Shown here: one piece after another, positions 1 through 64,000 of the stretch
Position numbering within the stretch: position 1 is the stretch's first letter
Layout: each line of letters begins with the position of its first letter
Assembly (NCBI GenBank): GCA_963281255.1
Contig: OY725500.1
Coordinates: 4,246,165-4,310,164, forward strand
Source: Aphrocallistes beatrix
Lineage: Eukaryota; Porifera; Hexactinellida; Sceptrulophora; Aphrocallistidae
Length of the DNA stretch: 64,000 nt
Reading direction: 5' to 3'
The notes under the pieces: model-generated
The model's database searches: none
What the model was told of the DNA's origin: nothing
Seen by the model: only the letters and a program-made list of their open reading frames with translations
Position numbers and translations under genes: made by a program

Positions 1-1
1 G

Positions 2-874
2 ATGGAACTTTGCAGTCGAGGGTCTCTCTCGAACTTTCTAGAAACTAGCACGCTATCCTGGAGCATCGCCTCTCGATTCGCGTTTGAGATCGCATCCGGT
101 ATCAGCTACCTGCACTCACACTTTGGCATGCACCGAAATGCGCGTGGGTACACACGGGTGACCAAGTGTCCCATAGCTCACAGAGACATCAAGAGCTCGA
201 ATGTCCTGATACGCGCCAACATGACCTGCTGCATCTCCGACCTAGGTCTGGCCTTGCCCCTCAACCCCAACCACTCGGAAGGCCATTTCGGGAGCACGGA
301 GCAAGTCGGAACTCCCTTCTACATGGCGCCGGAGGCACTGGCGGGTCGGATCAACCTGAGTAACCTGGACAGCTTCAAGCAGATGGACGTGTTCTCCATG
401 GGACTGGTGCTGTGGGAGGTTTTCTGTCGTTGCTACGTAGACGGCTCTATCTCTGCCCTCAGCGAGCACAAGATCCCATTCTCCGATGTGCACCGCTCTC
501 TCTTGCAGGGCTCCCGCGTCAGTCGAGTGGAGCTGATACAGGAGCTGAAGGAGATGCATGAAAGTCCGATCGAAAAGCTGCTTCCGATCCCACCCGGCTG
601 GCGAGAGCACCCTCTCTTCTCCAAGGCCAGGAGGACCATCCTGGACTGTACCTACAAAGACGCGGATGCGAGGGTAACCGCAAACGTGGTAGCCTCGCGC
701 TTCCAAGGAAATATGGCGAAAGGCAACCAGAATGAGCAAGAAGTTAACTTCTGCGAATCGATGGATTTCGGTTCTTTCGCGTCGCTGTCTTCTCTCATGA
801 GGATGGCTGAGAATCAGCGATTGTCCAGGATAAATTGCGATAATTACACTCAGCTTCCTGAGTATTCCGTCTAA
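2..874 (+). CDS. TGFBR2: Type II TGF-beta/activin-family receptor Ser/Thr kinase, C-terminal part (5' truncated by window edge)
   Basis: This is the 3' part of a membrane receptor kinase that phosphorylates type I receptors after ligand binding and so starts SMAD signalling. The 290 visible residues cover most of the kinase domain. They include the catalytic loop HRDIKSSN (near residue 60), the metal-binding motif written SDLG, and the activation segment ending in MAPEAL. The stretch SFKQMDVFSMGLVLWE and the closing ARVTANVVASRF follow the type II subfamily (TGFBR2-like SFKQxDVxSM) rather than type I. Two oddities are visible. DLG replaces the DFG usual in type II, and the conserved Cys-Trp near the C-lobe end (ECWDHD in relatives) reads DCTYKD. 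The tail of about 50 residues is Ser-rich. Frame 2 is open to the window start, so the extracellular and transmembrane parts lie upstream. The exact receptor subtype is inferred. Confidence 0.87.
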   Translation: MELCSRGSLSNFLETSTLSWSIASRFAFEIASGISYLHSHFGMHRNARGYTRVTKCPIAHRDIKSSNVLIRANMTCCISDLGLALPLNPNHSEGHFGSTEQVGTPFYMAPEALAGRINLSNLDSFKQMDVFSMGLVLWEVFCRCYVDGSISALSEHKIPFSDVHRSLLQGSRVSRVELIQELKEMHESPIEKLLPIPPGWREHPLFSKARRTILDCTYKDADARVTANVVASRFQGNMAKGNQNEQEVNFCESMDFGSFASLSSLMRMAENQRLSRINCDNYTQLPEYSV

Positions 875-1119
875 TCGCGGTTTTTAACGGTTTTAAAGTG
901 CTCTTTGCTTCATTTTATTTCTGTATTATATTTAGAACTCATCCTGTTGCAAGTATTTTACAGTAAACTGATTTAAATGTGTGTGTATTTACACTGGAAT
1001 GCTGTCAGTTATTTTCTATTTTATCTGTGAATCAATGAGCAACCTTGTTCTAGATTCCACAACGTTTAAATGCGAGCTATTATCTATCGCGAAATTTGAC
1101 ACCCACTAGCTCTACCACA

Positions 1120-3402
1120 ATGCTTCAAGCCATCGCGAAGCAGAATCTAATTTGGTTATCACGATGCTGTATTGTACAAACTCCTTGTAAATTTCATCTC
1201 AATCACATCCCTGCGAAATTTCACACCTCACCATCACTGCTCGCTCACATTCACGCATATATTAATGACACCTCTCTGCGAAATGTCTCAGCTTTTAGCT
1301 CTAAGCACATCTTAGCAACAAATGCCCAGAGCATCAGTAAAAACCTCACAAGGTGAGTTTATATATATAGTTTTATGCCATTGGATATTACAAGTATTAT
1401 GGCAATGTGTGGTTGTGTAGACTCAAATCTGATGACGTCACGAGTGATGGCGGGGGGTCGACAACTGATAGTTTAATCTGTCGCTACTGCAAAAACCCTC
1501 TTCTAATATTTCCTGTTTCGCACTCAAGTTTCGCGAGATGTGACAATTGCAATCGTTTGTACAAAATCCTGACTAAGAAAGAGACCAGTCTGGAGAAAGA
1601 AATAGAGAAAATCGCGAAGAAAGAGAAAGGAGAAGAAGACGACGAAGCCCTGCTAGATTGCGAAGACTATAAACTGACTTCGATGTCACTCGGCGAAGAT
1701 GAGCTAAATGATCCCGAATTCAACGGGGAAGAAGAGACTATGAAACACTTCACACCTAACAACGGAGTTCCTACGCCTAAAGAAATCTACAAACACCTCG
1801 ATCTCTACGTGGTGGGACAGGACCACGCGAAGAAAGTGCTAGCAGTCGCAGTCTATAACCATTATAAGCGCCTCAGGTAGATACGATTTGTTGCAAGCGT
1901 TAAAAACCGCATTTCTGAGTTAATAACGATAAAAATGTAAATGTTAGTCTCAACCCGAAACAACGAACGGAAGACCCTAGCAATCTCCCGGATCAAGGCG
2001 AGCAGAAGCTGTGGCATCAAAGTGAGAATTTGAAGGGTCTCCCTCTCACCTCTGTCCTCGTTCCTGTGTCCCCCCCTAGAGATTATCAGGTACTACCAGG
2101 TACTTTCTGTGTAGCTCCCTGTGCCCTGACTCTACTGCTCTCTATTTATAGGAATTGATTCGCCGGTTGAATGATGGAACTCTCACTTCGCACTCTCCCC
2201 CTGACGCCTCGCAGAAGGAATCCGTGCGGCCTCAAGGCAGTACTCAGCTGGACAAGAGCAACATCCTCATGGTGGGGCCTACTGGCTCGGGTAAGACGCT
2301 ACTCGTGCAGACACTCGCTAGGTAAATGCTAATTCGTCCTACGTTAAGTTCGCCTCAACAACCTCCCCCTCCCCTCCAGGTACCTAGATGTCCCCCTGGC
2401 CATCTGCGATTGCACAGTGCTGACGCAGGCGGGCTACGTGGGGGAGGACATCGAGTCGGTGATTGTGAAGCTCGTGCAGGAGTCGCGGGGCTCGGTGGAG
2501 CGCGCCGAGAGCGGAATCGTGTTCCTGGACGAGGTGGACAAGATCGCGTGTGTGAACGGGGGGCAGCGCTACCTGAAGGATGTGAGTGGGGAGGGCGTGC
2601 AGCAGGGTCTGTTGAAGCTGTTAGAAGGTTCCACTGTGAATATCCCGGACAAGAGCAGGAGGAGGGGAGGGGATAGCTCCTCAGTCTCACTCAACACCTC
2701 TAACATCCTGTTCATAGCGGCGGGCGCTTTCTCTGGGATCAACAAGATCGTAGAAGTGAGGAAAGAGAAGAAAGTGATCGGATTCGGAGCTCCAGTGAAT
2801 ACCCGCCTGCTCGAGCTGCAGAAGGAAACAGCGGACTCCAGGGAGACCGAAGTGAGTGACGTCATGCCTTTGTGAGCAAGCTGAGCTATATGATTGCGTT
2901 TCTTATAGGCTGATGAAGAGGCTGGAGACCCTCTCATCCTGAAAGATGTGGAGGCCAAAGACTTGATAACCTACGGAATGATTCCGGAGTTCGTAGGGCG
3001 CCTCCCCATCGTGGTGCCCTTCAGTCCCCTGACAGAAGACGACCTCGTGAAGATCCTGACAGAGCCCGTGAACGCTCTGGTCCCCCAGTTCCAGCACTTG
3101 TTCGAGATGGACAAGATTCAGCTCAACTTCACACCTGATGCATTCAGAGCCATCGCCAAGCTAGCTACACAGAAGGAGACAGGTAGCCTATAATGACTCG
3201 GGTTATGTCTCTTCCCGTGTTTATCTCACTTTACGCAGGTGCCAGGGGTCTGAGGGCCATCCTAGAGAAACTGCTACTCGACGCGATGTTCGACCTACCC
3301 GGGACGGACGCGAACTCCGTATCGGTGACAGAGAAGGCGGTCACGGGGGTCTCTCCTCTAGAGTACCACTACAAACCGCAAAAGAATGCTCAACTGTTTT
3401 AA
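1120..3402 (+). CDS. CLPX: Mitochondrial ATP-dependent Clp protease ATPase subunit ClpX (7 exons)
   Basis: This AAA+ unfoldase feeds substrates to ClpP in the mitochondrial matrix. Exons: 1120-1352, 1421-1876, 1948-2089, 2152-2321, 2380-2851, 2909-3182 and 3239-3402. The phases close to 636 codons, close to the length of human CLPX. The first 77 residues are rich in Arg, Lys, Ser and His with few acids, as in a mitochondrial presequence. Exon 2 carries the zinc-binding pair CRYC and CDNC. Exon 4 carries the Walker A motif GPTGSGKT. Exon 5 carries pore loop GYVGED, Walker [10 protein letters not shown], and IGFG, the loop that docks on ClpP. The ATG at 1120 was chosen because the upstream in-frame codons are not ATG and it starts the presequence. 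Introns are 56-71 nt. It is not bacterial contamination, since it is split by spliceosomal introns. Confidence 0.94.
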
Positions 3403-3608
3403 TCGCTTCCGCATGTATATACAGCCTTATATAGCTATCTATATATGTATACCTATAACTCCGGCTATGCAGGGAGTCTATCAGAGATGCACCTTACTGC
3501 TGAGATTCAACACTACTCATGGATTTGTTGTTACTTCTACTCTCCTATTGATTTGAGTCTGGCTTCCGTATATGTGAATTAAGAGTTCAATTAGCTTGTT
3601 TTTACAAT

Positions 3609-4802
3609 TCAATTTACACTAATCAGTACAATTTCTCTCTTGAACAAATGTCTGAGAGGGATGTTAGAGTACATCGCTCCTACGCTGACAAACACGCGGC
3701 ACCCTGTGACGTCATCACAAGGGTACTCTCCTGCGAAATAAGGACTGGAGAGGTAGACCAGGAGGTTGAGAGGGAAGCTTTCCCCTCCATGTGTGTGTCC
3801 GCAGAGAATTAAATCCAAATTTCTGTGCTCACTGATAGCCAGCTTAGCTGATTCAGGTCGATGTGCTAATAATACTGTCTCGCGGTTTTTCTCTCGTCCT
3901 TCCAGTGTTCGTGCAAGATCTGTGTTTCTATCTTCGATCCCTGCTAAGTAGAACCATCCCTGTTCTTTCTCGTCGAAGATTCTCACATTCTCGTTCAGTA
4001 AACTCTCCACTCCCAATCTCTCCAGCTCTCCGATCAAACCACTGAGGCCGTGCTTGTAGTCGTGGTTTCCAGGTGCGAAATACACTCCTTTCTTAGGTGT
4101 CAGTTTTCGCAGGTGTGAGAGAGCTTTATTCCCCTTCTCAATAGGTAGGTCCAGCAGGTCTCCTCCTATCAACACGAGGCTAGGCTCTAAAGTGTTGATT
4201 TTCGCAACTAATGATGCCATGTCTCTTTCTCCAATTGCTGCCCCGATGTGAATGTCCGACACGAATACAATTTTGAAATTGTTATCTATGAAATTTCGCA
4301 CTTTCAAACTTAACTTAGTGACTTTCCATTCACTTGTGCAGTCATACAGTCCATATATGGTCAATAGAGTCCCAAGGACAAGTGCAGCTATGTCTGACTT
4401 AGGTGTTTGCATAAAAAATCCCGTTTTTGAGAGGAGATAGAATCCGGCAAACGACATACCAAGCATCTGTATGTGCCCTAGCAGGAGAAACCCTAATTTA
4501 GCGAGATCGTTGATTTCTGGGTTATTGCTAGTGATTAGGTGGCTAGCAGTATTTGTCACTAGGCCAGCGATGACAATTGCTCGTACCGCTAACAAGATAA
4601 TAGTTGAGATAAGCTTTGAGTATTTGTGTGTGAGTCGTGAAAAACCGCAATCCATAAAGAAAGCGTTGAGAGTGAAGCCTAGCAAAATCAACGCTCTCTT
4701 CCTGTGCCACCATTCCATCCTGTGGTCGGAGAGGTTTTTAACAAGAGTGTCCGCTGTAAGAAGCGCCAGCCAAGCAGCTAAAAGCGTAAGCGCAGTTCTC
4801 AT
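3609..4802 (-). CDS. TMPPE: Multipass transmembrane calcineurin-like metallophosphoesterase (TMPPE-like)
   Basis: The N-terminal half has about five hydrophobic segments. The C-terminal half is a metallophosphoesterase domain with all metal-binding blocks in order: SDIHIG (DxH), GGDLLD (GDxxD), GNHDYKHG (GNHD), LAHRPE and GHTHGG (GHxH). This order matches TMPPE, a poorly studied vertebrate membrane protein. The substrate is unknown. The ATG at 4802 gives 397 residues. The frame stays open upstream to 4952 but only a GTG lies there, so 4802 is preferred, or there is an unseen upstream exon. It is the only - strand gene in the block: convergent with CLPX (206 bp between stop codons) and divergent from SBF (140 bp between ATGs). 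No intron is evident. Confidence 0.88.
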   Translation of the reverse strand: MRTALTLLAAWLALLTADTLVKNLSDHRMEWWHRKRALILLGFTLNAFFMDCGFSRLTHKYSKLISTIILLAVRAIVIAGLVTNTASHLITSNNPEINDLAKLGFLLLGHIQMLGMSFAGFYLLSKTGFFMQTPKSDIAALVLGTLLTIYGLYDCTSEWKVTKLSLKVRNFIDNNFKIVFVSDIHIGAAIGERDMASLVAKINTLEPSLVLIGGDLLDLPIEKGNKALSHLRKLTPKKGVYFAPGNHDYKHGLSGLIGELERLGVESLLNENVRIFDEKEQGWFYLAGIEDRNTDLARTLEGREKNRETVLLAHRPESAKLAISEHRNLDLILCGHTHGGESFPLNLLVYLSSPYFAGEYPCDDVTGCRVFVSVGAMYSNIPLRHLFKREIVLISVN

Positions 4803-4942
4803 CCAATCCAGTGGCTGAACTGCTCGGTACTGGAGAATCCACAAATATAGCTGCACTATAGTATAATACAAAATAGAAGTAAGATAAAAGCCTATGTTAT
4901 GGACTTTATTGAATCCTAAGAGTAGATAAGTTAGATTTTTTA
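4803..4942. promoter_or_regulatory. Divergent intergenic promoter between TMPPE-like and SBF genes
   Basis: Only 140 bp separate the two outward-pointing ATGs. The interval is AT-rich, with TATA-like stretches such as TATAGTATAA around 4857-4866, so it probably drives both genes. If TMPPE transcription starts further right, the two transcripts overlap. This is inference from spacing only. Confidence 0.4.
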
Positions 4943-7900
4943 ATGGCAACACTATTCCCTGAAGGTGCTGGGCCTTCCTCTCCCAAGCGGGAGCGGCTGA
5001 GTCACATTGAGGACAGAATGAGCTTCTCCCTCTTCGAGAGGCTGTCCGTCAGCAGCGACTCCACGTCCCTGGGACGCAGCTTCTCGCTGGAGCCCGGGGA
5101 GGATCCGCTCAAGGAACACGAGTACGTGATGACGGTGGGTATCGGGTCTCCCATACAGCTTGGCACCTTATGTATCACATCCTCGCGACTATTGCTGCTT
5201 GTCAAGTCTGCGAGTGTCGTCCAACTGCGAAAATGGTTCGAGGAGTACTCCACACCTCCGAAGCCGCGTCCTACTCTCCATGTCGCCAACAGCTTCACCT
5301 TCAAACGTCCCAGTTTCACTCGGAGAGGCAGTCTGCGGAACAAACACACGCACGGAGTCAGTCAGTCCATGGGGCAGTGGAGGAGCGAGGAGAACATCAC
5401 GACGAAGCAACCTCTCTGCGTGTCCCCTGAACCTCTCGGCCTCAGCGGCTCCTTGTCGGACGGGGACAGTCTTAATGGCGACAGAGAGCAGAATCTGTCT
5501 CAAATAAACGTCATTTCTCTTGACAACGGACGCACTTCCCCAGACAACCCCCCTATCTCCCCCCTCTCACCGAGCAAGATAATGGCCATCCCCAAGAAAG
5601 CGCTCACAATGCTCAGGAAAGGGAAGTCTTCCACTCTGGACAGCAAGTCCACCTTCTACTGCCCTATCGACTTGAACAGCGTGAAGCTAGAAGACCTGCC
5701 TTCAGCCAAACCCAACTCTATCAAGTCGTCCACCGTCAAAACCAAGAAGAGAGGCACCAGCAAGTCCCAGGTTAACGATGACGTCACACTATCTCCTGTC
5801 AAGACCATGGACAGCTGGGTCCGCATGCGTGAGCAGTCCCCTAAGAAATCGTTCCCTGGAAGCGAGCAGCAGAAGCCTAAGTCCTACTTTGAACCGGGAT
5901 CCATCTCCCACTCCCAGTCCAAGATGCAGGCTGCACACTTGCGCTCCGAGTCGTTCAACGTGATCTACCCAGTCAGCTTGCTGGACAAAGACGAGGTGCA
6001 GAGCCTACCCGAGTTCCGCGGAGTTCACTCCCTCACCACCTCGCCCACCCTCCTCGCAGAGGAGAAGGAGAGTCATAAAAAATCTTTCTCTTTCGACCTC
6101 GCAAGTGCACAGCAAGTCAGCATTCCATTCGGGATCATTTCGCGTGTGGAGAGGCTCTTTCGATTCGATAAGACCCCTTTGCCCTCTCCTCTGGACGGAT
6201 TCAGGATCGTCTGCAAGAATTGTCAAACACTGACAATCCTGGTTCACCCGAAGGCCCTCTCCGACCTAGAGGCCATCATCACCTCCATCGAGTTCTTCCT
6301 CAATTTCTCCTCTCCGAAGAGCTTGTACGAGTTCGCGCAGACGCATCGCAAATCCCTCAAGATTCCGGACCAGTTCCTGCCGGAGGAAAATACCGGTGCT
6401 TATCAGCTGGAGCGCGAGGCGACGCGGCTAGGACTCAAGAAGACTCAGGTCTGGCGGGTGTTCGAAGTGGACACGCACAAGCACTACGCCACTCTTCCAG
6501 TATCGTACCCTCCACGGGTCGTTGTCCCACTCTCGTTCACCGACGCAGACCTCTTGAAGCTAGCCCCCAACTACCGGGAGAGCCGGTTCCCCACACTGTG
6601 CTGGAGACACCCGGGAAACCGGGCGGCGCTGCTGAGAGCCAGCGCTCTCGTGAAGAAGAAGGAGCGCACTCAGGTGATCGGGGACTTTCTGGCCGCCGTC
6701 TGCCAGGCCAGCTCCAGACAGGGGGACAAACTGTTGATTCTATGCGAGAGAGACTCCTCCGAGATCTCGGAGGGTGCCCAGCCCTCCCAGACCTCGCAAG
6801 AGCGGATGCAGGCCTACCTCTACCCGGGTTGTGTCCTCGAGTGTTCCTTCTCACCCACTCCCATCCCCAAGCTGAGACAGCTGCTCTCCCGCCTGCAGGC
6901 GCTACTCAATACGGAGGCGTCCGGGGAGTACCTCACTCAGCTGCAGGGGACGCGCTGGATGCGGGAGATCAGCAAGCTGCTGCAGACGGCCAGGCTGGTG
7001 GCTAGCCAGCTGGAGCAGGAGCATATGTCAGTGCTCGTCTCCTTCGAGTCGGGCTCCGACTTCACCACTCAGGTGGTGAGCCTCGCTCAGCTGCTGCTGG
7101 ATCCGTACTACCGGACCATGGACGGGTTCCAGGTCCTGGTGCAGAAGGAGTGGATCTCGATGGGGCACAAGTTCCAGCACCGACACCTGCCTACGGGTGA
7201 CCACAGCAAGGAGGAGAGCTGTGTCTTTCTCCAATTCGTAGAGTGTGTGTGGCAGATAATGCAGCAGTTCCCGTCTGTGTTCGAGTTCAATGAGAAGTTC
7301 CTGCACTTCTTGCTGCTGCACTCCTACTCGGGGCAGTACGGAGACTTCCTGGCTAACAACCTCGAGGAGTACTACGCACTGGAGCTAGACACTAAGACGA
7401 TGTCCCTCTTCACCTGGCTGCACTACCACAACCTCGAATCTAACCGCTTCTACAACCCTGCCTACCATCTCCCTCCCGCTAACCAGACCTCCCACACCTT
7501 CCAATGCCTCCTTCCGGAATATTGTCTCCCGGCCATCCGCTCCTGGACCAGCTATTACGCCAAGTACAGCGCGACCTCCCACTCTGACTCCGCCTCTAGT
7601 CTTGGACTCCTGAACACAGTGCAACTCCTGAACGCGAAGATAACGGAGCTGAGACAGAAAGAGAACGAACTGAAACTGCAGCTCTCCTACCCCTCCTTAG
7701 GCCCCCTCCCTGACCAGGAGGAGGGTGCATTCTGCTCCCGAGAGAAACAGGCCCGCGCACTCTCCTTCGGTCTCAAGAATAGGACCAGTCTCAAGCGAGG
7801 CACGTTGCTGTCCGGATTGGAAGAATCCGAGCCCACCAACTTCTTCTCCCAGCTGCCCCAGGAAGTCATCGCCGACGTGCGGGCCTCGAAGCTGATGAGC

Positions 7901-8224
7901 GTGTCGATGTCCGTCTGCTCTGGTTACTTGTACCGACAGAACAATCCAGTCATCGGGTTGTCAAAGCGATTGTGGGGTGTATGTGACCTTAATAAGAACT
8001 ATTTTGCGCTTTTTCACACCCCAGAAGCGCATCAGAAACAAGAGGTACCCAAACACATCTACAAACTCTCATCCATTGAGAAGGTACAGCTCTTCAATGG
8101 GAGCAACCCCTCCTCCTCCTCCTTCTCTTTCGTTTCGAATGGAAAGGCAGAGCGGTTCCACTGCTCCAGCAAGAACTGTTTTGAAATCTGGTTTCATTGT
8201 CTCTCCATCCGCTCTCTCCAGTGA
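4943..8224 (+). CDS. SBF: SBF/MTMR5-13-like myotubularin pseudophosphatase without DENN domain (single exon)
   Basis: The 1093-residue protein is uninterrupted. A GRAM-like segment begins near residue 60 and is split by about 270 Ser/Lys/Pro-rich residues before its second half (VSIPFGIISRVERLF, about residue 391). The myotubularin fold follows at about 470-880. Closest family features are those of SBF1/SBF2: TTQVVSLAQLLLDPYYRT and QVLVQKEWISMGHKF. The phosphatase loop, HCSDGWDRT in active myotubularins, reads SFESGSDFT here, so the catalytic Cys and Arg are both Phe and the protein should be inactive. A short coiled coil (about 893-918) and a C-terminal PH domain (about 993-1093) complete the SBF order. 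Human SBF1/2 carry a large N-terminal DENN domain, which activates Rab GTPases. There is no room for it here, because the neighbouring gene starts 140 bp upstream. An internal ATG at 5018 is an alternative start. Confidence 0.88.
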   Translation: MATLFPEGAGPSSPKRERLSHIEDRMSFSLFERLSVSSDSTSLGRSFSLEPGEDPLKEHEYVMTVGIGSPIQLGTLCITSSRLLLLVKSASVVQLRKWFEEYSTPPKPRPTLHVANSFTFKRPSFTRRGSLRNKHTHGVSQSMGQWRSEENITTKQPLCVSPEPLGLSGSLSDGDSLNGDREQNLSQINVISLDNGRTSPDNPPISPLSPSKIMAIPKKALTMLRKGKSSTLDSKSTFYCPIDLNSVKLEDLPSAKPNSIKSSTVKTKKRGTSKSQVNDDVTLSPVKTMDSWVRMREQSPKKSFPGSEQQKPKSYFEPGSISHSQSKMQAAHLRSESFNVIYPVSLLDKDEVQSLPEFRGVHSLTTSPTLLAEEKESHKKSFSFDLASAQQVSIPFGIISRVERLFRFDKTPLPSPLDGFRIVCKNCQTLTILVHPKALSDLEAIITSIEFFLNFSSPKSLYEFAQTHRKSLKIPDQFLPEENTGAYQLEREATRLGLKKTQVWRVFEVDTHKHYATLPVSYPPRVVVPLSFTDADLLKLAPNYRESRFPTLCWRHPGNRAALLRASALVKKKERTQVIGDFLAAVCQASSRQGDKLLILCERDSSEISEGAQPSQTSQERMQAYLYPGCVLECSFSPTPIPKLRQLLSRLQALLNTEASGEYLTQLQGTRWMREISKLLQTARLVASQLEQEHMSVLVSFESGSDFTTQVVSLAQLLLDPYYRTMDGFQVLVQKEWISMGHKFQHRHLPTGDHSKEESCVFLQFVECVWQIMQQFPSVFEFNEKFLHFLLLHSYSGQYGDFLANNLEEYYALELDTKTMSLFTWLHYHNLESNRFYNPAYHLPPANQTSHTFQCLLPEYCLPAIRSWTSYYAKYSATSHSDSASSLGLLNTVQLLNAKITELRQKENELKLQLSYPSLGPLPDQEEGAFCSREKQARALSFGLKNRTSLKRGTLLSGLEESEPTNFFSQLPQEVIADVRASKLMSVSMSVCSGYLYRQNNPVIGLSKRLWGVCDLNKNYFALFHTPEAHQKQEVPKHIYKLSSIEKVQLFNGSNPSSSSFSFVSNGKAERFHCSSKNCFEIWFHCLSIRSLQ

Positions 8225-8627
8225 TTCTTCCTCCAATCCCTGTTATTAGATTTGTTTAATAATTAATTTCGGATTTTATATTATCGTGTCTGTGCGTACG
8301 TCTTATAATTATCTTTACCTATGTATATACGGTAAAAAATCCCGTTGTATTTGATATTGAACGATTCCGATTGAATAGCTTCAAAATTGGTTTTAATTTT
8401 TTCGCATAATATGATTCTTATGTTTCCATGGCAACGTAATGCATAATGCTGGAATGTTCCAGTAAAACCATTATATTAACTTAATATGATGGCGTATGGT
8501 TCTTACGTTTCCATGACAACATAATGCATTGTATCGGAATGTTACGGTAAAACATTACGTATCTTTGTAATGCTTACTTCACAATTAAATATGATAGAAT
8601 TATGCCTACGTTGCCCATTCTGATCCA

Positions 8628-8633
8628 AATAAA
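8628..8633 (+). terminator. Poly(A) signal AATAAA
   Basis: Canonical AATAAA about 400 bp after the SBF stop and just before the STX5 promoter. It is the only perfect hexamer in this spacer. Confidence 0.45.
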
Positions 8634-8651
8634 GATTCTATCTTGATCTTG

Positions 8652-8660
8652 TATAAATAA
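8652..8660 (+). promoter_or_regulatory. TATA box (TATAAATAA) of STX5
   Basis: Lies 67 bp upstream of the STX5 ATG at 8719. Similar spacing recurs before other + strand genes in this window. Confidence 0.5.
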
Positions 8661-8718
8661 TCTTAAATTGAGTGTTGCATTTTACTATTTAGATCGTTTA
8701 ACTTGGCCCGTAGCACGC

Positions 8719-9693
8719 ATGGTGTCTCGAGATCGAACAGTTGAATTCCGTAGCATTATAAAGAGCAACCTGGGTCACAATGCCGTGGTTAACCACGGAA
8801 TACGCAAGGCTCCGTTCCTGTCTGAGGACAGCGAGCACAGCCCCGCCTCTTTCACAGATCGGGCGAAGAAGCTGGGGAGGGATTTAGGGGACACGTATCA
8901 GAAGTTGGAGCAGCTGTCGATGCTCGCATCTCAGTCTAAACTGTTCGAGAACCATTCTGCACGCATCCAGGAGCTGACTCAGGTGATTCGGCAGGACTTG
9001 TGCGGTCTGAACAGACAGATCGGAGAGCTGAAGCAACTCTCCGCGGCGCAGAACCAAGAAGCGAGGAACAACAAGAACCACCAGACCTACTCCAGCAACG
9101 TCCTCCAGTGGCTGCAGTCCAACCTGGCCAGCGCCGCCAAGAACTTCAAGACTGTGCTGGAGTCCCGGACGGAGAATCTGAAGGCGCAGAAGAGTCGGAG
9201 AGAAGAGTACTTCACGCCGGATCTCCAGCAGAGCCAGGTCGTGCAGAGGAAGTCCAACCCTCTCCTCTCACAGGATGACGTCACCATCAACATAGACAAC
9301 TCCCCCACCAGTCCCACGGTCTTGCAGCAGCAGATGTTCCTCACAGACCAAACTCAATCATTCTACCAGGTTAGAATCCGTGTGCGCTTTGGCTAGCTTA
9401 GCCCTGTTACATGTCCTCATTTGTAGGAGAGAGCTGAGACGATGGAGAACATTGAGTCCACAGTGCAGGAGCTCGCGCAGATATTCAGACAGCTCGCTAC
9501 CATGATCCAGGAGCAGGAGGAGGAAGTGGTCCGGATTGACCAGAATGTGACAGATGTCGCGAGTAACGTAGACGCCGCACACATGGAACTACTCAAGTAC
9601 CTCCGCTCCTTGTCCAGTGGGAGATGGCTCATGATCAAAGTATTCCTAGTCATTATTGTTTTTGTAATTATATTTCTCATTTTCTTTGCTTAG
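8719..9693 (+). CDS. STX5: Syntaxin-5 (Golgi Qa-SNARE), 2 exons
   Basis: Syntaxin-5 is the tail-anchored Qa-SNARE for ER-to-Golgi and intra-Golgi fusion. Exons: 8719-9369 and 9427-9693, joined by a 57-nt GT-AG intron. The start MVSRDRTVEF parallels the short vertebrate isoform (MSCRDRTQEF). The regulatory N-terminal helices follow. Exon 2 holds the whole SNARE motif (ERAETMENIESTVQELAQIF onward), with the ionic-layer Gln in the segment EEEVVRIDQNV. It also holds the RWLMIK boundary and a C-terminal membrane anchor of about 18 hydrophobic residues. The longer open frame to 8668 begins with TTG and is not used as a start. Confidence 0.95.
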
Positions 9694-10449
9694 CCTGTTT
9701 AATCCTTAGCTAATTGTACTTAACTAATCTATTGCATTGTATATGAGTAAAGTGAATTGATGAGCTAATAGGTTAGCGTGGTTATGGGAATCCGCCAACT
9801 GATTTAGAATGGGAATGCTAGCTTGGCTTCTCTCCACAGAATTGTGAAAGTACATTCGATTGACTTCATAGAACGCTTTGAAAAGGAAATGAATTTGCTT
9901 TTTCTTGAAACTATTTTCCATATGGAACCAATTTTCACTATGTGTGTATATAAGGACATGTTTACTTCTTAACTTCCAGGTCCCAATTTGTTACTATCGT
10001 TTCTCTTTCCAATCCTTTGTGACTCTGCTACCACCTTACTAGGCAATTTAGCCGCTGGCAGTTTTCTGTTGTGATTGTAGAGCACAGTCTACATCAACAC
10101 TATATTAATGGCTACAGATACTTTTTTCAAAATTATCTATCAATTTTCAATGTTTGGGTACAGCAACATTTAGTTTATAAATCTACGCATTCAGACATAG
10201 TTAACTCTGTCTAGCAAACTGGTTTATACGTCACAATAGCTCTCTACACGCCAATAGGACATAGGACTTCCAAATATTCAAATACCTCCTCCATTCATCA
10301 TGAAGAGCTAATTTGACTGGATTCCCAATCCTTGGGCTAGCAGGCTTTTGTTGTAAAGCATGACACGTCATGTCGTGTGCTGCATTCTATATAAGGAAGA
10401 GATTGAGCATTCGATTTATTTAGATTTAGTATGTTATTAACCTCTGAGA
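9694..10449. other. STX5-RYR intergenic region
   Basis: AT-rich spacer of 756 bp. I see no convincing gene. Near its right end it has a CCAAT-like site (CGCCAATAG, about 10249) and the TATA box of the downstream gene. Confidence 0.6.
10388..10395 (+). promoter_or_regulatory. TATA box (TATATAAG) of the ryanodine receptor gene
   Basis: 55 bp upstream of the ATG at 10450. The sequence GCATTCGA just downstream (about 10418) also occurs just downstream of the Rab11-FIP TATA box (about 32912). Confidence 0.5.
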
Positions 10450-13400
10450 ATGGGGACAGAACTAGAAGACTACACCACATACATAAAGACACAGGACTCG
10501 ATATTCCTACAGTTTCACACCTCCAGTGATGTGCATAGCAACTACTCTATCGCGTCGGAAGGGTTCGGGACCGAAGCTTGCCACCTCGCCGCCACCAACT
10601 CGAGCGAGATGTTCAACCTGGCCTGGCAGGTGGAGTTCGTCGTGGACAATGTCTGCTCGGTGCACGCTCTTTCACAGAGCGAGGTAGGATGGCTGTGTTA
10701 CAAAGGTTCATGGTCTAGTTACTAGCTAGATTATAACGTGTGTCTATAGGGCAAGATTAAGACGAAGCGAGCAGTGCTGTATGGTAACGCGATCAAGCTG
10801 AAACACTCCCACTCCGACAAGTTCCTCTCTTGTCAAGGCAAACCCTGGAATAGAGACAAGCTCTCCTACAAAATCCATCTCCAGCAGGTACTCAAGATCT
10901 CATGCGTTTGTTTATTGTTTGTATTATTGTCCTGTTATTCTCAGGAAGACAACAAAGCCTGCTGGTTCGTGGTCGTGCCGGGGCAAGTGACTCGATCGGA
11001 AGGAGAGAAAGTTCGGTTCGGAGACGACGTACTCCTGCGGAGCATTTCCTTCGACAGGTATCTGTGCGCTGAGATGAACTCCTACGAAGACCCCAACTCC
11101 TCCCCCATGACCAGCCCCGGCGCTAACTTCTGGATGAACCTGGACGACATGGAGTCGCCCTCCTTCGTGATTGCCTCCTTCAAGAAGACACTCTGGTGCC
11201 TGCAGCTGTTCACGTCTAACGTGGCCAGAGAGCAAGACATCGGGTTCCTGTGCGGACAGGAGTCCGTGCAGTTCTTCTGCAGACACACCACCAGCTATCT
11301 GATGGCCTGCAGTGAAGAAGAGGACAAGGAGGGGGAAGGGCACGGCCAGCTCAAGTTTGAGCCTACGGATCACAAGAACGAAGTGAGTCAGCCATCCTAA
11401 TTTGCGGTTTGCTGCTTCTATTTATACTTCTTGCGTAGGTACTTTCCATCTGGCGGATAGAGCTGCTACAGCTGAAGTGGGGGGGTCTGCACCTGCAATG
11501 GGGACAGCCGTTCCGACTGAGACATATGGTGACAGGGAAATTCCTGGGGTCTAGACTGGAGGACAAGAACAGGTACAGCCTCGTGCTGCTGTCAGAGGAG
11601 GAGTCCAACTATGGGAACTCCGTGTTCAGTCTCCGCAGGAGTGTGGAGGACGTGTCTCACTGGGAGCAGAGAGAGGACCAATTCTTCAAACCGCAGATTA
11701 AGCTGGGAGACTCGATGGGTAAGCGGATCCTAGTTGGTTGGCTAACAACTCTTTAAACTAACTTAAATAGGTTTGCTTCAGCACTTTCCTGGAAAACCGG
11801 GAGCTCGTGGAGTGGACGCGCACCCCTTGTGGCTCGGATTCACGACGGGAGTGGTGGAGGAGTCCCGGTCCAGCAGACCGGCCATGTTCCTCTCTCAGGG
11901 GATCAACTACAAGTACGCACTCACCACAACCACCACCAGCACTGAGAAGTCGAAGGGAGCTGTCAACGTCTACATCACTGATAGGTCAGTGCTCTCACTG
12001 CCTTGTCCGTGTTGAGTGTAGGGATGCATGTAATCTGCGGTTTGTGTAGGATTATCAACACTTTTAAGAGAATCGTGTCTCAGAAACCTCTCCACGCCCA
12101 ATTCGTTCCCACCTGCAGGCGCCTCATCGAGATTCTGAAGGAGTTCTCGTCTCACTTCGACAAATTCACTACGCATGAGGGCCTCTTCAAGAGCTTCCTG
12201 TCTCTCGCCAGCGACGTGGAAACGATCTACAAGAACTCTTTCACAGCCGGACCGCCCAAACTATCCCACGCCCGTCTCTCCAGGGGGTCAGGGTCCCCCA
12301 GCACCAACATCAAGGACATCAAGTTCTCTCTCCTCAAGACGCTGGCTCAGTTCCTGAAGCACAACCCTGAGTGCAGCCGATACTTCTCACAGCCCGACAA
12401 CCTCAAACTCTTCTTGTCCATGGTGGAGGACCCCAAGTACAACAGAGAGGTGCTGACTGTGCTGCTGAACGCATTCCACGAGAATTCGGAGATCCTGAAC
12501 AGCTTCAAGGAGGCGTACATCGAACGCATCATCATGCTCTTCAGCTCCTTCGGCAGGAACGAGAAGATCTTGGAGCTGCTCACTTCTCTCTGTCTGTGCA
12601 ACGGCACCGCCATCCGCCGGAACCAGAACGTCATCTGCCACGAACTCCTCGGAAAGAGCTCCATTCATGATCTCCTGCTGCGCACCACCACCGTGAAAAA
12701 GATCCACGTGATGCGCACCAGCTTCTGCATCAGCCGACACTCCGACTCTGCCACTTACCCCAAGTGGTACTACGAGCTGGAGCTGGAGCACCCGGCTTCC
12801 GCTCTCTCTCGGGATTCCGCACACTTCCGAGTGGGGTGGATCGCCCTGGAGTACTTCTCTGATCTTCCTTTCTACGACTCCTCCCGCAGGGGGGAGGGAA
12901 CCCACTCAGAAGACGCCCTCTCCCTGTCTGAAGGGGGCGTAGGGGACGACCTGTACTCTTACGGGTTCGACGGTAGATACGTGTGGACTGGAGGGATTCC
13001 GTTCAGATCCTCTAGCTCCTCCGAGACTGCTGACTTCACTCTGACCAAGTCTGTGATTGGCTGTTACATCGATCTGAGTGAGAAGCACATGCGCTGCTGG
13101 TTCTCTCTGAACGGACAGATGCTGGAGCCGCGCCTGACCTGCCTTCCTTCCTCGCAGATGGTCTGTCCAGCTGTCAGCTTCTCCTCCGACCTCCGCTGCC
13201 ACTTCCGGTTAGGCGACGAGTTCGGCGGGTTCATTCACACCCCTGACTCTGAGTTCGTCGGGATCGCTAGCGCGCGCAGTCCTAACGAGGACGAGAGCCC
13301 TGGGACGGCTCACGCTGGAATGTTCTGCTCCGCCTCTGCCGTCAGCATCCCGCCGGGCGGTCAGACGGAGGGGGCGAACTCTTTCCGGATAGAGGGCCCC

Positions 13401-16400
13401 GCGGCTATTGACGACGACTGCTCCTTTGTTCCTACTCCGATCGACGTATCGGATATGCCGCCCAGCCCCGCTAGCCTGACGCAGCCCATCGCCGAGTACC
13501 TACACGACGTGTGGGCCGTGAACAAGATAGAGTCCGGCTGGGACTTCGCTGAGCAGAGAAACGACGGGAAGAAGCTGCACCCCCTCCTCATCCCCTTCTC
13601 CGAGATGTTCGAGGAGCAGAAGAAGTACGACCTGGATCTGGGGCAGGAGACCATCAAGACGCTGAAGGCACTCGGATACGACATGAAGGCGCCGAGCAAG
13701 GGGGGCTTCAGAGCTAAGAAGAAGCCGCTTGACCCGGAGACGTACCAGCTGAAGAACGGCTACCTCCCCTCCCTCTACAACCTGGACGCTCTCGAAGAGC
13801 TCCCAGCTCTGCACGACATGATAGAGCGCCTGGCGGAGAACGCACACAACCTGTGGGCGCGGAGCAAAGTGTCGAACGGATTCTGCTACGGGAGCAGCGC
13901 TAAGAACGCTTCTCTCAAGGTCTCCCCCTACCTCGTCCCGTACGAGAGACTGGGCAGCAGAGACAAGAAGTCGAATCGGGACTCAGTCAAGGGAGTGATT
14001 GAAGCGCTGATCGCCAGGGGCTACTCCATCCTCTCCATGCGCTCAGACCACGAGATCTTGGAGCTGGCGCGGAATGTGGACTTTTCCAGCATCAAGACGA
14101 TAACCTACCGCACTCAGAGCTCGTACGGCGTGTCAGAGGGCCTCTGGTACTATGACGTCACGCTAGAGACAGCGGGGTTCATACGCATAGGCTGGGCCGC
14201 CTCTGCTTTCAAAGCGGGGAGGCTGCTCGGCAGCGACGCAGACTCGTACGCGTACGACGGATACCTGGCCAGGAAGTGGAACAAGAACTCTGTCACATTC
14301 GGACAGCGATGGAAGAGCGGAGATAGGATCCGCTGCTTCCTTAACCTGAGGGAAGGAACCATCTGCTTCGCGTGCAATGACTCTCTCCTGCGCGGCACTG
14401 GCAACGACACGATCGCCTTCTCCGACCTCCCACGGGGGGACGGGTTCAAGTACTATCCGGCTGTGAGCCTAGGGAGGGGGCAGAGGGTGGAGATATCATT
14501 CATGGAAGGAAAAGAGATGAAGATCTACGAGCTGGTGGACGAGTACAGCCCCTTCTCTACAGGAGTCCACACTTCCATTCCTCTCTGGTACTCGCTAGAA
14601 GACTGCCACTACGAGCCCATCTCCTCTCCGCAGTCTGCGTTCTGCCTCTCCAAGGAAGTGGACCTGCTCGTCATTAATGAGATGAGTGTGCAGCTGAAGT
14701 CTCTCCCGCAAGACGTCCTGCCCGAGTGTCTGAGGCTGAATCTGGGCGTCCCACTGAAGACACGCTCCCCGGGCAGGAAGGACAACCTCATCTGCTTCGG
14801 AGTCCGCGTGCAGGTTTCTGACATCGGCAAGGCCTACCTCGGCTGGACCACTTCCTCTTTCAAGTTCTTCCCAGGCGAGAATAGCCACAGCTGGGGGCAG
14901 GAGTGCACCGTATCTGGGGACCCGCCCACTCTCGTGAAGACCGCCTACCTCATGCCACTCTCCAAGCTGACGGAGAAAATGCACCAGGAAGAACACCTGG
15001 AGGTGTACACAGTGCTGGACAGAGACCGCAGAGTCATCACGTACCATTTCTCCTATGACTCCGAGTGTAAGGGTGAGTCTTTCGAACTCTCTCCCACCGT
15101 CATCAAGCTCTTTCCTACATTCATCATCTCGCCTTCAAAGCAAAGAGTGTTCGACTTCCTGCTGGAGCCGCTTACTGACAGGTCCTCTCTCGCCTCTGCC
15201 ATCCTACCGCCGGGACGGACCGACAATTCGCGGAGTCACTACTTCGCTTGGATGGAGCTGCAGGCTGCCGTCGCCTACTCGTGGACCTACCGAGAGAACT
15301 ACAGCGTCAACTGCTGCCTGGAGCGAGCGGGAGACGGCGCCTGCACTCTCGTGCACGAGGATGTGCCCTCTTCTCCCACCGGCACGGGCGGCGGTTCCTT
15401 GGAGAGGCTGACTCCGTCCGTAGGCGCGCGTAAGCTGGTTAAGATGCACCGCGTCTACTCCAGCTTTGAGAGCACTGACGCCATCGGAGACAGGTGTCAC
15501 AGCCTGTACGTGCTGGTGCCCGAGGAAGAGACGCTGTTCAGATTCACAGACATTTCAGAGCGGCCGGTGCTGGCCAAATTCCTCACTCAATCCCTCCGAC
15601 TCTTCAACGCCATCTGCTACCACGTGTTCTCCTCGGCCGTCGACAGCGTGCAGGCCTACGTCACGAAGGAGACTCTCCTCGCCATGATGAGTCTGGCCCT
15701 CAAGTTCTACCTCCCCAACGACCTCAAGATCTCCATCTACGACCTCTACATCACTCTCAACTTCGAGAAGGAGTCCATGTGTGCGCTGTGGACGCGAGAC
15801 GACTTTGTCTTTGCAGCTGAGTTTCCAGACGACCCCTCCCCCTATCTCCCCACTCCTGGGAGGGGGCTATTCAGCGCGCAGGCCTCCTTCTACAGCGACT
15901 TCGGGGATGACTCAGTGATTGATACTCAGTACCACAAATTCAAGCGCTTCATCTTCTCCAAACTTAACGAAGTGCTCCTACACAAGGAGTACGCCTGTCG
16001 CAGCCTCACGCATCAAGATCACGTCGGACTGTTCGTGCCCATCCTCCGTATCATCAAGCACATGCTACTGACAGACCAGCTGGCAGATGAGGAGATGAAC
16101 AAGCTGATCTACCTTCTGGACCCGTCTCGTTCCTCCGTCAACATCGGAAGTCACCTGAAAACGGGCGGGGACGCAGATATCACAGGACTGCTGAATATAG
16201 AGAACTTGGAAGAGAGTGTGAAGTATGAGATCTGCATCATCCTGGACTACATGTGTGATCGGGAGCTGAAGGACAAGATCCGAGTGCTGGTAGAGTTCTC
16301 GGGAAGTATGGCTTACAAACTCAGGGCCGAGCAAGAGCAGAAGCACAAACAGCTGGAAGAACAGCTGAAGCAGTCTCCTTCCTTTGCGATGCAGAAAACG

Positions 16401-19400
16401 AAACAGTTCCGCCTTCGTCCCCTCGCCCAGGTGTGCGAGATGCTAGGCGTGAATGAGGAGGGAGGCATCGACGCTAAAGACACGAACGAACTGAGAGAGG
16501 AGGTTAAGCGGTTCCACAGGGACCTGTTGTTCAAGTTTGACGTGGAGCAGGGCAAGATGGAAGAAGGGGAGCTCCGCTCTTTCTTGGAGAGACACCCCTC
16601 CCAAGAAGATAAGCAGTCGCAGCTGCGCGCGCTCAACTCGATCATCAAGGACACGCTGCGGGGCTGGGTGGACAGCGAAGTGCAGGAACCGAAGCTGGTG
16701 TGCGCCATCTTCAACTTGCTGCACCGGCAGTTCCACGAGCAAGAGGAGTTCTCCTCCGCCCTCGAGAAGACCTACATCCTCCCCGCCTCCAAGCAGACGC
16801 ACAACCTCATCAGCCCCACCGACATCCTGTCCGCACTCGGACACCTGCGCTCTCTGATGGAGGTGCGGATCGACACGAGCGAGCAGAAGAGCCTGAAGCG
16901 ATACTTGAACATCCTCTCAGAGCCCAGGCTTGTGTTCCACCATCCAGAGCTGCTCTGCTCTCTGCAGATACACGAGACGGTGCTCAACGTGATGAAGCAC
17001 TTGCTGGACGATATCCAATCTAAAGAGCAGAATAAGACCAATCCCATCCACCAGCAGACCACCGACAACTTCAAGATATTCCAGGAGACCATCTCCGAGT
17101 GCTGCAAGTACCTCTGCAACCTAGCCAAGTTCTCGGGCGGCTCCAACTCCAAGTACGCCCCCACGAACTCCCAGTGCATGCTGTTTCCACATCTGGATTA
17201 CCTGCTTGAGCTCTCACGAGTGCACAACACCGTCGACTACCAGACTGACACCTCCCCCATGGAGGTGGCCAATGCCATCATCCGCAACAACGAGCGTCTC
17301 GCCCTCTGCTTGCAGGAGGAGCAGATTCGCAAGGTGATAGACCTGCTGGCGCACGCAGTTTCAGATCTGCACCTTCTCAACCGCACAGAGCAGTACCTGG
17401 AGTTCCTGAAACTGGCCGTCCGATCCAGCGATTGCTACATCGAAGAGAACGCAAAGATCATCGTCACTCATCTCATCTCCAACCGGATGTGCCTCGGCCC
17501 GGCGCTGGAATACAACCAGCCCAATGGGTTCGGCGGTTACTTCACCTCCCTCTCCTCTCCAACAGACGACTCGCTTTCGGCAGAAGTCACACTCCCCTAC
17601 TACATCTCCCTCCTCGACCTGCTGGCCAAATGCGCGCCTGACCACCCCTCCGAGGTCCTCCTCCTCTCCGAGACCCCGCCCATCTGCTCGGTCCTGCAGA
17701 AGATCATTGTCGAGGAGGACCTACGTCGGCTGTTGGAGTGCTCGCTGGAGCCGCCGGAGCGGTTCGAAGCGGGAGAGTTCGTCGAGCTGAAGAACAAGAA
17801 ATTCGCAGAGGAGTGGTCCAACTTCAAAGGCTCCATCCTTCTCTTCTACGAGCAAGTCCACTCCATCGACCCTGCCACCATCCTGGCGCTAATAGAAGCC
17901 TCCATCATCCCAGACATGCTGTACACGCTGTGTCTCTGCAGAGTGGACATCGACGAGGTGGCAGTCACCCTCCTCAAGTACATCACCCAGTCCGTGATCC
18001 CCTTCCTGCACCGCGCTATCGCCAGCATGCCGACTGACTCCATCTCAGATGCTCTGTCCTCGAAGTTGCTGCACGCCAACTACTGGCTGGCCTGTCTCCC
18101 TGTCGCCATGGTACAGAAGAATCAGGTCTCCGAGTTTGTCCGCCTCATCGCCAGTCGCCTGACCCCTGGGACCATGTACCCCCTCCTCTCCAAGCTCCTC
18201 CTGGACATGCACCACCTACCCCCACACAACCGTGGGATCGTCATTAACATGCTGCGCGTCCATTTCACCGCAAGGGGCGGCTACTATTCGGGCGCCAATA
18301 TAGACAGCACAAATGCCGCCACTCCACAGGAGCAGCACCAGTTGTTGGAACTGGCGCACTTTCTCCTGGAAGAGACCTACGCTTCTTCTCGCTCGCCCCC
18401 TTCTAAGATGGAGAGAAAATCCTCCTCGCTTGCTCAGAAAGAGAACAACTCGGCAAGACTGAGGGAGTGCCTACACGCGGTTATTCACGCCCTAGCTCCA
18501 GACATGCTGGTGCCAGAACACACACTCTCCGACACCTCTTTCCTCCTCCTCCCCAACCACCATCTCCACCTAGCTTCCTCCTCAGTGGGAACTTCACACC
18601 CTCAGATTCTGCCCTCATTCGACTTCCCTTCCCCTAGTGCCCTCTTGGGGCCTGACTCCAGACTCTCGCCCCCTTCTGACCTCATCCAGCGTCTGAAACG
18701 GCCGGCCACCGCTTGGCTGGACACGCTGCAGTACCGACTCTACTGCCAGGAGATCTCCGGCGTGATCGCGGATAAGGAGCGGATACAAGAGAGCGTGGAC
18801 TCCACCATCTCTCTCCTGCTCAACGCCATCATGAGCAAGGGCATCTACTTCGTGCACAATCCCCTGCACAACGGCCAGACGGACACCTACTCCTCCAAGG
18901 ACTTCCTATCCGTCATCAAGAACTCGTTCAACATCGGACTCACCAAGAAAGACTTACGTGACAAGACATGGAAACAACTGATGAGATCTGTCTCTCTCGC
19001 TGTGCTCGAGTTCTCCTCTCTCCTCAACAACCACCTCCACTTCCGGTCTAAGAGTGTGCGGGAGCAGCTGGTGCCCATTCCTTACTACCTCCTACAGACG
19101 CAGGAGCAGGAGATCATAGTGGAGGCGGTGTACGAGTTCTTTAACCTCATTTCTAACTCCGGCTACAAGCTACAGACCACCAAGCAGTCCTCCATGTCTG
19201 TGGATCAGACCGGAGAGAACTTCGGACGGCAGACCGTCACGCTGCTGGTCGTACACGAGCTGTACGAGAGCTTCCGAGGGAGGTGTGAGAAGATGCAAGG
19301 GTCCGGAGCGAAGGCTTACCTCCGCGACATCTTGCTGCCCGTCATCACCAACTACTTCTGGGAACACCGCAGCTACTTCGTGTCTGATGCTAACCAGCTC

Positions 19401-22400
19401 GTGTACATGAGCATGGCGTCTCAGTTCGAGCTGGTAGAAGTCGCGAAACTGTTCCACTTCATTATTCTGTACCTACACAAGAACCCCGACCTATTCGAGA
19501 AGAGTGCAGCCACGCAAAGGGAGATCAGAACCGCGTTAGAATGGCTGTGCAGGTGTATACACCCGTTCGCTAGCAACATTTCCGTCGGGAACATTGTGAG
19601 CGAAGATATGCCTGAGTTAACTGAGACAGACAGCTCGAACGCAGTGAATTATATCGAGGACGTGATCTCCATCCTGATCCACTCTCTCCAGGAGCAGCCC
19701 CCTTCCTCCCTCACCGCGGTCCTCCCTGTCATCTCTGTACTCGTCAAGCAGATCGGGAGCATTCGCGAGAATGCAGGAAAGCTGCATGGAAACCTGGCTC
19801 AGGTCGAGCTGGACAGACGTTTGACTGAGCTGTACCGTAGTCTCTCCGCCCGGGTGGACTCCACGCATCCCCGAGACCTCGCTGCGTATGGGGAGTGTCT
19901 GACTGCCATCTGCTGCACCCGAGTGTCCCCCCTGCTGGAGGAGAACTTCGGAGAGGCCGTCTCGCTCTATCAATCCATTCGCGCGCGAGTCCTGACAGCT
20001 TCCCTCCAGGACGAGGCGTACGTACACATATCCCTCCCCCTCATCACCAGGTACATCAAGCGCTGTAACGACCTGAAGACGGAGGATAGGCCGCGGCACA
20101 ACTCAGACATCCAACCGATCCTCTGCTCAGTGATCCGGTACCTCAGAGACAACATGCTGGCCGACATCCCCGAGGAGTACCATATCGTTCAGTGCCTGGA
20201 GCTGATCGCCCCCTACACGCCCCTCGAAGACCTGTGGAGTGTGTGGCGAGACTTGAAGTTGTACATCCACACCATCCGCACCGCTCTCATCTCGCTCTGG
20301 AAGTCAGAGCAGCGGCTGACAGCTGCCGAGGCAGGCAGTCAGTATAACGAGATGGAGCACAGCAACCTGGAGCCTCAGTTCAACACCCTCCTGCCGCACC
20401 TTCTCTCCGCGCTGATGCTGCTCGGCCGCTTCCTCTACTCGCGGGAGAAGGACCTGCTGGCCACGGCGCAGGAACACGCCCACGAGCACATCTCTCTCTT
20501 CTGGGACCTGGACTTCATCTTCAACTGCTGGCAGACCTCGCAATACGCGCGCCAAGGCTTGCAAGGGATCATTCATACAATCTGCAACAAGTTCGAGGGT
20601 ACGGAGACGCCCAATCTGCTCTCTGATAGAAACGAGCTCTCCATCCTCCTGCAGCTGGTGCTGCAGACGCAGAAGAAAGTGTACAACGAGCGCTGCCACA
20701 TCCTCGTCTACTGCGTGAAGACGCACCTCGACCTCATCCTCCACTTGAAGCACTTCTCCGCCTTGCATGAAGTCATCGAGAGCAGTGAGAACATGTTCCG
20801 TACGAACAACAACATCGAGTACATCTCTCAGAAGTTGGACCAAGAATACGCCGACAAGCACAAGTCCCTGTCTCTGTCCAACAGCCGCAGCTACGCCCTC
20901 CTCAACTGGTACCACCTGCCTCAGAGCGATTCTCAGAACGCACTTAAGATGGATCTGATGGAGATTGGGCGCGTTAAGGCGGCGATCTACAACCTCGAAC
21001 ATCCACGGGCGGGGCGGGATAGGTGGAGGAAGTTCCTGACGCAACACAAGAAGCGCGCCATCATGCGGAGCTTCCAGTCAGTGCCCATCTACAAGCTGCC
21101 TTGGTTCAAGATCAGCAACCACTTCCTGGAGACGTACCGCAGCAAGTGGCTGAGCAAGTCGCACAAGGAGGCCGACCTCATAACGCAGCTGGAGGCGACC
21201 ACACAGGAAGGTCCAGGAGCTGTGGAAGGCAGTAAGCCGCTCAAACTGCTAGTGGGTGTGTTCTGTCAGGGAGGCATCCAACAGACGGACCAACAGGTGC
21301 GTACGGACGACACGGTGCATGTAAACTATAGCTTCATTTCTAATTGTTTATTTTAGGAGTTATACCGGAAGTATGCCAAATCACTACAGGAGAGCTGTGA
21401 TTGCATCGACGACGATCCTGAGGGTCAGGAATGTGATGATATCTTCGCGCAGCAAGCTAAGAAGAAGGAACTGGAGAAGCAACAAGTGGAGCTGACCAAT
21501 CGGAACGTCGCCGAGATGGTTGTCGTGGTGCTAGCGGAGTCTGATGGATGCAGGGGAGACTTGATACAGGAGACCCTACAGCTCGGCATTTCCTTGCTCA
21601 AGGGCGGCAATCTAGAGGTGCAGGAGAACATTCTAGAATTCCTACAAACGTCTAAGGAAGGAGGAGACTTCTTCACGAGTATGTCCAGACTGATCTTTGA
21701 CTGTCCGGTGTTGGACCGGTCTACCTACGAGCGGCAGCGGAAGGTGTACGGCAACGCGGAGGACCTGCAGACCGCCATCAAGGACGACCAGTTCACGCAG
21801 GACCTGTTCCGCTTCCTACAGCTGCTGTGCGAGGGACACAACATGTCGATGCAGAACTATCTCCGCTCCCAGCAGGACAAGACCACCACTGTGAACCTGG
21901 TCGTGTCCACAGTGGACTACCTGCTCTCCCTGCAGGAGTCCATTCAGAACTTCTACGGGCAGTACGCAGGCCCGGGGGGCATAGACGTGCAGGGCCAGTC
22001 CAACTTCAAGAAGGTGTTCATGGTGGTGCAGCAGGTGAGTATGTGACGATTGCAATTCGCTAAACACCTGACACTGTAGCTAATGTTACTATGGACAGGT
22101 ATTCAACACGCTAACTGAGTACGTGCAAGGCCCCTGCAATGCTAACCAGCAGGCACTCAGCCAGTCGAGGCTGTGGGATGCCATCTCTGGATTCTTCTAC
22201 ATTTTCGCTAAACTCCAATCCAAGCTCTCCTCCGAGTACGAGTACTCGATGGAGCTGATGAAGGAGGTGTTGGATGTGCACGCAGACATGATAATTCTGC
22301 TGCTCAGCATGCTGGAAGGAAACGTGAACAACGAAGCTAACTCCATCTCTGGACAGATGAAAGATGCCCTGGTGGAGTCACGTCAGGTTGGTTCTTCATC

Positions 22401-25046
22401 TGTCTGGTATCAGTCCGCGTTCCTTAATTACAATGTACTCACTCCTCTGCACTTGGAACACAAAAAAAGCTCATGTAACCATCTAAGCAATTCAAGCTTC
22501 TGAGAACGAGTCTCATTGGCTTCTGCATTATCTATGGAGCTCATTGTGGCCGATTTCCAGTGATTCTCCGCTTATAAGAATTGCTGGTTATGATGCAGTA
22601 CAGGGTTCAGTGAGCTTGATTCTATTGGAATCTCTTCCATCCGAATGGGACCTTATGGCAAATCCATATGCGATATTTAACAGCTCCAATTCTCCATTGA
22701 TAGAATCTGAAGGAAATCGTGGAGTTCTGCTGCACATTCATCGATCTGAATGACGTCATCACCTCCAAAGGGTTCCAGAGCTACGACCAGAATAAAGACG
22801 GCGTGGTGAGCCGCATCGAGTTCGAGACAGCTCTCTCCTCTCAGAACTACAAACAGTCCGACATGGACTACCTGATGCGCTGCGCCGACACGAATCAGGA
22901 CGGCGTGATCGACTACATGGAGTTCATGGAGCGCTTCTACACGCCTTGCGATCGGATCGGCTTCAACCTCAGCGTCCTTTTTACCATCCTGTTCGATCAC
23001 CTGTTCGAAGGGGACACCAACCAGGAGCTAGGGCGCCTCAGGGATGACACTGAGAAACTGCGGAAGCACTTTAAGTCTTACACGGGTTGCATTGAGATCA
23101 TCGGTGAGTTGGTCTACATTCCTGTTATGACGTTTTGTTATTGTTTTCTACTTTGTTTATGCGCCTTGTTTACTTGGATGCAAAATCTAGTTTAGGAATT
23201 TTAATGTTGCTATGTAGGGAAGAGCAAGAAAGTGGAAAAGGTATTTTTCCAAATTGATAAGTCCAACTTCGAGCAATGGGAAAAACCTCAGATTCAAGAA
23301 TCCAAACGTAACTTTATTCAGAACTTAGACCACGAGATTTCCACTAAGGATAAAATGGAGAAGTTTATGGACTTCTGCGAAGACACGATATTTGAAATGA
23401 AGCACGCGGCAATGCTGAGTCAGTCCTTGGAGCGTGAGCGCGAAACCAGAGCCTGCGAGCACCACGAGAATGCTGCCGACTATTTCAAGATGGTACCCAC
23501 CGACCCAGTTGAGAAACTGGCGGTTAATTACAAAGTCCACGTAGATGAGGCTCGGAATAAGTGGGCGCGAGCGAAAATTGGGCTTTCCAGCTTCTACTCT
23601 AAGCTCGGTCTCCTCAAGTTTATTCTCGTCGTCCCTATCCTCGTGGAGTTCTGTATTAACATCGCCTCTTTTGTGAAGCAGAGATTCTACCCCACTCAGG
23701 GCAGCAAGCCCAACGCAGCAGTCACTGTAGACAGTTCGTATGTGCCCAGAATAATAGGCGCCACGCGTCGCTTCTCTTCCAATCTAGCGCAGATGGATTT
23801 CCTGCTGAGGAAGTCGAGCATGGTGATCGTGTTCGTGCTGAACCTGCTCCTGCTCTTCTGTAACTTTGATGCTCTCTCTGGCAGTTATGACGACAGCAGC
23901 AGCATCGTGTTCATGAACTTCACCGTCCCCGAAACCTTGGACAGAGTCAAGGTTTTCCTACTGCACTCTACCTCCTCTCTGCACTTGGTGTTCTCTGGGC
24001 TGCTAATCTGGACTTATTGGAAGTTAAAGTTCCCACTAATTGTCTTCCGCGAAGAGAAAAGTCTGTGTCACGCGATTGAAGGAAACAAAGAGAAATTGAA
24101 AAACGAATTTAATAAATGCATGTTTCTCATCAACAAACGCTGGTGGGATAAGCAAGTGTTATCTTCTGCAACATTCCCGCAGCATTATTGGAACAAACTT
24201 GTCCGTCAGGAGATGAAAGAAGAGTCTGATGACAAGGAAAGCAATGGAACATTTTATGGTTTTGACATCAATTACACTCTCTGGACCGTGGTGTGCGTTA
24301 TGTTGACGGACTACACGCTCCAGATTAAAGTGGTCTACTTCCTTTTCTCTCTCCTCGGCAAGTTGTACTCTCCAGCTTTCTTCTGTATCCACCTCCTACT
24401 GGACGTGTACACCAACTTCGAGACTCTTCGTACCATCTTCTACTCCATCTACCACAACAAAACGAGGCTGCTGATGAGTATCTTCATCCTGCTTGTGGTG
24501 CAGCTCATATTCAGCATAATCGGAATGTACCTGTTCGGCCCTGAAGATGAAGTGTCTCTCATCGATATTTTCTTGTATCTGGTCGGGCAAATTCCTGGCG
24601 GTAACCTCGATATTTCAGAGAAGTACCAACCTGATAACAACACCCTCGCACCTAAGGACACGACCGTCACGGTGTACAGTATCGCCTATTTCTTCGCCAT
24701 CCAGCTGGTACTGATCGCCCTGATTCAGGGTCTGATCATCGACGCGTTCGGAGAACTTCGGAAGAAGCAAGAGGATGCGAAGGTAGCAATGCACAATAAA
24801 TGTTTCATTTGCGGTCTGACCAAGGAGACATTCGACCAGAACACTCCCCGTGGTTTCGAGATGCATACCGAGAAAGAGCACTACTTTCCTAACTACCTCT
24901 TCTTCCTAATGCACCTGATCCACAAGGAGGAGACAGAGTACACAGGACAGGAGTCCTACGTCATGGACATGTACCGCAAGAGGGACTGGGAGTTTTTTCC
25001 TGTCGGTACTTGTTTCTCACAGCATAAGATTTCAGAAAACAAGTAA
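10450..25046 (+). CDS. RYR: Ryanodine receptor, intracellular Ca2+ release channel (10 exons, about 4578 aa)
   Basis: Exons: 10450-10683, 10750-10887, 10945-11382, 11439-11718, 11771-11984, 12050-21296, 21357-22034, 22099-22386, 22713-23103 and 23218-25046. Phases close exactly. Domains in order: N-terminal Ins145/MIR trefoils (SEGEKVRFGDD), RIH, SPRY1 (about 656), two RyR repeats (about 912 and 1021; LAENAHNLWA), SPRY2 (about 1121), SPRY3 (about 1347), RIH-associated (about 3662), two EF-hands (3864-3875 and 3898-3909), transmembrane helices (about 4100-4486) and the C-terminal zinc-binding tail (CFICG). SPRY and RyR repeats rule out an IP3 receptor. Human receptors are about 5000 aa; acidic linkers are shorter here. 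Both EF loops are canonical. The selectivity filter is not: GGGIGDE of the family is replaced by PGGNLDI (4429-4435). The inner helix QGLIIDAFGELR is conserved. The 9.2-kb middle exon has no intron. Confidence 0.95.
22387..22712 (+). other. Longest intron of the ryanodine receptor gene (326 nt)
   Basis: Between exons 8 and 9. The exon sequences join without missing conserved residues (VESRQ to EIVEFCC), so no exon is hidden here. I looked for an intronic snoRNA and saw no paired C/D boxes. Confidence 0.6.
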
Positions 25047-25183
25047 ACCATTGCTTCCCTCTCACTCTCTCATTTTCTATTCCCACCACAGCACAGCAAA
25101 CGTGTACATATACACCTGAGTTCTAGCTAATGATTATGTTATGTATAATTATGGATTTTGATTTGTTTATTTCTTTACTAGCA

Positions 25184-25189
25184 AATAAA
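25184..25189 (+). terminator. Poly(A) signal AATAAA of RYR
   Basis: Canonical hexamer 138 bp after the RYR stop codon. Confidence 0.55.
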
Positions 25190-25220
25190 TCAATATTAAT
25201 AAACGTTTCGTTTGACCGTA

Positions 25221-25326
25221 GAATGCCCACTGGGGACACAGTGTCCCCGATATCGCGGATGTCTCCCAGCCATTTTCTATGGCACTGAGCCATAAAAGTG
25301 CGAAGCCATATAAATGCTAGGCATTC
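25221..25326. repeat. Inverted-repeat element with nested palindromes
   Basis: Outer arms GAATGCC (25221-25227) and GGCATTC (25320-25326) enclose a 17-bp perfect palindrome (25232-25248; GGGGACAC, one base, GTGTCCCC) and a second hairpin, TATGGC-ACTGA-GCCATA (25278-25294). It could be a miniature transposon remnant or a structured RNA; nothing visible decides this. Confidence 0.5.
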
Positions 25327-25713
25327 CACACTTTTAATACTTTGAATTTGATAACTTATTAAATTCTTAAGGCAACGCTTCAAAAAATGTTCAAGTCAGC
25401 AACAATGATGACTTGATTGCGAACATATTGCGTGCGTTACAGTAACATTCAGTTATTAATTAATATTTGGCGAATATACGAATCTCTGCTATTCAATGTT
25501 TACAAATAATTACCACAAAAACGCTACTTCAAGTCAGCCGCCATGCCAGGTATTCGAGGAATTTGCAGATATATCAGGAAACTAATCATCTTTTGAGATC
25601 GGAGGTTAGTTCGTTATTGCAATACTTTTCTTAGTCGAAGTCACAAGCTCTGTAGGTTCACTGCTGAAGCCATTAGTTTAGTCTCATGACTCGAGCTGTT
25701 GCTTTGAGTAGCC

Positions 25714-25720
25714 TATAAAA
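25714..25720 (+). promoter_or_regulatory. TATA box (TATAAAA) of FLCN
   Basis: 52 bp upstream of the FLCN ATG. Confidence 0.55.
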
Positions 25721-25765
25721 CCTTCACCACAAATGCAAACGAACTAATTCTCTTCCAATCTCACA

Positions 25766-27394
25766 ATGGAACATGCTTGTTTTGCCTTGTGCCATTTCTG
25801 TGATAACCACGGTCCCCGAATCATTACCTGTACGCAGACCGGAATGCCACCAAATGAAGTTGCTGTGTCGCCCTTATCTCCGTCCAAACTACAAGACTCC
25901 CCGCTAGACTACGCGATATCACCCAAATCAAGCACATCGAAACAGTCGACTCCCACCTCCAGCTTGCACTCGTCTCTCGGCTCTTCAGTTGACGTCACAT
26001 GTGAAGCGTGCAGAGCTGAAGGACCAGATGACAAACTCGGTTTCATAAGCTCGCAAAGTAATCAGCTGTTCGTTTCCAGACACCTCCCCAGTTGCAAAGA
26101 GACGCTGGTCTCTTTGCGAAAGGCTTGCTCCCGATCTTACAACTTGGAGCAGACGGGGCAGAAGGAGGGAGCTGTGGTGTTCGGTGATCCTTCCTCTGAC
26201 TACGTGCTCAGCTACAAGTTCTATCTTAAGGACGCACACGCAAGGGGCTTCAAACGGTTGTATAGCATCATCGTCCTCACTCGTACCCCCACCTATCTCT
26301 ACCAATTCAGCGCATGCATATCCCGCCAGTTAGAGGTGCTAATAAGCACACTCAAGGAGAAAACAGATCAATTGTTCGAAAGGGAGTCTTTGCAAGAAGA
26401 TACTCACGCCCTGCTCCATATGAGGAATAGATTCGCTGACCCTGTTGCTTTGTCCCGAGCTCGTTCTGCTACAATTTCACAACCCCGTTCCCTCCCTACC
26501 ATCACTGGAGACGCCAACATATTCCAGTTCATCCATTCTAGTTTCTCTTCTATGCTCAAAACACATTTGCCTCCCAACCTTCGATCTGCCAACACATCCT
26601 CTCGGCTGCAATATTTAGTGGAAAAGCATCAACTACAACACATCTTGCTGAGTAAGATTCCTTCCAGCTCTCCTGCCCTCAAGCTCTCCCACGATTCCTT
26701 CTCTAACTTGCGGCATCTCTCGCGTACCATTGGCGGTCATATCTTCGATCAGGTTCTGTACCACCTGTACACAGGCCATCAGATCGTTATCCGCGGGAGG
26801 TCACAACCCATGGTGTCATCCGCTCTGCACCATCTCTCCTATCTCCTCCCCAAGCACTGTGTTCGCATGTGCGAGTACGAGAGGAAGTACCTCCCCCTGG
26901 ACAAGTGCAACCTGCTGGGGCTGCACCCCAAGACGTACGTTCCAAACTCTTTCTTCGCCGATACCAGACAGTCCGGAGTCATCTTGGACATTTTCCAGTT
27001 GGAGCATTGCTCGGGCTCTGACTCAGAAACTGACACCGATTCGGGAGTGGGGCTGGGAGACGACCCCCTGGACTCCTACGCCTTTCAGATCCAACCTGAC
27101 ATTCCCCTAGACTACCATAGCCAGCTTTTACTTCCTTCTGTTCTCACGCATCTCCATAACATCATCTACCCTAAGATATACTCGGAAGACGTGATGCGGT
27201 TAGCCATTGATAGCATCAAGCAGGGAATCCTCACGAAGGTCCTGATCCTGAACAAAAGCTCCCGGCTACCCAGCAAGCACTCTTCCCAGCTCAAAGATAA
27301 GATGCAGAACAAGCTACTCTCCCTCATTCACGCTTCAGAGGGTGATTTGCCCTTTCTAGATTTCTGGTCTCTTCCGTTCGAGACCACCAAGTAA
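25766..27394 (+). CDS. FLCN: Folliculin (FLCN), single exon
   Basis: Folliculin acts with FNIP as a GTPase-activating protein for RagC/D at the lysosome and so controls mTORC1 and TFEB. The 542-residue protein (human 579) opens with ALCHFCDNHGPR, which closely follows the folliculin N-terminus, then a low-complexity Ser/Thr stretch and the CEAC motif. The longin core has FGDPSSDYVLSYKFYLKDA and ARGFKRLYSII; the Arg within GFKR aligns with the region of the catalytic Arg finger of the human protein. The C-terminal half is the DENN-like module. An acidic Ser/Asp segment near residue 415 (GSDSETDTDSG) looks like a CK2-type phosphorylation region. The gene has no intron. Confidence 0.93.
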   Translation: MEHACFALCHFCDNHGPRIITCTQTGMPPNEVAVSPLSPSKLQDSPLDYAISPKSSTSKQSTPTSSLHSSLGSSVDVTCEACRAEGPDDKLGFISSQSNQLFVSRHLPSCKETLVSLRKACSRSYNLEQTGQKEGAVVFGDPSSDYVLSYKFYLKDAHARGFKRLYSIIVLTRTPTYLYQFSACISRQLEVLISTLKEKTDQLFERESLQEDTHALLHMRNRFADPVALSRARSATISQPRSLPTITGDANIFQFIHSSFSSMLKTHLPPNLRSANTSSRLQYLVEKHQLQHILLSKIPSSSPALKLSHDSFSNLRHLSRTIGGHIFDQVLYHLYTGHQIVIRGRSQPMVSSALHHLSYLLPKHCVRMCEYERKYLPLDKCNLLGLHPKTYVPNSFFADTRQSGVILDIFQLEHCSGSDSETDTDSGVGLGDDPLDSYAFQIQPDIPLDYHSQLLLPSVLTHLHNIIYPKIYSEDVMRLAIDSIKQGILTKVLILNKSSRLPSKHSSQLKDKMQNKLLSLIHASEGDLPFLDFWSLPFETTK

Positions 27395-28164
27395 TGCATT
27401 GATTCGCACTGATGATTGTACTTCCATCACTTGCCCATTGTAAATGTAGAAGTAAGCATTTGATTTGTGATTAGTCGTTCTCCTTATTATCAATTTACTA
27501 GATTTATATGAGATTTGCTAACCTTGAGTCTGTTTCAATTATCTTGGAGGATCCAACCATCTAGCATTATAATAAAATCGATGTCAGTTCTCTTCTTGAT
27601 AATATGTCATCATCACAGAACAGTAGTAAAGTAATGGTCATCATCCTTACAGTAGAGTGATTTGAGGCGAAAGTGCTAATGTAATTGTTGTACTAAGCAT
27701 GAATTCGTAAACACACAGTAAGTAGATGCCCTATCTGGTCTAGTGCAAATGTACACTCTTGCAACTTCATGGAACGATGCTAATAATAAAGTTTTTATTG
27801 TTTAGAACACTTGGCATTGCATCAATCTTGTGATGAGTGATAAAACAAAGAGCAGCATTATCTGAGACTAGATTAGCTACCACGTGAATTGCCTTGCTAT
27901 TCTTGTCCATTTTGCATTTATTTCTACGATCTTTTCTGATGTGGTGTTGCCATTTCATGCCCCACGCACGAGGCGTGACTGCAAATGTGACCAAATTGTC
28001 GATTGTACAATATAAGAGATTGATCTAGTTTCTCTGATATAAGAGTAACACATACACGTGACGTGTTGCTGTGTATCAGTATTTTCCAGGTACATTAGCT
28101 ATTACAGCAGTACAGGTCACTCCGTGTATCTAATTATCAGTATTCCCCACTCAGTAGAGTTGCT
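27395..28164. other. FLCN-reticulon intergenic region
   Basis: 770 bp of AT-rich sequence. An AATAAA at 27571 probably ends FLCN. Two TATAAGAG-type sequences (about 28010 and 28038) precede the reticulon gene. I see no gene. Confidence 0.55.
27571..27576 (+). terminator. Poly(A) signal AATAAA of FLCN
   Basis: 177 bp after the FLCN stop. Confidence 0.5.
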
Positions 28165-28971
28165 ATGTCTGAGAGCTCCGAGCTCGCCACGGAGGTAGCA
28201 CCCTCCAACAGTTCCGCCGAGGTAGCTACCACCAGCCTCAGCCCGGAAAGGGGGAACGAAGTTGAGAAGAAAGAGAGCAGAGACACGTCAGCTGTCAAGA
28301 GGGGAGGTTTCAACAAGTCTAAGCTCTCTCCTCGTCCAACTCAGACACCCCCTACCCCTGCGAAGAAGAGCGAAGCTAAGGGTTACCTGAAGTTCCTTTT
28401 CACTCTCAACTTGTTCGCCTGGGACATCATCCTCTTCAAGAACAGTGTCAGGACTGTACTTATTATCGGAGCTATTGTTTTCGCGATTATTCTCGCCTTC
28501 TACCCTCTGCTCCATTGCCTAGTCCTCATCCTGCTGTTAAGTTTCGCAGCTTCCATCTTCTACTCTCTCATGCTGCTGCTATTCCGCATCATAGTCGGGA
28601 AGCCAGCCACACACCCCTTCAGACACTGGCTATCCCAGACGGAGTCCCACCAGATAGACCCCGCCTGGATAGAGTCTCTCACCAGGGGGGTGCTGGAGGT
28701 GGTGGCGCCACTCTTCAACTCCGTCCTCCGCCTGGTGCTGTTCTACGACCTGCGAATCTCCGTCGCGGGCTGCCTCCTGCTCTACCTCATCTCCTACCTC
28801 ACCGTCTACATCACGCTTCCCTACATTCTGAGCGCGGCGCTCCTCACTGCATTCGTGGCGCCCAAGCTCTACAGTCTGACGCAGGAGTCCGTGGACAGTC
28901 TGATTGGAAGGATGCTGGACAAGTACAAGAGGGTCGCTGCTAAGATTGAGAAGGTAGTGGACACGGAATGA
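28165..28971 (+). CDS. RTN: Reticulon-family ER membrane-shaping protein (single exon)
   Basis: The 268-residue protein has a Ser/Lys/Pro-rich N-terminus of about 75 residues followed by a C-terminal reticulon homology domain. Two long hydrophobic hairpins (about residues 97-143 and 202-237) are separated by a hydrophilic loop with HPFRHWL, which matches the HPFRxYL of reticulons. The end (SLTQESVDSLIGRMLDKYKR) corresponds to the amphipathic helix that helps curve the membrane. Reticulons shape tubular ER. The start is the first ATG after the two TATAAGAG sequences. No ER-retention KKxx is at the C-terminus (VVDTE). Orthology to a particular vertebrate reticulon cannot be assigned. Confidence 0.9.
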   Translation: MSESSELATEVAPSNSSAEVATTSLSPERGNEVEKKESRDTSAVKRGGFNKSKLSPRPTQTPPTPAKKSEAKGYLKFLFTLNLFAWDIILFKNSVRTVLIIGAIVFAIILAFYPLLHCLVLILLLSFAASIFYSLMLLLFRIIVGKPATHPFRHWLSQTESHQIDPAWIESLTRGVLEVVAPLFNSVLRLVLFYDLRISVAGCLLLYLISYLTVYITLPYILSAALLTAFVAPKLYSLTQESVDSLIGRMLDKYKRVAAKIEKVVDTE

Positions 28972-29157
28972 GAAGATATTCCCACGCTCACACTCCCTAC
29001 TTACTGCTCCCTATTTAGCTCTTTATACTTTGAATCTGTCATCACTTTCATATGTCACTTGCTTTGATTGCTTTATACTAGTATAATTTATACGTATTAT
29101 TGTTGAGACACTCACCAAATACTCATACTCTGTACTGTATATTGTACTTACATTATA

Positions 29158-29189
29158 ACTTCCCGTGCTTCAGTACTTCTGATGTCAGC
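29158..29189 (+). repeat. Start-proximal 32-bp motif shared with the PLC-beta 5' region
   Basis: ACTTCCCGTGCTTC at 29158-29171 and TGTCAGC at 29183-29189 match 36178-36209 without gaps (26 of 32 positions identical). It overlaps the EXOC2 ATG at 29182. Confidence 0.5.
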
Positions 29190-32100
29190 CCCTCTAGTCT
29201 CAGGGGTCTCTCCTAACTTTGGCCCCCCGGGCACCAAGATAACCATCAGGGGAGAGCGCCTAGGCAACTCGCAGTATGACGTCATCGGATTGGTTATCTG
29301 CGAACTCAACTGCTTGCACTGGGCGGAGTGGCACAAGCCTAGCATGATAGTTTGTCGGACGGGAGCAGTGGAGGGGCCTGGAGATATTATCGGTTAGCAT
29401 TCGTGCTAGGTAGCGCGTAGCATTGCTGGAATGTTGATGTGCTTCGCTTTGTAGTGACGACCAGGTCTGGGGGTCAAGGTACTTGCAACGTCACTTTTAC
29501 CTCACAGGTGTCTCAAGTGGACACAAGGGCTGAGTCGGCAATCTGGGTTGATGAGTCAGAATTCCTAGCCGACCATCTGGAGGGAGGAAAAGGCGAGAGG
29601 AAACTTTCCATCCGAGGAGGGAACTTGGACCCGCTCGGACTGGGAATCCAAGCGGGTAGAGGACAGAAAGTGACTCAAGAGTTCTTGGAAGGGCTGTACC
29701 CCGGCGGGAATGGGGATTTGCACTCCGAGAAGTTCGTAGCAGCCTGGTACCTCCTGGAGCAGCACAGGAATACCAGCTTCCCAGACCTGAAACGGGGGCT
29801 GCACACCCTGAAGAAGGAGGTAGACAAGAAGAGCATCGCTCCTACGAACTACGCTAAGGAGAACCTGACTGCATATCTGCTGGGGGAGCAGTCTTTGCAA
29901 GTAAGACAAGGATCCGTGACATTAAGATTCATTAGTTTCCCTCCCTCTTCTTCTAGGATCTTAGGAAGATGATAATAATCGCAGAATCCAAGTCAGATGG
30001 AGGCTCGATTACAGAGAAACTTGAAGGTCTGTTAGCCAAGTCAGATAAAATCGCTTCGGTTCTCTTCAAAGAAGTTTTACAACGAAAAGAAAAGGCAGAC
30101 ACAACTAGGAATGCTCTCAATGTCCTTCAGAGATTCAAGTTCGTTGCTCCCAGTATAATAATGCCATATAAGCACCATGGATACAGTCAAGGTATTAATA
30201 GTATTGACTCCAGAGATATGCTCCTAGTCCCAAACCCATAAATTTTAATAAGCCTAAATTGGATAATATTCCAAATTTTCACGCTCCTAAACTCTTTCGG
30301 GCTTAAAATCGTTCGCCTAAAGGAGCGTCTCGCGCTCCTAGATAATCCCTTGTCCCAATAAAGGTTCATATTCTCCTTACCGAAGAGTATCAGCCAGAAC
30401 ATCGAGTCTGGAGACATTGACATGGTGGTGAGCGACTACGAGCGCACCAAGTCTCTCTTTACCGGAGGAGAAGTCCAGGTGTTCCAGAAAGTGCTGGAAG
30501 AGGTGACTCGCCTGGTCGCCGACTTCCGGAGAGAGCTGAGAAGCAATCTGACCGAACTTCCTTCCTCGCTGGAAGAGCAGCGACGTCTGGTCAAGTACCT
30601 GATCCAGCTGGACTACAGTGGGGATCCGGGCTGGGAGGCGCTGGAACACATGTTCCGGTGGATTCGGAACCTAGTGGAGCTCATCAGGGACCGGTACCAG
30701 ACCCCGGGGCCAGATCCTGTCCCCTTGTCAGATTTGCATTCATCTATCCACAGTCACGGATCCGCTGCGTACGGTGTGCTACCTTTCGCCTCACGGATCA
30801 TTGCTGTGTTAGCTGTGTTCTGAGTATCTTGTGCTGTAGGACTCTGGAAGCGAGAAGGAGAGACCAAACCGCCCAAGCGTGTGGGGATGACAGAAGAGCT
30901 CTGCGAGCTACAGTTGGAAGTGATTCCCGATTTCTGGGCCCTGGCACGAGCCTACCTTTCCGGAGATCTGCTGCAGGGGATCAGCGACCAGGAAGCCCGC
31001 GAGGCCTTCAGCTCGGGACGCAGAGAGGCGGAGGCGGGGGAAATGCTGCAGCAGCTGTTGCAGCTGTTCTCTGACATGATCAGCTGCGCCTTCTTCTCCG
31101 AGAAAGTGGCCACCTGGGAGGAGGAGAGGAGGGCGAGCTTGGGGGAGTGGAAGAAAGACCCGGAGCCTCTCGAGGAGTGGCTCCCTTTCTGTGTGAGACA
31201 AGTGCGTCACTGCTCCTCTGTGTTGCAGGAGCTGCTGCCCTCAGAAGGTAGGCGTATCACTGTCGTAGATAGGAATAGTGTACAGCAGCTAGGTGCGACT
31301 TAGCATCCCGTGTGTAGCTACTCAGTGCTGCATCCAGCTGACTACAGACCTGCGCAAGCACACGGTGGAAAAGCTGTTCGGGAGAGCAGAGGCGGATACG
31401 CAGCAACTGCACGAGAGGGAGAACTGGGCTCTGGAGGCTGAGGAGCACGGGTCTATCTCCTCCCTCCCCGTCCTCTTTGAGAGCGTGATGCTGGAGACTC
31501 TCCTCACTCTGAAGGACATCGTACAGGACACGCCCACTGACCGTCCCACGCGCCTCCTAAATATGGGGTCAAATTCCATCCTGCAGATCTTGCAGAGGCT
31601 GGTAGAGTGCTTTAGGTATGCGTCTAAATTATCTATTAATTAACTGCTGCATATTTTAATGTGCTGTGTCATTACAGGTTTCTCGCTTTTGAGAAGCAAA
31701 CAGATCCATTCGCCAGCCGCTCCATCTCTCAACAGGAGCACTCCTCTAGCTCTGAAGACCTGTCAGAGAGTGAGGAGAACGCACTCAATGCCTCCCTCTC
31801 GGACTTGGACACCAGCGAGGAAGCTAGGTAGGGACGCAGTTAATATTGTGGGCATTACTAAGGTGTTAATGTTGATAAGATTAGGTCCCAAGGCCTCTCA
31901 GACAAGAGACTGCTGATCATCCTCTCCAACATTCAGTTCATAAAGTCGCAGGTGTTGCCTCGCATCCTCGACTGCTACAAGCTCCACGAGTACCCTGACC
32001 CGCGATCTGTGGAACAGAGTACCGTGCACGACCTGAACGAGCTGGACTCTGTGGTGTTCCGCGAGTATGTGCGGTGCAAGGAGGAGAGGGTGTCCGAGGT

Positions 32101-32598
32101 GCTGAACGGGGGTATGAGTGGGGAGCACTTTGACTGGGAGGAGTGCGTGTACCCTACTGCAGTGAGGGGCTACATCAAGGAGCTCATCATGCTGTTTATC
32201 GAGGTAGAAGCGAGGTGTAACTAGCGTGCATGGTAGAATAACGTAGTGTTTAGCTGTAATTGCAGGTCCACTCTGAGTGCTATGCGGTATCCAGCCTCTT
32301 GATTCCCAACGTGCTGAAGAGTCTGCTGGAGAGCACCAGCGAGTCCATGCTGCACCTCCTGAGACTGATCGAGACTTTCTGTCATGAAGGAGCGATGCAC
32401 GCACAGATTGAGCTCACGGTGGTGGAGAAGACTTTCTCGCGGTTTCTAACACAAACAAGTGTGAACCATTTCGATCGCGCGTACAAGTACTTGAGTTTAG
32501 ATGCGAGTCGAGATGACACCGACGTTATCAAGAAGATCATTCAGGAGTTCCAGGACAATAACCGCCTTCAGCTCCTCTGCTTCAAAGCCGAGATCTGA
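29182..32598 (+). CDS. EXOC2: Exocyst complex component 2 (Sec5), 9 exons, 918 aa
   Basis: Sec5 is a subunit of the exocyst, which tethers post-Golgi vesicles to the plasma membrane, and it binds RalA through an N-terminal IPT/TIG domain. Exons: 29182-29392, 29455-29900, 29957-30138, 30364-30773, 30840-31247, 31318-31615, 31678-31827, 31885-32203 and 32266-32598. They total 2757 nt and the phases close (human about 924 aa). The TIG domain is seen in [20 protein letters not shown]. Other strong matches are [30 protein letters not shown] and [17 protein letters not shown]. Exon 4 begins at 30364, chosen because it gives [16 protein letters not shown], which tracks the family. The third intron (225 nt) is unusually long for this genome and carries a hairpin. 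Confidence 0.94.
30282..30339. repeat. Intronic hairpin with three alternating CGCTCCT/AGGAGCG arms
   Basis: In EXOC2 intron 3. AGGAGCG (30321-30327) can pair with CGCTCCT at 30333-30339 (5-nt loop) or with CGCTCCT at about 30282-30288, giving two mutually exclusive stems. Confidence 0.4.
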
Positions 32599-32978
32599 TC
32601 CTAGAATTGTGTCATATGAGCTAAGCTATTGTGTGTGTAGATTTGCGTTCAAATGAATATACGAAGAAATTATGATGTATTTAGGGCCGGAGTCTGTAAT
32701 GCGATCACGTTGTAGACAGAGTAGAAATTAATACTATTTTTACATTGAGCCACCACTCTCCTTGAAAGAATTACTAATCAATAATTATACCAACTGAACT
32801 CTCTTTTATCATTCATTTCTACTCAACCCGCAATAGCAGAGACTGCTGAGCTAGCATAGCATGTGGCTGGATTGGATTACAGCCAGGCTCGACTGGAATA
32901 TTATAAAAGCAGCATTCGAGCATTGTCCACTGAAACATTATTAGTCGTTCTATTCCTCCGCGCAAGATTCCATATCAA
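32599..32978. promoter_or_regulatory. EXOC2-Rab11FIP intergenic region
   Basis: 380 bp, AT-rich, containing the Rab11FIP TATA box. I see nothing else. Confidence 0.5.
32902..32909 (+). promoter_or_regulatory. TATA box (TATAAAAG) of the Rab11-FIP gene
   Basis: 77 bp upstream of the ATG at 32979, followed by GCATTCGAGCATT. Confidence 0.5.
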
Positions 32979-35659
32979 ATGATCAACAACTCCGAACCAC
33001 TACGCCTCCTCTTGAAGAGCAAGCTCCGAGTTAAAGGTAGGCGTAGCTGCTGCTATGTGTGTCTATTTGATTGTATGGAGAGTGACGAAGTGTCTGCATT
33101 CGATTGAATGGATTTCACCACGCCCGTAATTTTTATGTTATTAATTTCTTCGTTATTTTATCAGTGAATCAAAATCAAATTTATTGCCATATTTAGAAGT
33201 GACAACTTTATCACGAATGCATGGAGTATTGATTCTACGTTTATTTCTGCTCCTCTAGTTCACAGAGCTCAAGGTCTCGTCTCAAGGCACAAACAAGGTA
33301 AGCTAATACAAAGCTATGTAATACAATTTATGCGTAGACCTTAAGCCTAGAGCAACTGTGACAATTATGTCGACCATCTAAAAGTCGGAAAAATTAGCAT
33401 TTTTTCGATATCTCTACCGTAATGCACTATACTACGTGGTGTGTACCTCGGCATATATGGATGAGCTGTATGATTCAATTCAGTCATAGCAGATCCTTTA
33501 TGTCACCAGACTTCCGCCGAGTAATGCTAGCATCACGTCTTACTGAATGTTATCCAATGCTTAGATCATGTTAGCAAATTATCAGTACAAACCTCATCGT
33601 TGCAACATTGGTGTTATGAAAGTGTGGTTTAGGATTCAACAACACAGCAGTCCGCTTGAAGATCGGAGAGAAAGTGCAAGAGACAGAAATAGCAGAGAAG
33701 CAGCGCGCACCTGTCTGGTCTCAATCGTTTGACTTGTAAGTTCATCATAAATAATATAATGCGAAGAGTTCAAACTTTCACGCCAGCTCTCTCTGTGTAG
33801 TCTGGTTCCTGACCAGGATAGCGTCTTGCAGGTGACGGCCTACCATCACCGCCGGTTGAAGAGGGACTTCCTCGGCAGAGTCTGCATAGGCATGAAGGAC
33901 ATCCTCTCCCTGCACACCTCCAACAAGTCCTCTTCTAAAGAGACTATGGGGTACTTGTTCAGGAACAAGTCCAACCTCTTCGATAAAGATCGTGGGGAGG
34001 TGTACATTTCTTTCGACTTTGTCCCAATCGACTTTTCTGTCCCGTCAGACCCCAGCAGCACAGCCACGAAGAGCTTCGCTTACAGAGCCGGCAGCAAGAA
34101 GGATGATGTCCTGAAGAGTGACACTCCTCTCGCCTACTCCTCCCTCACGTGAGTTCCTCCCAAACGCCTAAACTGCTACTATATAGGCTAGCAGGTTACT
34201 AACAATCCTAACTGGAATTTCTCCATTAGCCGCTCCAAGTCCCTCCGCGTGAAATCTCGCTCTCGCCCCAACCTGTCCAGCAGAGACCTGACCAAGCAGA
34301 GCTTCGACTGGACAGAGGCGCGCGTGCTGAAGAAGGAGAACCTCGCCAGGAAGGCCAAGTACCAGGAAGACGAGAAGTACGCGGACTCCGAGTCTGAGAC
34401 CAGCGCCAGCGCCATCGACAGCTCTACCTTCCCGAACTCCTACTCCGATTCTGAGTTCGGAGGAGAAGGCTCGCTCTCAGAACTCAGTGTTAGTTCTACG
34501 AAATTTCTCACTCATCTCTCACTTCGTGACGATATGTAACAATATGAGCTTAAGCTGTATTTATCTTTTGCTAGGATTATGCGCCTGTGTCTGAGATCTA
34601 TTCAGGTGTCAAGAACCGCAGACTGGAGTGCCTCGATTCCGTTCCTCAGCCACTCCTCCAGAGAGGTTCTCCGGATGGTTCTTCTTCCTCTGTCAAACCC
34701 AAAGAGGTGCACCTAGGAGGTGTGAGAGATGAGAAACCGGAATCCACTTGTAAGAAAGAGAATTTCCATATATAGCTATAGATTGATGATACACATGGTA
34801 ATACTGACACTTGTATTGTTTCTCAGTGAGCAGAGAGGGACTCAACGTCTCATCCTTGCTCTCCTACTCGAAGAAGCTGAGCAGAAGCACCAGTGCCATC
34901 TCATGCCGGCCTCCGAGCAAGATTTCTCACTCTCTCTTGAAGCCAGGTCCAGCCAAGTTCTCCCCCGACCTGACACCCCCGCCGATAGCGAGACTGTCTC
35001 ACAGCCCGCTGCAGGACATCACGGGCAGTGCTCAATCGGCGGTCATCACTGGGAGACGCTCCATGCGAAAGATTTCAAGGAACACTTCCAGTAACTTCGG
35101 TGTAGAGGTAGGTCCCGTTAGAATATATGGTACGTATGCTGTGCTTGGATTAGTGTTTATGCTGCAATGTATTGATAGGAATCTCAACTGCGTACTCCGG
35201 TACGAGAAGTGCCCACTGACAATCCAATTTCTTCTCTTCCCATCCCTTCCCTAGCTGTTGAGGAGGACCAGCCGCCACTTAAGCAGGACAAACAGCCTCC
35301 TCCGATCAACCCGCTTCTGAAACGCAGGGCCAGCAAGCTGTCCAAGTCTGAGGGATCTTCGGAGGGAGAGGAAGACCCCGCCTGGAATCTGTCCAGTTTC
35401 AGTTCTGAGGACGCCGAGACTGCTACTGAGCTGAGGCAGAATTCTAAGCAGGTAGGTAGCTCATAGCTCTACGTAGTATGTATACTGAGCTGTGGTTAGT
35501 GTGCGACTCTCTATCTAGACTCTCATACTCATGCTGCTCAAGCAGAAGCAGGAGTTCAGCTCGCTGCAGAAAGACCAGTTGGAGACGAGGCGCTACCTCG
35601 ACGAGCTGCTGGCCAAAATTATCATTCACTGTCCAGACCTCCTCTCAAAGAATTCCTGA
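32979..35659 (+). CDS. RAB11FIP: Class I Rab11 family-interacting protein (C2 + FIP-RBD), 9 exons, 558 aa
   Basis: Class I FIPs link Rab11 recycling endosomes to motors and membranes. Exons: 32979-33036, 33259-33297, 33633-33735, 33801-34148, 34230-34488, 34575-34749, 34827-35107, 35179-35451 and 35519-35659. Phases close. The first four exons form an N-terminal C2 domain (RVKVHRAQGLVS; KQRAPVWSQSF; DFLGRVCIGMKDIL). The middle is Ser-rich and disordered. The last exon is the Rab11-binding coiled coil: MLLKQKQEFSSLQ, then RRYLDELLAKI, matching the YIDNLL core of the family. I placed exon 8 at 35179 because phase 0 is required. Introns 1 and 2 (222 and 335 nt) are long for this genome, and exons 1-3 are very small, so this end is the least certain. 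Confidence 0.85.
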
Positions 35660-36125
35660 TCTGGTGTCTTGTGTTATATTTTAATTATAACTCTTGCAAT
35701 TGTTTATTACAATTTCTGTAGTCTGTTTTAATATGTTGAAAATTTTATTTTCTTTGTATCCACTTTTTATGTCCAGTTGCTTATTTGATGAAATTTGGAT
35801 GAATCATTACTTTCTGTGATGGCACTAGTTGATTAGTTTCTCTTTGGATGAAACCTGCTGATCTGCAGATACTTGCTAATGTATCCAATTTAATTAAGTG
35901 GGGAACACATTCAATCGTCGCTCCAAAGCTGAGTTGGAATCAGTTAGCATAATATTGTTATAGTTAAGGCAATCTGATCTGCTAATAGTATGAATGGGTA
36001 GACACCTAGATTCTGAATACGGCACCTGGTGTTTACTGAATAACCAATTCGGAACAGCTATTTCTACTATGCATTTCTTCCAGTTGCTAAACCTCAGCTC
36101 TTCTACAGCAGTGCAGTCCCCTAAC

Positions 36126-36132
36126 TATAAAA
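36126..36132 (+). promoter_or_regulatory. TATA box (TATAAAA) of PLCB
   Basis: 242 bp upstream of the coding ATG, consistent with an untranslated leader that may be spliced. Confidence 0.45.
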
Positions 36133-36177
36133 CATCTCTACCCTCATCTAGCTAGCCATTCAGAACTCCAATTACGC

Positions 36178-36209
36178 ACTTCCCGTGCTTCTGTACTATG
36201 CCTGTCAGC
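36178..36209 (+). repeat. Second copy of the 32-bp start-proximal motif
   Basis: Ungapped match (26/32) to 29158-29189. Here it lies about 50 bp downstream of the TATA box and contains an upstream ATG (36198). Confidence 0.5.
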
Positions 36210-36367
36210 TTCCTTAATTATAATGCGTATACGAGCCGTGCTATATGCTACTCCAATGGCACTCAAGTCGTATGATAGTACACTAGATCGAGTGAAAAGT
36301 GCGATATCCTCCTGGTACCAAATTAACGAATACTTACTAATTAAGCGTCTGGTTTCAGTTAGTTCTC

Positions 36368-39300
36368 ATGTCTATCATTGCAAGCCTCACTCCGCACGCG
36401 ACAGCCAAAGAGGTGCTAGAGGAAAATCTGCTCACGGGCGAGGATTTCTTCCGTTGGAAGGAAGGTGAGACGACCTACGTCCCGGTGCACCTCTCTATCG
36501 ACCCTCAGGGCTACTACCTCCTCGAGGAGCCCAGGGGGCAGGTCATGCTGGGAGAGCAGAAGCGGAGAGCTCACGATCTCTTGCTCGTATCGGACCTGTC
36601 CTCAGGGCGAATGCGCAGGTGTAAGGCTATGCAGAATCTGCTGGAGCCGCAAGGCCTGGAGCTGCAGGGAGAGAAAGAGGACTGCTTTATGTGTCTCGTT
36701 GAGAGGATACAGGCGAGTTCTGATTAGCGTTACAACTTTATGGAATATCTCTGTTATATTATAGTCCCCTTTTTTAGAACCTGGACAACAACGTCCACTA
36801 CATCGTGAATCCGACCTACACCTACTACGCGCATCCTGATCCCGCCGTGATAGACCGCTGGAGCCAGTGCGTGAGCAAGCTCTGCTACAGCACCGCTCAG
36901 CTCAACATGGACCTGTTCCACCAGCTGAACAAGATTCTGACCTTACTCAAGTGGGAATGCGCGAGTGAGGATGGGACCGTGGAAGTGAAGAAATTCCTGA
37001 GACTATTCAACCTACATCGAGACAAGAAGCGAAATGTCAACTTAGTGCTGCAGCAGATGCAGCTCATACAGGACGAGAACTCTGCTCTAATACACGCTGA
37101 GTCCATCAGTCTGGATAGCCTCTGGGAGTTCTACGCGAGGTGAGCTATTCCCTAGCTGCCCCGTTACCTGAGTACGCTTTTACTAAGTGTGTAGGTTCGC
37201 GCAGAGACAAGACATAGAGACGATATTCTACACGAAGAGCTCCAACAGGCCGCTCCTAGAGCTGAAGAAGCTCGTCAAGTTCCTGAACGAGGAGCAGCGA
37301 GATCCGCGCAAGAACGTGCAGCTCTACCCCAAGATCACCCAGCGCCTGACGCTGCAGATGACGCGGCGGTACGAGGACGAGACCAAGCTAGGAGAGGGGG
37401 AGAAGAAGCTCACGTTTGACACATTCCACAAGTTTTTGTTGTCAGAGCAAAACTCCGTGATAGACAGGAACCACCTGGCACGCTGCGAAGACTTGGATCT
37501 ACCCCTCTCCTCTTACTTCATCAACTCCTCGCACAACAGCTACCTCACCGGGAACCAGCTCACCTCGCACTCCTCCGTGGAGATGTACATCCAGGCGCTG
37601 CTGCTGGGCTGCCGCTGTGTGGAGCTGGACTGCTGGGACGGGAATACGGAGCCGATAATAACGCACGGGAACACGCTCTGCTCCAAGATCTCCTTTGAAG
37701 ACGTGGTCAGAGCGATAGCTGACTTTGCCTTTGTGAAGTCAGACTTACCGGTTAGTCGACTCTCTCCTCAAGTTCTTCTCATTACTTACTCGGTCTGATT
37801 TGGTTGTGTTCTTAGGTGATACTCTCCTTCGAGAACCACTGTTCTCCCCCGCAGCAGCAGCTAATGGCCAGGTACTGCATCAAGTACTTCGGAGAGAAAC
37901 TGCTCGATCATCCCCTCTCCGAGTACCCGCTGGACCCCGGGGCGCCCCTCCCTCCCCCCAGCGCTCTCAGACACAAGATCCTGATCAAGAACAAGAAGGC
38001 CACCTCTCACGCGGCAGAGCCCTCGGAGGCGGAGACCGTTCATTCTCTGGAGGAGAAGGCTGAGAAGGACGATGAGGAGCACGAGACGGAGCACATAGAC
38101 CAGCACCTGGGTAGGCCATTATACCTCCCGCGATGTTATTGCGAAATCGCGATTTATTTTAATACTTTACAGGGGACCTTGTCAATTATGTGGAGCCAGT
38201 CAAGTTCAAATCTTTCGCCCTCTCCGACAAGCTAGCTCTCAACTATCAAATGAGCTCCTTCTCCGAAGTGAAAGGTCTGGAGTTCATGCAGGAAACAGGG
38301 GACGGTTTCCGCAGGTATAACATCACACACACCAGCCGCGTGTATCCGGCGGGCGGGCGCATCAACTCCTCCAACTACATGCCTCAGGTGTACTGGAACG
38401 TGGGGTGTCACATGGTGGCACTCAACTACCAGACAGCAGACCTTAGTATGCAGCTGAACCAGGCCAAGTACGAGTACAACGGAAACTGCGGCTATCTGTG
38501 TAAGCCCGATATTCTGCGTAACCAAGACCTCGTATTCGATCCCTTCTCCCTGAAGGAGCTCGGGAACAAGATCCCCACCGACCTCTCTCTCAAGATAATC
38601 TCCGCTCAGTTCCTCGGCCCAAGCACTCGCGACGTGCAAGTGCAATGTGAGCTGTTTGGACTTCCTGCGGACACATTTCGTGGTCAGAAACACAAGAACA
38701 AGTGGACCAGGTTCGTCTCTTACAACGGAGTGATGGCTTATTTCGATATCGAAAAGGACAAAATGATATCGTTCCCTCCCATCCTATGCGAGGAGCTGGC
38801 TCTGCTGAGATTCACGGTAGTGGACGACTCAGGCAATTTCATTGCGCAGCGAACTGTGCCCTTAAAGTCGCTCCAGACCGGATACCGCCATATCTTCCTT
38901 CGAGACCGCTGCAACCACCTCATCCCGCTCGCCTCTCTCTTCCTGCACATCCAGCTGGACGACTACGTGGCCCCCCATTTGGAGGGCTTCGTCAAGATGC
39001 TGGCCAATCCCGAGAATATGAAGCCGCAGGCCAGCGCCATTGAGCGTCCGGATGAAGCGGAGTTTAGGAAGGAGGCGCTGCACGCGCTGTTGCTGGGAAC
39101 AGAGCTGGAAGGGGAGGAGGAACTCCCCAGTGTCAGAGAAAGTGACGAGGGCGCCTTCATTCCTCTTGCTGCTGGCTTCACGGTGAGAGCAGTGATCTCA
39201 TTAATTCATGCAAGAGCTTGCTGTTAGATTAATTAATGTGTGTGTAGGAGCAAACAAGGAGTTTTAGCTCCAATGCTATCTCCTCGATACCGAAGCAAGA

Positions 39301-40377
39301 AAGCCACTTAGATGTAATTGAGAATATGCCCGCCTCAGAGAGATCTAGCTCGCCCAACACTCCACTGGATCCAGCGATTCCCAGGTGCGCCTCAAACCCA
39401 CCTATTCGGAGGTCCACTATCAATGTTCAGGGAGAGAATGTATTCGCCAAACCGTGCTCTAAGCTACAGAGGCACTCAGAGCAGGAGTCGCTTGCTGTTA
39501 TCGCTGCGGCCTGTAAGAGGAAGCTTCCCGCCCCAGCCGACGTGTTGACTGTGCAGCGAGAGAGCAAGGAGTACCTCAAGACGAATAAGCTGTTAGTGAC
39601 TAACTAGACTACCTCATTACCGATTTATTTTAATTTAATACGTATGTCAGGAAGGAGAAGGAGATGGAACTGCTGGAGAAGTCTTTTAGCAAAGAGCAGA
39701 CTATAGAGGAGCAGGGACAAAAGACACACATGAAGCGCATGGGATCGATAGATAATCAGATCTCTAAACTAGACAAAGAGAACAAGAAACTGCAACTGTC
39801 CGCCTCATCACGCCCCAGCAGGCTGTTACGGATGCAGACGACCAGCGAGGAGCTGGAGAAACTGAAGGAGACCAAGGAGAAGCAAGAGCAGATGTTTCTG
39901 GTTCAAAAGGAAGCGAAGAGTTTGCACTTACAGGACTCTAGAGTGAAGACATTTGACAGGCGACAGAAAGAGTGGAACTTGGAAAACAAAAAGTTTACTT
40001 ACAAACTTGTGTTCGAATATCACAAGAAGCAAAAGGAACAGTTTTTTACTCGACAGCACAGCAACGACCTCAAACAACTAGAGAAAGAGATCGTTATCTG
40101 GAAGAACAAGATGATCCAACTACTGTTGGGAGAGGATATGACGCTGGGACAGGTGACTGAGAAGGTTTGCAAGATGATAGAGGGATATCGTACCGACCTC
40201 CACAGGGTCCACGGACTGGAGCTGAAATGCTTCGAGGAGACTTCTGAAGACATCCTCCTCTCTCTAGACAAGGAGATGCAGGAGATGACGATCCAGCTAG
40301 ACAGCGTCTCCTCTCTAGATTCAGATCTCCCAGCCGTTGTTGAGGATAATCCCCGCTCCCAAACTCCTGAAGACTAA
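36368..40377 (+). CDS. PLCB: Phosphoinositide phospholipase C-beta, 7 exons, 1212 aa
   Basis: PLC-beta cleaves PI(4,5)P2 to IP3 and diacylglycerol downstream of Gq. Exons: 36368-36712, 36778-37139, 37195-37750, 37816-38110, 38173-39182, 39248-39591 and 39651-40377. Phases close. Order: PH (about 1-130), EF-hand region, catalytic X box ([12 protein letters not shown] near 342, first active-site His; PIITHG near 392, second His), acidic X/Y linker (exon 4), Y box ([14 protein letters not shown] near 586), C2 (from about 658), and a charged C-terminal coiled coil (about 970-1170) typical of the beta class. The catalytic residues look intact, so it should be active. Intron 1 starts with GC (CAG then GCGAGT at 36713), the only non-GT donor in this window. 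It could act with Gq inputs; the RYR in this window is a possible calcium partner (inference). Confidence 0.94.
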
Positions 40378-40520
40378 TGGACCTGGTATTTGTATTGATA
40401 TTAGTTTCCTGGTCAGTCTGTATATTTTTGTTTTCAGCTCCAAAACTCAGCAATGCAACAATCAGATGTTCTTATTTATGGTGTAGTTATCCCATGGTGT
40501 ATATTTTGTGTAGTTTTGAG

Positions 40521-40526
40521 ATTAAA
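40521..40526 (+). terminator. Poly(A) signal ATTAAA of PLCB
   Basis: 144 bp after the PLCB stop. Confidence 0.45.
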
Positions 40527-40889
40527 CTAATTTTAAAATGCTCGACTCTTTGATTTCGCTTTGCGAGTTCATTCTACGTAGTCTTTTGCAAGATCCTCTT
40601 TGAAACTTGTGTGTGTTCACACTTATAAATTGCTCAGCTAAACACTGGCTCACATTATCATCTGTACCGTTCCTACCAGCTATGCGCTTTGCTTGAATCA
40701 CTTCAGACCTACTTGTCTAAACTTAAGTATACCAATCATCCCTTCGCAATAACCATATTATCTACTCCAATGGCGTCGCCAACACATTTTTCTTGCCATG
40801 TTATTCTCATACTGACAGCGATCGCATTTGCATATATTTGCATTGTCGTTCTGCGGTAATTAACACAGGATGGATCATCTTGTAAATTG

Positions 40890-40897
40890 TATATATA
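40890..40897 (+). promoter_or_regulatory. TATA box (TATATATA) of the bZIP gene
   Basis: 44 bp upstream of the ATG at 40934, implying a very short leader. Confidence 0.45.
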
Positions 40898-40933
40898 CAA
40901 TTATTGGAACCGAATATCACTTTCAGTTCATTA

Positions 40934-41368
40934 ATGCCTGATTCTTTTCGCTTAATGGAAGCATTTGGGAATCTTACAGTCTGTTGTAGAGCGCCAGAAC
41001 ACTATCTAAAATGCTATGAGGCCAGACACATTTTGGTGGAGGAATGGAAGCTTGAGTACACCCACAACCAGTTTCTGTCCTTGGTAGACCCGGAGAAGCT
41101 CATTTCGCTCCCCATCTACCAATTCGGCTTGATACTCAAGAGTGAGATGTTAACTGAGGGTGAGAAAGGGATTCTGAAACGCAAGAGGCAGCAGGCCAAG
41201 AAGAATGTGGCAACAGAGCAATTGCGTAAGAGGAACAAAGAACAGGATATGGAGTTGGAAGAGAGCGTTCGTGTGCTTGAGGGAGAAAGGAAGGGGCTGC
41301 TACAGGCTAGAGAGGAACTGAGAGAAGAGATCGCTCTCTACCAACAGATTACAGACGCAGAGGTGTGA
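40934..41368 (+). CDS. Small CNC-type bZIP protein with degenerate basic region (144 aa)
   Basis: The C-terminal two thirds follow the CNC/NFE2L pattern. A CNC-domain segment (EKLISLPIYQFGLIL; relatives have EKIINLPVVDF) leads into a Lys/Arg-rich stretch (GILKRKRQQAKK) and then RKR. Next comes a zipper with Leu at four successive heptad positions (about residues 108-129). CNC factors bind antioxidant-response elements as dimers with small Maf proteins. The invariant contact block NKVAAQNCR reads KNVATEQLR here. The key Asn is therefore Lys, an Ala is Thr and the Cys is Leu, and DNA binding is doubtful. No acidic activation domain or Neh2 degron is present. The ATG at 40934 follows a TATA box; the frame extends upstream only to a TTG. 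It may be a dominant-negative or diverged factor (inference). Confidence 0.7.
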   Translation: MPDSFRLMEAFGNLTVCCRAPEHYLKCYEARHILVEEWKLEYTHNQFLSLVDPEKLISLPIYQFGLILKSEMLTEGEKGILKRKRQQAKKNVATEQLRKRNKEQDMELEESVRVLEGERKGLLQAREELREEIALYQQITDAEV

Positions 41369-41982
41369 CCTGTCCTATCCACGCACGCTCAGCTCTCCTC
41401 TATAAAGTCTGCAGCGCAGCGATATATGCAATATAGCATGGTCAAACTAGACAAATCCGTTGTTTCTACTGCACAAATGCTCAAAGTCTAAACTAGAGGG
41501 ACCGCGCTTGCTGGCAAACCACTTTATTTGCTTAATTAAATAATTATACTATTACGCACTTGTAATCACATGCTAATTATCTGAAACTAAAGGAAACTAT
41601 TGTGATTAGTTCATTCACTTCGTCTTTCTTGCTAAAGGTATTAATTAGTCTTAGATCATCATGAGGAAATGTGGTTGCAGTCCTTATATGAAGAGATGGC
41701 TTCACGACGCCATGGGAACTGCTGAAAATATGATTTCCCCTGCTGCTGAATAAACACTGGAACTTGAATTTTCGATTCACATCAAAATAATGACTCTAGC
41801 ATTAGCTCTGTGCAATGTGGCGTTTTATTTGACAAAAAGAAGCTAGCAAAGCTGTTGCTTTATCATAACATGAATTGTAAATATCATATTTCCTGCTATG
41901 CTACTGCACTGTAGGCCCTATGTACATAGAGCCAGTCGTATAAATCCAACAGCAAAATGAGCCAAGCAATATAATCTGGATA
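41369..41982. other. Intergenic region upstream of the docking-like gene
   Basis: 614 bp AT-rich. It ends with a TATA box at 41939 and a five-codon upstream ORF (ATG at 41957). I see no gene. Confidence 0.55.
41939..41945 (+). promoter_or_regulatory. TATA box (TATAAAT) of the docking-like gene
   Basis: 44 bp upstream of the main ATG at 41983 and 18 bp upstream of the uORF ATG. Confidence 0.45.
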
Positions 41983-43428
41983 ATGACCACACAGCAATAC
42001 CCTAATCCCCCCAAACAATTGGGGGTGCAATACATATCCGAGTCGGATTATTTAACTCCGAGCTCCCTCCTCGATCAACCAATAAAGCGAAACCTCCCAC
42101 CTCGTCCAGGGCCTCGGATCCAAACGATGCCTAGCAAAGAAGCGGTCGGAATTTACTCCTACCTGGATGAAGACCTGATTGATGAAGAATATTTCTTACA
42201 AACGTTGGAAGCAATTGAGTCAGGGGAGTTTAACAAAGTGCCAGAAGAGATAATCAACTGGTACAATTCCATTCCTCAAGACAACAGCGAATCTCACCAG
42301 TCCCATCAAGGGAAAAGATACTATTGCAGTAACAACTTCGAGCTGAAGGACCCCTCGCATGAATATATCGACATCGACAAAGAGAAGTCTTCTTCGCCAA
42401 CGGAGAAAGGAGAGGGGAGTCCTGATTCAATTAAACGCCCCAAGCGGTTCCAAAAGGGAGAGAGGATGGACTTTTTAAAAAAGAGATTGAGCCAATTCCT
42501 AACTAATAACTTCAAAGGCATCAAACTGCCCACTAAAAAGGAAGAATCGAAGAGCTCAGACATGAGGTCTTACAGCACATCGGATTGGAACGAAGGAGAT
42601 AATATAAGAGGTTTGGTTTGCTCGAACTCTTTCGACAACTCCACAGATTCTTCAGATTACATCGAGAACCCTATGAAGCGGATGTCGACTGAAGTTTTCA
42701 TCTCTCAGCTACCTCCCATATTCCCTGCTCCGGGAAGGGAAACCTTCCGTTCTTTCCTGTGTTCGGATGAAAGCAATCCGAAGGGTAAGCTTACGCGGGC
42801 TTACTCAAAGAGTTTAGAGAATATTGTGACTTCCAGCCAGAAAGACTTTGCACCTCCAAGACCTTCGCATGGAAACGAACACGACGACACAGACCATTAC
42901 CTAGTCCCTGCACACCTCCCAATACCGTCCCCTCCCCCTCGCGTCTCTTCTCGCCACAAAGATGTTTTATGGAATACAAACCTCACTCAAGAATATATCG
43001 AGCCAAGAGCTGTCATAAGAAAACCAAATCCACGACCGAATCCCCCGAAGACTTACCGGACTAAACCTTTCGCCTCTGAATCCGAGTCGAAGGATCTGTA
43101 CATTCTCCCGAAAGACACCCCTCCTACTCCAATGCCTAGGTTTACAAACAACAGCTCCGTCTGCTCCATTCCCATCCTAAGTCCTGCTAACAACTACAGT
43201 GACCCACTCGACTTTAGTCTCACCCACACCCCTGAAAGCAGAAAGAAGGAAGCAAAACCGCCCGTCCTGCCCAAGCCCTTCCACCCCCAGTTCCCACCTA
43301 AACCAGTCCCAGCGCCGAAACCAAAGGGCTTGCCTAACAGGAAACAGGTTTCACCCAAGTTTATTCAGCAAATTTCCCCGGGACTTCATTGTCAAAATTC
43401 TCCACATGAATTCAGGAATTCCAATTAG
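41983..43428 (+). CDS. Unrecognised Tyr/Pro-rich protein, probable SH2/SH3 docking scaffold (481 aa, single exon)
   Basis: I do not recognise a family. The protein is mostly disordered, and rich in Ser, Pro, Lys and isolated Tyr. Five tyrosines sit in phosphosite-like contexts: HEYIDI (Y128), SDYIENP (Y226), DHYLVP (Y306), QEYIEP (Y338) and DLYILP (Y373). The last three are YxxP, the type of motif bound by CRK-like SH2 domains. Polyproline runs occur throughout (LPPRPGPR, SPPPRVSSR, KPPVLPKPF, PPKPVPAPKPKG) and include PxxPxK SH3 ligands. A short, possibly ordered segment lies at about 55-100 (DEEYFLQTLEAIESGEF). There is no signal peptide or membrane segment. Composition suggests a tyrosine-phosphorylated adaptor, which is inference. 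The ATG at 41983 is supported by the nearby TATA box; a uORF precedes it. Confidence 0.72.
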   Translation: MTTQQYPNPPKQLGVQYISESDYLTPSSLLDQPIKRNLPPRPGPRIQTMPSKEAVGIYSYLDEDLIDEEYFLQTLEAIESGEFNKVPEEIINWYNSIPQDNSESHQSHQGKRYYCSNNFELKDPSHEYIDIDKEKSSSPTEKGEGSPDSIKRPKRFQKGERMDFLKKRLSQFLTNNFKGIKLPTKKEESKSSDMRSYSTSDWNEGDNIRGLVCSNSFDNSTDSSDYIENPMKRMSTEVFISQLPPIFPAPGRETFRSFLCSDESNPKGKLTRAYSKSLENIVTSSQKDFAPPRPSHGNEHDDTDHYLVPAHLPIPSPPPRVSSRHKDVLWNTNLTQEYIEPRAVIRKPNPRPNPPKTYRTKPFASESESKDLYILPKDTPPTPMPRFTNNSSVCSIPILSPANNYSDPLDFSLTHTPESRKKEAKPPVLPKPFHPQFPPKPVPAPKPKGLPNRKQVSPKFIQQISPGLHCQNSPHEFRNSN

Positions 43429-43627
43429 TTGTTATTATTATTTTCCATGAATACAGTGCGTTCGCCACTATGAGCGCAGATAATGAATATTTTGAAGGTT
43501 ATCTAAGTCTTTTGTCTCTGGGCAATGCGATACGGTTCCACTGACTCAGTGGTCAGTAAACTGCTGATCACCTACACGTATGGAGTGGCTTTAAATAGAA
43601 TAAGTCTGGCCTAATTGCTTTGTGGCC

Positions 43628-45378
43628 ATGACGCTAGTTATAAAAGACTTTGATTCTAATTATACCCGATTGAATAAGATATTAGAGATGTCTGGATGCG
43701 GGTACTGCGGCTCTCAGCTGCCGTTGGAGCACAACTCGGACCGCGGAGAGTTGGTGTGCACCGAGTGCGGGGCCGTGGCCGTGGAAAGCAATATCGTGAG
43801 CGAAATGGCGTTCGATAAGGACAGCGGCGGGCCTCGGATGCTCGGACACATCCTCTCTTCAGACGGCCTAACTAGCTTTGAGAAGAGGAAGATGAACAAA
43901 TCCACTTACGGAATGGCCAAAAGACGGATGGTCTGCCTAGGCAGTCAGCTGCGGCTATCAAATTCTCTTATCGAGACAGGGTTCTCCTTCTACAAGCTGG
44001 CTTTCTCGCAGGGCCTGCTAAGGGGGCAGCGCAACAAAGTATCAGACGCCGTGCTCCTGTACATCACTTGCAGACTGGAAGGCACCGCGCACATGTTGAT
44101 GGACTTCGCTGATATCCTTCGAGTGAATCTGTTCAAATTAGGTCGCCTCTACCTCAAGCTTTGCCGGGGGCTGCACTTGATTCTGCCGATGGTCGATCCC
44201 TGGCAATATATACTCAGATTTGCATCCAAGCTCTCCTTCGGGGACAAGCAGCACGAGGTAGGTTGCGCTTAATCTGCCTGGAATGCTGTGATGGACTAAT
44301 TACGTGCAGACTTAATAGATAGCCACCACGGCATTGCGACTAGTAGCACGCATGAACAGGGACTGGATGAGTGTGGGGAGACATCCCTGCGGCCTCTACG
44401 GAGCCGCCCTCTTAGTAGCAGCTCGTCTCTCCTCTTTTCTGGTTTCCATGCGAGAGCTATCGCGCGCGGTGGGCGTGCATCAGAATACCATCAAGAAGCG
44501 ACTCTCTGAGTTCAAAGACACTGCTTCTGGTGCCCTCACCATAGACGAGTTCTTCAGCATGGACCTGAGAAGAGAGGAGGAGCCCCCCTCCTTCAAGCGA
44601 GGTGTTGCTGAATCGGGATTTAGAAAGATAGCTAGCTCTGACTCTGAAGAAGAAGAAGCAATTACTACTTCTCTCACGCGACGCCCAATGAGTGTGGATG
44701 AGACGATAGCTAAGGCGAGGTACCTACAGAGACTGAAAAACTCGCGCCCTCCCTCTTCCGAGCCCAACTCTCAGCGCGAGCTCGAAAGTCTGGCGTCCTA
44801 CCAGGATAGCTCACCTGCCGGAGAGACGGGTAAGTAGCAGATCCAATGTTGTAGTCCACCCATAGTCTTACTGCATATCTTCAGCAGAAATCGGGGCGGC
44901 AGATGAGCTAGATGTGAGCGGACTAGACGAGAAGGAGATAGAACAGTACATTCTGTCTAGTGAGGAGGTGGAGAGGAAAACACAGGTATGGATCTCAGAA
45001 TTCGGGCAGTACGAAGAAGAGAATCTGGCGAAGCATAAAAGGAGGCCTAGCATTCCAGAGGGGGCAGAGAATGTCGCTGTTGCCAAGAAGAGGCGTGGCA
45101 TGCAGCTCGACATCTCTCCAGAAAGCTCTACTAGAGAGGTGCTACAGCAGGTTGTTCGCAAGACGGGGCTGCAGGGCCAGGTGGACATAGCGGCAATGAT
45201 CGGGGACGGAGAGAAGGTGGGGGAGGGCATAGGAGAAATAGCAAATTACGTGACCAAGGAATTTGATTCTGGTGAGAGCGATTCGAATCAGTCGGACACT
45301 CCCCTAGCAGAGTCGATATTCTGTGAAGACGTACCTCCTGAAGGAGAGCTGTTCTTTGAGGATTATGACATTCGGTAG
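43628..45378 (+). CDS. BRF1: BRF1, TFIIIB 90-kDa subunit (RNA polymerase III), 3 exons
   Basis: BRF1 with TBP and BDP1 recruits RNA polymerase III to tRNA and 5S genes. Exons: 43628-44257, 44319-44829 and 44885-45378, giving 544 codons. A second in-frame ATG at 43688 starts MSGCGYCG, which better matches family N-termini, and would give 524. The zinc ribbon is CGYC...CTEC. Two cyclin-fold repeats follow, with family signatures LEGTAHMLMDFADILRVNLF, RDWMSVGRHPCGLYGAALLV and AALLVAARLSS. Exon 3 has the Brf homology block (LDVSGLDEKEIEQYIL) that binds TBP and BDP1, then STREVLQQV. The C-terminus is acidic. A TTAAATAG sequence at 43591 may be its TATA element, 37 bp before the first ATG. Confidence 0.94.
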
Positions 45379-45413
45379 TACGCTACGGTATGGACTCTTA
45401 GTTATTAAGTATT

Positions 45414-45419
45414 ATTAAA
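45414..45419 (+). terminator. Poly(A) signal ATTAAA of BRF1
   Basis: 36 bp after the BRF1 stop. Confidence 0.4.
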
Positions 45420-45650
45420 TTCTGCATCTCTAGCACTTATAATGTTTGTAATTATTTGATCTAGGCTAGGAATTTTCAATTGTTAAAATGAATAGATTAC
45501 TTATATGACATAACAATGTTTGCAGTGCATTTCTTTCGTGATAATATGCTCATTATGTGAGCATTTACTAACGCTATATTTTCCTGGTACTTTTCCCCGT
45601 GCAAATTCTCCATGTATAATCCTCTTGTAAGCATTATTGAATGTTGAAAC

Positions 45651-45658
45651 TATATAAA
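45651..45658 (+). promoter_or_regulatory. TATA box (TATATAAA) of TMEM131
   Basis: 51 bp upstream of the ATG at 45702. Confidence 0.55.
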
Positions 45659-45701
45659 CAGTGAGTGACTGATTGCACTAAATCATTCTCGTTAGCTAAT
45701 T

Positions 45702-48700
45702 ATGCCCTGTGTTCTGGTGTATTCTCTGATAGGAGTCTTCCCTCTCAGATTCCTCTCCTCCCCTGCCAAGACTGCCAGGTACGCTGCCTGCTACCTGCTC
45801 CTATCCAGCCTCCTGCTGCTTGTGCAGGACGGAATCCCACTCGCGTCCAAGGAGCAACTGCGCAAAGGACAGAAATGCCATCCGCTGGCCGCCGATAGCG
45901 ACAGTTCTTGCAACCTCGCCTCCTTCCCCTTTCCCAGCGACGGCGCCTGCACGGAGGCCGAGGAAGTTGCCCCAAATGGAATAGAGTCCTTCTCTTCTCT
46001 GCTTTCTGACCATTTGGTAGATATCGACCCACCGGTTCTCAAGTTTGGACAACATCCAATCGGACAGCATACCGATCGCACAGTTAAGATAATCAATCAC
46101 AGTCAGAAGCACTCCCTGCACTTGGTCTCTGTGTCTGGCACCTCCTCCGATTTCCATCCCTCTTTCTTCCGGACGGACCGCGTGGCTCCTGGAGAGCACA
46201 CGCTGTTCGACGTCTACTTCCTCCCTAGGGAGGTGGGATCCGTGGAGTCTACCATTCACATTCACACAGAGAGTGGACTCACGTACCCACTGCCAGTGTC
46301 GGGACAGGGGATACAGAATCCGTATCAACTGCGCTCCTTGTCAGCACGCATCCCCCTCAACTCCTCGTACAGCCCCGTCATCTCCCTCTACAACCCGCAC
46401 AGCACACCGCTGCAGATCACAGAGATGTACTCCACGGCCCTCGACCTGCATCTGGAACTGCTCTCCTCTGACGCCTCCCAGAGCGCTTGGGTGGTGCCCC
46501 CTTACCAGCGGAAAGAGGTGATGCGCATCCACTTCTCTGCAGACAGGTTCGATCAGTACACAGCTTTCATTCGCGTGAAGACCAGCTTTGATAGAGAGAC
46601 GGAGGTGAGGCTGATCATCCCACTTGAAGTGGAGGTATTATCTCCCGATTCTCTCTTCTCTTCTGCTCATGAGTTGGATTTCGGGTTGCTTCGCTCCTCA
46701 GATAGTCCTACCTCACTCCCTATTTCCCTCTACAATCCCTCTGGCGTTGCCTTGAGAATCACATCCCTAACTCTCAGTAACCACACGTCGTTCCTGCACC
46801 TCGAGCAGGACCCTCCCTCTCCCCTAATGGACGCAAGGACGAACCTTTCGATCGCCACCCTCCGGCTGTCCCCAGGGGAGGTTCCTGCTGACGTGAGGTT
46901 CATTAGGGGCAGCGTGCATGTCAATGGTAGCGCCGTGGAGGCTAGTAAGCGCCGTTCGATCCACTTCAGCATTCCATACACTGCCCGCGTCGAACACGGA
47001 CACCTGCACATCCCTAAGCTGGTCTTCCACTCGGGAAGCCTTCCCACCCGTCCACAGACCGTCAGTGTGTGGCTGAGTCACACGTTCAGACAACCACTCG
47101 CCGTCTTTCGCGCTTCTCTCTCTTATCCTGAGGCGGAGAGGGGGGAGACGGGATATTTGAGTTTACATGAACTCCATTGGCCGCTGATGCTCCTTCCACA
47201 AGACAGAGCGGTAGGTCTCTCACTGAAATTTATGCCAAACTCTCCCCTAATTCTTGCACATCCCACCCTACACATCCACACCAATACCTCGGACTTTGAG
47301 CTGCCCATACACATCTACAACCAGCAGTTGCTGCTAGCAGAAGAAGATGAGCTAGAGTTTGCTGTTATAAATCCGAACATAACTAAGACCCTCTCTATCA
47401 AAATGCAGAATTTGAACGCTGACGTCATCACTGTACGTGATATGATTGTCCCAATCACCTTCCTCTCTCTGGAGAAGGTAGTGATGCTCCCTCTCCTAAA
47501 ACATCAGCTCATATCTACCTCAGGTATGATAGTGACACAATTCATTATGTAGTTGCAACAATGCAAGTAACTGATATGATGTGATGTAACATCCATATTG
47601 TTTTGTCGAACTTATCCCTCACTTGTGTAATATACTCTGAAAATGTTGGAAGTATTACATAAGCAAATTATATCATATTTAATTAATGCTTGATCGATTG
47701 CATAAGAGTTTTAATTTCTGTAGATTCAGCCGTTCCATTCGTTGTCCAACCCAATCACGAGGCTACACTCACATTCAAACTGACGCGTCCTTCCAGTGGA
47801 GATGTGAGCTCTGAGGTTATACTCATCACCGACCACCAAAGACTTCACATTCCAGTTCACTATCGTTCCATTTCTGGAAGCATAGAAGCACAGCGCATTG
47901 TATTCCAACCTTCGTTCCCAGGCCATGTGGAGACCAAGAACATCGTAATCCGTAACACTTTTACTCAAACAGTTCGGCTGTTAGACCTGAGGCAAATGGA
48001 CCCAATAGATCCCCGCATTTACTTACTGGACCATCACGACATCGATCACATCGAACTAACAGCATTTTCTTCCACACACATTGCTAAACTGACATTTGAC
48101 CCGATGAGAGGGTTTCCGGATAAAGTGTTCACTGGTGGGTTTTCAGATTTCCTTACAGTCGAATGGATGTCTAGTCTGGACCTAGGCGTGTCAGCTCCTG
48201 AGGTAGATAAGCGTCTGTACGAAAAGATGCAGGCAGTGTGGAGAGAGTGCCAAAATGAAGAATTAACTAAAGCAAGCGCAACCTTTGAGATTGACACTGA
48301 CGTTTTGGCAGGAATTAAGGTAGATGTAGAAGCTTCCCTACAGTGGCCCTCCATCACTCCTGACGCTCCCATCCACTTCCCTCTCACCTTAATCGGAAAC
48401 TTCTCAACTCAGTCAGTCCCGGTTATGAATCCTTCTGACGATCCTCTCGTGGTCCAGGCTCTGCTCGTGCACTTCTATCCTGATGTGCAGGCGGCGCTAG
48501 ACATCGTGGACGATTGGCTTGATATTCCTTCTTCCCCCTTTGCCTCTACTTCCTCCTTCCACCTGGCAGAAGCGCCGTCCAGTCGAGCGCTGGACTATAC
48601 AGGAGGGCCTCATCCTACTTCCTACCTCAAAGAGTTCGATTCCTCGGTATCTGACCTAACGTGGACTTATATCCTTCCCCCAAAGTCTCTTGTTAACGTT

Positions 48701-51700
48701 ACAGTTGTGTTTGAGCCTCGCGACGAAATGAAAACTTACTCAGTCATCCTGCTGCGTAACAACCTGACTGTGATGGACGCTGTCGTGCTGCATGGCACTG
48801 GAGCTGAAGGGAAGTTCTCTTTGGATGGAAAAATGCCAGAATCGCAGGAAGCTCTGTTTTTCAACATGACAAATGAGAGTCTTGCAATTTGTAACAAATC
48901 TAAGGGCCTATCCCAGGCTACTCCTTCCATCACTCGCACTTTTGTCGCTCGGAATCAAGGTCAGCTTGACATTCGCATAGAATTCCTGTCAATCAATGGC
49001 TATCCTTGCCAGGGCTACGGATTCTCGATCCGGCAGTGCAAACCTTTCACTCTCAGGCCTCAGTCCTCCCTCAAACTAGACATCACATTCACCCCAGACT
49101 TCACTCTCTACCAGCTCAGCAGGCAATTGATCCTCAAGACGACGCATGGACAAAGCCTCACATTTCATCTCTTTGCTTCTGTACCGGCCGAATTCATTCC
49201 TCTCTGCTTAGCTGTGGCTCCGAAACCTCCCTGGGAGCCTTATATCCCCTTCGTCATTTTGCCAATTATAATGTTTGCTATCGCATACACACTATATCTC
49301 TCTCTCCATCCTCCCAAAAAAGAGGCAGTTACTCCCATTCCCGGCGTACCAAGCACGTATAGTAGTGAAGGTAAGAAAAAAGTGTTCAAATTAGCTGCCC
49401 AATTCTCCTTCGAAAGCGGCAAAGGAGAAGATCCTCTGGTAGTGAAAGATAAGCTAGAGAGATGTGAAGCTCTTGTTAAAGAAATAAAGACCATGAATAA
49501 GAAGAATTCTCCTATACCACAGACAGACGAGGAACCTCCTTTCGAAGTGGTGGTTCCTCCTCTCTTCCTCCCAGGGCACCGTGACCTTGTAGATATTATG
49601 ATCAGTTCCTACGAACCCCCAGATAATACTATTAGCCATTTCACACACTCTGACCTGTGCCCTGACGACCGTACGCACCTAGACCTCGACAAGATGGAAG
49701 TTGCGAAAAGGACCAGCTACCAAAAAACAAGCGCGTTCGAACCGATTAATGTGCAGGAGAAACAACTTGGAACAATAAAAAGTGTGAGTGACTCAAAACA
49801 TGACAACAACCTAAGTACAGCAAGTGCCAAATCTAATTCGAAGGATCGAGCAGATAATTCTGCCCAGAGTCGTTGTCAAAGTAGATCGCGTCAAGAGGAA
49901 CACATTGCTAAAGAAGTTAAATCTTGCCAAGACGCGAATGCTTCCAAGGAAGTAAAATCTAATCCAAAACCGGACCTGAAGATGACTATCTCGCCGTCGA
50001 ATTGTAACATTGAGGCTGATAGCCAGAACGTATCACCAGTCACATCTCCTTCCGTGGAATCAAAGAAACTAGCATTTAACTCTCAATCGAACCGTGGTAG
50101 TAAATATAAAAAGTCGAAATTATCTCAACGAGGTAAAGTTAAGAACCGTAAAGAAAGGTGTAAAATGGATAGGACCAGTTCTCCCAAAGAATCTGGAGTT
50201 GATTCTGAAAATCAGGAAGCAGATTCATTACTCACAGAAACAGATACTCAACAGGATGATCGCGAGCAGATAGAGACTAATAATGCTCTTGTAGAAAAGA
50301 ATGGGAATTCATCAAATAAGAATGAGCACACAAAACGTGCTGCTCCAGTCACTGAGAAAGAACTAATAACAACACCTATGCATACTCCACCTAAAGGCCC
50401 ACTTCCCATCCGCAAGGATTCTCATCCCAAGGTCGTTCATGGACCTGGAGAGTCTGGGAATCGCTGTGGCAACAGACAAGATCAAACGATTCAAAGAGTT
50501 GCCTCGAATACACAACAAACTCCTGCTTTACAATATACTAACTCGAAGGTAGGCGGCCAAAGTTCTAAAGATGTGATTACTTCGCTTTCGCAGCGGGTAC
50601 TGCCTCAGGAAGAGAGCGGGAGAAACTGTGTCTCAGCTGATACGAAAGAATTTATGAATCAGCAAATGAGAATGTCTCCAGTTAGTTCTAATCCAGCAGA
50701 ATTGAAAAGCGATCGATACAAACCACCTAAGTCTATTTCTTATAATAGTAATGATCCAGAGGCTAAATACAATTGTGCTACGAAGAAAGAGAATGAAAAT
50801 CCTATTGAGGAGGCTCAAGATAGTGAGAAGCGGGTTCCATTCTCAGGAATGTCAGAAGAGCTGAAACAGCGCATAGAGGAGGTTTGCGCACCCTTAACAT
50901 TTGATGCCCCTCCGTTAACTAGGGAAACACACGAACAACTTTCTTCAATTCTCTCTACTGACGCTGAACCTTTTATTCCGGATGATGTAGTACTGAAAAA
51001 GTTGTTAGAGAACTCTGGCATGTTTCAGTCTGAGAAAAAGCCCACACGGAAACAACGACAACGATCAGGCCTGTTAGATCCTCAAGCCTTAGCTCAGCTG
51101 AGTCTCCTTCTGCAGAATCAATCTCAGTGCGACGACTATATTAACCTTCTCGCGACTAGTTTGCGCATGGAACCTAGAATTTTGCACCAACACCTACAGT
51201 ACTGTTGGTTGTGTTACCAATGTAACCTTATTGGTTTATTAGGGAATGCACCTTCCCTAGATCTGCCAGAGCTTTTGAGTCAACTGCAGCAGAATGAAGC
51301 TAAGGAAAACCCACCTCAAGCAGAGACAACGGGAAATAGATTTAGTCATCATGCATCAGGAGGTCATTCAGCGCAAGCATCCTACCATCAAACTCTTCTA
51401 AGTGATAGAGCCAGAAAGCTTTCCCCGGAACCAATGCACGCGTGTGATGTAACAACCCAGAAGGGTAGGGCACACCTTAGTAAGTTCAACGTGCGCAACA
51501 CAGCGTCTGAGACTCTACACCATACCAAATTGAATAACACTGATTGGTCCAATGAGAGCAACAGTTTGGGAGGGGAAAAGAACACCTATATCCCATGCGG
51601 ACTCCAGCAAAATCAACCACTCGGATCTTTCTCACATTGGAATGACTCCAAACTAATTCCAGAAGGGAAAATGAGACAGAAAGTTAGGCAAGAAACAGTT

Positions 51701-52186
51701 TACAAAGATCATCCTTCCAAATCTCACGATGATAGTTCGTTTTTTGAAAGAAGTGTAACCTATGAAAATGTAGGTCAAGATACTTTGTCAAGTTCTGACC
51801 CCTGGAGCAAAGAGCAAGCCAGCAATAAATGGAAGGATTCTGCTACTAAGAACGATCCTCCCTCTCTAACTGAGCCAGAATTACTACCTAGCAGACTGAT
51901 GAATAGTCGACCTCCCAGCCCACAAAGCTTGAAGCATCCCTGCGTTCCCACAAATCGCAACTCTTCCAATGAACAACCTTTACTATTTCTAGGCTCGACT
52001 ATTTGGAGTAGTAAAGAATCTGTAAATGAGGAAGATAGACTGAATTCATGGAAAACAATAACCGGAAAGGTGGTACCGGAGAAGAGGACCTCATCCCAAT
52101 CCAGAAACAACAGTTACACTCCAATGGATGAGAAAAGGTGGAATCAACCGCAAGCGAGAGGTAGAAGCGATAAGTCAGTATTCTAG
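45702..52186 (+). CDS. TMEM131: TMEM131 family, procollagen-secretion membrane protein (2 exons, 2094 aa)
   Basis: Exons: 45702-47523 and 47724-52186; phases close. A hydrophobic N-terminal segment (YLLLSSLLLLVQ) acts as signal peptide. The luminal part (to about 1112) carries PapD-like and Ig-like repeats with clear TMEM131 landmarks: FFRTDRVAPGEHTLFDVYFL, NPYQLRSLSARIPLNSSYSP, VEVNTDL-like FEIDTDVLAG, and NNLTVMDAVVLHG. One transmembrane helix is at about 1113-1136. The cytosolic tail of about 960 residues is disordered, but near its end LGSTIWSS resembles the SSIWSS segment of the vertebrate protein. In vertebrates the PapD-like part binds procollagen and the tail binds TRAPPC8 to promote collagen export; the same role is inferred here. 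The second exon is 4.5 kb. Codon use turns more AT-rich in the tail. Confidence 0.92.
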
Positions 52187-53266
52187 ATTTGAACAGAATA
52201 TTCACCATTTATTGTTATTTCAGTACAATGATTCCCTGTTAGTTGGTGATATTATCTGCTCAACTTAATTATTTTATACAATGTTGTTTTAAGTATCAAG
52301 ATGAAAGCTAGAGTGAATAGGAGGGAGATGTATGCTTATGTTTCTAGGCTAGGCTTGCTAAAGTATGTAGATTATAAGGCGTTTAGCTTAGAATAATCAT
52401 TAGTTAAATGGGATATTTAATCAACAGCCAAACTAGATCAGTCATATTACAAAAGTGGAGAGTTTATGAATATAAGTCAATAATAAATTAATAGTTTGTT
52501 TACTTTCATTTGGGAGTGTTAAAACGATAGTATGTAGCACATAAAGAGAGGAGCGGTCTATATTGAATGAAGAATAAACTAAATATCTATCCGCGAAAAA
52601 CAGAACCGCATAATGGAGTACAAAAGAAGATTTAAAGCTCGTAGGCAATAGAAGCATGATGTTGATGTAAAGTTCTAATATACAGGATTCGCTTATGTTG
52701 CTAGGTAAGTTAGCTGAAATATGTCTACTTAGATTAATATTTCCCCTTATTGTGTCATTTGTTATAAAGACCATTAGTGTTTGAAATGTTTTAATTTATT
52801 TGGACACGAGTTTAGTTGATTTAATGACGATTTATTACTACGATACAAAGTAGCAATACACAAAAATGACATGCCAAAATAAATACACAAAACACTGTAT
52901 GAGCTTGCCCTAGCAGCAACGCGTAGATAGAGAAAGCCGTTGTAGGGGAGAACACATCCTCAACAGCACACATATACGTCTCAGCAGCTCCTCCGTCAGT
53001 GTAATGACGCGGTCCGTGTAGCTCCTCCATCGGTGTAGCAATGCGGTTCGTGTAAGTCCGCCCCGGGTCTACCACCCTTTCCTCTCCGGTCACCGAACTG
53101 TGGGCCCCCCTGCTGTGTATGCCCCTTCTATGTTTCCCTCCCGCCCCATTCTACAGTTAATTACTCAGGTTGACCCCTCAGGGTTCCAGCAGCCGTTTTG
53201 TGGCTAACTGTGAATGCACTTGGGACGCATTCATGTACCTTTCCCCAACCTGAGCTAGAATTGGAG

Positions 53267-53358
53267 GGTGTCAAGGCCGGAGCCCCTCCGAATTGAGAGA
53301 CCCCTCATTATGTAACCTAACTGTATACTTACTATACCTATACTTATACCTTGACACC
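53267..53358. repeat. 92-bp element with perfect 10-bp terminal inverted repeats
   Basis: GGTGTCAAGG at 53267-53276 and CCTTGACACC at 53349-53358 are exact reverse complements. No target-site duplication is obvious. Could be a MITE remnant or a stem-loop. Confidence 0.5.
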
Positions 53359-53729
53359 ATTTAAGGACCTCCCAATACCCTTAGGATGCAACAATGAGTA
53401 CGATTGAATTTTGGATGTAAAATTATGACTAAAACGGACATTAATTTAAACTTAACTTAACTGAACTTGAAACGATACGAGGGTATTCGAACTTACACCT
53501 ACACTGAACTTAATTTTGAACGATATCCGAATTCGACCTTATAACCTAACTTTACACGTAAACGAAAACGAAGAGTTACTCTCTTATTCGACCTTAAGCT
53601 GAACCTTAACCTATCTTAACGAATGTATTGAGGAGACCACATGGACAACTTCGAAGCTCATAATTAACAACCCTCCCCCCTCCCCCCAAATACAAATTCT
53701 AAACCTAATAGAATCAACAATTTTTAGCT

Positions 53730-53748
53730 ATACCCCTCTAAGGGGTAT
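53730..53748. repeat. Hairpin ATACCCC-TCTAA-GGGGTAT
   Basis: Perfect 7-bp stem with a 5-nt loop in a low-complexity region just after a C-rich tract (about 53672-53688). Confidence 0.4.
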
Positions 53749-53974
53749 GCACGATAACGATAAACTGAACCTAGACGGGAGGTATAATTTGGAATACCTC
53801 ATAAAGCGCACTGAAAGTTTATTAACCTAGTCTACTGACCTAACTGCAAAATAATGTACCCTACTACCCAGGAAATGATGAAGTTAGCGATGAGTGAGGA
53901 ACGAGGCTAGAGGCATCTCACACCTAGAAAGAAGGAGGGAGTTGATTAGTTTGAAAATGGGAAAGAAGTGAGTG

Positions 53975-54307
53975 ATGGCGTTAAGATTAGACACATACCT
54001 TAGCTCGACGGTCTGGCAGTTTGGAAGTGCCTCAGTCAGAAGATCTGGTAGTCCCTCGTCTAAAGATCTGGAAGTCCCTCAGTCTGAAGATCAGGTAGTC
54101 CCTCAGTCAGAAGATCTGGTAGTCCCTCAGTCAGAAGATCTGGTAGTCCCTCAGTCTGAAGATCTGGTAGTCCCTCAGTCAGAAGATCTGGTAGTCCCTC
54201 AGTCTGAAGATCTGGTCGTCTCTCAGTCTGAAGATCTGGTAGTCCCTCAGCCTGAATCTGGCGGTGAGAATTCTAAAAGAGAAAATATCAGGTCGGTCTA
54301 TTTGTAA
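53975..54307 (+). CDS. Possible repeat protein (110 aa) encoded by a 24-bp minisatellite
   Basis: An ATG frame of 110 codons runs through a 24-bp tandem repeat (about 54031-54257, about nine units) that encodes the octapeptide SEDLVVPQ. The unit is a multiple of three and lacks stops, so an open frame could arise by chance. No domain, signal peptide or clear TATA box is seen. Variation among units (CAG for CTG, TCT for TCA) includes both silent and replacement changes. Treat as a minisatellite that may be coding. Confidence 0.25.
   Translation: MALRLDTYLSSTVWQFGSASVRRSGSPSSKDLEVPQSEDQVVPQSEDLVVPQSEDLVVPQSEDLVVPQSEDLVVPQSEDLVVSQSEDLVVPQPESGGENSKRENIRSVYL
54031..54257. repeat. 24-bp minisatellite
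   Basis: About nine units of 24 bp, each with AGATCTGGTAGTCCCTCAG followed by TCAGA or TCTGA. Units differ by a few substitutions and no indels. Most contain a BglII site (AGATCT). Confidence 0.85.
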
Positions 54308-54502
54308 AGTCTATTTGTCAAGTGTAAGAGTAGGATAATACTGACCTGCTGGAGAGTTGGCTGTGTAGCGATGCCCCCGGGGGTGATGAGGTGAAGCGTT
54401 GAAGAAGGTAGCGAATATTGCCGGCAATATAGTTTCTGCAGCTTCTTCACCCGTATATATACTCTCCCCGGTCCCACACAGCAGTAGGCATCTGTCAGTA
54501 GG

Positions 54503-54662
54503 CACCTGCCAATCATTATCTGGAGTAGACACCTGCAAGACTAAACACCTGTCGACTAAACAAGAGTGTGGACACCTTTGAAGCAGGTGTTGCCTCTGAC
54601 AAGTGTTTAGTACTGAGTTAGTTCTAATTATAACTGCAATAGACAGGAGGTTGCGACAGGTG
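54503..54662. promoter_or_regulatory. Cluster of five CACCTG/CAGGTG E-boxes
   Basis: CACCTG at 54503, 54530 and 54546; CAGGTG at 54584 and 54657. Five in 160 bp directly upstream of a TATA box is dense. This E-box core is bound by Snail/ZEB and some bHLH factors. Confidence 0.45.
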
Positions 54663-54689
54663 TCTGCTCCTGCATGGAACGGTGTAGAG

Positions 54690-54697
54690 TATATATA
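54690..54697 (+). promoter_or_regulatory. TATA box (TATATATA) of the Tyr-rich repeat gene
   Basis: 84 bp upstream of the ATG at 54774, and 28 bp after the last E-box. Confidence 0.4.
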
Positions 54698-54773
54698 CAA
54701 GGGATGAACACAGTTTCGAACAATTTCAACAGATCCTTTTCGCTCTCCATCACTCTTCCAAACGACTCATCTG

Positions 54774-55133
54774 ATGAGCTTCTCACTCCAACTCATCATA
54801 GCTAGCTACGTGACAGCAACTGGATACCTACGCCATATCTACAGCACAACCACATCATATCTCCGGGAAAGCTACGTTACAGCTACAGGATATCTCTGGG
54901 AAAGCTACGTTACAGCTACAGGATATCTCCGGGAAAGCTACGTTACAGCTACACCATATCTCCGCGAAAGCTACGTTACAGCTACATCATATCTCTGGGA
55001 AAGCTACGTTACAGCTACACCATATCTCTGGGAAAGCTACGTTACAGCTAGAGGATATCTCCGGGAAAGCTACGCTACAGCTCCACGTTATCCTCGGAAA
55101 AGATACGCCGCAATCTACAAGAGTGAACATTAA
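54774..55133 (+). CDS. Candidate lineage-specific tyrosine-rich 11-residue repeat protein (119 aa)
   Basis: No known family. After a weakly hydrophobic start (MSFSLQLIIASYVTA), the protein is about nine copies of an 11-residue unit ESYVTATxYL followed by R or W; x is Gly, Pro or Ser. Tyr makes up nearly a fifth of the residues. DNA units are 33 bp with no frame-breaking indels, and the last unit and tail diverge (RYPRKRYAAIYKSEH). A TATA box lies upstream, preceded by an E-box cluster, which favours a real gene over a random minisatellite. A structural, Tyr-crosslinked or adhesive secreted role is conceivable but unproven. The start could be a poor signal peptide. An out-of-frame ATG at 54704 opens a 31-codon uORF. 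Confidence 0.45.
   Translation: MSFSLQLIIASYVTATGYLRHIYSTTTSYLRESYVTATGYLWESYVTATGYLRESYVTATPYLRESYVTATSYLWESYVTATPYLWESYVTARGYLRESYATAPRYPRKRYAAIYKSEH
54829..55115. repeat. 33-bp tandem repeat inside the Tyr-rich ORF
   Basis: About nine 33-bp units built on AAGCTACGTTACAGCTAC plus a variable triplet plus ATATCTC. The variable positions change codons (Gly, Pro, Ser; Arg, Trp). Confidence 0.8.
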
Positions 55134-55370
55134 TGTTTGATATCATAATTAATTACGATGTATGCTATTGTAACTTGTACTTATAGAAATAACAATTAAA
55201 TTAGTCATATGGGGTAGAAACAAATCAGAAATGAAAGGGTGATTAAGTAGTATATATTTAGTGATTGTTGAACTCTCCTATCCCAAAGCTATGATGTAAA
55301 TATATCTTGTGAAAGTAGGCAACTATGCGTCTTGAATCAAACGAATAAAACAAGAAAATAAATATATAAA

Positions 55371-56050
55371 TTTCGATACATATTTGTGGACATCTAACCT
55401 GGCAACATAAGCAATACCAAATATCATTTGCAATAGTCTTAAATGTAGAACAGCGTGCATTAAAGTAAATTTTCGGGAAAATAACTCAACAAACCTCCCT
55501 AATGAATTCAAAAACAACACGTTACTTTGTTTCAGAGTAGAAGGGGAGAGTAAATCTAATTCTACTTCATGAATCTAATAATTGAGAAAAATAAAGAAAA
55601 CAAATAAGAATTAATTGGAATAAGAGCAAAGTAAACCAGTAACATAAGTGAAATAGTTGTATTTTAAAGGATTTTGATGTAAATTATCTGCGCCCGAATG
55701 GTCTTAACAAGATGGTGAGTTATGTCGTCATTGACGTACCTGGCTGACCTGACAGTTGTCAAGTAGTATGTATTGTGCGGTCTGTTGCGGGCGGGCGGAA
55801 CAGCCGGCCCCGAGTGCAACTCTGATCGTAGTGAAGCCAGTGGTACTTCGCACACCACTCAATTCTAAACGAACGTTTCTCACCCTTGGTTCCAAACATA
55901 CGCACAAGAAACGCGTAGCTCCTGAATGGATGGAACATCGCAGGAATCTTAAAATACTCTCCTTGAGTCTCACCAGCACATTCAGCTGCAGAATCTATCT
56001 CGATTAACCAAATAATTATTGAACCATGGATAATAACATATAACTTCAGA
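55371..56050. repeat. Tandem segmental duplication, copy 1
   Basis: Blocks 55371-55550 and 55862-56000 match copy 2 (56216-56525), and a similar ACCATGGATAA sequence follows each. Copy 1 carries about 310 extra bases (about 55551-55861) between its two blocks. Confidence 0.75.
55759..56004 (-). pseudogene. Copy 1 minus-strand peptide frame, related to the copy 2 ORF; start not found
   Basis: On the minus strand a frame runs from about 56004 (EIDSAAECAGET) to a TGA at 55759. It includes SYAFLVRMFGTKGEKRSFR, the clear counterpart of the copy 2 peptide. The only in-frame ATG inside it is at 55938 (59 aa). The region matching the copy 2 signal peptide is degenerate, so this is either a pseudogene or has a different first exon. 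Beyond copy 2's stop it continues for about 36 residues. Confidence 0.35.
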
Positions 56051-56215
56051 AAATGGTGTTAATTTTTCAACGTCTGTGATTGGACCATGGATAAATGATC
56101 TAAATTAATTTCTAGCATTTGTATGAAATCAATTGATTCATTAATTATAAGATAGATAACAGCTCTAAATACTTCTGTCTTACTGTTAGAATCGATATCA
56201 TTGAAAATTTACAAA

Positions 56216-56660
56216 ATTTCGATACATATTTGAGGAGATCTAACCTGGCAACATAAGCAATACCAAATAGAATTTGCAATCGTCTTAAATGTAGAATAGC
56301 GTGCAGTAAAGTAAATTTTCGTGAAAATAAATCATAAAAACCAACCCTGAATTAATTCAATTCAAAAACGATACGTTACTTTTGTGTCAGAGTAGAGGAG
56401 GACACCACTAAGTTCTAAACGGGCGTTTCTCTGCCCTGGATCCAAACAGACGTACAAAAAACGCGTAGCTACTGGGTGGAGTCTCACCAGCACATTCAGC
56501 TGAAGAATCCATCTCGATCAACGCTACGATAGTAAGCACTAAAGTGAGAATGAAGAAACTGGGAGTAACATTGGTGTTAATTCTTAATATTTTCATTACA
56601 GAATGTATCTGACACCGGAATCATTCTTGGACCATGGATAAGAACATTGAACTTTAAAAA
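56216..56660. repeat. Tandem segmental duplication, copy 2
   Basis: Diverged copy of 55371-56050 without the 310-base insert. The distance between starts of the copies is about 845 bp. Confidence 0.75.
56408..56596 (-). CDS. Candidate small secreted peptide precursor (62 aa)
   Basis: The ORF begins with ATG and MKILRINTNVTPS, followed by a hydrophobic core SFFILTLVLTIVALI, the layout of a signal peptide. The rest is short (about 33 residues): EMDSSAECAGETPPSSYAF, then FVRLFGSRAEKRPFRT and stop. A dibasic KR sits just before the last four residues. A related frame is present in copy 1 (KRSFR). Between the copies the only gap inside the aligned coding part is 12 codons, in frame. Substitutions are mostly replacement, so there is no sign of strong purifying selection. 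The function is unknown; a secreted peptide is inference. Confidence 0.4.
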   Translation of the reverse strand: MKILRINTNVTPSFFILTLVLTIVALIEMDSSAECAGETPPSSYAFFVRLFGSRAEKRPFRT

Positions 56661-56737
56661 AATTATCATTATTCTGTAAGGAACGTGGCCAAATGAGAGA
56701 GAAACCAAACATTTTATGACGGAAACGTTATAAGAAC

Positions 56738-59700
56738 AAAGTGATTTGAGTTAGGAAACGGATTGATTTGAAAGTGATTTGAGGCATTTTGAGTTAGGAA
56801 ACGGATTGATTTGAAAGTGATTTGAGGCATTTTGAGTTAGGAAACGGATTGATTTGAAAGTGATTTGAGGCATTTTGAGTTAGGAAACGGATTGATTTGA
56901 AAGTGATTTGAGGCATTTTGAGTTAGGAAACGGATTGATTTGAAAGTGATTTGAGGCATTTTGAGTTAGGAAACGGATTGATTTGAAAGTGATTTGAGGC
57001 ATTTTGAGTTAGGAAACGGATTGATTTGAAAGTGATTTGAGGCATTTTGAGTTAGGAAACGGATTGATTTGAAAGTGATTTGAGGCATTTTGAGTTAGGA
57101 AACGGATTGATTTGAAAGTGATTTGAGGCATTTTGAGTTAGGAAACGGATTGATTTGAAAGTGATTTGAGGCATTTTGAGTTAGGAAACGGATTGATTTG
57201 AAAGTGATTTGAGGCATTTTGAGTTAGGAAACGGATTGATTTGAAAGTGATTTGAGGCATTTTGAGTTAGGAAACGGATTGATTTGAAAGTGATTTGAGG
57301 CATTTTGAGTTAGGAAACGGATTGATTTGAAAGTGATTTGAGGCATTTTGAGTTAGGAAACGGATTGATTTGAAAGTGATTTGAGGCATTTTGAGTTAGG
57401 AAACGGATTGATTTGAAAGTGATTTGAGGCATTTTGAGTTAGGAAACGGATTGATTTGAAAGTGATTTGAGGCATTTTGAGTTAGGAAACGGATTGATTT
57501 GAAAGTGATTTGAGGCATTTTGAGTTAGGAAACGGATTGATTTGAAAGTGATTTGAGGCATTTTGAGTTAGGAAACGGATTGATTTGAAAGTGATTTGAG
57601 GCATTTTGAGTTAGGAAACGGATTGATTTGAAAGTGATTTGAGGCATTTTGAGTTAGGAAACGGATTGATTTGAAAGTGATTTGAGGCATTTTGAGTTAG
57701 GAAACGGATTGATTTGAAAGTGATTTGAGGCATTTTGAGTTAGGAAACGGATTGATTTGAAAGTGATTTGAGGCATTTTGAGTTAGGAAACGGATTGATT
57801 TGAAAGTGATTTGAGGCATTTTGAGTTAGGAAACGGATTGATTTGAAAGTGATTTGAGGCATTTTGAGTTAGGAAACGGATTGATTTGAAAGTGATTTGA
57901 GGCATTTTGAGTTAGGAAACGGATTGATTTGAAAGTGATTTGAGGCATTTTGAGTTAGGAAACGGATTGATTTGAAAGTGATTTGAGGCATTTTGAGTTA
58001 GGAAACGGATTGATTTGAAAGTGATTTGAGGCATTTTGAGTTAGGAAACGGATTGATTTGAAAGTGATTTGAGGCATTTTGAGTTAGGAAACGGATTGAT
58101 TTGAAAGTGATTTGAGGCATTTTGAGTTAGGAAACGGATTGATTTGAAAGTGATTTGAGGCATTTTGAGTTAGGAAACGGATTGATTTGAAAGTGATTTG
58201 AGGCATTTTGAGTTAGGAAACGGATTGATTTGAAAGTGATTTGAGGCATTTTGAGTTAGGAAACGGATTGATTTGAAAGTGATTTGAGGCATTTTGAGTT
58301 AGGAAACGGATTGATTTGAAAGTGATTTGAGGCATTTTGAGTTAGGAAACGGATTGATTTGAAAGTGATTTGAGGCATTTTGAGTTAGGAAACGGATTGA
58401 TTTGAAAGTGATTTGAGGCATTTTGAGTTAGGAAACGGATTGATTTGAAAGTGATTTGAGGCATTTTGAGTTAGGAAACGGATTGATTTGAAAGTGATTT
58501 GAGGCATTTTGAGTTAGGAAACGGATTGATTTGAAAGTGATTTGAGGCATTTTGAGTTAGGAAACGGATTGATTTGAAAGTGATTTGAGGCATTTTGAGT
58601 TAGGAAACGGATTGATTTGAAAGTGATTTGAGGCATTTTGAGTTAGGAAACGGATTGATTTGAAAGTGATTTGAGGCATTTTGAGTTAGGAAACGGATTG
58701 ATTTGAAAGTGATTTGAGGCATTTTGAGTTAGGAAACGGATTGATTTGAAAGTGATTTGAGGCATTTTGAGTTAGGAAACGGATTGATTTGAAAGTGATT
58801 TGAGGCATTTTGAGTTAGGAAACGGATTGATTTGAAAGTGATTTGAGGCATTTTGAGTTAGGAAACGGATTGATTTGAAAGTGATTTGAGGCATTTTGAG
58901 TTAGGAAACGGATTGATTTGAAAGTGATTTGAGGCATTTTGAGTTAGGAAACGGATTGATTTGAAAGTGATTTGAGGCATTTTGAGTTAGGAAACGGATT
59001 GATTTGAAAGTGATTTGAGGCATTTTGAGTTAGGAAACGGATTGATTTGAAAGTGATTTGAGGCATTTTGAGTTAGGAAACGGATTGATTTGAAAGTGAT
59101 TTGAGGCATTTTGAGTTAGGAAACGGATTGATTTGAAAGTGATTTGAGGCATTTTGAGTTAGGAAACGGATTGATTTGAAAGTGATTTGAGGCATTTTGA
59201 GTTAGGAAACGGATTGATTTGAAAGTGATTTGAGGCATTTTGAGTTAGGAAACGGATTGATTTGAAAGTGATTTGAGGCATTTTGAGTTAGGAAACGGAT
59301 TGATTTGAAAGTGATTTGAGGCATTTTGAGTTAGGAAACGGATTGATTTGAAAGTGATTTGAGGCATTTTGAGTTAGGAAACGGATTGATTTGAAAGTGA
59401 TTTGAGGCATTTTGAGTTAGGAAACGGATTGATTTGAAAGTGATTTGAGGCATTTTGAGTTAGGAAACGGATTGATTTGAAAGTGATTTGAGGCATTTTG
59501 AGTTAGGAAACGGATTGATTTGAAAGTGATTTGAGGCATTTTGAGTTAGGAAACGGATTGATTTGAAAGTGATTTGAGGCATTTTGAGTTAGGAAACGGA
59601 TTGATTTGAAAGTGATTTGAGGCATTTTGAGTTAGGAAACGGATTGATTTGAAAGTGATTTGAGGCATTTTGAGTTAGGAAACGGATTGATTTGAAAGTG

Positions 59701-62700
59701 ATTTGAGGCATTTTGAGTTAGGAAACGGATTGATTTGAAAGTGATTTGAGGCATTTTGAGTTAGGAAACGGATTGATTTGAAAGTGATTTGAGGCATTTT
59801 GAGTTAGGAAACGGATTGATTTGAAAGTGATTTGAGGCATTTTGAGTTAGGAAACGGATTGATTTGAAAGTGATTTGAGGCATTTTGAGTTAGGAAACGG
59901 ATTGATTTGAAAGTGATTTGAGGCATTTTGAGTTAGGAAACGGATTGATTTGAAAGTGATTTGAGGCATTTTGAGTTAGGAAACGGATTGATTTGAAAGT
60001 GATTTGAGGCATTTTGAGTTAGGAAACGGATTGATTTGAAAGTGATTTGAGGCATTTTGAGTTAGGAAACGGATTGATTTGAAAGTGATTTGAGGCATTT
60101 TGAGTTAGGAAACGGATTGATTTGAAAGTGATTTGAGGCATTTTGAGTTAGGAAACGGATTGATTTGAAAGTGATTTGAGGCATTTTGAGTTAGGAAACG
60201 GATTGATTTGAAAGTGATTTGAGGCATTTTGAGTTAGGAAACGGATTGATTTGAAAGTGATTTGAGGCATTTTGAGTTAGGAAACGGATTGATTTGAAAG
60301 TGATTTGAGGCATTTTGAGTTAGGAAACGGATTGATTTGAAAGTGATTTGAGGCATTTTGAGTTAGGAAACGGATTGATTTGAAAGTGATTTGAGGCATT
60401 TTGAGTTAGGAAACGGATTGATTTGAAAGTGATTTGAGGCATTTTGAGTTAGGAAACGGATTGATTTGAAAGTGATTTGAGGCATTTTGAGTTAGGAAAC
60501 GGATTGATTTGAAAGTGATTTGAGGCATTTTGAGTTAGGAAACGGATTGATTTGAAAGTGATTTGAGGCATTTTGAGTTAGGAAACGGATTGATTTGAAA
60601 GTGATTTGAGGCATTTTGAGTTAGGAAACGGATTGATTTGAAAGTGATTTGAGGCATTTTGAGTTAGGAAACGGATTGATTTGAAAGTGATTTGAGGCAT
60701 TTTGAGTTAGGAAACGGATTGATTTGAAAGTGATTTGAGGCATTTTGAGTTAGGAAACGGATTGATTTGAAAGTGATTTGAGGCATTTTGAGTTAGGAAA
60801 CGGATTGATTTGAAAGTGATTTGAGGCATTTTGAGTTAGGAAACGGATTGATTTGAAAGTGATTTGAGGCATTTTGAGTTAGGAAACGGATTGATTTGAA
60901 AGTGATTTGAGGCATTTTGAGTTAGGAAACGGATTGATTTGAAAGTGATTTGAGGCATTTTGAGTTAGGAAACGGATTGATTTGAAAGTGATTTGAGGCA
61001 TTTTGAGTTAGGAAACGGATTGATTTGAAAGTGATTTGAGGCATTTTGAGTTAGGAAACGGATTGATTTGAAAGTGATTTGAGGCATTTTGAGTTAGGAA
61101 ACGGATTGATTTGAAAGTGATTTGAGGCATTTTGAGTTAGGAAACGGATTGATTTGAAAGTGATTTGAGGCATTTTGAGTTAGGAAACGGATTGATTTGA
61201 AAGTGATTTGAGGCATTTTGAGTTAGGAAACGGATTGATTTGAAAGTGATTTGAGGCATTTTGAGTTAGGAAACGGATTGATTTGAAAGTGATTTGAGGC
61301 ATTTTGAGTTAGGAAACGGATTGATTTGAAAGTGATTTGAGGCATTTTGAGTTAGGAAACGGATTGATTTGAAAGTGATTTGAGGCATTTTGAGTTAGGA
61401 AACGGATTGATTTGAAAGTGATTTGAGGCATTTTGAGTTAGGAAACGGATTGATTTGAAAGTGATTTGAGGCATTTTGAGTTAGGAAACGGATTGATTTG
61501 AAAGTGATTTGAGGCATTTTGAGTTAGGAAACGGATTGATTTGAAAGTGATTTGAGGCATTTTGAGTTAGGAAACGGATTGATTTGAAAGTGATTTGAGG
61601 CATTTTGAGTTAGGAAACGGATTGATTTGAAAGTGATTTGAGGCATTTTGAGTTAGGAAACGGATTGATTTGAAAGTGATTTGAGGCATTTTGAGTTAGG
61701 AAACGGATTGATTTGAAAGTGATTTGAGGCATTTTGAGTTAGGAAACGGATTGATTTGAAAGTGATTTGAGGCATTTTGAGTTAGGAAACGGATTGATTT
61801 GAAAGTGATTTGAGGCATTTTGAGTTAGGAAACGGATTGATTTGAAAGTGATTTGAGGCATTTTGAGTTAGGAAACGGATTGATTTGAAAGTGATTTGAG
61901 GCATTTTGAGTTAGGAAACGGATTGATTTGAAAGTGATTTGAGGCATTTTGAGTTAGGAAACGGATTGATTTGAAAGTGATTTGAGGCATTTTGAGTTAG
62001 GAAACGGATTGATTTGAAAGTGATTTGAGGCATTTTGAGTTAGGAAACGGATTGATTTGAAAGTGATTTGAGGCATTTTGAGTTAGGAAACGGATTGATT
62101 TGAAAGTGATTTGAGGCATTTTGAGTTAGGAAACGGATTGATTTGAAAGTGATTTGAGGCATTTTGAGTTAGGAAACGGATTGATTTGAAAGTGATTTGA
62201 GGCATTTTGAGTTAGGAAACGGATTGATTTGAAAGTGATTTGAGGCATTTTGAGTTAGGAAACGGATTGATTTGAAAGTGATTTGAGGCATTTTGAGTTA
62301 GGAAACGGATTGATTTGAAAGTGATTTGAGGCATTTTGAGTTAGGAAACGGATTGATTTGAAAGTGATTTGAGGCATTTTGAGTTAGGAAACGGATTGAT
62401 TTGAAAGTGATTTGAGGCATTTTGAGTTAGGAAACGGATTGATTTGAAAGTGATTTGAGGCATTTTGAGTTAGGAAACGGATTGATTTGAAAGTGATTTG
62501 AGGCATTTTGAGTTAGGAAACGGATTGATTTGAAAGTGATTTGAGGCATTTTGAGTTAGGAAACGGATTGATTTGAAAGTGATTTGAGGCATTTTGAGTT
62601 AGGAAACGGATTGATTTGAAAGTGATTTGAGGCATTTTGAGTTAGGAAACGGATTGATTTGAAAGTGATTTGAGGCATTTTGAGTTAGGAAACGGATTGA

Positions 62701-64000
62701 TTTGAAAGTGATTTGAGGCATTTTGAGTTAGGAAACGGATTGATTTGAAAGTGATTTGAGGCATTTTGAGTTAGGAAACGGATTGATTTGAAAGTGATTT
62801 GAGGCATTTTGAGTTAGGAAACGGATTGATTTGAAAGTGATTTGAGGCATTTTGAGTTAGGAAACGGATTGATTTGAAAGTGATTTGAGGCATTTTGAGT
62901 TAGGAAACGGATTGATTTGAAAGTGATTTGAGGCATTTTGAGTTAGGAAACGGATTGATTTGAAAGTGATTTGAGGCATTTTGAGTTAGGAAACGGATTG
63001 ATTTGAAAGTGATTTGAGGCATTTTGAGTTAGGAAACGGATTGATTTGAAAGTGATTTGAGGCATTTTGAGTTAGGAAACGGATTGATTTGAAAGTGATT
63101 TGAGGCATTTTGAGTTAGGAAACGGATTGATTTGAAAGTGATTTGAGGCATTTTGAGTTAGGAAACGGATTGATTTGAAAGTGATTTGAGGCATTTGAGT
63201 TAGGAAACGGATTGATTTGAAAGTGATTTGAGGCATTTTGAGTTAGGAAACCGGATTGATTTGAAAGTGATTTGAGGCATTTTGAGTTAGGAAACGGATT
63301 GATTTGAAAGTGATTTGAGGCATTTTGAGTTAGGAAACGGATTGATTTGAAAGTGATTTGAGGCATTTTGAGTTAGGAAACGGATTGATTTGAAAGTGAT
63401 TTGAGGCATTTTGAGTTAGGAAACGGATTGATTTGAAAGTGATTTGAGGCATTTTGAGTTAGGAAACGGATTGATTTGAAAGTGATTTGAGGCATTTTGA
63501 GTTAGGAAACGGATTGATTTGAAAGTGATTTGAGGCATTTTGAGTTAGGAAACGGATTGATTTGAAAGTGATTTGAGGCATTTTGAGTTAGGAAACGGAT
63601 TGATTTGAAAGTGATTTGAGGCATTTTGAGTTAGGAAACGGATTGATTTGAAAGTGATTTGAGGCATTTTGAGTTAGGAAACGGATTGATTTGAAAGTGA
63701 TTTGAGGCATTTTGAGTTAGGAAACGGATTGATTTGAAAGTGATTTGAGGCATTTTGAGTTAGGAAAACGGATTGATTTGAAAGTGATTTGAGGCATTTT
63801 GAGTTAGGAAACGGATTGATTTGAAAGTGATTTGAGGCATTTTGAGTTAGGAAACGGATTGATTTGAAAGTGATTTGAGGCATTTTGAGTTAGGAAACGG
63901 ATTGATTTGAAAGTGATTTGAGGCATTTTGAGTTAGGAAACGGATTGATTTGAAAGTGATTTGAGGCATTTTGAGTTAGGAAACGGATTGATTTGAAAGT
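56738..64000. repeat. 43-bp satellite array, about 169 near-identical units, open at window end
   Basis: Line-by-line comparison shows a constant 43-bp period from 56761 to beyond 63180. The unit splits into TGATTTGAAAG, TGATTTGAGGC, ATTTTGAGTTA and GGAAACGGAT (11+11+11+10), so it seems to have grown from an 11-mer. The first unit at 56738 lacks 10 bp. I saw no substitutions. Three single-base indels occur, all near the end: a T lost at about 63195, a C gained at about 63252 and an A gained at about 63768. Four units span 172 bp. There are no spacers, so it is not a CRISPR array. It could be subtelomeric or pericentromeric heterochromatin (inference). Confidence 0.97.

Follow-up and report, generated by a model that had tools for sequence, protein, structure and literature searches.

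The ryanodine receptor (RyR) gene recognised, on the strength of its sequence, in the 64-kb window (the whole stretch of DNA that was analysed) carries the selectivity filter PGGNLDI at 24594-24614 of the + strand, in frame in the last exon, where the RyR references present GGGIGDE and those of the IP3 receptor (IP3R) present GGGVGDV. Given that the luminal half of the pore contrasts significantly with the cytosolic half, and that the filter alone is no outlier, a rebuilt luminal entrance describes the finding better than one odd filter would. By analogy with known channels, this gene would encode a working Ca2+-gated cation channel with a lower conductance and/or a weaker Ca2+ preference, a reading to which a probability of about 0.55 may be given.

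A GT-AG splice search, combined with translation, produced a model of 10 exons for the RyR gene (10450-25046, + strand), which encodes 4,577 amino acids in a reading frame that is open throughout. Exons 1-5 of the model, all on the + strand, are located at 10450-10683, 10750-10887, 10945-11382, 11439-11718, and 11771-11912, and exons 6-10 at 11990-21296, 21357-22034, 22099-22386, 22704-23103, and 23218-25046, separated by nine introns of 52-317 nt, all of them GT-AG, which keep the reading frame across the splice sites. The start codon was chosen by eye; at 11912/11990, a lower-ranked splice candidate was taken, which leaves that junction uncertain. The exon layout is unusual, with one exon of ~9.3 kb (11990-21296) and gene ends that are rich in short introns.

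The contig window is eukaryotic and gene-dense, and the neighbours of the RyR within it are a myotubularin-related gene, a syntaxin-5-like gene, folliculin, reticulon, Sec5, phospholipase C, a BRF1-like gene, and a TMEM131-like gene. The phospholipase C is PI-specific, with X and Y domains, and is found ~12 kb downstream of the RyR (37187-39224), a linkage that is probably due to chance. A tandem satellite array with a 43-bp unit extends from 56616 to ~64000 (~165 register positions), and 27 of the 30 copies listed are equal to the reference copy. Scans of the 64-kb window for tRNAs and Rfam families returned no matches.

The domains found in the RyR gene using Pfam were Ins145_P3_rec, RIH, SPRY, RyR, the junctional solenoid, RIH_assoc, EF-hand, and Ion_trans. 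The RyR repeats and the SPRY domains above the Pfam cutoff number two each, and a third SPRY domain is under it (21.9 bits vs 26.3). Mammalian RyRs carry four RyR repeats (PMC3194816), and the stretch in which the second pair is expected, at 17103-21290, gave no Pfam match in five overlapping pieces, at E values of up to 10, and, with phmmer, a collinear stretch that is not significant (6.8 bits, i-Evalue 14), so that this second pair may be degenerate or lost. The channel exon is closer to the RyRs than to the IP3Rs (E 2e-77 vs 2.5e-25), and the identity to the RyR references over the pore and C-terminal domain is 46-47%. The core solenoid is also well conserved (E 6e-54 to RyR2), including the LLCEGHN stretch, which presumably holds one of the acids of the Ca2+ site. 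The EF-hand pair (22704-23103) presents canonical-looking Ca2+ loops (DQNKDG..., DTNQDG...); the EF-hands of vertebrate RyRs are more degenerate.

The traits that would mark an IP3 receptor, i.e., a GGGVGD filter and the absence of RyR and SPRY domains, were not found in this gene, which also lacks the GGGIGDE of the known RyR members and has PGGNLDI instead. Since the family is defined by architecture and homology, its filter being a trait conserved among the known members, the gene was filed as an RyR despite its filter and is, judging by these features, a genuine ryanodine receptor gene. The original prediction, made from the letters of the DNA, of an RyR whose reading frame is open and whose filter is non-canonical is thus borne out by the domains, the similarity of the channel exon, and the open 10-exon model.

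The substitution of the filter was also confirmed in frame, at residue 4428 of the present model rather than at 4429, as given previously. The whole of PGGNLDI lies within a single uninterrupted exon of the model (23218-25046), both flanks match the RyR in frame, and, of the alternative frames across the pore region, one has stops and the other is open and has no filter-like motif. The codon statistics of 24540-24660 are far below those of the flanks, yet the coding frame is still the best one. The possibility, raised by eye, that an 18-nt GT...AG string within the filter codons is an intron was rejected, as this string is shorter than all the introns of the model. When the 64 kb were scanned in six frames for a contiguous GGG[IV]G, a search from which a motif split by an exon junction would escape, none was found on the coding strand, and the sole match was on the reverse strand, at 11106, in an unrelated frame. 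That GGGIGDE was lost through an error of assembly or sequencing, or is restored in a hidden form by splicing or editing, is consequently very improbable, even though a single sequence was analysed and a split motif would escape the scan, given that no frame contains the contiguous canonical motif, both flanks stay in frame, and the changed stretch is long, unlike a short frame-shifted one. The resolution of the 43-bp satellite array on the same contig also hints at long reads, and a sequence error behind PGGNLDI appears unlikely, as had been anticipated. The claim that the Gly-Asp-Glu cluster is gone stands for the contiguous motif and not for its acids, as an Asp (24609) and a Glu (24618) persist at the mouth of the filter in the form D-I-S-E (PGGNLDISE).

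The register of the filter is ambiguous by one residue. Using phmmer and the first MAFFT alignment, GG corresponds to G4894-G4895, with the Pro at the variable A4893, the Asp at G4898, and the Glu at E4900; in the L-INS-i and G-INS-i runs, the Pro falls at G4894 and the Asp at D4899, and, in a third alignment run, G4898 is deleted and the Asp is still at D4899. The ungapped scores for the Pro at A4893 vs G4894 are nearly tied for the RyRs (12 vs 13 for RyR2, 14 vs 12 for the 6x32 RyR), and favour A4893 over G4894 for the IP3Rs (1 vs -6 for IP3R1, and 0 vs -6 for IP3R2, tied with a third shift). The Pro at A4893 is slightly favoured, since the references vary at this position, and the filter is narrowest at G4894 (PMC5932038). 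Whichever register applies, GGNLDISE contributes an Asp and a Glu. A profile built from the four RyR/IP3R pore references left the P-loop without alignment, as its match begins only at S6. The AlphaFold model of 24228-25043, which was run with no alignment (pLDDT 44, pTM 0.24), was used solely as a weak hint of the pore-helix end, given its low-confidence helix at 24558-24587.

When the pore and C-terminal domain are considered together, 60 columns are invariant, in the restricted sense of being identical in four references only (two RyRs and two IP3Rs). From the C-x5-C pair to the early S6, i.e., the luminal half, 5-6 of 20 invariants are kept, depending on the register, in comparison with 34 of 40 in the cytosolic half, a contrast that is significant (Fisher p 8e-6 to 7e-5) for a split that was picked after the alignment had been seen. 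The filter alone, on the other hand, keeps 3-4 of its 7 invariants vs 36 of 53 in the rest of the pore and C-terminal domain, which is not significant (Fisher p 0.23-0.68). The loop, the pore-helix end, the filter, and the luminal start of S6 have diverged together, and the cytosolic gate helix and C-terminal domain are conserved. The filter thus belongs to a broader divergence on the luminal side, which the original prediction did not list.

The luminal loop (PEDEVS, 24540-24557, + strand) lacks the C-x5-C pair of the RyR and IP3R references, and its shortening, which had been noted previously, amounts to 14 gap columns relative to RyR2 in one alignment and 14-15 residues in three later alignment runs. 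The pore helix and its end, LIDIFLYLVGQIP (24558-24596, + strand), have Ile or Gln, according to the register, where the references have Arg (RyR1 R4892, IP3R1 R2544), and Ser (24678-24680, + strand) replaces the reference Asp that is its partner (RyR1 D4917 by count, IP3R1 D2570), R2544 and D2570 forming a salt bridge in IP3R1 (PMC8149723). The paired loss of the Arg and of its salt-bridge partner, together with the shorter loop, suggests that these changes were coordinated. The pore-lining helix QGLIIDAFGELR (24726-24761, + strand) is conserved in the alignments, including the equivalents of Q4933, D4938, and E4942, and is followed by Lys-Lys (24762-24767, + strand) in place of the RyR D4945 and a Gln, which reverses the acidic ring of the cytosolic vestibule. 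The conserved C-terminal domain (24801-25022, + strand) includes CFICG...H...H, which we take to be a zinc-finger motif, and EYTGQESYV.

The net charge behind the filter is -2 in this gene, compared with -6 in RyR2 and +1 in IP3R1, and that of the cytosolic segment is +1, compared with -4 and 0, respectively. In the luminal segment as a whole, the net charge of -6 is close to the -7 of RyR2, despite the presence of 8 acids rather than 13, because the gene has fewer basic residues there. With the Asp and the Glu that persist at the filter mouth, the acidic selectivity would be rearranged and not erased. Four subunits would still be expected to form a Ca2+-gated cation pore, with an Asp ring and a nearby Glu ring at its mouth, fewer acids behind the filter, and a cytosolic vestibule without the D4945 ring, and, given these features, the conductance and/or the preference for Ca2+ over K+ would be lower than in the mammalian RyRs. 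The receptor would be electrostatically intermediate between the RyR and IP3R, and its sensitivity to ryanodine may also differ, since residues of the pore-helix end have changed.

The prediction that selectivity or conductance should differ finds a parallel in nearby mammalian mutants, which alter both (PMC2668181, PMC5932038, PMC8149723). In its original wording it is not supported, as the acids have been moved around and are still present. IP3 receptors, which have GGGVGDV and no Glu, also release Ca2+. In mammals, D4899Q in RyR1 reduces the K+ conductance from 801 to 164 pS and PCa/PK from 7 to 1, and G4898R abolishes the Ca2+ current (PMC2668181), while D4938N and D4945N result in less current and selectivity, and G4894A in strongly reduced currents (PMC5932038), a role in the cytosolic vestibule being assigned to D4945 (PMC5932038, PMC2668181). 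Given this, the register with the Pro at G4894 would predict a badly impaired pore, by mammalian analogy. The reading of reduced conductance also has to contend with the luminal charge that is close to that of RyR2, the non-significant divergence of the filter when taken alone, and the poor AlphaFold model.

A more radical outcome, in which the pore conducts little or nothing and the protein acts as a Ca2+-sensing scaffold or as a dominant modulator in mixed tetramers, is improbable. It would be in line with the strong reduction of currents in the mammalian G4894A (PMC5932038), with the elimination of flux by G2546A and the pore-dead D2551A in IP3R1 (PMC8149723), and with the lack of a profile match to the P-loop, but it is difficult to reconcile with the strong conservation of S6, with its D4938 equivalent, of the gate residues, and of the C-terminal domain, or with a filter mouth that still has two Gly, one Asp, and one Glu. 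It is similarly doubtful that Ca2+-sensing and gating were kept while the pore, with its unusual D-x-x-E mouth, was re-tuned for mainly monovalent cations, which would convert a Ca2+-release channel into a Ca2+-gated counter-ion or K+ channel of the ER. A rather less remote, although still unlikely, explanation is that the gene is a divergent paralogue, and that a canonical RyR elsewhere in the genome performs the ordinary Ca2+ release; the changed luminal mouth, combined with the conserved core solenoid and gate, is what a specialised copy would show, although a single RyR gene is seen within the 64-kb window.

The chances are about even that PGGNLDI is the normal RyR filter of the clade of this organism, e.g., sponges or some other early lineage of holozoans, and thus an old lineage trait, which would be compatible with the explanation of reduced conductance. 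The introns, the set of genes, and the degree of pore identity would tentatively fit a holozoan that branched early, perhaps a sponge. The high overall divergence from the RyR references, with the 46-47% identity given above, points in this direction, as do the RyRs reported in Capsaspora, choanoflagellates, and sponges (PMC7582152, PMC10280926) and the variation of the filters in ciliates (PMC3213138) and oomycetes (PMC7399828). Many Paramecium channels have only the core filter motif, or none (PMC3213138), and GGGLG(G/S) is found in some IP3R homologues of oomycetes (PMC7399828), so filter drift is already known in the superfamily. Indirectly against a clade trait, the filters of animal RyRs and IP3Rs are described as a conserved GGG[VI]GD, in passages that name few taxa (PMC3213138, PMC7399828). 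In two scans each of collections of viral and prokaryote contigs, which hardly cover animals, the pattern matches included no relatives confirmed by tblastn.

In comparison with the structures of RyR1/2/3 (PDB 5gky, 5go9, 9c1e, and others), the domain order, core solenoid, EF-hands, QGLIIDAFGELR helix, and C-terminal domain are alike; the gene differs in having PGGNLDI for GGGIGDE, 14-15 fewer residues in the loop, and no C-x5-C, R4892, D4917, or D4945, and may differ in its second RyR-repeat pair, which was not detected above noise. The IP3 receptors (PDB 7lhe, 12ad, and others) have the pore and C-terminal domain of the superfamily in common with the gene, and likewise lack E4900 (Val) and D4945 (Ser), but they are much less similar to it, keep GGGVGD, and differ from it in its RyR and SPRY domains. 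The Ca2+-release channels (CRC) of Paramecium and the oomycete IP3R homologues also depart from GGG[VI]GD, with filter sequences that differ from this one, going by their published descriptions (PMC3213138, PMC7399828).

A text search of a collection of papers found neither PGGNLD nor GGNLDI, which does not imply their absence from print, and an animal-type RyR with a PGGNLDI filter is, as far as the literature was searched, a new variant. To our knowledge, the filter of the RyRs is regarded as almost invariable across animals, and mutations at this filter in humans cause muscle disease. A natural RyR that keeps its giant regulatory machine with a rebuilt mouth would represent a ready-made test of the residues that set conductance and Ca2+ preference, and this luminal mouth would also inform the evolution of the filter since the split of the RyRs and IP3Rs.
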